From IMG/VR virus record IMGVR_UViG_3300036828_000399, positions 1 to 35,204 of that record: DNA of 35,204 bases. One strand, written 5' to 3'. This document shows, piece by piece, positions 1 to 35,204 of the stretch. Numbering within the stretch: position 1 is the first letter of the stretch; the number at the start of each line of letters is the position of its first letter. The DNA comes from a virus. Under the pieces are notes generated by a model that saw only the letters and a list, made by a program, of their open reading frames with translations, did no database searches and had not been told where the DNA came from. Position numbers and translations under genes: made by a program.

Positions 1-1185
1 CCTGAACTTTTGTCATTGAACTATTGGATTAGACTTCCGTCTGCCGGTACTGTTACGACACCTGGTATTCAAGCTACTCCTGGTCTTGTTTCAATGACAA
101 AAGTTCAGGGCGAAGCAATCCAGGTTGTACCTGGAGGGTTAGGTTCTGAAGATATTATAGGTGGTGTGATTATCAACCCTCTTAGTGCCACAGATCAAGG
201 ATTGGCAACCGTAGAACCGTTATTTGTAGATTTTACTGGCCCAGCCTATTCTTATGTGACTGGTACAACACAAGAGTTAGCACCTGGGGATAGTATTGAT
301 ATTCCCGCTAATTGTACGACAGGAGTGTGGGTCTGTGCAGCTAGTGGAATGCATCAGTTCACGTGTGTTATTCAGCAAGCTATAGACTCTGTTACATTGC
401 CAACAGATGTAGAGGTAAAGGGTTCTTTTCATTATTCTTCAGTAATAGAACAAAATGAAGATGCTACATTTGACACTAATAATGTGATTTTTACTTCGCT
501 TTCAGAAATTCAGGCGTTTAATATGATTGGTCCTGATTATCTGTATATTTGTCATTATAATAATCTAACATTTGCATTCAGTAGTCGTGGTAGGTTGTAT
601 GAACAAGCTGATCTATATCACTATGCTGGATCAGCATTAAGAAGTAGACATCAAACACAAATTATAGAAGATGCTAGCCAATTTAATCCAACTCTCATTA
701 CTTCTAACTCATTGCCAATTTGGTTGAATATGCCGAATTATGTTCCACCGTATCCTGGATTTATTTGCCCTATTCCACTATACCCATCTTTTTTGGTAGA
801 TGATAATCTACCTCCACCGTTTGGTGCTGTTCATATTGAGAAGACAGAAAATATAGAAATGGGCTCAGCTTTTGGACCACGTCTTCAACAGTCGCAGTTG
901 TGTAAGGAAATTGTTAGAATCCATTTATATGGTGCAGATAATCTGATGGCTAGTGATTTTGTTGCTTTTGTTGAACAATACTCACTTGATTGGATGAAAC
1001 TTGGTTTATCGGACTCCCCTGCTATTAAGGATGAGAAATTAACTCAACCAGAATTTAAGATTCTAGCCCCGCGTAAGATGATAGAATTTCGTATCAACTA
1101 TCGTCAAAACGTTATTCGTAATGAAGCTAGACAATTTATCGAACATGTCAAAGTTCAGTACTTTCCTCAATGGTTAAATAACTGA
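1..1185 (+). CDS. Tail structural protein, possibly tail-terminator-like (5' end cut by the window)
   Basis: The frame is open to the window edge. The first plausible start in view is TTG at 10 with no Shine-Dalgarno, so the true start is probably outside. Residues about 15-120 form a module also seen in the proteins at 16815 and 19530. Its shared signature is GG-x-I-x-NP, then A-x-DQG-[LI], then E-x-L-[FWY], then L-x-PG-x-S, then a W/A-A-S-x-x-H-x-FT end. The last about 100 residues (from FGPRLQQSQLC) look like a compact alpha/beta domain with a YGADN motif and an alternating EFRINYRQ strand, reminiscent of neck or tail-terminator proteins. Location just upstream of the sheath genes fits a tail-completion role. 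The stop overlaps the next start (TGATG), so the two are translationally coupled. The terminator assignment is inference; the shared module is seen directly. Confidence 0.6.
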   Translation, partial: PELLSLNYWIRLPSAGTVTTPGIQATPGLVSMTKVQGEAIQVVPGGLGSEDIIGGVIINPLSATDQGLATVEPLFVDFTGPAYSYVTGTTQELAPGDSIDIPANCTTGVWVCAASGMHQFTCVIQQAIDSVTLPTDVEVKGSFHYSSVIEQNEDATFDTNNVIFTSLSEIQAFNMIGPDYLYICHYNNLTFAFSSRGRLYEQADLYHYAGSALRSRHQTQIIEDASQFNPTLITSNSLPIWLNMPNYVPPYPGFICPIPLYPSFLVDDNLPPPFGAVHIEKTENIEMGSAFGPRLQQSQLCKEIVRIHLYGADNLMASDFVAFVEQYSLDWMKLGLSDSPAIKDEKLTQPEFKILAPRKMIEFRINYRQNVIRNEARQFIEHVKVQYFPQWLNN

Positions 1186-2669
1186 TGCCACAGATAAGTT
1201 ATCAAGCCTTATTCGCAGCATGTTATCCTGCTCTGGCAAAAGTTCAGAAACCAGGAGGAATTGTAGTTCAGTCTGCTGTTGGTGCTGGAGATGTTCCTAA
1301 TAAATCACCTTCTTGGGCTCCTGCAGCAATTCAAAATTGGGTAGACTATTGGAAATTAGGAGCTACACAACCATCTATTGTACTCGACTTCACCAATAAT
1401 CGTTATTATGATGGTATATCTAATGCAGCTACGCTTGCGTCAATGGTGCAGAACACAGGTACAGTTGACAATACCGGATTACAATTTACTGGGGCTAATA
1501 ACGTCAATTGTATTGGTGCATTTCTTACAGCACTTCAACAGGCTGCTGTGACTGTAGGTGTAGAAGTAAGCAATGCTGCTCAGGGATTAGCACAAGGTAT
1601 TCTTGCATTTGGTAGTGGAAATCCTGATGCACCAATTCTTCTAGATGATTCATCCGCCGGTTATTTTAACTCATGGAATGGTACAGGCTTAACTAGTAAT
1701 TATCAAGATTCTGTAGCGATTAATACGACAGCGCGGTGTGCTTCTAGTTGGAATAATGTAAGTCGTTCCATTATCTATGACAATACCGGTAATGTGAATA
1801 CTGCAGGAGCGACTTTTACTCAACCAGTGACAAGTGCAAAACTCGGTAACTATGGAGCGAATGCTCTACCTTACACCGGTAAAATTAAGAATCTAGCTGT
1901 GTATCCTGTTAAAGCATCTGCTGATTTAATGAATGCTCTTTCGTGGCGTGGTGCGTGGCGTCTTTCACCTTATGGTATTACGCTACGTGGTGTTTCTATG
2001 AAAAGTACTTCTAGTCTTACACCAGGAGTTAAGTTGAATTATGAGCGCATACAACCATGGACAATGACTCTTGGTTACTATCTTAATACAAGTAGTCTTA
2101 ATGGTACTGCAAATGTTATTTTTACTGATGTTCCAGTAGGGCCACCGTGGAGTGGTTTTGAGTGTTATGTTCTACCAAACGGTAAGCCTCGTATACGGAT
2201 TATGTCTGGGTGGGATGGAACGAGTGCTAATAACCGTATTGAAGTAGATGGAAATACTAATGTTTGTGATGCACATAATATCTTGTGTGTTACTTATGAT
2301 GGATCTAGTGTTGCGTCTGGTGTAAAAATATATCTGAATGGTACACCTATGGCGACGACAACTAACGTCGATAATCTTACTGGTACGATTGTTACAAATC
2401 AGAATTTTCAGATAGGTTATCAAAACAGTGGCACTGGACCGTATTTAGAGTTTGGTGATTTGATGATGACCTTTATTTTTGATAATGTTGTTCGTAGTGC
2501 CGCTTATATCGCAGCCGCTGCTGCATCTGAAGTTGCACCGACTGTTGATGCTAATACTCAGCTATATTATGATTTTCGTGAAAATACAGGGAATACAACT
2601 ATTGATCATTCAGCCAATAGTTTTATTGGGACATTCAATGGTGCTCAAACATGGTTGAGTTTAACATAG
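1185..2669 (+). CDS. LamG/concanavalin-like virion protein
   Basis: A 494-residue protein whose ATG overlaps the previous stop (TGATG). Residues 1-40 (LAKVQKPGG, then SAVGAGDVPNK) are nearly duplicated at the start of the next gene. Residues about 65-250 and 265-490 look like two beta-sandwich LamG-like domains. Signs are the GLQFTGANN opening, the IYLNGTPM strand with a following NFQIGY strand, and the LYYDFREN/IDHSANSF ending usual for phage LamG proteins. Such domains bind carbohydrate or decorate capsids and tails. The position ahead of the sheath suggests a virion surface protein made with the tail. No catalytic motif is visible. The exact role (decoration, receptor binding or host-surface adhesion) cannot be told from sequence alone. 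Confidence 0.65.
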   Translation: MPQISYQALFAACYPALAKVQKPGGIVVQSAVGAGDVPNKSPSWAPAAIQNWVDYWKLGATQPSIVLDFTNNRYYDGISNAATLASMVQNTGTVDNTGLQFTGANNVNCIGAFLTALQQAAVTVGVEVSNAAQGLAQGILAFGSGNPDAPILLDDSSAGYFNSWNGTGLTSNYQDSVAINTTARCASSWNNVSRSIIYDNTGNVNTAGATFTQPVTSAKLGNYGANALPYTGKIKNLAVYPVKASADLMNALSWRGAWRLSPYGITLRGVSMKSTSSLTPGVKLNYERIQPWTMTLGYYLNTSSLNGTANVIFTDVPVGPPWSGFECYVLPNGKPRIRIMSGWDGTSANNRIEVDGNTNVCDAHNILCVTYDGSSVASGVKIYLNGTPMATTTNVDNLTGTIVTNQNFQIGYQNSGTGPYLEFGDLMMTFIFDNVVRSAAYIAAAAASEVAPTVDANTQLYYDFRENTGNTTIDHSANSFIGTFNGAQTWLSLT

Positions 2670-2688
2670 CAATAAGGAGTAAGATCTA

Positions 2689-2985
2689 ATGCCACAGACA
2701 ACAATGATGCCGGTTTTTACCGCTGAGTATCCTATCTTGGCTAAGGTGCAGAAACCGGGTGGAGTAACCGTTCTATCGGCTGTAGGTGCTGGTGATGTGC
2801 CAAATAAGCCGACGTATGCTGCTGGAACTGTTCAAATGACTCAGCTTGTAGAATCTGAGGTTCAGGAAGCTGCACCAGCAGAAGAAGCTGTACCAGTAGA
2901 AGAAGTACCACCGGCAGAAGAAGCACCACCTGTGGAGGAAGAACATCCCTCACATGCTGGTAGAAAACCGAAACACCGTCATTAA
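2689..2985 (+). CDS. Small protein sharing the LamG protein's N-terminal module, acidic/proline tail
   Basis: This 98-residue protein has a clear AAGGAG 9 bases before its ATG. Residues 1-42 repeat the N-terminus of the LamG protein just upstream, including LAKVQKPGG and SAVGAGDVPNKP. The rest is low complexity: a run of E/P/A/V units (PAEEAVPVEEVPPAEEAPP) and then a basic, histidine-rich end (HAGRKPKHRH). The shared head suggests a common docking point or a partial gene duplication; the charged tail is probably disordered. I do not recognise a family. It lies between the LamG gene and the sheath gene and is presumably co-transcribed with them. Confidence 0.6.
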   Translation: MPQTTMMPVFTAEYPILAKVQKPGGVTVLSAVGAGDVPNKPTYAAGTVQMTQLVESEVQEAAPAEEAVPVEEVPPAEEAPPVEEEHPSHAGRKPKHRH

Positions 2986-3015
2986 GCTTCCATTTCTGCA
3001 TAAGGGAACGTAACC

Positions 3016-4494
3016 ATGGCAATCCAAACTCAGTTTAGCACGGATCCCAATGCGATTGTAACGGTTCACGTTTCAATCATTGAGGCTCCGACACCGAACA
3101 CATATCAACGCTCTGGAGCGTTGGTGACTTTTGGTGCTACGACAATGGTAGAAGACGATACGTCATTTTTGACCCAATTGTCAGATTTGACACCATTGCT
3201 TCAACCACCTATAGTTATCACCACAACGACATGGGCGGCTGGAGTTGTGACTTGTGCTACTTCTGGCCCAATTCCTGGTCCTCCTACTGTTGGTGATACT
3301 GTCACTCTTATTCTCAGTGGGTTTCAACCTGTTGGGTTTAATGGCAGGCATCTCTGCACGATCACCGCTGCAAATGGATTTACATTCCCATTGACTTTAA
3401 ATCCTGGGAGTGTGGCTACTGAAGGAACAGCTACTTCTGCTGGAGTTGTTGAACTTCAGCAAATGGCCACGACCTATTTTGGTCAGGGCAATGAACTTGG
3501 TATCTGGGTATTGGAGTTAGGATACCAGAATAGCCCTGTCAATGAAGTATCTGAGTTGGATGATTGGTTGACACAAAATCCACTCACCATTTATAATTTC
3601 TTAATGCCTCGTCGTTTTGGTAGTGATCCTACAATTTTGGGGACTGCTGCTACTCCGGCAGCATTTACGAACCTTCTTAAGAGGTTCCAAAATCCGGAAG
3701 CGATGGAGTATTTCTGGCTCACGGTTACTCCAGCTACTATGAATAATCTTGGGCCGACCTACAAAGATGTGCTCCAGATGGTTGAGTCGCCTGTACTTAC
3801 TGACCCTACACAAGAAAATCTTAATGATACTGAGGGTGAGTTTACGATGGCTGCAATGCTCTATAATGCAGTGGTCTATCGTGCTTCCAATACCAATCGC
3901 ATTGCTCCTATGGCATTCAAGTATGTCTATGGAGTCACGCAATATCCGCAGAAGGGCAACGGGCCTCTTCTCGTAAGCTTTAAGGCAGCGAATACGAACT
4001 ATATTTCAACTGGTGCAGAAGGTGGTATTGCGTTCACAATGATTTATGAAGGTGTGACACTTGATGGTCATGACTTCTTCAACTGGTGGTATACAATTGA
4101 TTGGGTCCAGATTGAGATTAATCTAAACCTGAGCAATGCCATTATTAATGGATCTAACAATCCGTTGGCTCCGTTGTACTATAATCAGGATGGAATTAAT
4201 TATCTGGAAGTTGTGCTCTTTGATACAATGCAAGATGCTCAGATCTTTGGCATGGTTTTGGGCAAAATCGAAATGACTCAACTTGATGGACCTGACCTTA
4301 CGTCAGCTATGTACGGTGGTCAGTTCGCTGGTAAGTGTGATGTGAATGCTGTACCATTCCTCAACTACACGTTGGCAAATCCCGGTGATTATAAGATTGG
4401 AGAGTACGATGGGCTTTCCACTCTGTTTATCCCGGCTCGTGGTTTCATCCACATTCTTGTGAATGTGGTTGCTTCTGATCTCGTATCCATATAA
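3016..4494 (+). CDS. Contractile tail sheath protein (DUF3383-like)
   Basis: A 492-residue protein preceded by AAGGGA and starting MAIQTQFSTDPNAIVTV, typical of DUF3383-type sheaths. Members polymerise around the tail tube and contract to drive it through the cell envelope. An insertion at about residues 65-145 (GDTVTLILSGFQPVGFNG then FTFPLTLNPG) is a small beta domain of the FCCH-like type seen in phage virion proteins; it recurs in the protein at 13598. Residues 150-490 carry the sheath core, with the WWYTIDWVQIEIN segment and a C-terminal region rich in strands. The tube gene follows after 10 bases, the standard sheath-tube order, which supports the call. The insertion probably faces outward on the tail (inference). 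Confidence 0.85.
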   Translation: MAIQTQFSTDPNAIVTVHVSIIEAPTPNTYQRSGALVTFGATTMVEDDTSFLTQLSDLTPLLQPPIVITTTTWAAGVVTCATSGPIPGPPTVGDTVTLILSGFQPVGFNGRHLCTITAANGFTFPLTLNPGSVATEGTATSAGVVELQQMATTYFGQGNELGIWVLELGYQNSPVNEVSELDDWLTQNPLTIYNFLMPRRFGSDPTILGTAATPAAFTNLLKRFQNPEAMEYFWLTVTPATMNNLGPTYKDVLQMVESPVLTDPTQENLNDTEGEFTMAAMLYNAVVYRASNTNRIAPMAFKYVYGVTQYPQKGNGPLLVSFKAANTNYISTGAEGGIAFTMIYEGVTLDGHDFFNWWYTIDWVQIEINLNLSNAIINGSNNPLAPLYYNQDGINYLEVVLFDTMQDAQIFGMVLGKIEMTQLDGPDLTSAMYGGQFAGKCDVNAVPFLNYTLANPGDYKIGEYDGLSTLFIPARGFIHILVNVVASDLVSI

Positions 4495-4504
4495 GGAGTG
4501 ACCC

Positions 4505-4945
4505 ATGGCCTTTCAGTTCACACCACCTGGAGTTCTGAATAGGCTCCGGGCTTCAGTAACATATAGTGACTTTCCACAACTCAACGTAACATCTAATTTT
4601 CTAACGACAGAGGGGATTAGATTAGCGTTGGAAGGAAATGCGACAGACCTGCTCCCAGCTATGGTCAGCTTGGTGAGTAGCCCAGCACCATATCTTGCTG
4701 CGTCAATAACAATGTCAATTGTTCGGAGTTCTACATTGGCGTCATTGTATCAGACTCAAATTGAAGATACAACGCTTATGGGACTTGTAACAATTTGGCC
4801 AGATACAGACGTGCTGAAGGGATTTATTATCAATAATGTGGCACTAGAAAGTGTCAGAGAAATGGCCTTTGCCGGTATGGAAGCGGCAATGGTGGTGACT
4901 GCTCGCGGCTACTACAACGTGAATACAGGATTCTTTGGAACATAA
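4505..4945 (+). CDS. Tail tube protein
   Basis: This 146-residue protein follows the sheath gene directly and has AAGGAG 8 bases before its ATG. Size, position and composition match tail tube subunits of contractile-tailed phages (DUF3277-like): an N-terminal region with NRLRASVTYSDFPQLNV, a long helix around TEGIRLALEGNA, and late strands (VVTARGYYNVNTGFF). Tube subunits stack as hexameric rings inside the sheath, with their length set by the tape measure. No enzymatic motif is expected or seen. The assignment rests mainly on order (sheath, tube, chaperones, tape measure) and length. Confidence 0.8.
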   Translation: MAFQFTPPGVLNRLRASVTYSDFPQLNVTSNFLTTEGIRLALEGNATDLLPAMVSLVSSPAPYLAASITMSIVRSSTLASLYQTQIEDTTLMGLVTIWPDTDVLKGFIINNVALESVREMAFAGMEAAMVVTARGYYNVNTGFFGT

Positions 4946-4960
4946 CTATAGGAGCAAAGT

Positions 4961-5527
4961 ATGGGAGAAGCCAAACTTAACAGGAAGTTGAATATTGTTT
5001 TAGAATTAGATGGAGAGAAAGGAAAAATATCTATTCATTCTACCCCAATATCAAAGGGGGTGTTTGAAGATAATTACCTTGTAATTTCCAGGACATTCAC
5101 AGCCATCTATGCGAATGGTCTTGGTCCAATGGCGGGGCCGCGAGTTGCGGCCTTAATGCTAAAGGACGAGGCAAAGAAGATTGATGCTGTTGATAAAACA
5201 ATTTCTCTCTTGGCTGAAATTACCAGGTTAACAAATGTGGTGGTTCCAGGTGAGAATGGCTGGGAAACTCTTCCGTTTGATGTTGCGAAGAAACGTGGTG
5301 CTTTAGATGAGGATAATGCATCGCTAGCGGAGAACTTCATTGTATATTTTATGTGTGCCTCGTCAATCCATCTACGGGGGGAGTTGGCGGTGGCAACGGA
5401 CGTCTTGAAAACAGTGTGGGGCGTGCTACATACCTCCTTGAATGCTACGGAATATATGCGTTCCTTGCCGACGTTGACGCAGGACGAGAATACTGGCGAG
5501 AGTCCCCCGACGGAAATGAGTCAGTAG
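4961..5527 (+). CDS. Tail assembly chaperone, short form (gpG-like)
   Basis: A 188-residue protein with TAGGAG 7 bases before its ATG. It lies between the tube and the tape measure genes, where phages encode the chaperone pair that coats the tape measure during tail assembly. The sequence is mostly helical after residue 60 (DEAKKIDAVDKTISLLAEI). A second frame, open to 5664, overlaps its 3' end by 175 bases or more, the classic G/GT layout in which a small share of ribosomes slip by -1 to make a longer fusion. A candidate slippery stretch, T CCC CCG, lies 9 codons before the stop. The function rests on gene order and overlap, not on a recognised motif. Confidence 0.75.
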   Translation: MGEAKLNRKLNIVLELDGEKGKISIHSTPISKGVFEDNYLVISRTFTAIYANGLGPMAGPRVAALMLKDEAKKIDAVDKTISLLAEITRLTNVVVPGENGWETLPFDVAKKRGALDEDNASLAENFIVYFMCASSIHLRGELAVATDVLKTVWGVLHTSLNATEYMRSLPTLTQDENTGESPPTEMSQ

Positions 5528-5664
5528 TCCAATGGGCCATGTCGTGGATAATGGACGAAGGCTTTAAGGCAGTCTTCGACGAATTCGAGGGTTTGGAAGA
5601 TTGGCCACATCAGGACAGACTCCAGTGGCAGCAGCGATATTTGATAGGACTGCTAAAGGCTTGA
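5353..5664 (+). CDS. Tail assembly chaperone -1 frame extension (GT-like part)
   Basis: This frame lies -1 relative to the preceding chaperone and ends 1 base before the tape-measure start. A GTG at 5353 is in frame but has no ribosome binding site, so separate translation is unlikely. The expected product is a fusion that begins at 4961 and shifts frame near 5503, adding about 53 residues (from PDGNESVVQWAMSW to IGLLKA). The added part is acidic and aromatic-rich (FDEFEGLEDWPHQDRLQW) and ends DRLQWQQRYLIGLLKA. T-domains of other phages bind the tube or tape measure, so this part is inferred to do the same. Coordinates give the open frame; the coding part used is probably 5506-5664. Confidence 0.6.
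   Translation: MCLVNPSTGGVGGGNGRLENSVGRATYLLECYGIYAFLADVDAGREYWRESPDGNESVVQWAMSWIMDEGFKAVFDEFEGLEDWPHQDRLQWQQRYLIGLLKA
5503..5509 (+). promoter_or_regulatory. Candidate -1 ribosomal frameshift site (T CCC CCG)
   Basis: In the chaperone frame the codons read AGT CCC CCG ACG. A slip of one base back over the run of five C would read TCC CCC GAC and continue to 5664. The A-site repairing is perfect; the P-site loses one pair, so this is not an ideal X-XXY-YYZ heptamer. It is the best homopolymeric site I see near the end of the short frame, but another position in 5353-5527 is possible. Confidence 0.4.
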
Positions 5665-5665
5665 A

Positions 5666-8600
5666 ATGGCTGAACTAAAGTTTGTCATTCCTCAACATTT
5701 AAATGAACCTCTCCAAAAATTGTTGGAGCAGGTAAAGGAATTAACTACTCAAACTGATAAACTTGCTAAAGGTATGAAACAAGTAGTTAATCTTTCATTA
5801 CCAACTAAGCAACCATTTGATCACAGTAAAATTGTACATCAGTTTCATTCTTTTTCACAAAATCTGCGTAGATTTGAACAAGCAATTCAGAATTCAACTG
5901 AATTATTACTTCGGCCTTTGAGTGGTTCTACTAAGATTATGATACGGACTATGGACGTGACTAAAGTCCTTTCCCGGTTAGAAGGGATGGGGATGATGTC
6001 AATTCCTATTGCTGGTCGACTGTGGGTTGGAGGGATCGGTGTTATTGGAGGTATAGCTGTTATTGGAATGGCTGTATTTGAAGTAATGAAATTTTTGATT
6101 GAAAAGACATTTGCAATGGCGTCTCTCACAGTGAGAGACAGTGTTACGGCTGTTGGACTTGGAACTAGTATTGGTGCTTTACGGGCTTTTAGAATTACAT
6201 TTGGAGGTAGAATTCCTGGTGCTGAACAGACTTTAGCAAATGTCGCCGGTGCCCAAATAGATCCAAGTTCTATGTCTTATACAATTTTACGTGTTCTTAA
6301 AATTAAGTCTTTGATGCAAACGACTACTGGTACAGTAGACGCCATGATTGCGGCGGCACATCTTGTGAAATCATTACCATTAGGAGCATATGCATTAATT
6401 GCACAAAGAAGTGGCTTGACTACTGTATTTCCGATTGATCAATTACGTGCTCTTCGTGCAATGCCAGAAAAAGAATTACAAGAAATGAAGGCTAAACAAG
6501 TAGAGCGTGAAAAGAAATTCTTTATTCCTAAAGAAGCTATTGATGCTATGAGAGATCTTTTTAATGCAGGTCAGGATTTTTTAAATAAATCTGAATTTGC
6601 TTGGATGAAGGCAGCAACAACAGGACGACCTGATTCTTTTATAACTGGGAAATCTACATGGAGCCACAATAAATTCAAAGGTAAACAGAAATTTCATGCT
6701 GATCTTGTAAGTGCTACTGCTCGTCTTTCAAGTGCTTCGGCAGATTTCATAAAGTATTTCTTAGATCTACCAGTTACTCAACAATTGATAAAATGGCTTG
6801 AAAGAGCTTTGAGTGGATTAGCTAGATTATTTAGAAGAATGACTCATGCATTGTCTGGTACAGTCGGTAAAGAGTTTATTCGTTCAGCTTTGAAGACACC
6901 AGTTGGTCCTGGTATGCCAGCAAGGAAGTTTCCTGGGCATCCAGGAGTTAGTTTGCCATCTAGACCTGGGCTTAGACCTAGTCGTCCAGGAGTGAGTCCA
7001 ACATTTAGACCTGGAATTGGGCCTGGACGACGACTGGCTCCTAGTCAGGGTCCAGGTCCTCCCCCGGTTACTGCTCCTTCTACTAGTCCAGGTGCTCCAC
7101 CTCCTACTGTTCCTTCTACTGGTCCAGGTGCTCCACCTGCTCCACCTGCTTATGTTCCTGCTCGCCCAGGTGCTCCACCTGCTTACGCTCCTGCTCGCCC
7201 AGGTGCTCCGTTGCCTATTGGTCCTATTCGTCCAGGTGCTCCACCTGCTCGCCCTTCTGCTCCACCTGCTTATGTTCCTGCTCGCCCAGGTGCTCCGTCT
7301 CCTATTGGTCCTGCTCGCCCAGGTACTTCACCTCCTCCTGTTCGCCCTAGTGCTCCACCTGTTCGCCCTAGTGCTCCATCACGCCCTGAAGCTCCATCTC
7401 GTCCTAGTGTTCCACCTGTTCGCCCTAGTGCTCCACCTGCTTATGCTCCTGCTCGCCCAGGTTCTACTGATCCAATACCAGCATATACTGGTCCTGGTAC
7501 TGGTATAACTGGCCGAACTTCGATTGCAGCACTAGAAAATGATCCAAAAACACAGGCTGCTATAGAAAGATTTCATCAAGCATTTCCTAACGTCGCTAAT
7601 TATAAAACTCAGCTTTATAGTCTTGTTCAAGGTGAATCTGGTATGGGCCGAAATATGGTCCAGAGGAATCAATATGCTGGTTATTTTGCACTAGGATCAG
7701 ATGAAGCATATCGAAAAATGGGTTTGAGTAAGCAACAATTCGCAGCATTACCATTTGATCAACAATTAGATGCTTACACTAGATGGGCGAAACAAAATGA
7801 TCCTTCTGGAACACATATCAGGAATTTAGGATTATTTAATGCTGCGAGTGCTTTGAGTTGGCAGGGTAAGCCAGATGATACTGTAGTGTATCCGGCTGGA
7901 TCACGTGAGGCAAGAGCGAATGCAAGTACATGGGGAGCTAATAGTAATGCGGGTGGAGCAGTCACAATTGGTGGTATAAAAAGATATTATTCAAGAAATG
8001 ATCCAGCAACTTCAAGACAATTAAATGATGTGACTGCTGTAGCTCCTGCTGCTCCATCCCAACCATTTGGTCCAAGACAACCCTTTGATCCAGCCAAGCC
8101 TTTTGATCCATCTAGACCCGCTGCTCCTACTACTTCTACTGCTCCAACTGCACCGATAGGACCAGATCAAACAGGAGGAGGTGGAGGTAAATTTACTCAA
8201 AGTCAACAAGGTGCAGGTAGGTCTGGTCAAGTAAGCCCTCAATTAGAAAAACAACTTGGTGCTGTAGCTGATAGAACTGGAGTTAATATTGATACATTTT
8301 CTGGAGGTGAAGTTCCAGGAGGATTTCATTCTGGGTCTGGTCGTCATGAACATGGTGGTGCTGCTGACGTAACATTGTATACAACTAATCCAGATGGATC
8401 AAAACATTATTTAAATTTTAATGATCCAACAGATAGAGCTAAAATTCAACAAGTTATTGCAGAGTCAAGAAGACAAGGAATTACTGGAATTGGAATTGGT
8501 CCTGGATATATGGAAGGTCATGAAGGAACCGCAGTACATTTAGGAGGTGGTACAGAAAAAATATGGGGAGAAGGAGGGCATGAAATTAAGGCTCCTGGAT

Positions 8601-9640
8601 GGGCTAGACAGGCATTTGAGAATCCAGAAAAGTTTCCATCTACTAGTGGTACTCAGGCTGTTGCTCCAAAAACTCAACAACCTCAAGCATCTCCACAATG
8701 GCCAACTGGTGATTTACCTCCCATTAAATATGCTGGAGATCCATCTAAGTCTGCTGAGCCTGCTGAGCCTGCTGAGCCTATTCCAATGCCAATGTCAGAT
8801 CCAAGGGGTACAGCAGGAGATGAGTTGATCCCTGAGCATTTAAATCCAACGGCTCAGTTGGGTGCAGAAGTTACTAGAAAATATATTACTGAGTTGCCTG
8901 AAAAAGATAGGCAAGGACTTTATGGAGAAACTAGATGGGTTAGTGGAGAAGGACCTGGAAGATTATTTGAAGAAGGTCATCCAGCTATTGTATATAATCC
9001 AGAAGAACGATATCAAGATCCACTTGATGCTAAACAAACTATGAAGCATGAACTTGAACATGCTGGAGTTATGCAGTCTCTTCCTTATCAAGAACATCGG
9101 GATGAAAATAGAGAGTTTAAATTCGCTGGAAGTGAAGGTGGAGGTGAAGAATTAAGACAGCGGTTGTCTGATATAGCTAGAATAGAGGCTTATGGACCTG
9201 CTGCAATGAAAATACCGAGCTATCGAAAACAATTAAGTGATGCTAAAATTATGGTTGATAGACTAACAAAGTCTATTAGTGAAGCAATGCACATAACTCC
9301 AGATGAAGTAAGAGCAAGGGTTAAAGCATATCAAGCAGATATAGATCAAGCAGTTAAGAAGGCAGAGGCAGCACGACAGCAAAAATTAAATCCTACTGCA
9401 CCTACTTCAGCACAGGGGGCTCCAAAACCGGGTATCCCAGCACAGGGGGCTCCAAAACCTGGTGCTCCAACACAGACTAGGGCTGAAAAGATAGAGGCTG
9501 AACCAAAAGGAAAAGTAGATGCAGATACTCATGCACGTTGGCATCAGCATCGTAATCCGATAAAGATAATCAATAACTCTACTGATGTTGATCTGCATTG
9601 GGCTAATCAGAATTCTGAATTATCAACGGCTCCAATGTAA
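5666..9640 (+). CDS. Tape measure protein with candidate lysozyme-like, M15-like and HExxH modules
   Basis: This 1324-residue protein is the longest gene here and directly follows the chaperones. Tape measures set tail length and enter the cell envelope at ejection. Residues 1-90 are coiled-coil-like and about 118-150 are hydrophobic (GGIGVIGGIAVIGMAVF), a likely membrane segment. Residues about 415-610 are proline-rich repeats (RPGAPPAYVPA units). After these come three candidate enzyme modules. One at about 630-780 is lysozyme or transglycosylase-like, with catalytic candidate E657 in QGESGMG and an NQYAGYFALG segment. One at about 865-985 resembles M15 D-Ala-D-Ala peptidases (GRHEHGGAADV at 893-902, later AVHLGGG at 956-962). 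One at about 1080-1170 contains a zincin-type HELEH at 1128-1132. The C-terminus has more PGIPAQGAPKPG repeats. Module functions are inferred from motifs. Confidence 0.85.
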   Translation: MAELKFVIPQHLNEPLQKLLEQVKELTTQTDKLAKGMKQVVNLSLPTKQPFDHSKIVHQFHSFSQNLRRFEQAIQNSTELLLRPLSGSTKIMIRTMDVTKVLSRLEGMGMMSIPIAGRLWVGGIGVIGGIAVIGMAVFEVMKFLIEKTFAMASLTVRDSVTAVGLGTSIGALRAFRITFGGRIPGAEQTLANVAGAQIDPSSMSYTILRVLKIKSLMQTTTGTVDAMIAAAHLVKSLPLGAYALIAQRSGLTTVFPIDQLRALRAMPEKELQEMKAKQVEREKKFFIPKEAIDAMRDLFNAGQDFLNKSEFAWMKAATTGRPDSFITGKSTWSHNKFKGKQKFHADLVSATARLSSASADFIKYFLDLPVTQQLIKWLERALSGLARLFRRMTHALSGTVGKEFIRSALKTPVGPGMPARKFPGHPGVSLPSRPGLRPSRPGVSPTFRPGIGPGRRLAPSQGPGPPPVTAPSTSPGAPPPTVPSTGPGAPPAPPAYVPARPGAPPAYAPARPGAPLPIGPIRPGAPPARPSAPPAYVPARPGAPSPIGPARPGTSPPPVRPSAPPVRPSAPSRPEAPSRPSVPPVRPSAPPAYAPARPGSTDPIPAYTGPGTGITGRTSIAALENDPKTQAAIERFHQAFPNVANYKTQLYSLVQGESGMGRNMVQRNQYAGYFALGSDEAYRKMGLSKQQFAALPFDQQLDAYTRWAKQNDPSGTHIRNLGLFNAASALSWQGKPDDTVVYPAGSREARANASTWGANSNAGGAVTIGGIKRYYSRNDPATSRQLNDVTAVAPAAPSQPFGPRQPFDPAKPFDPSRPAAPTTSTAPTAPIGPDQTGGGGGKFTQSQQGAGRSGQVSPQLEKQLGAVADRTGVNIDTFSGGEVPGGFHSGSGRHEHGGAADVTLYTTNPDGSKHYLNFNDPTDRAKIQQVIAESRRQGITGIGIGPGYMEGHEGTAVHLGGGTEKIWGEGGHEIKAPGWARQAFENPEKFPSTSGTQAVAPKTQQPQASPQWPTGDLPPIKYAGDPSKSAEPAEPAEPIPMPMSDPRGTAGDELIPEHLNPTAQLGAEVTRKYITELPEKDRQGLYGETRWVSGEGPGRLFEEGHPAIVYNPEERYQDPLDAKQTMKHELEHAGVMQSLPYQEHRDENREFKFAGSEGGGEELRQRLSDIARIEAYGPAAMKIPSYRKQLSDAKIMVDRLTKSISEAMHITPDEVRARVKAYQADIDQAVKKAEAARQQKLNPTAPTSAQGAPKPGIPAQGAPKPGAPTQTRAEKIEAEPKGKVDADTHARWHQHRNPIKIINNSTDVDLHWANQNSELSTAPM
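6925..7470 (+). repeat. In-frame degenerate coding repeats (Pro/Gly/Ala/Arg-rich) inside the tape measure gene
   Basis: Short units such as CGCCCAGGTGCTCCACCTGC recur many times, coding for RPGAPPA, PARPGAP and RPSAPP blocks. All length changes keep the reading frame. The stretch separates the helical tail-length part from the candidate enzyme domains and probably forms a flexible linker. Tandem units like these expand and contract easily by slippage or recombination. Confidence 0.75.
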
Positions 9641-11064
9641 TGCGCCGGTATCTAATTACAATTGGAAAAGGACCATTGGGTAATACTCCATTCACATGGG
9701 ACTCTTGGCCGGGTTGGCCTGGAGGACAGAATGACCCTAACGCCCAACAGGTTGAATTTCAACTTGTAACATTTGATCCATCAGAGAATGCTGCTCCTCA
9801 ATCGAATTGCACAGTCATGGGCGTGGCATGGGAACAAATAGGACAACAGGCAAATCTAATCGGTGCACCTGTGACGATCTGGGGTGGAATGGCTAAAGGA
9901 TTACCATTGGCAACACATCAAGCAAATTTTTATGGTCAGCTAATTACTGGATCTATCTTTAAGTGTTGGGGGAATTGGATTGGGACTGATATGTCTCTTG
10001 GGTTTACTATCGCAACTGCAGGAATGAATAAGGGTGGTGGTGATGGTGGGGGTGATGGTGGTGGAGGTGATGGTGGAGGTGGAGGAGGAGGTGACAGTGC
10101 AGCTCCTCAAAATTCTGCGCAAGTTACAAGTGGAAATATGAATTTGATCCGCTTTAATAGAACAGGCCCACGTTCTATAGATAGATATTTTCAACCTAAA
10201 GTTGGTCAGCAAGATGTTGGGGACTTTGGTGGTTTTGGTGGCATGATCAGTCAAACTTTTGGCAATGCCTCACAAGCCATAGGTGGGAATATTATGTCAC
10301 TCTTTGGAGGATCCGGTGGATTAGTAAATCCACTAAATCTTATTCATAACCTCCAGCCAAATATGCCATTATCAAGTGCAATACAAGAAACACTTTCACG
10401 CGCATTTCCTGGTGTACCACTCAATATAAATATTAGCTCGATGTTGAAATTAGGATATCAAGATGCAGGTGCTTATCAAAATTTTCCACAGTTTGCTTCT
10501 TACATTAAAGATTTAAGTCATTCTATTATGGGCACAAAAGATTATATTGGTGTTCATATGACGGCAAACAATACTGGTGGAATTGATGTGTGGGATGGAA
10601 CTTTTGGCAATGCTCCTCAACAAGTCACTGTTTTTGAACTAATAGGGCAACCGACTTGGGTTGAAACTGCACTCGTACAATTCACTACGGTGATGCGTGG
10701 GGATATAAAACCTTCTGATATAGTTTATCTTCCTAAGAATATACCTTATAATATCGGTTCTGATAATTCTGCTCTACAAAAAGGTGTGCCTCAAAGAACA
10801 GAATTATCATTTACTGGTGCATTCAAAGTGTTTAAAGTGACACATAATGGGGACTTTAGAAATCCTGACGGGATGCAGTGGAGCACTACATATGAATGTT
10901 ATTATCTTAGTGGATCAGAACTTGCACAGTCCTTGAATTTTCCAGAGTCACCATTTACTCCTGGTTTAGGAACGGTTCCTCCAATAGATCCACTTCTTCC
11001 CGGTACGACACCTCCACTTAACCCGTTTTCCCGATTAATGAGTCGACCAGCTAGGAGACTATAA
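9640..11064 (+). CDS. Baseplate hub-like protein with Gly/Asp-rich insert
   Basis: A 474-residue protein whose ATG overlaps the tape-measure stop (TAATG). Residues 1-125 form a beta-rich head (VEFQLVTFDPSENAAPQ, then GAPVTIWGGMAKGLP) of the kind seen in hub proteins that join tube and baseplate. Residues about 127-152 are a low-complexity GGGDGGGDGGGG stretch, likely a flexible linker. The second half (about 215-440) includes FPQFASYIKDLSHSIMG and VTVFELIGQPTWVETALVQF, again strand-rich, and a proline-rich end. It follows the tape measure and precedes further baseplate genes, which fits a hub or distal-tail role. No enzymatic motif is visible. The name is inferred from position and fold type. 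Confidence 0.55.
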   Translation: MRRYLITIGKGPLGNTPFTWDSWPGWPGGQNDPNAQQVEFQLVTFDPSENAAPQSNCTVMGVAWEQIGQQANLIGAPVTIWGGMAKGLPLATHQANFYGQLITGSIFKCWGNWIGTDMSLGFTIATAGMNKGGGDGGGDGGGGDGGGGGGGDSAAPQNSAQVTSGNMNLIRFNRTGPRSIDRYFQPKVGQQDVGDFGGFGGMISQTFGNASQAIGGNIMSLFGGSGGLVNPLNLIHNLQPNMPLSSAIQETLSRAFPGVPLNINISSMLKLGYQDAGAYQNFPQFASYIKDLSHSIMGTKDYIGVHMTANNTGGIDVWDGTFGNAPQQVTVFELIGQPTWVETALVQFTTVMRGDIKPSDIVYLPKNIPYNIGSDNSALQKGVPQRTELSFTGAFKVFKVTHNGDFRNPDGMQWSTTYECYYLSGSELAQSLNFPESPFTPGLGTVPPIDPLLPGTTPPLNPFSRLMSRPARRL

Positions 11065-12726
11065 GTGGCGAAAGATGTTTCCCTTACTGTAACTGTTAGT
11101 GATGATAGCTTTACTGCTTTCGTTAAGAAGTTTAACGAACTTATTGTACAGATGGAAAAGTTGAATGATAATTGGAAAAAGGTTTCACAGTCAATTGAAA
11201 ATGCTGCAAAGTCTGGTCAGAAGTTCAACACTACAATCAATATCTTGGCTGTGACTTCAAGGGGAATTCACTCTAGTATTAGTCAAACCACGAAACACTT
11301 TTATAAGTGGGGAGCTCTTGTCGCTGGTATTGGGACATTACTCGGTGGCGGTGGTCTGTTTGGGATGGGTCGTTTTTCTGAAGGTGTTGTAGCTCGACAA
11401 CGATACATGGCAGGAGCGGGTTTAGATTCTTATGGCGGCACACTGGCTGCTCAGACTTTTGGTAAGTCTCTATTTGATAATCCAAATGTAATAATGGATG
11501 CTGTTAAGAAAGGACGAAATGATCCATCTACAATGGAATCTATTGGTCTTAGGAGTTTGGGTCTTTTTGGTAGAAAGGATTTAACTAATGAACAAGTGAG
11601 TGAGGAGGTACTTCGCAGAATAACCAGATATTTGCATGATCAAGGTTACACAGATAAATCAGAGAATTTGGCGCTTTTTGCTCGACCAAGAGGCTTAGAA
11701 GCCTTGGCCGGTGGTATGGACAATGTTCGTAGAGCAGCCGCATTGGGAAGTGAGCAGTCGTTTGATACACTAGCTGACAGACAAAAGTATTATAGAGAAC
11801 ATGGTCCAACTCCGGAAGACCTTGCGGCGTGGGATAAGCTTTGGGCTTCCGTTAAAGACTTTGGGATGAAGATCAGTAGTGAGTGGACAGCAAAGATGGC
11901 TCCAATTGCTGGGGCTTTGGCCAAAGTCAGTGATGCTCTAGGCGACTTAGTGGTAGCCTTATTTGAAATGCCTGTTGTTCAGCGAGCTATTTCTAAACTG
12001 GCTGGTTGGATGAATGATTTTGCTACATACCTTGAAAAAGATGAAACTAAGAAAGCCTTAGAAGAATTTATAAATAAGATTGCAGCATTTGTAGGTCCAG
12101 TTGCTTCAGGAATTGGTACAGGAGCTGGTTTGATATGGAATGCTGAACAATGGATTCAAAATCATATTGGTAATCCATACAGCAATATATGGAATACTGG
12201 GAAATGGCTTTGGAATAACATAGGTCCTTCACCTGCTCAAGGTGCTCCTCTTGGTCCAAATGCTTCACCACCTGGGGATACTAATACGAATATAACTACT
12301 ACGAATCCAAGTGTGTCACCATTTAATGCGCCGGGTGGTGGCACACCATGGGCTCCTGCTCCTGTAATGCCAGGAGGTTCTGCTCCTGGTGGTAGTATGA
12401 CGCCTGGAGGTATTCCTATTCATCCACCAGTTTCAGGGGATTCATATTTGTGGCCTAGTTATATAAATCAAGGTAATACAAGTATTTCTTCTACTGCTGG
12501 TGGTACGTTATTTAGACGTTTTAGTAATGTGCCACGATCTAGACTTCCTTCTAGACCATTTCGGAGTGGGCGTAGTTTGCCTTCGACTGGAGAGTCTCCT
12601 GCTGATCAACAACAGAAACAAGGGGGGTTGGATCTAAACAATTGGCAAAGCACACGGACAGCTTCACTTGTTGTACGCGGAGTCCCAAGTTCTAATCTGT
12701 TTCTACAGGCTAATGGGATGGGTTAA
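11065..12726 (+). CDS. Second tape-measure-like virion protein
   Basis: This 553-residue protein starts at GTG directly after the previous stop (TAAGTG), with TAGGAG upstream. Residues 1-75 look like a coiled coil (FVKKFNELIVQMEKLNDNWK). Residues about 88-108 are a short hydrophobic, glycine-rich segment (LVAGIGTLLGGGGLFGMG). The MPVVQRAISKLAGWMNDF segment near residue 305 resembles DLPVTQQLIKWLERALSGL in the tape measure, placed in both just before the low-complexity part. The last 160 residues are Pro/Gly/Ser/Thr-rich and probably disordered. It looks like a shortened relative of the tape measure without its enzyme modules. It may travel inside the tail or plug the hub. The relationship is inferred from local similarity and layout; a baseplate-interior protein is the alternative. 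Confidence 0.55.
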   Translation: MAKDVSLTVTVSDDSFTAFVKKFNELIVQMEKLNDNWKKVSQSIENAAKSGQKFNTTINILAVTSRGIHSSISQTTKHFYKWGALVAGIGTLLGGGGLFGMGRFSEGVVARQRYMAGAGLDSYGGTLAAQTFGKSLFDNPNVIMDAVKKGRNDPSTMESIGLRSLGLFGRKDLTNEQVSEEVLRRITRYLHDQGYTDKSENLALFARPRGLEALAGGMDNVRRAAALGSEQSFDTLADRQKYYREHGPTPEDLAAWDKLWASVKDFGMKISSEWTAKMAPIAGALAKVSDALGDLVVALFEMPVVQRAISKLAGWMNDFATYLEKDETKKALEEFINKIAAFVGPVASGIGTGAGLIWNAEQWIQNHIGNPYSNIWNTGKWLWNNIGPSPAQGAPLGPNASPPGDTNTNITTTNPSVSPFNAPGGGTPWAPAPVMPGGSAPGGSMTPGGIPIHPPVSGDSYLWPSYINQGNTSISSTAGGTLFRRFSNVPRSRLPSRPFRSGRSLPSTGESPADQQQKQGGLDLNNWQSTRTASLVVRGVPSSNLFLQANGMG

Positions 12727-13562
12727 TGCCTAATAGTCAGATTGAACTTTCATATCAAGTTTGTCCTATAATATTGACCGGTGGTATCGCAAGCCAGCTT
12801 CAGGGCGGTGTACTACCGATGTTGAGTTTATTAAATAGAACTACTCTTGGTGGACCAGGAGCTGCTACCTTAGCAGGAACTCAAAACATATTTCCATTCA
12901 CAATGGATAAACTGGATGATGCTTTTGGTGCCTTCAATGTATTACCGGGTGGAACGTTAATAGCACAGAGTATTGCGAAATATCCATTTGCAAATCAATG
13001 GGTTGCGGCAAATGCAGTAATTCGAGAACCTCTTACATTATCACTTATAATGGACTCACCGATGCGTGGTCCTAACTCTTGGCTCATAAAACATCAGGTA
13101 TTTACATCTGTAAAAATGACTCTTGATAATCATAATAATGCTGGTGGAACATACACTGTTGCTACTCCAGCATTTCAGTATGATAATCTTGTTATGACTG
13201 CTATGACAGATAATTCACGTGGTAATAATTCACTACCGCAGAATGCTTGGCGGTTTGATTTTGAAAAGCCATTGGTGGCTGGTGGGGATCTTTCTGTTGC
13301 AGCGAATGGATTAACAAATGCTTTGACTAATGGACTTCCAACTAATGGGGATATTTCTGGTAATCAACCAGGACAAACTTCTGGTAATGTAGTACAAAAC
13401 GAAGGAGCAGCTTTTGGTTCAAGTAATGTGGCACCTATACAAAATCTGACAGCAAGTGGAATGTTGGTAAGTGGTGGTGTGATGTCCCCTATTGTTGATC
13501 CTACTTTTCCACCTACAGTTCCTAGTTCTGGTCCTGGATCCATATTTCAGGGTATTTCGTAG
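12726..13562 (+). CDS. Baseplate protein, conserved myovirus type
   Basis: A 278-residue protein whose ATG overlaps the previous stop (TAATG). It carries stretches familiar from baseplate proteins of similar phages: IREPLTLSLIMDSPMRG, HNNAGGTYTVATPAFQYDN and QNAWRFDFEKPLV. The C-terminal about 75 residues are Gly/Asn/Ser/Pro-rich and look flexible. It lies among baseplate genes and is presumably a hub or tube-baseplate connector. I recognise the type but cannot give a verified family name, and no enzyme motif is visible. Confidence 0.6.
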   Translation: MPNSQIELSYQVCPIILTGGIASQLQGGVLPMLSLLNRTTLGGPGAATLAGTQNIFPFTMDKLDDAFGAFNVLPGGTLIAQSIAKYPFANQWVAANAVIREPLTLSLIMDSPMRGPNSWLIKHQVFTSVKMTLDNHNNAGGTYTVATPAFQYDNLVMTAMTDNSRGNNSLPQNAWRFDFEKPLVAGGDLSVAANGLTNALTNGLPTNGDISGNQPGQTSGNVVQNEGAAFGSSNVAPIQNLTASGMLVSGGVMSPIVDPTFPPTVPSSGPGSIFQGIS

Positions 13563-13597
13563 CATCGTAGATAGCACAGCATCGCAGATAACATAAC
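13562..13597 (+). repeat. Imperfect direct repeat in the gap before 13598
   Basis: The short spacer contains AGCATCGTAGATAGCAC followed by AGCATCGCAGATAACAT, two near-copies of a 17-18 base unit. There is no AGGAG-like sequence before the next ATG, unlike most genes here. The unit may influence initiation, or be a slippage duplication. Confidence 0.45.
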
Positions 13598-14122
13598 ATG
13601 ACCACAGTTATCCCATTTATTCCTTCTAATATAGCAGTTCCTAAATTTAATGTCTTACTAGATAATTCTAATTGTATGATTACAGTGACATGGAATGTTT
13701 CTGCTCAACGTTATTATATCAATGTGTATACTACTGATGGTACTTGGATCATTACAACACCACTTGTATCTTGTCCTCCAGCGCGTGCTGTAGAATCAGT
13801 AAAGTGGGATTCTACACGTAGGGCATTGATGGTGCAGATGGTAGATCCTAGTTTGTGGCCTGTGCCACTAGCTTCTGGTGGCTTGTTAACTCCACCCGGT
13901 ACAATGATAGATTATACTTTAGAAGGATTTCAACCGACCACTTTTAATGGATTGTTTAGAGGATTAACTGTTGATGAAGTTACTTTCAGTATACCTATGG
14001 ATACTGATCCTGGACAGGTAGTTGTTATGGGAAATGTCAACAGATTAATGAATATGGTGCAAAGTGTGTTTCAAACTTCTTCGCTGGTATACCGCAACGG
14101 TGCATTCGAGATAAATCCTTAA
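13598..14122 (+). CDS. Baseplate protein with FCCH-like beta domain
   Basis: This 174-residue protein has a strand-rich first half (FNVLLDNSNCMITVTWNVS, then YYINVYTTDGTWI) that resembles baseplate proteins placed before the spike gene in similar phages. Residues 97-143 (IDYTLEGFQPTTFNG then EVTFSIPMDTDPG) match the insertion of the sheath protein (LILSGFQPVGFNG then FTFPLTLNPG), so the same small domain is used in both. No Shine-Dalgarno is apparent before the ATG. Function is inferred from position between a baseplate gene and the spike gene. Confidence 0.55.
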   Translation: MTTVIPFIPSNIAVPKFNVLLDNSNCMITVTWNVSAQRYYINVYTTDGTWIITTPLVSCPPARAVESVKWDSTRRALMVQMVDPSLWPVPLASGGLLTPPGTMIDYTLEGFQPTTFNGLFRGLTVDEVTFSIPMDTDPGQVVVMGNVNRLMNMVQSVFQTSSLVYRNGAFEINP

Positions 14123-14134
14123 AGGATATATCCT
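14115..14134 (+). promoter_or_regulatory. Overlapping dyads around the spike gene ribosome binding site
   Basis: ATCCTT-A-AAGGAT (14115-14127) and AGGATATATCCT (14123-14134) share the AAGGAT that serves as ribosome binding site for the ATG at 14136. Either hairpin would hide the site, so the pair could damp spike translation. The stems are short; the effect is inferred. Confidence 0.35.
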
Positions 14135-14135
14135 A

Positions 14136-14999
14136 ATGGGAAGATATGATTCAATTAAACATCCTATTCAATATCGGATGAACCAATGGCACGCCAAAAA
14201 GGCAAATGACCATCAAGAAAAACAAGCTAAGTCTATGCCGTGCCATGTTACGAAGGTTGATAAGGATTTTATTTATGTCGCATTTGAAACTGCAAATAAT
14301 ATCTTTACGATGCCTACCGTTAAAATTCCACAATCTTGGTCTCAGTTTTCTAGAGAACCTACACAGAAAGGTGATAAAGGCTACGCTGTTCCAGGTAATT
14401 ATTATCTGGGTGGTGTAACTGGTGATTCAGGTGGTAATACTGATTTTTATCCTAGGGGAAATCTTACCACATTATCATTCAATGGTGTTAGTCATAAGGA
14501 AAACCCAAGTCGTGATTATGATCAACACACTCATATGGGTGGTCCAAATGGTTGGATTGTTGGACCATATCAAAAGCAACAACAGAGTCAGCAGCAGCAA
14601 CAACAACAGAATCAAGCACAAACTTCAATGGCTCTGTCTATGCGAACAATGGCATTTAGAACACAGCAGACAAAGTTTAGAAAACAGTTGAATCTTCCTA
14701 GTCTATTTGATGCCACAACAAGTGGATCTAGTAGTACTAGCGGCAGCAGTACAGATCAACAGGGTCAACAACAAAATAGTGATAAGACTAATTTTAGTTT
14801 CGATAAAGATGGAAAAGCTGTTGTGCAGAGTAAAGATGATGATCACATCATCACTGTTGATCAAAAGAATAAAAAGATTACAGTTAAAGTCCCAACTGAC
14901 CATATGATTTATATTGGTGGTGATGGCACGCAAGGTCAGTACGATAAGCTTATGACTAAAAGTGGTCCTGTCATCAATGCTAAGGGGCGTATTAGCTGA
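14136..14999 (+). CDS. Baseplate spike protein (gp138/gpV-like)
   Basis: A 287-residue protein with AAAGGA before its ATG. Residues about 35-110 look like the OB-fold of spike proteins (SMPCHVTKVDKDFIYVAF, then KIPQSWSQF and KGDKGYAVPGNYYLGG). A glutamine-rich linker at about 147-163 leads into the C-terminal part. That part has short alternating strands (VQSKDDDHIITVDQKNKK, ITVKVPTDHMIYIGGDG) typical of the triple-stranded beta-helix that forms the needle. The spike tips the tube and punctures the outer membrane. The start overlapping dyads are described separately. The stop overlaps the next ATG (TGATG). Family choice (gp138 versus gpV) is uncertain. Confidence 0.75.
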   Translation: MGRYDSIKHPIQYRMNQWHAKKANDHQEKQAKSMPCHVTKVDKDFIYVAFETANNIFTMPTVKIPQSWSQFSREPTQKGDKGYAVPGNYYLGGVTGDSGGNTDFYPRGNLTTLSFNGVSHKENPSRDYDQHTHMGGPNGWIVGPYQKQQQSQQQQQQQNQAQTSMALSMRTMAFRTQQTKFRKQLNLPSLFDATTSGSSSTSGSSTDQQGQQQNSDKTNFSFDKDGKAVVQSKDDDHIITVDQKNKKITVKVPTDHMIYIGGDGTQGQYDKLMTKSGPVINAKGRIS

Positions 15000-15391
15000 T
15001 GCGTGTCTTTGGTCGCACTCAAGATATTCTAACCGGTGTTAAGAAATGGTGGGTTGTGACGACTGACGTTAATGGGTTTAATGACTCTGTTTATTTAACT
15101 GCTCTTGCTCAGGTCATTAAACTGAATTTAGGTGAGAGTCCATTCTTTGCTAATTATGGAATACCGGCACATGCATCTGTTGTTATGCAGATTTTTCCTG
15201 ATTACTATATGGTTCGAATTCAACAACAGTATTCAGGATATTTTGCATCTCTTCTATTAGCAATGGTTCCTGACGCTGTAGATCAAGACCTTCGGCCTGC
15301 ACCAGCTTATATGATCAATGTCCTTACTAATTATGGCTCTAGCATTGGTGTGCGAGTACAGGCAGGCTATCCAGTGGAGCAACCAATCTAA
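14999..15391 (+). CDS. Baseplate wedge subunit candidate
   Basis: This 130-residue protein is coupled to both neighbours by TGATG and TAATG overlaps. It includes DSVYLTALAQVIKLNLGESPFFANYGIPA, a segment typical of small wedge proteins between the spike and the J protein in contractile-tailed phages (the place of T4 gp25 or Mu gp46-like proteins). Its role would be joining the hub to the J-type wedge ring. The call rests on size, position and that segment. Confidence 0.6.
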   Translation: MRVFGRTQDILTGVKKWWVVTTDVNGFNDSVYLTALAQVIKLNLGESPFFANYGIPAHASVVMQIFPDYYMVRIQQQYSGYFASLLLAMVPDAVDQDLRPAPAYMINVLTNYGSSIGVRVQAGYPVEQPI

Positions 15392-16818
15392 TGGCTATTT
15401 TACCTCTCGTAATGACACCACAGGGATTACAACCGGTCGCACCAGCAGACCTGCGATCTCAACTGATTGCATTGGTTTCAACCACTAATCCAGACTACAC
15501 AGCTAATCTTCCAGGTACATTAATAGAAGATATATCAAGTACCGATGTTTATGCATTGGTTGAAAGTGATAGTTTCCTTGTAGACCTTGTTAATTCAGTT
15601 ACTCCATTTGGTGCTAATCCTTATCTTTTAAATCAACTAGGAATTCTGTATGGTGTTGATAAACAACCAATCACTAATACATCTGTCATAGTAGTCTTTG
15701 GTGGTCCTCCTGGTTTTGTGATTGCACAAGGATTTACTGTTAGTGATGGTACATATCAATATGTGTGTCAGTCTGGTGGTATTGTTGGGGTTGATGGGCT
15801 ATCTCTTCCTATTTATGCTTTGGCGACACAGCAGGGAGCATGGCCTGTTCCAGCGAATACTGTTGTTGAGATGATTACCTCTGTTCCTGCTAACATTACC
15901 GTATCAGTCACTAATCCTGTTTCTGGCATACCGTCACAAACTGGTGAACCAATATCAGTCTTTAGAGAACGATGTTTTACGGCCGGACTTGCTGCCTCTA
16001 CCGGTATGGCTCGGTATCTCAAAACACTTGTGGGGAATATACCTGGAGTACAGCAACGATTGATTTCTGTACAACAAGATACTATCAATGAAACTTATAT
16101 CATCATAGTTGGTGGCGGTGATCCATATCAAGTAGCTTACCAAATCTGGTGTGCTGATTTCTATACTCCAGGGCTAGAAGGCGCTCAAATTCGAGTTTCT
16201 GGAATGTCCAATACTAACCCAATGAGAATTTCAACAGCAGATAATCATAATCTACAAACTGGGAATATAGAGATTATTACTGGATCTGTAGGAATTCCAT
16301 ATGTTAATAATGTTCCATACTCTATAACTGTAATAGACCAAAAAACCTTTTCTATTCCGGTTAATGGAACGTTGTATGGAAAATGGCAATCAGGAGGAGT
16401 TGTTACTCCTAATCCTATTAATGAATATATCAGTATTGCTGATTATCCAGACTCATTTGTTATTCCATTTGTCATACCAGCACAGGAAACAGTGAATATA
16501 GTGGTGACGTGGACAACAGATTCACCCAACTATGTGTCGCCTTCTGCGATAGCACAATTATCTCTTCCAGCAATTATAGACTACATTAATAATCTGCCAG
16601 CAGGTACAACTCCAATTAATCTTAATGTGCTAAATCAGGTGTTCATTGATGCGATTGCTAGTGTTCTTGCTGGTGAATTAGTTATTGATTTGACATGGGC
16701 TATTTCTATCAATGGTGTTGGCGTGTTTCCTGCTTCTGGTACTCAAGTTATCTATGGTGATCGATACAGCTATTTCTATACGCAGAATGGGTGGATCAAC
16801 GTGATCCAAGGAATATGA
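15391..16818 (+). CDS. Baseplate J-like protein with FCCH-like insertion
   Basis: A 475-residue protein of the baseplate J type, which forms the wedge ring surrounding the hub. Supporting features are the N-terminal LPGTLIEDISSTDVYALVE helix, the LNQLGILYGVDK segment, GFTVSDGTYQYVCQSGG, and ISVFRERCFTAGLAASTG followed by IPGVQQRLI. Residues about 266-341 (RISTADNHNLQTGNIEIITG, then KTFSIPVNGTLYG) form an inserted small beta domain of the FCCH-like type, weaker than the copies in the sheath and 13598 proteins. The C-terminus ends with helices and strands usual for this family. Its stop overlaps the next start (ATGA). Confidence 0.8.
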   Translation: MAILPLVMTPQGLQPVAPADLRSQLIALVSTTNPDYTANLPGTLIEDISSTDVYALVESDSFLVDLVNSVTPFGANPYLLNQLGILYGVDKQPITNTSVIVVFGGPPGFVIAQGFTVSDGTYQYVCQSGGIVGVDGLSLPIYALATQQGAWPVPANTVVEMITSVPANITVSVTNPVSGIPSQTGEPISVFRERCFTAGLAASTGMARYLKTLVGNIPGVQQRLISVQQDTINETYIIIVGGGDPYQVAYQIWCADFYTPGLEGAQIRVSGMSNTNPMRISTADNHNLQTGNIEIITGSVGIPYVNNVPYSITVIDQKTFSIPVNGTLYGKWQSGGVVTPNPINEYISIADYPDSFVIPFVIPAQETVNIVVTWTTDSPNYVSPSAIAQLSLPAIIDYINNLPAGTTPINLNVLNQVFIDAIASVLAGELVIDLTWAISINGVGVFPASGTQVIYGDRYSYFYTQNGWINVIQGI

Positions 16819-18032
16819 CACTAAGACACCTTAGTCCTGGCCTGAATACAACTATTATTCGTTCTGGGCTGTCTGTCCTAGTGAGCGATGGTGACATTGG
16901 ATCACTTGGTGGTGAAATTAAAAATCCAGTGCAGGCTGAAGATCAAGGACTACAAATTGCTGAATCACTTTGGGTAAATCTTCTTGGCAATGCTGCTCTT
17001 GCTGCTGTTAATGGTTCAGTCGAACTTTTCCCAGGTCAGTCATTTCTGGTTCCACCTGGAGCGAAGATCTGGGCGACTGCTGCTTCTGACGGTCATAAGT
17101 TTACTGCATATTTTCTTTCATCTTATTCTGTGCCGTATCCACCTGAACCTGTACCGGGTATTATCGGTTCAGCTTTTGGAGGACCAATTTTCCCCCCGTC
17201 AGATGTGACTGGATTAACCACAGTTATCCCATCATATCTATACCAAGAGTATAGTGATGATGATGATTTACAGGGATTTGTTGCTGCTCAAAATGATATG
17301 CAGCAAAATTTTGTTGATACTTTTAATGCTTTAAATCTTCCTATTTATCCAGGACCTCTTGTAGCTGGAAAGTTATTGGACTGGGTTGGGCAAGGTCTAT
17401 ATGGTATGGCAAGACCAGCCCTTAGTTCTGGTTTACCAATTCTTATGGGACCACTGAATACTTATGGTCCAAACTGGTGGTTCCCGATGTGGGATGCTGT
17501 GCCACCTAGTACATCTATTACTTTTGGATTAAATGAAATTGAAATGTTAAGTCCGCAAGATGTTGTTGTTACTGATGATGATTTATATCGGCGTATTCTT
17601 ACCTGGCATTTCTACAAAGGTGATGGCAATTACTTTAATATTCGATTTCTAAAACGTCGTGTTTGGAGATTTTTGTTTGGTATGAATGGGACAGCACCCG
17701 AATCAATTCCTCCTGGTACTGGTGATTCATCTATAGCTGATACTGAACAAATCAGTGTTACCCTGGGAGTACATCGTAACATAACAATTCGATTTGTTCT
17801 AGGGCATCGCACTGTGACCGGTGGAGCTATGCCTAACGATTTTGGATGTAATGGATTTGGACCAGCTTTTGGTGTTTCACCACCAGCCTATGCTCCTGTT
17901 CCACTAAATGATTTAGAGACAACCTATGTCGCTTATCCACCACTTCCATTCATGTCTATATTTAAAGAGGCACTAGACTCAGGTGTCCTAGAAGTTCCGT
18001 ACCAGTTTCACTTCACTTGTCAGATCGGATAG
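16815..18032 (+). CDS. Distal baseplate/tail protein with shared N-terminal module
   Basis: I chose the ATG at 16815, which overlaps the previous stop (ATGA) and has AAGGAA just upstream, over the GTG at 16791. The 405-residue product has a module at about 10-115 (GGEIKNPVQAEDQGLQIAES, then VELFPGQSFLVPPGAKIW and DGHKFTAYFL) shared with the proteins at 1 and 19530. The middle part (DDDDLQGFVAAQND, FNALNLPIYPGPLVAGKLLDW, GLYGMARP) and the later RRILTWHFYKGDGN and FLKRRVWRFLFG segments are typical of a myovirus structural protein encoded right after the J protein, in the place of P2 gpI. It probably anchors the fibres to the baseplate. Confidence 0.65.
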   Translation: MTLRHLSPGLNTTIIRSGLSVLVSDGDIGSLGGEIKNPVQAEDQGLQIAESLWVNLLGNAALAAVNGSVELFPGQSFLVPPGAKIWATAASDGHKFTAYFLSSYSVPYPPEPVPGIIGSAFGGPIFPPSDVTGLTTVIPSYLYQEYSDDDDLQGFVAAQNDMQQNFVDTFNALNLPIYPGPLVAGKLLDWVGQGLYGMARPALSSGLPILMGPLNTYGPNWWFPMWDAVPPSTSITFGLNEIEMLSPQDVVVTDDDLYRRILTWHFYKGDGNYFNIRFLKRRVWRFLFGMNGTAPESIPPGTGDSSIADTEQISVTLGVHRNITIRFVLGHRTVTGGAMPNDFGCNGFGPAFGVSPPAYAPVPLNDLETTYVAYPPLPFMSIFKEALDSGVLEVPYQFHFTCQIG

Positions 18033-18041
18033 GGTTGAATC

Positions 18042-19517
18042 ATGACAATTCTTTGGAGCAACAACGCATCCACCACCGTTTCTGGCAGCATCACTGCGGC
18101 GAGCACGAGTGTCGCATTAGCTGCTGGCACTGGAGTAAGATTTCCAAATCCTACTGGAGGCGATTTTTATGTTGCTACATTTTATGACCAAGCAACTAAG
18201 ACTCAGAATGAAATTGTCCATGTTACAGGAATGTCAGGAGATACTGCAACTATTATTCGTGCTCAAGAAGGAACGACTGCTGTTGCATGGAATTCAGGAG
18301 ACATTTTTGCTAATCTAATTACAGCAGGAACTTTAAGAGCTTTTGTTCAGGGTGGTGCGGCGGGTCCTGCTATTACAACTGAATTGTATGTAGGAACAGA
18401 TACAGGTACAGTTGATCATATTGTAGCAACTACCAATCCAGTTCCACAGAATGTTATTGCTGGAATGCAATTTAACATCTTGCTAAAGAATGCCAATGAC
18501 GGCCCTACTGATATGCAGCTAAACGGTACGCCCGCAGTTCTAGTTAAACGGACTGATGGATCAGATCTAATTGGTGGTAACTTGATTGCTAATCAAGAAT
18601 ATATATTCGTTTACAATGGACAATATTTTAATTCAACTATTATGCATGTTCCACAAACGCCACCACAGACCACCTTCTATGTACGACCAGATTCTACGAG
18701 TGTTGTTGATTCCAATGGTATGGAAAGCAATAGTGGATTTGCCAATATTCCGGCACAAGCATTCTTAACACTTCAAGGTGCTATCAATACTCTTAAGTCC
18801 CGTTATATTTCTCAAAGTGGACTTACAATTAGAGTTGCTGATGGAACCTATAATAGTGGCATCTATGATAATGAGCAATATATTTCTTCGTGGAATTTTA
18901 TTGGGAATACATCGAGCCCAGGAAATGTTAGGATCGTAGCAACTTCAACAAGTCAAGCCACGTATGTTCCAGGGGCTGTTGGAGGGATATGTGTTTTTGT
19001 AGGGCAATTCGCTACAATATCAATGAATGGATTTGCATTTCAGTCGTATGACCGGAATGTGGCTTCTGGTGGTAGTTGTACTCTAACCAATTGTAATTTC
19101 ACTGCTCCACAGAATGGTCTGTGGGCTATGGATGCAACTGGGTTGATCCAGGTATTTGGAGCCTGTACATTCTCAGGAGCGAATGCTTGTGCATCTATTT
19201 TCATAGCCAGAGGCGGGGTCATGAGTGTTGGTTTCTACAGTCAGTATTTTGGCTCAACTGGATTTTCAATGGCTATTCAAGGTACTCCAGTAGTGACTGG
19301 TGGTTGTGCATCTTCTACTAGTAGTGGTACATTCATTTGTTATGACAATGTTATGTCTTTTTCTGGACAGTGTTCTGGGGCTGATTTTAACTGCAATAAT
19401 GCTGGAGGGTTTATATTTAATAGTGGGAACACAGGTATCTTCCCAGGTAGCACTGCCGGTGTCGTTTCTGTTGGATCACCTGGCGCAAGCCTTGGTGGAT
19501 GGATCACTGCTTTATAA
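18042..19517 (+). CDS. Tail fibre or tailspike with predicted beta-helix
   Basis: A 491-residue protein. Residues about 1-105 form a common fibre head (TILWSNNASTTVSGSI, then IVHVTGMSGDTATIIRAQEG) that attaches to the baseplate. Residues about 205-450 begin with FYVRPDSTS, then FLTLQGAINTLKSRY and LTIRVADGTYNSG. Repeating short strands rich in Gly, Asn, Ser and Cys follow, as expected of a right-handed parallel beta-helix. Fibres of this build often recognise or cut surface polysaccharides, but I see no assured catalytic residues. The GTTGA before ATG is a weak ribosome binding site. Confidence 0.7.
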   Translation: MTILWSNNASTTVSGSITAASTSVALAAGTGVRFPNPTGGDFYVATFYDQATKTQNEIVHVTGMSGDTATIIRAQEGTTAVAWNSGDIFANLITAGTLRAFVQGGAAGPAITTELYVGTDTGTVDHIVATTNPVPQNVIAGMQFNILLKNANDGPTDMQLNGTPAVLVKRTDGSDLIGGNLIANQEYIFVYNGQYFNSTIMHVPQTPPQTTFYVRPDSTSVVDSNGMESNSGFANIPAQAFLTLQGAINTLKSRYISQSGLTIRVADGTYNSGIYDNEQYISSWNFIGNTSSPGNVRIVATSTSQATYVPGAVGGICVFVGQFATISMNGFAFQSYDRNVASGGSCTLTNCNFTAPQNGLWAMDATGLIQVFGACTFSGANACASIFIARGGVMSVGFYSQYFGSTGFSMAIQGTPVVTGGCASSTSSGTFICYDNVMSFSGQCSGADFNCNNAGGFIFNSGNTGIFPGSTAGVVSVGSPGASLGGWITAL

Positions 19518-19529
19518 GGATAAACTCAC

Positions 19530-19838
19530 ATGGCTGTAACTCCTGTCGCTGGTCTCGTAACGCAAACCTCTGCTACTCCTGGTGTACCGGTAACGGTCAT
19601 CAGTCCAAATCAGTCTGGTGGGTTTATCGTCAACCCGCTTTTGGCCGCAGATCAAGGGATTGCTGCGGCTGAAGTGTTGTATATCAATCAAGTCACCACA
19701 AGTGATGTCAATGCAAACGGAACGACGATTGCCCTTCAACCCGGTCAATCTTACACCGTTATTCCATTGACAACAACTCCAGTCACTGCGGCATCTCTTA
19801 GTCCAAATCATAAATTCACAGCTATCCAATGGCCGTAA
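19530..19838 (+). CDS. Stand-alone copy of the shared virion module
   Basis: This 102-residue protein has AAGGA before its ATG and consists almost entirely of the module also found in the proteins at 1 and 16815. Its landmarks are SGGFIVNPLLAADQGIAA, AEVLYINQV, ALQPGQSYTVIP and a SPNHKFTAIQW end. A single-domain copy shows the module folds on its own. It sits between two fibre genes and is probably a fibre connector or decoration protein (inference). I do not recognise a named family. Confidence 0.6.
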   Translation: MAVTPVAGLVTQTSATPGVPVTVISPNQSGGFIVNPLLAADQGIAAAEVLYINQVTTSDVNANGTTIALQPGQSYTVIPLTTTPVTAASLSPNHKFTAIQWP

Positions 19839-19839
19839 A

Positions 19840-20610
19840 ATGACAGAACCAGCACCGCTAGATACTGTTCTAGGTTCTGGAGCAGGTGGTCCACTATCAC
19901 CGCCTACGCCATGGATCCAGTACACTGGTTATTTGAATTATAGTGGAGGAGTTGTTGTTGGTGTTCCATCTGGAGGTAACAAAGGTTCTGGAGCAATAAA
20001 CGCTCAGGCTCTTTTTGTTAACGGGGTTCAACTCATTGTATCGAATTATCTTGCCATAGCCGGCGGCACTATGACCGGGGTGCTGACACTTGCACAAGAC
20101 CCGGTTAATCCACTTGATGCAGCAGATAAACGATATGTTGATGCTAAGTCAGGAGCTTATCTTCCATTAGCCGGTGGGACTCTAACAGGACCTCTAGTCC
20201 TAGCAGCAGACCCTACAGCCGCACTCGGTGCGACGACTAAGCAGTACTCGGATACAAAGATTCCGTTTGTTGGTGGAACTATGACCGGGTTGCTTATTCT
20301 GTCTGGAAACCCAACAGCGGCTCTTGGGGCGGTCCCTAAGCAATATGTTGATAATGCAATTGCAGGAGTCAATACTTCGTTAGGCAATTATCTTCCATTG
20401 GCTGGCGGTACAGTTACAGGTAATCTGACGATAAATGGAAATACTGTTTTATCTGCTGATCCAACAACTGATCTTCAGGCAGCAACGAAACATTATGTCG
20501 ATGGTAAGACTTCCCAGGCTATCAGTATTCCAGATGCGCCAAGTGATGGAACAACTTACGGTCGGAATAATGCGGCGTGGGTTAATACGATAGATGCGGG
20601 GGCATACTAG
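19840..20610 (+). CDS. Tail fibre protein with LPLAGGT repeats
   Basis: A 256-residue protein starting 1 base after the previous stop without a clear ribosome binding site, so it is probably translated by coupling. It carries four copies of the phage fibre repeat: GGTMTGVLTLAQDP, LPLAGGTLTGPLVLAADP, GGTMTGLLILSGNP and LPLAGGTVTGNLTI. Each is followed by an A-T-K-x-YVD or similar helix-forming stretch. These repeats make trimeric shafts. The end (DGTTYGRNNAAWVNT) resembles many fibre tips. The adhesin gene follows with overlapping stop and start (TAGTG). Confidence 0.8.
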   Translation: MTEPAPLDTVLGSGAGGPLSPPTPWIQYTGYLNYSGGVVVGVPSGGNKGSGAINAQALFVNGVQLIVSNYLAIAGGTMTGVLTLAQDPVNPLDAADKRYVDAKSGAYLPLAGGTLTGPLVLAADPTAALGATTKQYSDTKIPFVGGTMTGLLILSGNPTAALGAVPKQYVDNAIAGVNTSLGNYLPLAGGTVTGNLTINGNTVLSADPTTDLQAATKHYVDGKTSQAISIPDAPSDGTTYGRNNAAWVNTIDAGAY

Positions 20611-21527
20611 TGGCAAACATCATCAAGATCCTTCGATCCATTGTACCGGGAAGTCGCCCAAGTGGTAAGACATATGGTGAGATATACACCAACCTTGGGG
20701 ATAATCAACTTGGTGTGTTTGATTCTGGTAACTTGGCTAGAGACTTGATTGGTGTTCCAGTATTCTCTTCTGCAAAGACGTATGCTGCTGGGAACCCTGT
20801 TGTTCAAGCAGGACAATTGTATGTTGCTCTTGGTGCCGTTGCAGCAGGAGCATTTAATCCGGCTCAATGGTGGCTTGTTGGTTCGTATAAGGTTCCTGTT
20901 GTAAGAATTTTTACAGCGAGTGGATCATATGCTCCTACTGCTGGGATTCTTTATTCGGTTCTAGAAGCTTGGGGAGGAGGAGGTGGGGGAGGAGGTGCCC
21001 CTGCATCAGCAAGTACGACAGGTTCTGGTGCTGGAGGTGGAGGTGCTGGTGGTTATTCTAGAAAAACTGTAACATTAGCACAGATCGGTGGTGGTCAAAC
21101 TGTTACTATTGGAGCCGCTGGTGCTGGAGCTCCTGCTGGAGCTAATACTGGCGGTAATGGTGGAGTTACTTCTGTAGGTTCGTTGTGCATTGCAAATGGA
21201 GGGTTGGGAGGTGGAGGAGCACCAGCGGCAATTGGATTTGGAGGTGGAGGACCTGGAGGGACTGCTGGGACTGGTGATATTACAGGAACTGGTGCTCCAG
21301 GAGGTATTGGATACGGGTCTGCAGATACGACTAGATTCCAAGCCATAGCTGGCAATGGTGCATCAACATCAATTGGTGGTGGTGGTTACTTCACCGGTTA
21401 TGCAGGGTCGTCTGCGAGTGGACATGGAGGCGGTGGAAGTGGTGGAACATCTCAGAATAGTAATCCAGCATTTCCTGGTGGTAGTGGGTCTTCTGGGTAT
21501 GTGGCGATAACAGAGCATTTCCAGTGA
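20610..21527 (+). CDS. Glycine-rich tail fibre tip or adhesin
   Basis: A 305-residue protein starting at GTG that overlaps the previous TAG (TAGTG). Residues about 45-90 resemble a short carbohydrate-binding repeat (FSSAKTYAAGNPVVQAGQLY, then ALGAVAAGAFNPAQWW). Residues about 120-300 are dominated by glycine runs (AWGGGGGGGGAP, GGGGAGGYSRKTV, GGGGAPAAIGFGGGG) and end SGYVAITEHFQ. Polyglycine-rich tips of this kind act as receptor-binding adhesins in several phages. It is presumably mounted on the fibre encoded just upstream. Glycine-rich repeats tend to recombine, so this end may vary between relatives. Confidence 0.7.
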   Translation: MANIIKILRSIVPGSRPSGKTYGEIYTNLGDNQLGVFDSGNLARDLIGVPVFSSAKTYAAGNPVVQAGQLYVALGAVAAGAFNPAQWWLVGSYKVPVVRIFTASGSYAPTAGILYSVLEAWGGGGGGGGAPASASTTGSGAGGGGAGGYSRKTVTLAQIGGGQTVTIGAAGAGAPAGANTGGNGGVTSVGSLCIANGGLGGGGAPAAIGFGGGGPGGTAGTGDITGTGAPGGIGYGSADTTRFQAIAGNGASTSIGGGGYFTGYAGSSASGHGGGGSGGTSQNSNPAFPGGSGSSGYVAITEHFQ

Positions 21528-21745
21528 ATACTATAGCTATTCGTTTGATTTTATTGCATGGAATTCATGGCCATATACTTTATATCAATCCAGATGAGGT
21601 TGTAACACTCCGATCACCAACTCAACAATCATTACTTCAAGAAGGTGTTAAGTGTGCCATCTCTACAACTGATGGTAAATTTGTCAGTGTGATTGAAACT
21701 TGTGATGAAGTTCTTAGAGTAATTGGAAGAGAGGTACCTCGTTAA
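21524..21745 (+). CDS. Small conserved protein, FlbD-like fold suggested
   Basis: This 73-residue protein starts at GTG overlapping the adhesin stop (GTGA) and has no strong ribosome binding site, so it depends on coupling. The sequence IRLILLHGIHGHILYINPDEV, followed by a DGKFVSVIETCDEVLRVIG end, follows the pattern of small FlbD-like proteins (start strand, N-P-D turn, d-G-k-x-v-x-V-x-E-x-x-x-E-V). Function in phage is unknown. It follows the adhesin gene, where small chaperone genes are sometimes found, but nothing here proves that. Confidence 0.5.
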   Translation: MNTIAIRLILLHGIHGHILYINPDEVVTLRSPTQQSLLQEGVKCAISTTDGKFVSVIETCDEVLRVIGREVPR

Positions 21746-21775
21746 CTGTATCAACCGGTAAATCAGGAGATGAAT

Positions 21776-21943
21776 ATGTCTGACGTAGAAGAAGTTGAAG
21801 TGCAGGAAGCAGTTCCAGTTGCTGTGGGAGTTAGAAAAATTGCTCCTCCGTCACTCACTATCAAAATGGTGAATGATAGAGCAAGCCATTTTTACTTCAA
21901 ACGAACCTTGGCTTTACTCAGGTCTCTGGGTAAACGGCGGTAG
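21776..21943 (+). CDS. Small basic-tailed protein of 55 residues
   Basis: A short frame with an ideal AGGAG 6 bases before its ATG; the ATG two codons earlier is too close to that site. The product starts MSDVEEVEVQEAVPVAV, has an acidic first third and a basic end (HFYFKRTLALLRSLGKRR) likely to form an amphipathic helix. It is the last gene of the + strand run. I do not recognise a family. The clean ribosome binding site and tight spacing argue that it is real. Confidence 0.55.
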   Translation: MSDVEEVEVQEAVPVAVGVRKIAPPSLTIKMVNDRASHFYFKRTLALLRSLGKRR

Positions 21944-22129
21944 GCGGCCCAAATAGGCCAATTTCGTGCGTTGTCATGCCCCACAAATGGCCTGTGGGTA
22001 AGCTTTGATGGGCTTGCCTATGCACCGGTAGCCCGGCGGCGTACCCCTATCAGGCGGGCACGGCTGGCCGTTTAAATGGCATCGGCAAATTTGCCAAAAT
22101 AACCTAATAAAAACAAGGGGTTACAGCCA
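21944..22129. other. Non-coding convergent junction, GC-richer than its flanks
   Basis: This gap separates the + strand virion genes from the - strand genes, whose ends meet here. It looks richer in G and C than the neighbouring genes. It contains a hairpin CCCACA-N7-TGTGGG (21980-21998) without a U-tract, a perfect palindrome GGCAAATTTGCC (22084-22095) and several GGCC or GCCC blocks. I see no frame with a ribosome binding site. It may hold bidirectional termination or a replication or packaging site; none is proven. Confidence 0.5.
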
Positions 22130-22486
22130 TCATTTTTCTCTATTTAATTTTCCTTTGAGCCTTTGTGTTAATAGTGGAACTCTTCTTGCTCTATCTTTTG
22201 CATTGTCTAGTACTGTTCCTTCATAAAGATGATCAAAATTCACACAACCTTTGACATCACATGTATGACATGCAAGCAATCCTGGTTTAATTGATCTCCC
22301 CAATTTTCGTTCAAGGGCGAGTCGATTTGCTCTATACACAGTTCCATTAATTGTTACTGTACGTTCTGCAAAAATTGTGGTGTTCGAAGGAAATATTAAG
22401 CATCCATCTTTGTCAGGTTTAATTTTATCACAAACCCTGTAGAAATCTTCGATAGAGTCAAATGTACATCGTATTTTCCAAGGCAT
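22130..22486 (-). CDS. HNH endonuclease, phage free-standing type
   Basis: A 118-residue protein with a compact HNH nuclease core. The motif RANRLALERKLGRSIKPGLL leads to CHTCD (73-77) and CVNFDHLYEGT (81-91), followed by DNAKDR. C73, C76 and C81 could bind a structural metal; H74, N83 and H86 are the likely nuclease residues. Free-standing HNH genes in phages often act as homing endonucleases. Its place at the junction between the two gene runs fits a mobile insertion (inference). It is the last gene of the - strand run. A role with the nuclease-less Tas further along is conceivable but not supported by closeness. Confidence 0.8.
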   Translation of the reverse strand: MPWKIRCTFDSIEDFYRVCDKIKPDKDGCLIFPSNTTIFAERTVTINGTVYRANRLALERKLGRSIKPGLLACHTCDVKGCVNFDHLYEGTVLDNAKDRARRVPLLTQRLKGKLNREK

Positions 22487-22499
22487 TGTGTTCTATACC

Positions 22500-22757
22500 T
22501 TACTCGTTTATAATACTCAATTTTCCTTTACGCACCTTCGTTAGCAACTCAGCCCCTTGTTTTGATACGAAAAAGTCAATACCAGGGTCCATTGCTAGAA
22601 TTTCTAATGAATCTTTTGTATCTAATATGTGATCCCGACCTTGTTTAATGTGTGGAAGATTGTACCTATCGAACAGACGCCTGAATAAGTATTTTGACAT
22701 CCCTAGCGCCTCGGCCATTTGCCGCATATTCATAAGTCTTGGAAGTGGTTGGTTCAT
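22500..22757 (-). CDS. Small helix-turn-helix DNA-binding protein (excisionase or MerR-like)
   Basis: An 85-residue protein with TGGAG 8 bases before its ATG. MRQMAEALGMSKYLFRRLFD (about 11-30) is a helix-turn-helix, followed by LPHIKQGRDHILDTKDSLEIL, the wing and helix found in excisionase-like regulators that read a binding motif. It is the first gene after a promoter carrying a symmetrical operator-like dyad, so autoregulation is plausible. The HNH gene follows 13 bases downstream in the same direction. Confidence 0.65.
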   Translation of the reverse strand: MNQPLPRLMNMRQMAEALGMSKYLFRRLFDRYNLPHIKQGRDHILDTKDSLEILAMDPGIDFFVSKQGAELLTKVRKGKLSIINE

Positions 22758-22771
22758 GGTACTACTCCAAT

Positions 22772-22797
22772 GTGTATAGGTATAAATAGTTATACAC
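22772..22797. promoter_or_regulatory. Operator-like dyad GTGTATA-N12-TATACAC
   Basis: A perfect 7-bp inverted repeat with a 12-base centre overlaps the -10 box and start region of the preceding promoter. Its half-site spacing of about two helical turns suits a dimeric repressor, most simply the helix-turn-helix protein encoded next. Confidence 0.45.
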
Positions 22798-22817
22798 TAT
22801 TGGCAGCATCTTTACAA
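22789..22817 (-). promoter_or_regulatory. Sigma70-like promoter for the helix-turn-helix gene
   Basis: The - strand reads TTGTAA, 17 bases, TATAAC, ending about 30 bases before the ATG at 22757. The spacing is ideal and the -10 box matches 5 of 6 bases. Confidence 0.5.
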
Positions 22818-22821
22818 TTTT

Positions 22822-23265
22822 CTATGCATGGCCCTCCGGTGTTGGTGTGACTACTTTCACCAGATTTACGGCATGGCGACCTGGTTCGTATTCTTCCATC
22901 CACATTAATCCTTGCAAACGAGCTTCTGTGAAATTGATACCAAACTCTTGTGCAATTGCACGGATGGCTTCAACACTTGGCATTGATTTAGGATCATCAC
23001 GTTCTGCTGAAATTGATAGATGCATACATATCCCAACCGGTTGTTCTTCGAAACTAACATTCGCACGATAACCGACTGGAATTAATACTTGCTCAGTCTT
23101 CATTGGTTTCTCAAATCCTGGTTTAAGATCAGTCAGTTTAACTACCAGCTTATCTTTAACAGCACTGGCACGAATAACATCAAGCGGTGTGGGGTGCTTC
23201 CGAGCTCGCTCTATTGCCATTGCGATTGCAGCCTTTTCTAACTTCCCAATCATCATAACAGCCAT
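22822..23265 (-). CDS. Conserved hypothetical protein
   Basis: A 147-residue protein; its ATG overlaps the stop of the preceding gene (TAATG) and AGGAAAGG lies upstream. It starts with a helical part (IGKLEKAAIAMAIERARKHPTP), then strands (KDKLVVKLTDLKPGF, VLIPVGYRANVSFEE, HLSISAERD). A helical stretch (SVEAIRAIAQEFG) and WMEEYEPGRHAVNLVKVV complete it. I do not recognise a family. Coupling to the gene upstream suggests that they work together. Confidence 0.55.
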   Translation of the reverse strand: MAVMMIGKLEKAAIAMAIERARKHPTPLDVIRASAVKDKLVVKLTDLKPGFEKPMKTEQVLIPVGYRANVSFEEQPVGICMHLSISAERDDPKSMPSVEAIRAIAQEFGINFTEARLQGLMWMEEYEPGRHAVNLVKVVTPTPEGHA

Positions 23266-23732
23266 TAGTTCGCCTTTCCTGTTGGATAGAAATCAACAAA
23301 CCTACCCATGCTACAATCACCCGGTATGATTGTAAACTCAGTTAATGACGCTATTCCTTTTTCCCTGGTAATATCTGCTATGCAATCATATTTCTGTCCT
23401 GTTTTAAATTCAATTCGAACAATAATCATCTCAGTTCTTTCTGGGTGTTCAGAAGGTACAATACCATCTATCCTCATGTCTTTATCACCCCTAACACACC
23501 ATGCCTCTGCCATATAGATAACGACATCTGGATCAGTTAGTCCGACCAATGCTTTTATTCCTTCGCTTACAATATCCTTATGTTCATTATTCATAAATGA
23601 AACCGGGGTGAATACACGACCTTCATCCTTTATTAAGACAACCATAGGTTCGACAGTTTTTTGTTCATCAAATATACGCCTTATAATCTTTAGCTCTTGG
23701 TCCACTAACTTACGTGGATCTATTTCACCCAT
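23265..23732 (-). CDS. Conserved hypothetical protein
   Basis: I chose the ATG at 23732 (MGEIDPRKLVDQEL), which has TGGAG about 10 bases upstream and overlaps the previous gene by 13 bases, over a longer frame from 23810. The 155-residue product has alternating strands and helices (PMVVLIKDEGRVFTPV, DPDVVIYMAEAWCV, ERTEMIIVRIEFKTG, KYDCIADITREKG). It resembles small alpha/beta domains of unknown role found in phage replication regions. Overlap with neighbours on both sides shows a tightly packed operon with the helicase. Confidence 0.55.
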   Translation of the reverse strand: MGEIDPRKLVDQELKIIRRIFDEQKTVEPMVVLIKDEGRVFTPVSFMNNEHKDIVSEGIKALVGLTDPDVVIYMAEAWCVRGDKDMRIDGIVPSEHPERTEMIIVRIEFKTGQKYDCIADITREKGIASLTEFTIIPGDCSMGRFVDFYPTGKAN

Positions 23733-23938
23733 TTTTGTTTTCTCCAGTGGTTGTAAAGCAGACATGCTCCTTGGGCCGATATTCCAACAATCGGTCCGAT
23801 TTGCCGCCATTGCAGTTTCTCGATGTTACGCAAACGTGCTATCTCAAGCAACTGTAACGGATTTCTTGGCGTACCGTGAGGGTACTTACTGATACGCCCT
23901 TTTTTCTTAGGCGGTATTTCATATGCTACACTAGCCAT
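23720..23938 (-). CDS. Small HTH-like protein
   Basis: A 72-residue basic protein that overlaps the helicase end by 13 bases and the next gene by 13 bases. LLEIARLRNIEKLQWRQIGPI, followed by VGISAQGACLLYNHWRK, looks like a helix-turn-helix of the resolvase or sigma-like kind (Q-W-x-x-I-G-x-x-x-G-I-S-x-x-G-A). The N-terminus carries a basic KKKGRISKYPHG stretch. It probably binds DNA next to the helicase; the target is unknown. Confidence 0.55.
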   Translation of the reverse strand: MASVAYEIPPKKKGRISKYPHGTPRNPLQLLEIARLRNIEKLQWRQIGPIVGISAQGACLLYNHWRKQKWVK

Positions 23939-25413
23939 TGTCTAAATGAATCTCCTTGTAAGGTTGATGAGACATTAATCTTGCGTCGAAGCACTTGGAT
24001 TAACTTTTCATCAACTGTGCCCTTGGCTCGTAAATCAATATACGTGACGCTTTTGGTTTGGCCAATCCGGTGTGCTCTGTCTTCACTTTGTTGTCTGTCT
24101 TCATTATCAAATGAATTAGCGTAATATATGACTAAATTACAGCTAGTCCAAGTATTCCCAAACTTACCCACACTTTGATTGCTCACAATAAATCTACATT
24201 TATCATCGTTCTGTATTCGACTTCTGGCTATTAGCCTTTCCTCTAGCCTTGTTTCACCCCAAAAGCAGACTGTACTATCCTCACCAAACTCCTCTAATAA
24301 CTTAGTCGCGATTTTGCGTAAAGCTTGAGGGTATGGTGCCCATATTATAGCTTTACCGGCGTGTCTGTGCAATATTTCAATTACGGCAGAAGTACGGTTT
24401 TCTGGAATATTGAATAGTGTTCTGTCTTCTTGTCGAACATGACCGCATACGATATGCTGTAATTTTCCTAATTGATCAAGCTTCATAGTTGCTGTCGTAT
24501 AAACACCTTCATCAAGTTTAGCGACAGCTATATCACGCATATCCCGGTAAACCTCTTCTTGTTCCTTGGTTAGCTCAACATCCCAAAATGAATAGACCTT
24601 TGGCAATAGATCAAGTACTTCATCTTTAGTGACGCGATAGCTGCGTGACATTATCAACCGGTTAAGCTCTTCTAGGTTGCGATAGCTTACAACAACTGAT
24701 GTTGCGCGTAATTTCTTACCCTCCAATTGGTCCTTGATTCGAATATTTGTAGGTCTAAAATCTATTTTCTCCATTACAGCATAACGATTCTTAAATCCCC
24801 AGTAAGATCGTTGACCAATAATAGTCCAATCTAAAAACCAGTATTGTGAGAATAGGTCTAAAGGTGACTCTGGTGCCACCAGACCGCTTAGTATACGTCG
24901 GATTCTTAACATGGGTTTTAATGCATCTAGTATGAATTTAGTTCTTTGGGCATCTTCATGAGCTATGGTGGTAGACTCATCTACAACACCTATGACTCTA
25001 CGATTGGTGATAAATTCTAGTAGGTACTTTCGTGCAGGTCCTGGGCGATTAAGTGCTTCAATATTCATAGTGAGAAACCGTGGTCCTTTTGTGTAAAGTA
25101 GATTTTCTGAAGCTTTTCGTTGTGCAGCTAAACCTGAGGTAATCCATGGTGCTACATGGATTTTGGTTTTCCAAGATTCAGGTACCCACTTATCTAATTC
25201 CCCTGGTTCATCTTCAGTACCAATCCAATTCAAATAACATCCTTTAGGTGCTAGTATTACAAGATCATCTACGAGCCCCATTTCAACCCGGCTCAACCAA
25301 TCCTCAATAATCGGACGTGACTTCCCAGTGCCTTGCTCCATTAGCAGGGCATAGACCTCATTTTTACCTAGAAGATCTAAAGCTGTCGCTTGGTGTTGGT
25401 ACCTGGGGAGCAT
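23926..25413 (-). CDS. SNF2-type DEAD/H superfamily 2 helicase
   Basis: A 495-residue ATPase. A Q-motif-like start (PRYQHQATALDLL) is followed by Walker A EQGTGKS (26-32), LVILAPKGCYLNW, and a Walker B variant VVDEST (143-148) in place of DEAH. The second RecA-like half has KAIIWAPYPQALRKIATKL, CRFIVSNQSVGKFGNTWTS and the SNF2 motif VI EDRAHRIGQTKSVTYIDL. Enzymes of this type use ATP to move along or remodel duplex DNA, here probably in replication or recombination. AAGGAT lies before the ATG. It ends within the small gene at 23938 and follows a 58-residue gene after 1 base. Confidence 0.85.
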   Translation of the reverse strand: MLPRYQHQATALDLLGKNEVYALLMEQGTGKSRPIIEDWLSRVEMGLVDDLVILAPKGCYLNWIGTEDEPGELDKWVPESWKTKIHVAPWITSGLAAQRKASENLLYTKGPRFLTMNIEALNRPGPARKYLLEFITNRRVIGVVDESTTIAHEDAQRTKFILDALKPMLRIRRILSGLVAPESPLDLFSQYWFLDWTIIGQRSYWGFKNRYAVMEKIDFRPTNIRIKDQLEGKKLRATSVVVSYRNLEELNRLIMSRSYRVTKDEVLDLLPKVYSFWDVELTKEQEEVYRDMRDIAVAKLDEGVYTTATMKLDQLGKLQHIVCGHVRQEDRTLFNIPENRTSAVIEILHRHAGKAIIWAPYPQALRKIATKLLEEFGEDSTVCFWGETRLEERLIARSRIQNDDKCRFIVSNQSVGKFGNTWTSCNLVIYYANSFDNEDRQQSEDRAHRIGQTKSVTYIDLRAKGTVDEKLIQVLRRKINVSSTLQGDSFRQWLV

Positions 25414-25414
25414 C

Positions 25415-25591
25415 TTAGCGATCCTTTAAACTGCGCGCAAAAAGTTCTAGCTCTAACCGAGCTAGATACTCCGCGCGCCACCGTGGCCATTTTCTTCGTA
25501 TCAAGTTAATACAGTTAATGATGTGGCGTGTTTCCATCTGGCTTACCGGGATGGCTCTGCCATCCCTGCAGACCCATATTTGATCATACAT
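25415..25591 (-). CDS. Small basic protein of 58 residues
   Basis: This short frame fills the gap between the zinc-ribbon gene and the helicase. Its ATG overlaps the zinc-ribbon stop by 8 bases, AAGGAA lies 5 bases before it, and its stop lies 1 base before the helicase ATG. The product runs MYDQIWVCRDGRAIPVSQME, then HIINCINLIRRKW, then WRAEYLARLELELFAR. Small proteins with a W-V-x-R-D-G-R-x-I-P-V start occur near phage replication genes, which supports a real gene. Function unknown. Confidence 0.6.
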   Translation of the reverse strand: MYDQIWVCRDGRAIPVSQMETRHIINCINLIRRKWPRWRAEYLARLELELFARSLKDR

Positions 25592-25787
25592 CAGTTTCCT
25601 TGTTGATGATTGTTAACCAAGCATCCCTGGCTTCTGGCACCAGCCCCTCAAACTTTAACTTGAGGAAAATGTGTTGACCACACTCAGGGCAATAATTCGG
25701 TAGACGTGGGTTCACCCAGCAGAGCAATGTTGAACAGCACGGTGTTTGAATAAGTCTGAATGGTACAAACTGATTCTCTGTAGGCAT
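25584..25787 (-). CDS. Small zinc-ribbon protein
   Basis: A 67-residue protein with GGAGG 5 bases before its ATG; that site lies in the end of the upstream gene. CC (17-18), a later C and a YCPECGQ knuckle (about 32-38) form a likely zinc-binding ribbon. The C-terminus (LVPEARDAWLTIINKE) is helical. Zinc ribbons of this size usually bind nucleic acid or partner proteins. It is part of the compact operon with the helicase. Confidence 0.6.
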   Translation of the reverse strand: MPTENQFVPFRLIQTPCCSTLLCWVNPRLPNYCPECGQHIFLKLKFEGLVPEARDAWLTIINKETDV

Positions 25788-25788
25788 A

Positions 25789-26067
25789 CTACCTCCGCAG
25801 CTTCTTTAGATCAAGTGTGGTTTCACCACAAGCCAGAAGCACAGCGGCAACAGTTGAAAACTGTGGCCGTCGTGTCTTTTTGTTATACCAGGAGTAAAGG
25901 GTGCCCGGTGAAACTCCGCTGTCTTTTGCGATTTTGCTGGGTCCACCATTCGCAAACACTTTGGTTCTAGTGTAGTCTATGATTGGATCCTTGTCGATGA
26001 AATTGTATGATTTGTAAACCTTGAGGGTGCGTGATGGTTTCTTAGTGCGTGACAGCATAGCTACCAT
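25789..26067 (-). CDS. Small Cro/CI-like helix-turn-helix protein
   Basis: A 92-residue basic protein; starts at 26067 or 26058 are possible. KVFANGGPSKIAKDSGVSPG leads into TLYSWYNKKTRRPQFSTVAAVL. Together they form a helix-turn-helix with the A-x-x-S-G-V-S-x-x-T-L-Y-x-W pattern of phage repressors, followed by helices. It overlaps the previous gene by 26 bases. A regulatory role in early transcription is inferred. Confidence 0.6.
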   Translation of the reverse strand: MVAMLSRTKKPSRTLKVYKSYNFIDKDPIIDYTRTKVFANGGPSKIAKDSGVSPGTLYSWYNKKTRRPQFSTVAAVLLACGETTLDLKKLRR

Positions 26068-26395
26068 CCTTCTGTTTTGTAAGCAACCCTCTCCTCACCA
26101 ACCCATAAAATCCTGAGCCCACTGCTCGTGGTTTAAATCTTCTTTTTAAGGTATTGATAGCCTCGATTTGTGACATATGCTGCTTTGCCATAACTTTAAG
26201 GATAGCTTCTGCCGCAGAACCTTTCCCTGGTGTGTACTCCCCATTTGGTATTGGTTTCCTACCGGTTTTCTTACTGGCTGCACCAGCTTCGACCAGTTTA
26301 TCGTAACCGATCATCTGAGCATACTCAGGTAGATCCTCTACAAAGAACCCCATCTTTCTGACAGGTATCCGTACCTTAACATCTATGTATTTCAT
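26042..26395 (-). CDS. Hypothetical protein with winged-helix-like C-terminus
   Basis: A 117-residue protein with AAAGGAG 8 bases before its ATG and a candidate promoter just upstream. The middle is basic (KKTGRKPIPNGEYTPGKGS). The second half (AEAILKVMAKQHMSQIEAIN, then GSGFYGLVRRGLLTKQKDGS) has the helix-helix-wing pattern of a small DNA-binding domain. I do not recognise a family. It is the first gene of the transcript that includes the helicase. Confidence 0.55.
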   Translation of the reverse strand: MKYIDVKVRIPVRKMGFFVEDLPEYAQMIGYDKLVEAGAASKKTGRKPIPNGEYTPGKGSAAEAILKVMAKQHMSQIEAINTLKRRFKPRAVGSGFYGLVRRGLLTKQKDGSYAVTH

Positions 26396-26425
26396 GCGTA
26401 ATACTCCTTTAACCGCCCGTAAAGC

Positions 26426-26454
26426 ATTTTACCACTTAACAAGTTGATATGCAA
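26426..26454 (-). promoter_or_regulatory. Candidate promoter TTGCAT-17-TAAAAT
   Basis: On the - strand the boxes lie about 31 bases before the ATG at 26395. The -10 box matches 5 of 6 bases; the -35 box only 3, although it shares TTGC with the candidate promoters at 28258 and 30864. Confidence 0.35.
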
Positions 26455-26460
26455 CTTCAT

Positions 26461-26889
26461 TTAAAATATCAATCTTAGATTTAAAATCTCTTCAAGCTGT
26501 GAGTAATTCCATTCCCCAGGCCCATTAGACCATTTCATAGCGTAAGTCGCTTGCAGTCCTTCATTTACTAATGTTATAACTTGATCCCCTTTCATTAACC
26601 AAAGTTCATCCACTCCTGCAAATTTTTGGGCTGTAGGAATACGGCGCACAGCGATCCATACGTTGCCGCCATATCGGCTACGTTGATATATCCATGCAGG
26701 TTGAAAGGTTTGAAAAGCTACATAGAATGCAGTGGTACGTTTGAATTCTATCCAGCCTTGCACACCTGAAGGTGTACAAAATTCAGAGTCAGGGACACCG
26801 CTGGCCGTACCAGCAGTTTCTACACTTGTCCACTGAAAATGTGGGAGTTTATTACGGAATAGTGATCTTAGACCACCATCTTTTACCAT
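26461..26889 (-). CDS. PD-(D/E)XK nuclease (VRR-NUC or resolvase-like)
   Basis: A 142-residue protein with the nuclease core TSVETAGTASGVPDSEFC and GWIEFKRT: P33-D34 followed by E48-F-K50, matching the PD-x(n)-(D/E)-x-K active site. This fold covers Holliday-junction resolvases, VRR-NUC domains and phage nucleases. LWLMKGDQVITLVNEGL closes the domain. It overlaps the exonuclease gene by 7 bases, so both belong to one transcript. It probably trims or resolves DNA branches during phage replication. Confidence 0.8.
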   Translation of the reverse strand: MVKDGGLRSLFRNKLPHFQWTSVETAGTASGVPDSEFCTPSGVQGWIEFKRTTAFYVAFQTFQPAWIYQRSRYGGNVWIAVRRIPTAQKFAGVDELWLMKGDQVITLVNEGLQATYAMKWSNGPGEWNYSQLEEILNLRLIF

Positions 26890-27587
26890 GGCTTGCTTAT
26901 GGAATCTATTGTGTGTTTAACATCTTCATCTTGTGTATTATTTCTAAGCCACATTAGATAATCCATTGGGATATTCTTAAACTCTTGGCCTTTATGCTTC
27001 CCAAATCCTATCGTCTTTAGTCTAACCGGTTGGTTTGATAGCCTCAGCAATTGTTCTGGTGTGTGATTTTCTAGCATCCTCAACAATATGCTAGTCGTAG
27101 TAGCTACATCATATAGAGCTTGATGTGGGTGTCTGTTTTGAACTTCTGGTGTGATCTTATAAATATCTACTTCTAACCAATAGCGTAGAACCTGATTACT
27201 GTATCCCGCAGCTTTCGGCCAAATGTGTCGAGCTGACTTTAGTGTACAAATCCAAGGATTAGAGATGCCTGGAAAGAACTTAGAGTCAAACGCAGCATTG
27301 TGAGCAACCATCAAAGTAGTAGGTTCAATACGATCAAATAAATATTGGAATGCTTCTACCTGTGGTAGAGCTCCATTCTCTATCAATAGCTTCTGTGGAG
27401 GAATATGGTGAACAGCTTGTGCCTGTGGAGCGACCTCACCGGTAAAGTGGATATAGAAATCTTTTGTAAGTGTTGATTTCCAACCCTCACTGGTTAGTTC
27501 AACTTCAGCCCACGCTAGTTCTAGAACTTCAGCCCCCTTTGCAGGATCGAGGTCTGAAGTTTCCGTATCCAAAACGATCAGTTTCAT
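26883..27587 (-). CDS. DnaQ-like 3'-5' exonuclease with C-terminal DUF3820-like domain
   Basis: I prefer the ATG at 27587 (MKLIVLDTETSDL); an in-frame GTG at 27596 is also possible, and no clear Shine-Dalgarno decides. The 234-residue product has the DEDDh exonuclease motifs: VLDTETSDL, VAHNAAFD and HPHQALYDVATT, the H-x4-D of the last motif being the DEDDh signature. A C-terminal part (LKTIGFGKHKGQEFKNIP, then YLMWLRNN) resembles the small domain found after some phage exonucleases (DUF3820-like). It probably proofreads or degrades ends in replication. A terminator lies directly in front, so expression may need read-through. Confidence 0.8.
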   Translation of the reverse strand: MKLIVLDTETSDLDPAKGAEVLELAWAEVELTSEGWKSTLTKDFYIHFTGEVAPQAQAVHHIPPQKLLIENGALPQVEAFQYLFDRIEPTTLMVAHNAAFDSKFFPGISNPWICTLKSARHIWPKAAGYSNQVLRYWLEVDIYKITPEVQNRHPHQALYDVATTTSILLRMLENHTPEQLLRLSNQPVRLKTIGFGKHKGQEFKNIPMDYLMWLRNNTQDEDVKHTIDSISKPW

Positions 27588-27599
27588 GGTGATCACATG

Positions 27600-27635
27600 A
27601 AAAAAGACCCCGTTAACCTCACCGGTTAACGGGGT
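27600..27635 (-). terminator. Intrinsic terminator before the exonuclease gene
   Basis: CCCCGTTAACC (608-618 of the 27 kb block) pairs with GGTTAACGGGG across a 5-base loop, giving an 11-bp stem. On the - strand TCTTTTTT follows. It ends the transcript of the Ala/Pro-rich gene and lies only a few bases before the exonuclease start. Confidence 0.85.
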
Positions 27636-27649
27636 TCTGTTCAGATGAC

Positions 27650-28225
27650 TCAGGCGGCGTGCGGCGGTTCCGGCGCAGCTTCTGCGGCTGGTTCAGCCTT
27701 GGCCTTTGCCTTCTTTTCCTTTGGAGGCGGAGGCGGAGGGATTGGAACAACTTCTGGCCCGATATTGATCAGCTTGCGATTTGGGTCAGTGTCCCACCGC
27801 AGGTCACCATAAACCTGACCGACAGTGCGCTTGAATGGCTCAGCGGCCATTTTGTCGATGTATTCCTTGACAGTCATGCCGGTCACGTATTCGTCATACC
27901 GTTTGCCAGACTCACGAATCTTGGCTTTCGGCCTGAGAACGGTAATGACATGAGTTTCGTCGAACTTGGGAAGGCGTGGTCGAGGAACGCCAGTCTTCGT
28001 CTTTTTCTTTTTCTCTTCACCCTCAGTTTGGCCATTGGTTGGAGCAGCCGCAGCAGGAGCAGCCGCAACAGGAGCAACGGCAGCAGCAGGAGCAGCCGTA
28101 GCAGGAGCAGCCGCAGCAGGAGCAGCCGCAGGAGGGGTCGGCTTGTGGACTGTCCCAGGAGCAGCAGGATTTGCAGCAGCAGGAGCAGCAGGCTTCGGAG
28201 GAGTTTGAGCGGTAGGTGCAACCAT
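27650..28225 (-). CDS. Ala/Pro-rich protein with basic domain
   Basis: A 191-residue protein with GGGAG 9 bases before its ATG. Residues 1-70 are alanine and proline repeats (APAAAAPATAAPAAAV). Residues about 70-155 form a folded part (KKKKTKTGVPRPRLPKFDE, HVITVLRPKAKIRESGK, YDEYVTGMTVKEYIDKM, RTVGQVYGDLRWDTDPNR). A proline run and a KEKKAKAKAEPAAEAA tail follow. Low-complexity basic and alanine-rich ends suggest nucleic-acid binding or a flexible scaffold. Its own promoter and terminator suggest that it is made in quantity. I do not recognise a family. Confidence 0.65.
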   Translation of the reverse strand: MVAPTAQTPPKPAAPAAANPAAPGTVHKPTPPAAAPAAAAPATAAPAAAVAPVAAAPAAAAPTNGQTEGEEKKKKTKTGVPRPRLPKFDETHVITVLRPKAKIRESGKRYDEYVTGMTVKEYIDKMAAEPFKRTVGQVYGDLRWDTDPNRKLINIGPEVVPIPPPPPPKEKKAKAKAEPAAEAAPEPPHAA

Positions 28226-28257
28226 GATTTATCTCCCTAATTTCTGACTACAATGTT

Positions 28258-28286
28258 ATGCTAGCATATGGACGGAGGTAATGCAA
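28258..28286 (-). promoter_or_regulatory. Candidate extended -10 promoter for the Ala/Pro-rich gene
   Basis: The - strand reads TTGCAT, 17 bases ending TATGC, then TAGCAT. The same TATGC precedes the -10 box of the promoter at 30864. The rest of the 110-base gap to the polymerase gene is AT-rich, with no other element I can name. Confidence 0.4.
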
Positions 28287-28335
28287 CCCTAAATTGACAA
28301 AATAATTTTTCTTTTTTAGGGCTTCTTGTAAAATA

Positions 28336-30330
28336 TTATTTTTCTAATTGGCCCCATGATTTACCTATCTTCGTATCTGTTAACATTGGGATAGTGATAG
28401 ATGGTATTGCATGTTCCATAATTTCTGCACAAGCTTTAGCCTGAGCAGGATTGCTTAGGCTAAAGCATAGTTCATCATGAATCTGTAGTAACGGTTGATA
28501 TCCAGCATTGTAAACATCAACCATTGCTTTCTTAATCTGTCGTGCAGCACTGCCCTGAATCATTCTATTAAATGATTTGTGTGTAAATGATTTACGAAGA
28601 TTGCTGTTGTACCATGGATGCTTTGGATTTCTAATACGCTGCAATGCTTCTTCATGTGGGCATGAGTATGTTTCTATTATTTCGTCTGGGTATTGTTCTT
28701 TGTACCTGGATACATCCATATTTCGATATTCTGTAGGCTCAAATAAATTGAAATGACTTCGTGCTCCATCGATTAACTCGATATATCCTTCACGATTTGC
28801 CATCCATTGGTATTCATTGTAAGCTTGACGCACAAATGGCAATCGTGCATTATACTGATTCAATATAGTTTCAGATTCAGTTTCACTCAAACCAGTCATA
28901 AGGGCAAATTTCTTTACGCCCGCTCCATAACTGACTGCGAAGTTAACATCCTTGGCTCGTTTCCGTGGTAGGCGAGTTATGGATGCAACATAGTCATGAA
29001 AGTCAGTGTTAGGATCTGTACGGTACATATCACCAGCTTGTCTTGCGCCTCTGGCTCGCAGCTTTTCTGCCACATAAACGATGAGCCTATACTCTTGTTG
29101 CCGGTAATCAATGCTACACCAGTCTTCACCATCTTCTGGCTCAAAGCAAGATCGGATAAGTGGTGCCCATTCACTGTCTCTGCTAGGCATTTGTTGAAGT
29201 GGAGGGTCTGAATAGCTGAACCTGTGGCTACGCGCCCCACCGCTTTCACTTCTGAATTGATTAACTGTAGGATAGACACGACCTTTGTGAGCATAATCAC
29301 ATATGTAGCCTTTAAGAAACTTTTCTGCTAACTCTGTCTCATGTTTAATTTGGTGGACTAGGCGTGGAAACGGGTGCTGATGATTGGCCATAATCTCTTT
29401 ACTAAAACTTGGGTGATCTAGTGAAGTTCTGAAAATTTTTATTCCACGCTTTTGAAATTGCTCAGATAGCCATTTATTTTGACGAATTTCTTTAATCGTG
29501 ACCCTACTCCCAATTTCTTTACTCAGTTGAAATAACTTATCTTCACAATTTGTGAATATAGATTTTGCTACGCTATTGGCTCGTTCGACATTAACTTTCA
29601 CACCACGTTGTTTCATCAACAATGTGATGGGCATTAGATCTCGTTCAATTTGATATGCTGGATCTAAATATTCAGCAGTCAATTGTGGTCGCATTTTTTG
29701 AGCTAATCCTAATGTGCTTCTTGCATCCTGTTCAGCATACGGCCCTACATACTTCCCCGGTATACGCCACAGACCTCCTTTACCTTTGGCTTGGTATACG
29801 ACTCCTGCAAGCTCCAGTAATGATTCGTCTTTACCGGGAAGACCTTGCCACTTGCAGAGATTGTCTAGGGAAAATGAAAACAAGTTTTCATTCACCATGG
29901 CTGCCATTGCACCAGTATCATCTAATAGTCTAGGTGGCTTGATATTGAATACAGCTTCAATCCATCCCCAATCATATTGGAAGTTATGGAATATGAATCT
30001 AGTTTGATTCTGTGCAGTTGTTGCTTTGAGCCACCGCTGTACAAGATTAGAATCAAAACACTTTGTTTCGGGGTGCCGTATTGGGATGTAAATCGCATTA
30101 TCACGCCATGCTACAGATATCCCACAGATGTAACCGGTGCTGGGGTTAGCTCGTTCATATTGATAAAAGCCAGGACCACGATCATTTGCTAAAGAATCAT
30201 CACGTGTTTCAGTATCAATGGCAACTTCAGTCTCATTACTTAGATCAGGTAATTCTGTAGGCATTACCCATGCACTATCTGGTGTGAACATAGGAATTTG
30301 GTCTGGTGATGGTTTGCCCTTACTGATCAT
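28336..30330 (-). CDS. DNA polymerase, family A, with 3'-5' exonuclease domain
   Basis: A 664-residue polymerase with no 5' nuclease domain, like T7 polymerase. The exonuclease motifs are VAIDTETRD (D39, E41), IFHNFQYDWG and YAEQDARSTLG (Y198, D202), so proofreading looks intact. Polymerase motif A is CSIDYRQQEYRL with D408, motif B is KRAKDVNFAVSYGAG (about 456-470), and motif C is QIHDELCFS with H618-D619-E620. It synthesises phage DNA. Upstream is an intrinsic terminator 12 bases away, so its mRNA must arise by read-through or processing; GGAA about 9 bases before the ATG is a weak ribosome binding site. Confidence 0.95.
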   Translation of the reverse strand: MISKGKPSPDQIPMFTPDSAWVMPTELPDLSNETEVAIDTETRDDSLANDRGPGFYQYERANPSTGYICGISVAWRDNAIYIPIRHPETKCFDSNLVQRWLKATTAQNQTRFIFHNFQYDWGWIEAVFNIKPPRLLDDTGAMAAMVNENLFSFSLDNLCKWQGLPGKDESLLELAGVVYQAKGKGGLWRIPGKYVGPYAEQDARSTLGLAQKMRPQLTAEYLDPAYQIERDLMPITLLMKQRGVKVNVERANSVAKSIFTNCEDKLFQLSKEIGSRVTIKEIRQNKWLSEQFQKRGIKIFRTSLDHPSFSKEIMANHQHPFPRLVHQIKHETELAEKFLKGYICDYAHKGRVYPTVNQFRSESGGARSHRFSYSDPPLQQMPSRDSEWAPLIRSCFEPEDGEDWCSIDYRQQEYRLIVYVAEKLRARGARQAGDMYRTDPNTDFHDYVASITRLPRKRAKDVNFAVSYGAGVKKFALMTGLSETESETILNQYNARLPFVRQAYNEYQWMANREGYIELIDGARSHFNLFEPTEYRNMDVSRYKEQYPDEIIETYSCPHEEALQRIRNPKHPWYNSNLRKSFTHKSFNRMIQGSAARQIKKAMVDVYNAGYQPLLQIHDELCFSLSNPAQAKACAEIMEHAIPSITIPMLTDTKIGKSWGQLEK

Positions 30331-30341
30331 ACTGGTATTCC

Positions 30342-30389
30342 AAAAAAGGGGACCTCGGGGAAGTTTCCGGGGAGGAAACCCGAGGTCCC
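30342..30389 (-). terminator. Intrinsic terminator before the polymerase gene
   Basis: GGGACCTCGGG and CCCGAGGTCCC form a perfect 11-bp stem enclosing a smaller TTTCC/GGAAA hairpin. Six T follow on the - strand. It lies between the small gene at 30827 and the polymerase start at 30330 with no room for a promoter between. Confidence 0.85.
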
Positions 30390-30440
30390 AGTAAAACCGG
30401 GAGGAGGGTAGCTAAATGAGCTCCCGGCTATGTCATAAAC

Positions 30441-30827
30441 TTATTCATCCCGGTCGGCGATGTTCTCGATGCGGTCGGCCATCATTCCATTGGTGATTCG
30501 GCCACCACAGTCGCAACTAAATTCATGGAGCTCATGCTGGTCGATATCCATGAACTTCATGATTTCGGGGATTTTTGCCCCGGACCCCAGCCCTTCGGCC
30601 TGGAACACTGGGTCCCTTGCAGCCATGCCGAAGGCGGTATACTGTGCGTTGATATCGATCAACGCCAACTGAACCTGAGACAAGTGTTCTATGTTGTGGA
30701 AGATAAAGAAGTTATGTTGCCTCTCAGCTCTAACCAGGTTCGCCCAGTGCAGCAGCTTCTGCTTGCGAGTCATCGGCTCTTTAATGGGTACGGCCGATAC
30801 GAGTTCTTGCTCGGTTACCAGTTTCAT
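30441..30827 (-). CDS. Conserved phage protein with HEFSCDCGG motif
   Basis: I chose the ATG at 30827 with AAGGAG 8 bases upstream; the longer frame starts inside the operator region. The 128-residue product begins with a helical part (LVTEQELVSAVPIKEPM, then LLHWANLVRAERQHNFF). It ends HELHEFSCDCGGRITNGMM, where two cysteines and histidines could bind a metal. Its promoter is the strongest-looking in this part and a terminator follows, so it is transcribed as a unit. Function unknown. Confidence 0.65.
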   Translation of the reverse strand: MKLVTEQELVSAVPIKEPMTRKQKLLHWANLVRAERQHNFFIFHNIEHLSQVQLALIDINAQYTAFGMAARDPVFQAEGLGSGAKIPEIMKFMDIDQHELHEFSCDCGGRITNGMMADRIENIADRDE

Positions 30828-30845
30828 TATATTACTCCTTCCTGG

Positions 30846-30857
30846 GTTGGTACCAAC
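30846..30857. promoter_or_regulatory. Operator-like palindrome GTTGGTACCAAC
   Basis: A perfect 12-bp palindrome at about the transcription start of the promoter at 30864. A repressor binding here would block initiation; alternatively it folds in the mRNA leader. Confidence 0.35.
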
Positions 30858-30863
30858 AGACAT

Positions 30864-30892
30864 AGTATAGCATAATTGTGGTTGAACCGCAA
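30864..30892 (-). promoter_or_regulatory. Extended -10 promoter TTGCGG-17-TATACT
   Basis: The - strand reads TTGCGG, 17 bases ending TATGC, then TATACT (5 of 6). The transcript would start just before a perfect 12-bp palindrome GTTGGTACCAAC (30846-30857), placed like a repressor operator, and reach AAGGAG and the ATG at 30827. Confidence 0.6.
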
Positions 30893-30898
30893 TATGCT

Positions 30899-31096
30899 TT
30901 ACGCTTCTTCTTTTAGTTCCAGGTATCCTAGTTCCATATACCGGATATCAGCACCGTTCAATATGCTGACGGCCCTGAAGGCTTTCTTGATATCTGGCAC
31001 TGTACAGATCTTATTGAACTGACAGTACAACTCCCGGCCCATCACCCATTGTCCGATGGAATAGGAACCATCCTCCCTGCGCATGAACGTATGCAT
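30899..31096 (-). CDS. Small hypothetical protein of 65 residues
   Basis: AAGGAAAAG lies before the ATG, which overlaps the stop of the zinc-ribbon gene (TAATG). The product starts MHTFMRREDGSYSIGQWVMG, then VPDIKKAFRAVSILNGAD and ends GYLELKEEA. It looks like a single alpha/beta domain. I recognise no family. It is the last gene of the run that starts at the tas locus; a new promoter begins 20 bases later. Confidence 0.55.
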   Translation of the reverse strand: MHTFMRREDGSYSIGQWVMGRELYCQFNKICTVPDIKKAFRAVSILNGADIRYMELGYLELKEEA

Positions 31097-31302
31097 TAGG
31101 CTTTTCCTTCGGTTTGTATGTACTTTTCATCCCTGTGTATCTTTTCTGCCCAGCCCGCTTCTGGTGTGATGTTGTATCCTTGTCCACAGGTTCCGCAAAA
31201 GATATTGACACACAGGCCTCCCCTTGGGCCTTCGTACCAAATAGGAGGCCTGTGCTTGCACTCAGGGCAGTGGACTTTTAGCTCTGCGTAGAGCTCACGC
31301 AC
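31096..31302 (-). CDS. Small zinc-ribbon protein, GTG start
   Basis: The open frame reaches back to 31467, but its first 55 residues are a shadow of the upstream gene in another frame. A GTG at 31302 overlaps the upstream stop and starts a 68-residue product: an initial ELYAELKVHCPECKHRPP, then FCGTCGQGYN. CPEC and CGTC form a four-cysteine zinc ribbon. The end (AEKIHRDEKYIQTEGKA) is charged. Start choice is supported by the overlap and GAGG upstream. It probably binds nucleic acid or a partner protein. Confidence 0.6.
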   Translation of the reverse strand: MRELYAELKVHCPECKHRPPIWYEGPRGGLCVNIFCGTCGQGYNITPEAGWAEKIHRDEKYIQTEGKA

Positions 31303-31672
31303 TGGTTGCTGCCTCGGGGTGCGGCGGCTCAGGTGCAGGCTCAGGTGCCGGTTCCTCCTTTGGTGCCGGTTCCGACCCAGGCTGCTCCCCACCATTGGTC
31401 GCAAGCTTGGGCGGAGTCTCCAGTCCCAGGTCTGGTAGCTTGTACATCCCCTCCTTGATGTCCACAATTTGTGGGGTCACTGAGATATGCTTCATTGTTT
31501 CCCCATCTGGGACCGCTATCATCTTGCGGTTTTGTTCCTCCAGTGCAGACTTATACCATCTTGCTCTGGCCAGTGCCCAGGCGTGTTCGATACTGTCAGC
31601 CTCGATAGGTTCGACCATGCGTGTTCGCACTTCACCGGGTATCATTTCCATGATAATGGTAAAGGTAGTCAT
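31295..31672 (-). CDS. Hypothetical protein with Pro/Glu/Ala tail
   Basis: A 125-residue protein with GGAGG before its ATG, which overlaps the previous stop (ATGA). Residues 1-75 form an alpha/beta part (TTFTIIMEMIPGEVRTRMVE, SIEHAWALARARWYKSAL, NRKMIAVPDGE). From about 90 on it is low complexity (APKEEPAPEPAPEPPHPEA), similar in style to the tail of the protein at 27650. Function unknown. It sits in a row of overlapping small genes. Confidence 0.6.
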   Translation of the reverse strand: MTTFTIIMEMIPGEVRTRMVEPIEADSIEHAWALARARWYKSALEEQNRKMIAVPDGETMKHISVTPQIVDIKEGMYKLPDLGLETPPKLATNGGEQPGSEPAPKEEPAPEPAPEPPHPEAATSA

Positions 31673-32229
31673 GACTTATCCTCCATTGTGAGTTTTAAGT
31701 TACCACCGAGTGCTTTTAAAACGTCTGATGGCGAGTGTTGTTGTTGTCTTCTCATCTTGTCTACTGGAAACTCCACCCATTTACCTTCAGTATTCCAGTC
31801 TGGGGGGAGTAGGCACAATGCTTCACACTCATTGTACCTTACCAGTCCTAAGATGTTTTGCTTTGCTCTCCTTTCTAGCCAGCGCCGTAGCGCAGGATCC
31901 CTATGCGCATCTGGATACTTTGGATCTATCCAGATTTGCACAACTTGAACATTTGTTGATGCCCCATCAACTATGATTGTCACGTAGTCTGGCATAATAT
32001 CTAATACATAATGTGAATGATCTGGCCTCGATAGGTCTGCAGCATCGTCGTTAACCAACCACCGGCAATTCCATAACGTGCAACAGGGCGGCATCTTTGC
32101 CGTCCTGTACACTGTACATCCCTTGTGATGCTTCTGATACTGACAGCGTTTCCCTGCTATCTTCTGCACAGTACCTTCATGTACAGGCAGAAGTTTACAG
32201 CAAAGCTGACAGTCACCGCATTGCCTCAT
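31669..32229 (-). CDS. Cysteine-cluster protein (YkgJ-like)
   Basis: A 186-residue protein beginning MRQCGDCQLCCKLLPV: C4, C7, C10 and C11 form the CxxCxxCC motif of YkgJ-like proteins, thought to bind zinc or an iron-sulfur cluster. More cysteines follow (C29, C38, C49, C50, C55). The rest includes VLDIMPDYVTIIVDGAS and ALRRWLERRAKQNILGLV. The ATG overlaps the stop of the small gene upstream (ATGA). Members occur in many phages without a known task. Confidence 0.65.
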   Translation of the reverse strand: MRQCGDCQLCCKLLPVHEGTVQKIAGKRCQYQKHHKGCTVYRTAKMPPCCTLWNCRWLVNDDAADLSRPDHSHYVLDIMPDYVTIIVDGASTNVQVVQIWIDPKYPDAHRDPALRRWLERRAKQNILGLVRYNECEALCLLPPDWNTEGKWVEFPVDKMRRQQQHSPSDVLKALGGNLKLTMEDKS

Positions 32230-32396
32230 TCCATATCCTCCAGGTGTTCGGCAAGACGTCTAAAGGTATCGGTCGTGCTTTGGTTGCCTTTCACGTGGCA
32301 ATAAAGATCACGTGCCATACGGCGTGCAATCTTTATATCTATGTACTTGAGCACGATCTTGGCAATCTGCTCTACGGTGTCATGACTTGCTACCAT
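32226..32396 (-). CDS. Small protein of 56 residues
   Basis: This short frame fills the gap between the coiled-coil gene and the cysteine-cluster gene. Its ATG lies inside the end of the coiled-coil gene (17-base overlap) with AGGGAG 5 bases upstream, and its stop overlaps the next ATG (ATGA). The product starts MVASHDTVEQIAKIVLKYID, continues with IKIARRMARDLYCHVKG and ends RRLAEHLEDME. It looks like two helices. No family recognised. Confidence 0.6.
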   Translation of the reverse strand: MVASHDTVEQIAKIVLKYIDIKIARRMARDLYCHVKGNQSTTDTFRRLAEHLEDME

Positions 32397-32703
32397 CTAA
32401 CTCCCTGTATTTTGGCTTTGATACTGTTTCGGTCTTAGGTTTTTCTACCTTTAATCCTTCTTGTAGCTTACGCACCGTTTCCAATACGTTTGTCGAATGA
32501 GCACAGTAGGCGGCGACATGTTCCCCGGCAATGCGGCTATGTTCACGGATTGCTGCGGCAAGGTCGTGTAGCTTTTCGGCCACTTTCTGGGATTCTGATA
32601 TTAATTCCTCTGCTGCCTTGTCAATTTCCGCTGACGCAGCAGCGCCAATCTGATCAACCGCACGCACGGTTAGCTCAGCCATTTGTATTGGATCAGTCAA
32701 CAT
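32380..32703 (-). CDS. Small coiled-coil protein
   Basis: A 107-residue protein with TAGGAGG 4-5 bases before its ATG. Residues 10-85 are almost entirely helical (AEIDKAAEELISESQKVAEK, LHDLAAAIREHSRIAGEH), likely a coiled coil. The end is charged (KVEKPKTETVSKPKYRELDG). The start lies only 27 bases downstream, in the direction of transcription, from the end of repeat array 1. It could therefore be read from the array transcript, but no tie to the guide system is shown. Confidence 0.6.
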   Translation of the reverse strand: MLTDPIQMAELTVRAVDQIGAAASAEIDKAAEELISESQKVAEKLHDLAAAIREHSRIAGEHVAAYCAHSTNVLETVRKLQEGLKVEKPKTETVSKPKYRELDGSKS

Positions 32704-32729
32704 AACCCTCCTATATGTTACGAATTAGT

Positions 32730-33027
32730 GGTTAGCTCCATGCTTCTGGTTCACTCAAAGGCTACGGCTCGCTCCTCCCAATTGGTTCACTCATAGAATA
32801 TGGCTCACTCATTACAATTAGTTCACTCTCAACTGATGGCTCGCTCTTTACTTCATGGTTCCCTCGGCGGTTATGGCTTACTCTTGGCGGTTGGCTCACT
32901 CAGTTGGTTTGGCTTGCTCCCACTTCTAGGTTCACTTAACAGCTCTGGCTCGCTCGTACTTAATGGTTCACTAAAGGACGATGGCTCGCTCATTGGGGTT
33001 GGTTCACTCCAGGGGTCTGGCTTACTT
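32730..33027 (-). repeat. TIGR-like array 1 (17 repeats, 9-bp repeat / 9-bp spacer)
   Basis: On the + strand GGTTCACTC-type (A) and GGCTCGCTC-type (B) 9-mers alternate every 18 bp from 32730 to 33027, each pair separated by a different 9-base spacer. One spacer has 10 bases (32847-32856). Positions of clear A repeats are 32748, 32784, 32820, 32929 and 33001; clear B repeats are 32766, 32838, 32911, 32947 and 32983. Several are hybrids (GGCTCACTC at 32802 and 32893), so this copy is more decayed than array 3. The - strand, co-directional with tas, reads GAGTGAACC-N9-GAGCGAGCC. The repeat at 33019 contains the tas stop codon. Known TIGR arrays have two short spacers per 36-nt unit, which this matches. 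Confidence 0.85.
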
Positions 33028-33882
33028 CCACTTCTTCAATGCCGCCGCCAACTTGGGGAATACATCCTGGTTGGGTGGCGGTATGAAGTCGATATGCCCC
33101 ATATGCCCAATGACATATGGAACCGGTGGCAGTTCGCCCTTTGTGTCGAACCACCAACAAATTTGCAGATGTGACAGAAACATCTTAACTGCCCATCGCC
33201 TTGCGCGTGCATCAATTTGTGCGGGCGGCAAGTGTCCAGCGGTAAGATGCTTATAGGCTTCGGTAGTCTTGTTAAAGTTCTTTTCTGTCAGAATACGGGC
33301 GGCTGTTTCAGCCATACCACCACTGTCATTACGAGCAACCTCGTAGGCTTTACGAGTTTTGTACATTTGCCCGTACACGCAATCAGGATTACCCGAAAAT
33401 TTCATAAAAGACTGGCCGGTTTTCCAGCACAATGTCTTGAGCCCAGCATTCCATGGGCGCTTGGTCTTTGGTTCCCATTTTACTGTTGGGTCCAGTCCAG
33501 CAAATCTCCAGATTTGGCCAACCGTTCGACATATACTAATGTCGATATGGGCCATCATACCGGCAGAAATCACCGGTCCAATACCAACGATACTTTGCAT
33601 CCATTGTCCAATGCGCTTGGAAGATGCGTAGGTTTCCAAAACCTTTTTGATCTCATTTTCCAGTAGCTGACTATTACCGGCAAGCCAACTCACAATTTCA
33701 TGTGGTTCCTTATCGGCTTCGAGTGCCAGAACTTGGTTATGTGCTCGCTTGCGATCTTCTTGCATAATATAGTAATGGTCTACAAGAAACCGTGCTTCAG
33801 TTGTAGTCAAGGTTACAGCAGCCGCGCGCAAATCCTTGTGGAGCTTCTGTAACTGCTCAAATGCATTAACCGGGGTGCTCAT
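33022..33882 (-). CDS. tasA: Tas protein (Nop/IS110 C-terminal-like), nuclease-less
   Basis: I chose the ATG at 33882 (MSTPVNAFEQ); codons before it are read from array repeats. The 286-residue protein has a helical N-terminal part (1-92). A core at about 95-165 (SIVGIGPVISAGMMAHID, IWRFAGLDPTVKWEPKTK, LKTLCWKTGQSFMKF) matches the C-terminal domain of IS110/IS116 transposases (Transposase_20), a relative of the Nop domain of box C/D snoRNPs. A basic, conserved stretch follows (PPAQIDARARRWAVKMFLSH). There is no DEDD, RuvC or HNH part, so it fits the stand-alone TasA type rather than TasR or TasH. Tas proteins bind tigRNA and search DNA. The repeat arrays on both sides support the call. A decayed IS110 transposase is the alternative, but no insertion-sequence ends are seen and the frame is intact. 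The role of the nuclease-less type is uncertain. Confidence 0.8.
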   Translation of the reverse strand: MSTPVNAFEQLQKLHKDLRAAAVTLTTTEARFLVDHYYIMQEDRKRAHNQVLALEADKEPHEIVSWLAGNSQLLENEIKKVLETYASSKRIGQWMQSIVGIGPVISAGMMAHIDISICRTVGQIWRFAGLDPTVKWEPKTKRPWNAGLKTLCWKTGQSFMKFSGNPDCVYGQMYKTRKAYEVARNDSGGMAETAARILTEKNFNKTTEAYKHLTAGHLPPAQIDARARRWAVKMFLSHLQICWWFDTKGELPPVPYVIGHMGHIDFIPPPNQDVFPKLAAALKKWK

Positions 33883-33885
33883 TGG

Positions 33886-33966
33886 CGCTCGCTCCTTTGA
33901 CTTGGTTCGCTCATGGATATTGGCTCGCACGCTGATTTTGGTTCACTCCAGAAGTATGGCTCTAGT
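33886..33966 (-). repeat. TIGR-like array 2, short (5 repeats) before tas
   Basis: CGCTCGCTC (33886), GGTTCGCTC (33904), GGCTCGCAC (33922), GGTTCACTC (33940) and a decayed GGCTCTAGT (33958) follow at exactly 18 bp with spacers of 9 bases. On the - strand the first-listed repeat supplies the GAG of AAAGGAG, the ribosome binding site of tas. The last overlaps the stop of the secreted-protein gene. Confidence 0.8.
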
Positions 33967-34195
33967 TGCAATTCGTGTAACCAACTCCTGCAATGTATCG
34001 AGTTACACAGTGGGAAACAGTCGGAGGCGGTGGCAATGGTTGGACTACTCCCGGTGTGAACGGTGCCGGTATGCGTGGTGTATTATTCTGGCACTCTGTG
34101 TATACAGTACCAGCGATGTTTCTTTGCACGCAGTTCGTTTGAGCGAAAGCTGCACTAGGTATAAATAGTACAGCAGTTATGATAAGATACTTCAT
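33962..34195 (-). CDS. Small secreted protein inside the array locus
   Basis: I chose the ATG at 34195, with AGGAAGG about 8-10 bases upstream. The 77-residue product starts with a Sec signal peptide (MKYLIITAVLFIPSAAFA, likely cut after AFA). The mature part has two copies of a cysteine motif: CVQRNIAGTVYTEC and CVTRYIAGVGYTNC. A proline-rich spacer (PGVVQPLPPPP) joins them. Each copy may close a disulfide loop in the periplasm. Its place between two parts of the array is odd for an exported protein. Possible roles are superinfection exclusion or envelope binding (inference); no family recognised. Confidence 0.6.
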   Translation of the reverse strand: MKYLIITAVLFIPSAAFAQTNCVQRNIAGTVYTECQNNTPRIPAPFTPGVVQPLPPPPTVSHCVTRYIAGVGYTNCN

Positions 34196-34278
34196 TGTAG
34201 CCCCTTCCTGGTGGTGTGTTGCTCTTTGGCTGTGGTTCACTCTTCACGGGTGGCTTGTTCTACGCCATACACACTTTT

Positions 34279-34307
34279 ACCATAGCTTGCTATTTACAGA
34301 ATGTAAA
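34279..34307 (-). promoter_or_regulatory. Candidate promoter inside the faded part of array 3
   Basis: The - strand reads TTTACA, 17 bases, TATGGT: 5 of 6 and 4 of 6 matches with ideal spacing. The -35 box is one arm of a dyad TTTACA-TTC-TGTAAA. It faces the secreted-protein gene, array 2, tas and array 1, and sits exactly where the repeat pattern breaks. Confidence 0.4.
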
Positions 34308-34631
34308 GGTAATTGCTTGCTGACCTTGGTTCACTTCATGAAACTGGCTCGCTCTGCTTTGGTGGTTCACTTTTCAACTTAGGCTCGCTCTGTAGTTATG
34401 GTTCACTCTTTCTCTTTGGCTCGCTCACACATTCTGGTTCACTTAGTGCGTGGCTCGCTTAAGCACTATGGTTCACTCGAGCCAGATGGCTCGCTTCTCG
34501 GTTGAGGTTCACTCCCCTCACGTGGCTCGCTCCATCACCATGGTTCACTTGCTAATAATGGCTCGCTCCCATACCTTGGTTCACTCCGTCAAGATGGCTC
34601 GCTCTAGGCACTAGGTTCACACGTTCATCTT

Positions 34632-34748
34632 GGCTCGCTCTGTGACTGTGGTTCACTCAAGCTCATAGGCTTGCTCGCACCACTTGGTTCCCTCCGCTAC
34701 ATAGGCTCGCTCTGTGACTGTGGTTCACTCAAGCTCATAGGCTTGCTC
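34632..34748 (-). repeat. Duplicated array unit (34632-34676 and 34704-34748)
   Basis: The 45 bases from the B repeat at 34632 through spacers TGTGACTGT and AAGCTCATA to the variant repeat GGCTTGCTC recur exactly at 34704. The copies lie 72 bp, two full 36-bp units, apart. This shows array growth by unit duplication, including the variant B repeat. Confidence 0.85.
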
Positions 34749-35204
34749 TGGTACTTTGGTTCACTTGCTGGCCATGGCTCGTTCGTTGGTGGTGGTTCAC
34801 TGAGCTATTCTGACTTGCTCGTCCTTTCTGGTTCACTCGTTCTTTGTGGCTTGCTCTAACGCTTTGGCTCACTTATCAATCAAGGCTAGCTCTGTGATGA
34901 TGGTTCACTTATCCGCAGTGGCTCGCTCTCATTTTTTGGTTCACTCTGGAAAAATGGCTCGCTCCCGTTGTCTGGTTCACTTAGACATGATGGCTCGCAC
35001 ATTTCGGATGGTTCACTTACGGATAAAGGTTCGCTACCGCACTGTGGTTCACTCCCCGGTCATAGGCTCGCTCATGGTGCGTGGTTCACTTACTGAGTGT
35101 GGCTCGCTTCTTACAGTTGGTTCACTCGCACAGTCTGGCTCGCTCACGGATTTTGATTCACTCCATATTGGTGGCTCGCTCGTTGGCCTTGGTTCACTTC
35201 CGAT

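What the first reader, a model, noticed from the sequence alone, without database searches (positions are those of the whole stretch)
32730..35204. TIGR-Tas locus: 9-bp alternating repeats, 9-bp spacers and a Nop/IS110-like protein in a phage
About 74 repeat positions of 9 bp alternate between two forms, with unique 9-base spacers, giving an 18-bp period and a 36-bp unit. A Transposase_20/Nop-like protein is encoded between the arrays. This is the layout I recall for TIGR-Tas (tandem interspaced guide RNA, reported in 2025), in which 36-nt RNAs carry two 9-nt guides and a Tas protein is kin to box C/D snoRNPs and IS110 transposases. The match covers spacer length, alternation, unit size and protein family. 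It appears in a myovirus next to replication genes.
Basis: partly seen in the sequence, partly recalled or inferred. Interest (0 to 1): 0.97.

Follow-up and report, generated by a model that had tools for sequence, protein, structure and literature searches.

The report
Phage TIGR-TasA RNA-guide locus
A tailed phage carries a TIGR-Tas system, a recently described CRISPR-like RNA-guide system with paired short guides and a nuclease-less Nop-domain protein; it is a new member of a known kind, and comparing about 75 related arrays shows that the two guides of each unit are inherited together, which bears on the open question of how these arrays change.

Summary
On the minus strand, window 32729-35198 carries about 71 alternating repeats (gAGCGAGCCA / gAGTGAACCA) at an 18-nt step. 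The array is in four blocks, interrupted by a 77-aa ORF and by a 286-aa gene (33022-33882, -), and runs off the contig end. The 286-aa protein is a Tas protein: NCBIfam TIGR_Tas_endo scores 184.5 bits (cut-off 100), the profile matches TasR at 3.6e-22 and TasH at 8e-14, and all 11 Foldseek PDB hits with E<=0.001 are TasH or TasR, with IS110 enzymes weaker. It has no nuclease domain, so it is a TasA. The kind is known (Faure et al. 2025, PMC12045711); this is a new member. Relatives added something: at least 357 stretches in viral contigs encode relatives, and 89 parsed loci have such arrays, nearly all touching tas. Across 75 non-redundant arrays, spacer A keeps its partner B in 199/200 comparisons, but B keeps the next unit's A in only 131/231. 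The 36-nt dual-spacer unit is therefore the inherited module, gained, lost and rearranged at the edge repeat. I found no natural target: matches equal shuffled pairings. Transcription, processing and DNA binding are inferred, not shown.

The parts
34327..35198 (-). Upstream TIGR array: 49 alternating 10-nt repeats (GAGCGAGCCA edge-type / GAGTGAACCA loop-type) with 8-nt spacers, about 24 dual-spacer units; continues off the contig end
34641..34676 (-). One copy of a duplicated 36-nt unit (spacers ATGAGCTT and CAGTCACA); the other copy is at 34713-34748, 72 nt away
   Evidence: tandem repeat of period 72
34713..34748 (-). Other copy of the duplicated 36-nt unit
34233..34321 (-). Decayed repeats between the upstream array and the small ORF
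   Evidence: 2-mismatch repeats at 34313, 34283, 34251 and an exact one at 34233
33962..34195 (-). Small ORF (77 aa, signal-peptide-like N terminus MKYLIITAVLFIPSAAFAQ) lying inside the array; no confident family
33885..33965 (-). Mini-array of 5 repeats between the small ORF and tas; its last repeat (GGAGCGAGCGCCA) contains the tas ribosome-binding site
33022..33882 (-). tasA: 286-aa Nop-domain Tas protein without a nuclease domain
32729..33026 (-). Downstream TIGR array: 17 repeats, 8 units; the first repeat overlaps the tas stop codon; the next gene (32703, -) starts about 25 nt after the last repeat with no terminator between

Best explanation
This is a TIGR-TasA system in a contractile-tailed phage. 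Array and tas lie on one strand with no gap and probably on one transcript (inferred from adjacency; no terminator found). By homology with the characterised systems, the precursor RNA is cut in the edge repeats (GAGCGAGCCA) into about 36-nt tigRNAs: half-edge, spacer A, loop repeat (GAGTGAACCA), spacer B, half-edge. A Tas dimer holds one tigRNA by the two box C/D-like repeats, and spacers A and B pair with opposite strands of adjacent 8-9-nt DNA sites. Having no nuclease, it would bind and bend its target and act by blocking (transcription or replication of a competing element, or host genes) rather than by cutting. The array changes by gain, loss and rearrangement of whole dual-spacer units with break points in edge repeats. 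Shown here: array structure, protein family and fold, adjacency, repeat covariation, unit-wise inheritance in relatives. Inferred: transcription, processing, DNA binding, blocking as the effect. Unknown: the natural target.
For: Protein: NCBIfam TIGR_Tas_endo 184.5 bits, cut-off 100; phmmer to TasR 9MTY 1.5e-12; profile to TasR 3.6e-22, TasH 8.4e-14, IS621 only 4.7e-4; Foldseek top 11 hits all TasH/TasR. No HNH/RuvC match; helical from residue 7. Array. Family: at least 357 relatives in viral contigs and 25 loci in genomes; of 89 loci with parsed arrays, 81 have the array downstream of tas, most often starting 11-12 nt after the stop. Covariation of repeat columns 3 and 8 (G-C 1053, A-U 420, G-U 215, U-A 71 in edge-type repeats; z 6.9) and identical last base in edge and loop consensus in 88 of 88 cases (A/A 80, G/G 5, C/C 3), as expected if both repeats bind a symmetric dimer. 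Unit inheritance: A-B adjacency kept 199/200 vs B-A 131/231 in related pairs, 98/114 vs 14/127 in distant pairs (Fisher p 1e-31 and 3e-34, not corrected for shared ancestry); 40 of 52 pure indels are whole units in the same phase.
Against: No natural target found: matches of 2330 spacer pairs in 1.75 Mb of related phage DNA equal shuffled pairings, also for the window's own pairs. No terminator after the downstream array, unlike the typical published layout. About a quarter of window repeats are imperfect and one stretch is decayed, so not all units need be active. No expression data. Which window repeat is the edge is inferred from relatives and from the one duplicated unit.
Confidence: 0.88

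Rival explanations
1. The guides address RNA, not DNA: TasA with tigRNA acts like a bacterial box C/D RNP, pairing with host or phage transcripts through its two short spacers.
For: Nop proteins of box C/D snoRNPs do this; this Tas has no nuclease; no DNA target was found.
Against: The closest characterised relatives, TasR and TasH, bind and cut dsDNA, and TasR did not cut RNA (PMC12045711). A partner corresponding to fibrillarin or L7 was not seen next to tas.
Confidence: 0.07
2. An RNA-guided aid to phage DNA processing (integration, packaging or replication control of its own genome), using the sharp DNA bend, rather than an inter-element weapon.
For: The TIGR-Tas authors propose this for TasA; PHROGs class the protein under 'integration and excision' (phrog_4285, 2.1e-45); the locus lies in the same strand block as replication genes.
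Against: The PHROG label is a transposase annotation by homology. Spacer pairs of the window do not match its own genome above chance. High turnover of units fits changing targets better than fixed self sites.
Confidence: 0.15
3. An IS110-family transposase gene beside unrelated tandem repeats.
For: Weak Pfam Transposase_20 match (20.6 bits, below cut-off 21.3) and NCBIfam IS110 at 23.4 bits (cut-off 140).
Against: Tas models and structures score far higher; no DEDD catalytic domain found; the same kind of array sits next to relatives of this gene in 89 parsed loci.
Confidence: 0.01
4. A coding repeat: the 36-bp unit is 12 codons and the + strand reads as GSL-rich peptides.
For: Open frames of 62-124 aa run through the array on the + strand.
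Against: Frames do not span the array, single-base indels break the phase in several places, spacers are random-like, and the Tas-adjacent layout recurs across phages.
Confidence: 0.01

Closest known systems
TIGR-TasA, dual-repeat type (Faure et al. 2025, PMC12045711; example FpTIGR of Flavonifractor plautii)
   Same: Solo Nop-domain protein next to two alternating short repeats with two short spacers per 36-nt unit; found in tailed phages.
   Different: Array longer than the usual 5-15 units (more than 30, truncated by the contig end); tas and a small ORF sit inside the array; no terminator after it; effective spacer 8 nt plus a preferred G/A.
TIGR-TasH of Salicola phage CGphi29 (PDB 21KL, 9VZX and others)
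   Same: Phage origin, homologous Nop domain (tblastn 4e-3; profile 8e-14; Foldseek 2e-6), 16 variable guide bases per tigRNA as reported for SpTIGR.
   Different: TasH has an N-terminal HNH nuclease; this protein does not. Repeat sequences were not compared.
TIGR-TasR (PDB 9MTY)
   Same: Best sequence match among solved structures; repeats ending in CCA (box C) that covary between edge and loop.
   Different: No RuvC domain here; repeats start with GAG instead of UG.
IS110-family RNA-guided recombinases (IS621, ISCro4)
   Same: Distant Nop-like RNA-binding region.
   Different: No DEDD catalytic domain found here, no bridge RNA, and an array of guides.
CRISPR-Cas
   Same: Array of repeats and variable spacers with an RNA-guided protein.
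   Different: Repeats of 9-10 bp instead of 25-36, spacers of 8-9 nt, two alternating repeats; no cas gene was recognised among the window genes that I scanned.

Membership tests
TIGR-Tas | Nop-domain protein of the Tas family | tested here: met
   NCBIfam NF052498 184.5 bits vs cut-off 100; Foldseek top hits TasH/TasR
TIGR-Tas | Two distinct alternating repeats of 8-12 nt interspaced by about 9-nt spacers, 36-nt unit, adjacent to tas | tested here: met
TIGR-Tas | Box C/D-like motifs that covary between edge and loop repeats | tested here: met
   Columns 3-8 covary (z 6.9) and the last repeat base is the same in edge and loop consensus in all 88 cases
TIGR-Tas | Dual-spacer unit is the functional guide | tested here: met
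   Evolutionary evidence only: A-B linkage 199/200 vs B-A 131/231
[quoted passage not shown]
   5' end is off the contig; no terminator on the minus strand after 32729
TIGR-Tas | Array RNA processed to 36-nt tigRNA bound by Tas | not testable with these tools
   Needs small-RNA sequencing
TIGR-Tas | tigRNA-directed binding of both DNA strands | not testable with these tools
   Needs biochemistry; target search was negative
TasA subtype | Solo Nop domain, no HNH or RuvC nuclease | tested here: met
   No nuclease match; 286 aa vs 331 (TasR) and 354 (TasH)
IS110 transposase | N-terminal DEDD RuvC-like catalytic domain and bridge RNA | tested here: not met
   Only the Nop-like part aligns; IS110 model far below cut-off
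CRISPR-Cas | 25-36 nt repeats, cas genes | tested here: not met
   Repeat length; no cas gene among the families found in the scanned window proteins; not every window ORF was scanned

The most novel reading that the evidence does not exclude
TIGR arrays evolve by insertion, deletion and exchange of complete dual-spacer units, with break points in the edge repeat, between phages and at internal positions, so there is a unit-level route of array growth (recombination or an unknown adaptation step acting on edge repeats) although no adaptation genes are present.
Probability: 0.5. Interest if true: 0.75.

Novelty: new member of a known kind. Interest (0 to 1): 0.5.

Why it matters
TIGR-Tas systems were described in 2025, and their natural targets, the role of nuclease-less TasA and the way arrays gain spacers are stated open questions (PMC12045711). 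This locus is an intact phage TasA system with a long array, and its relatives form sets of closely related phages with partly shared arrays. Those sets show, from natural variation alone, that the two spacers on either side of the loop repeat are inherited as one module. That supports the paired-guide model independently of heterologous expression, and gives a direct way to study array turnover and to pick units, shared by different phages, whose targets should be findable.

Tried and rejected
(1) Targets: A.rcB, rcB.A, A.B and B.A orders with gaps 0-4, in the window, its relatives and 1.75 Mb of TIGR-phage DNA, against shuffled pairings: no excess. (2) One unit shared by six different arrays (GTGAGTAC/TTGAAAGT) searched exactly in all IMG/VR contigs: 25 stretches in the expected order vs 18 in the reversed order, not one homologous gene. 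(3) Spacer position profile for a seed: fewest changes at position 4, but p 0.045 and clusters contain chance matches, so not used. (4) Rfam: nothing. (5) Close-relative search with the single protein found nothing; the repeat pattern and then an alignment were needed. (6) Contig G001 matched the repeat pattern but has constant 'spacers' and no Tas: a chance tandem repeat, useful as a negative control. (7) IS110, coding-repeat and CRISPR readings rejected. (8) My parser labelled edge and loop in opposite ways in the two window arrays because both window repeats resemble edge repeats of relatives; the window shares no unit with other arrays, so this does not affect the linkage counts.

Full report
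What is there. The window is a whole IMG/VR-type virus record of 35,204 bases. Read on the minus strand, two 10-nt repeats, GAGCGAGCCA and GAGTGAACCA, alternate every 18 nt with variable 8-nt stretches between them. I count 71 chained repeats in four blocks (32729-33026, 33885-33965, 34327-34443, 34451-35198), plus a few decayed ones; the last block runs to the contig end. Ten first-order Markov randomisations of the region give 0-6 repeat-like sites where the region has 65. All spacers differ except one complete 36-nt unit that occurs twice, 72 nt apart.

The gene inside the array (33022-33882, minus) encodes 286 aa. Its start codon follows a repeat that also supplies the ribosome-binding site (AAAGGAGCGAGCGCCA-ATG), and its stop codon lies inside the first downstream repeat. 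A second small ORF (77 aa, signal-peptide-like) also lies inside the array. The phage has tail sheath and baseplate wedge genes and a family A DNA polymerase; its closest named phages are distant (polymerase 35%, sheath 36% identity).

What the protein is. Pfam gives only a sub-threshold IS110 match, but NCBIfam's TIGR-Tas model scores 184.5 bits against a cut-off of 100, and the IS110 model 23.4 against 140. In the PDB the profile finds TasR (9MTY, 3.6e-22) and TasH (8e-14) before IS621 (5e-4); 9MTY is the published TasR structure. The AlphaFold2 model (pLDDT 83.9, pTM 0.81) has TasH and TasR as its 11 best structural matches, followed by ISCro4 and IS621. There is no nuclease domain, so it is the TasA type. 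The NCBIfam name 'endonuclease' should not be taken literally for it.

Relatives. Searching IMG/VR for the repeat pattern alone returned 8 contigs, 7 of which encode a Tas protein 46-84% identical. An alignment-based search then found at least 357 encoding stretches in viral contigs and 25 loci in bacterial genomes. Of these and the earlier contigs, 89 loci have parsable arrays; 81 have the array downstream of tas, most often 11-12 nt after the stop codon, and 24 upstream. The closest relative (84% identity, contig IMGVR_UViG_3300036791_001309) shares tas and repeats with the window but no spacers above chance and no other gene by tblastn, although both contigs hold 18 kb or more downstream of tas. 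The tas-array cassette thus sits in different phage backgrounds.

Repeat structure. Across loci, repeat columns 3 and 8 covary (G-C, A-U, G-U, U-A; z 6.9 in the edge-type repeat), and the last base of the edge and loop consensus is the same in all 88 cases counted (A/A 80, G/G 5, C/C 3). Loci include near-duplicates, so these counts overstate independence. The pattern agrees with the published statement that box motifs covary between edge and loop repeats.

How arrays change. Several groups of related phages share part of their arrays. In 75 non-redundant arrays, if two arrays share a spacer that follows the edge-type repeat (A), its partner across the loop-type repeat (B) is also shared in 199 of 200 comparisons; if they share a B, the next A across the edge repeat is shared in 131 of 231. 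For pairs of arrays with few spacers in common the figures are 98/114 and 14/127 (Fisher p about 1e-31 and 3e-34, not corrected for shared ancestry). By distinct spacer, 100 of 110 A spacers have one partner, but only 38 of 129 B spacers. Of 52 pure insertions or deletions between related arrays, 40 are whole units in this one phase and only 2 are even-numbered in the other phase. Repeats of the two types are about equally uniform within an array (probability that two are identical 0.21 and 0.16), so homology alone does not explain why breaks fall in one type. Matched spacers diverge at about the rate of the tas gene. I conclude that the 36-nt unit with its two spacers is the inherited module, as the paired-guide model requires, and that the edge repeat is where units are joined. 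The paper names array expansion as unexplained; I found no open-access paper that reports this comparison, but most subscription papers are not held.

Targets. I looked for DNA sites matching A and B in the four possible orders with gaps of 0-4 nt, in the window, in related contigs and in 1.75 Mb of TIGR-phage DNA. Counts equal those of shuffled pairings. A unit shared by six arrays gave 25 exact sites in all IMG/VR in the order expected from the published geometry and 18 in the reversed order, without a common gene. The order A.rcB is my derivation from the stated 8-nt 3' overhang and C-5 rule; the paper's text gives two conflicting phrases, so both orders were tested. The natural target is therefore still unknown; it may lie in hosts or in elements outside this pool.

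Possible self-regulation. In 14 of 20 distinct loci with an array just upstream of tas, a GAGCG or GAGAG motif, the start of a repeat, lies in the last 24 nt before the start codon; in the other loci this is 7 of 42 (the window itself was counted in the second group because its 5-repeat block was below the parser's limit). If the final edge repeat is cut during tigRNA maturation, tas translation would drop. This is an idea, not a result.

Verdict. The system is a new member of a known kind; the family comparison adds evidence on the unit of inheritance. Transcription, processing, DNA binding and biological role remain unshown.

Noticed in passing
window 33870-33930: The tas ribosome-binding site is made of the last TIGR repeat; the same arrangement recurs in many relatives with upstream arrays (14/20 vs 7/42), suggesting feedback of RNA processing on tas translation.
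   Followed up: partly
window 33962-34195 (-): 77-aa ORF with a signal-peptide-like start and two similar cysteine-containing segments (NCVQRNIAGTVYTECQ / SHCVTRYIAGVGYTNCN) inside the array; no family match.
   Followed up: partly
L050 / contig IMGVR_UViG_3300036791_001309: At least 124 TIGR repeats in one locus (about 60 units), far above the published usual range of 5-15; the same sample holds two more TIGR contigs (L052, L058).
   Followed up: no
L094 and L107: TIGR loci with a 38-nt period and GAGAGAACCG / GAGCGTCAGC-like repeats, while L137 has 35 and L139 has 34: unit length varies within the family.
   Followed up: no
L009, Microcystis phage Mvi-JY20 21367-22092: A weak tas-like match (E 8e-3) in a cultured cyanophage next to a terminase; not checked for an array.
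   Followed up: no
L129, L135: TIGR-Tas loci in bacterial assemblies (Halomonas sp. NO4, Acidobacteriaceae bacterium KBS 96), which could serve as culturable test systems with a known host genome.
   Followed up: no
window 5666-9640 (+): Large 1324-aa protein with long proline-rich repeats (GAPPAYAPARP) inside the tail gene block.
   Followed up: no
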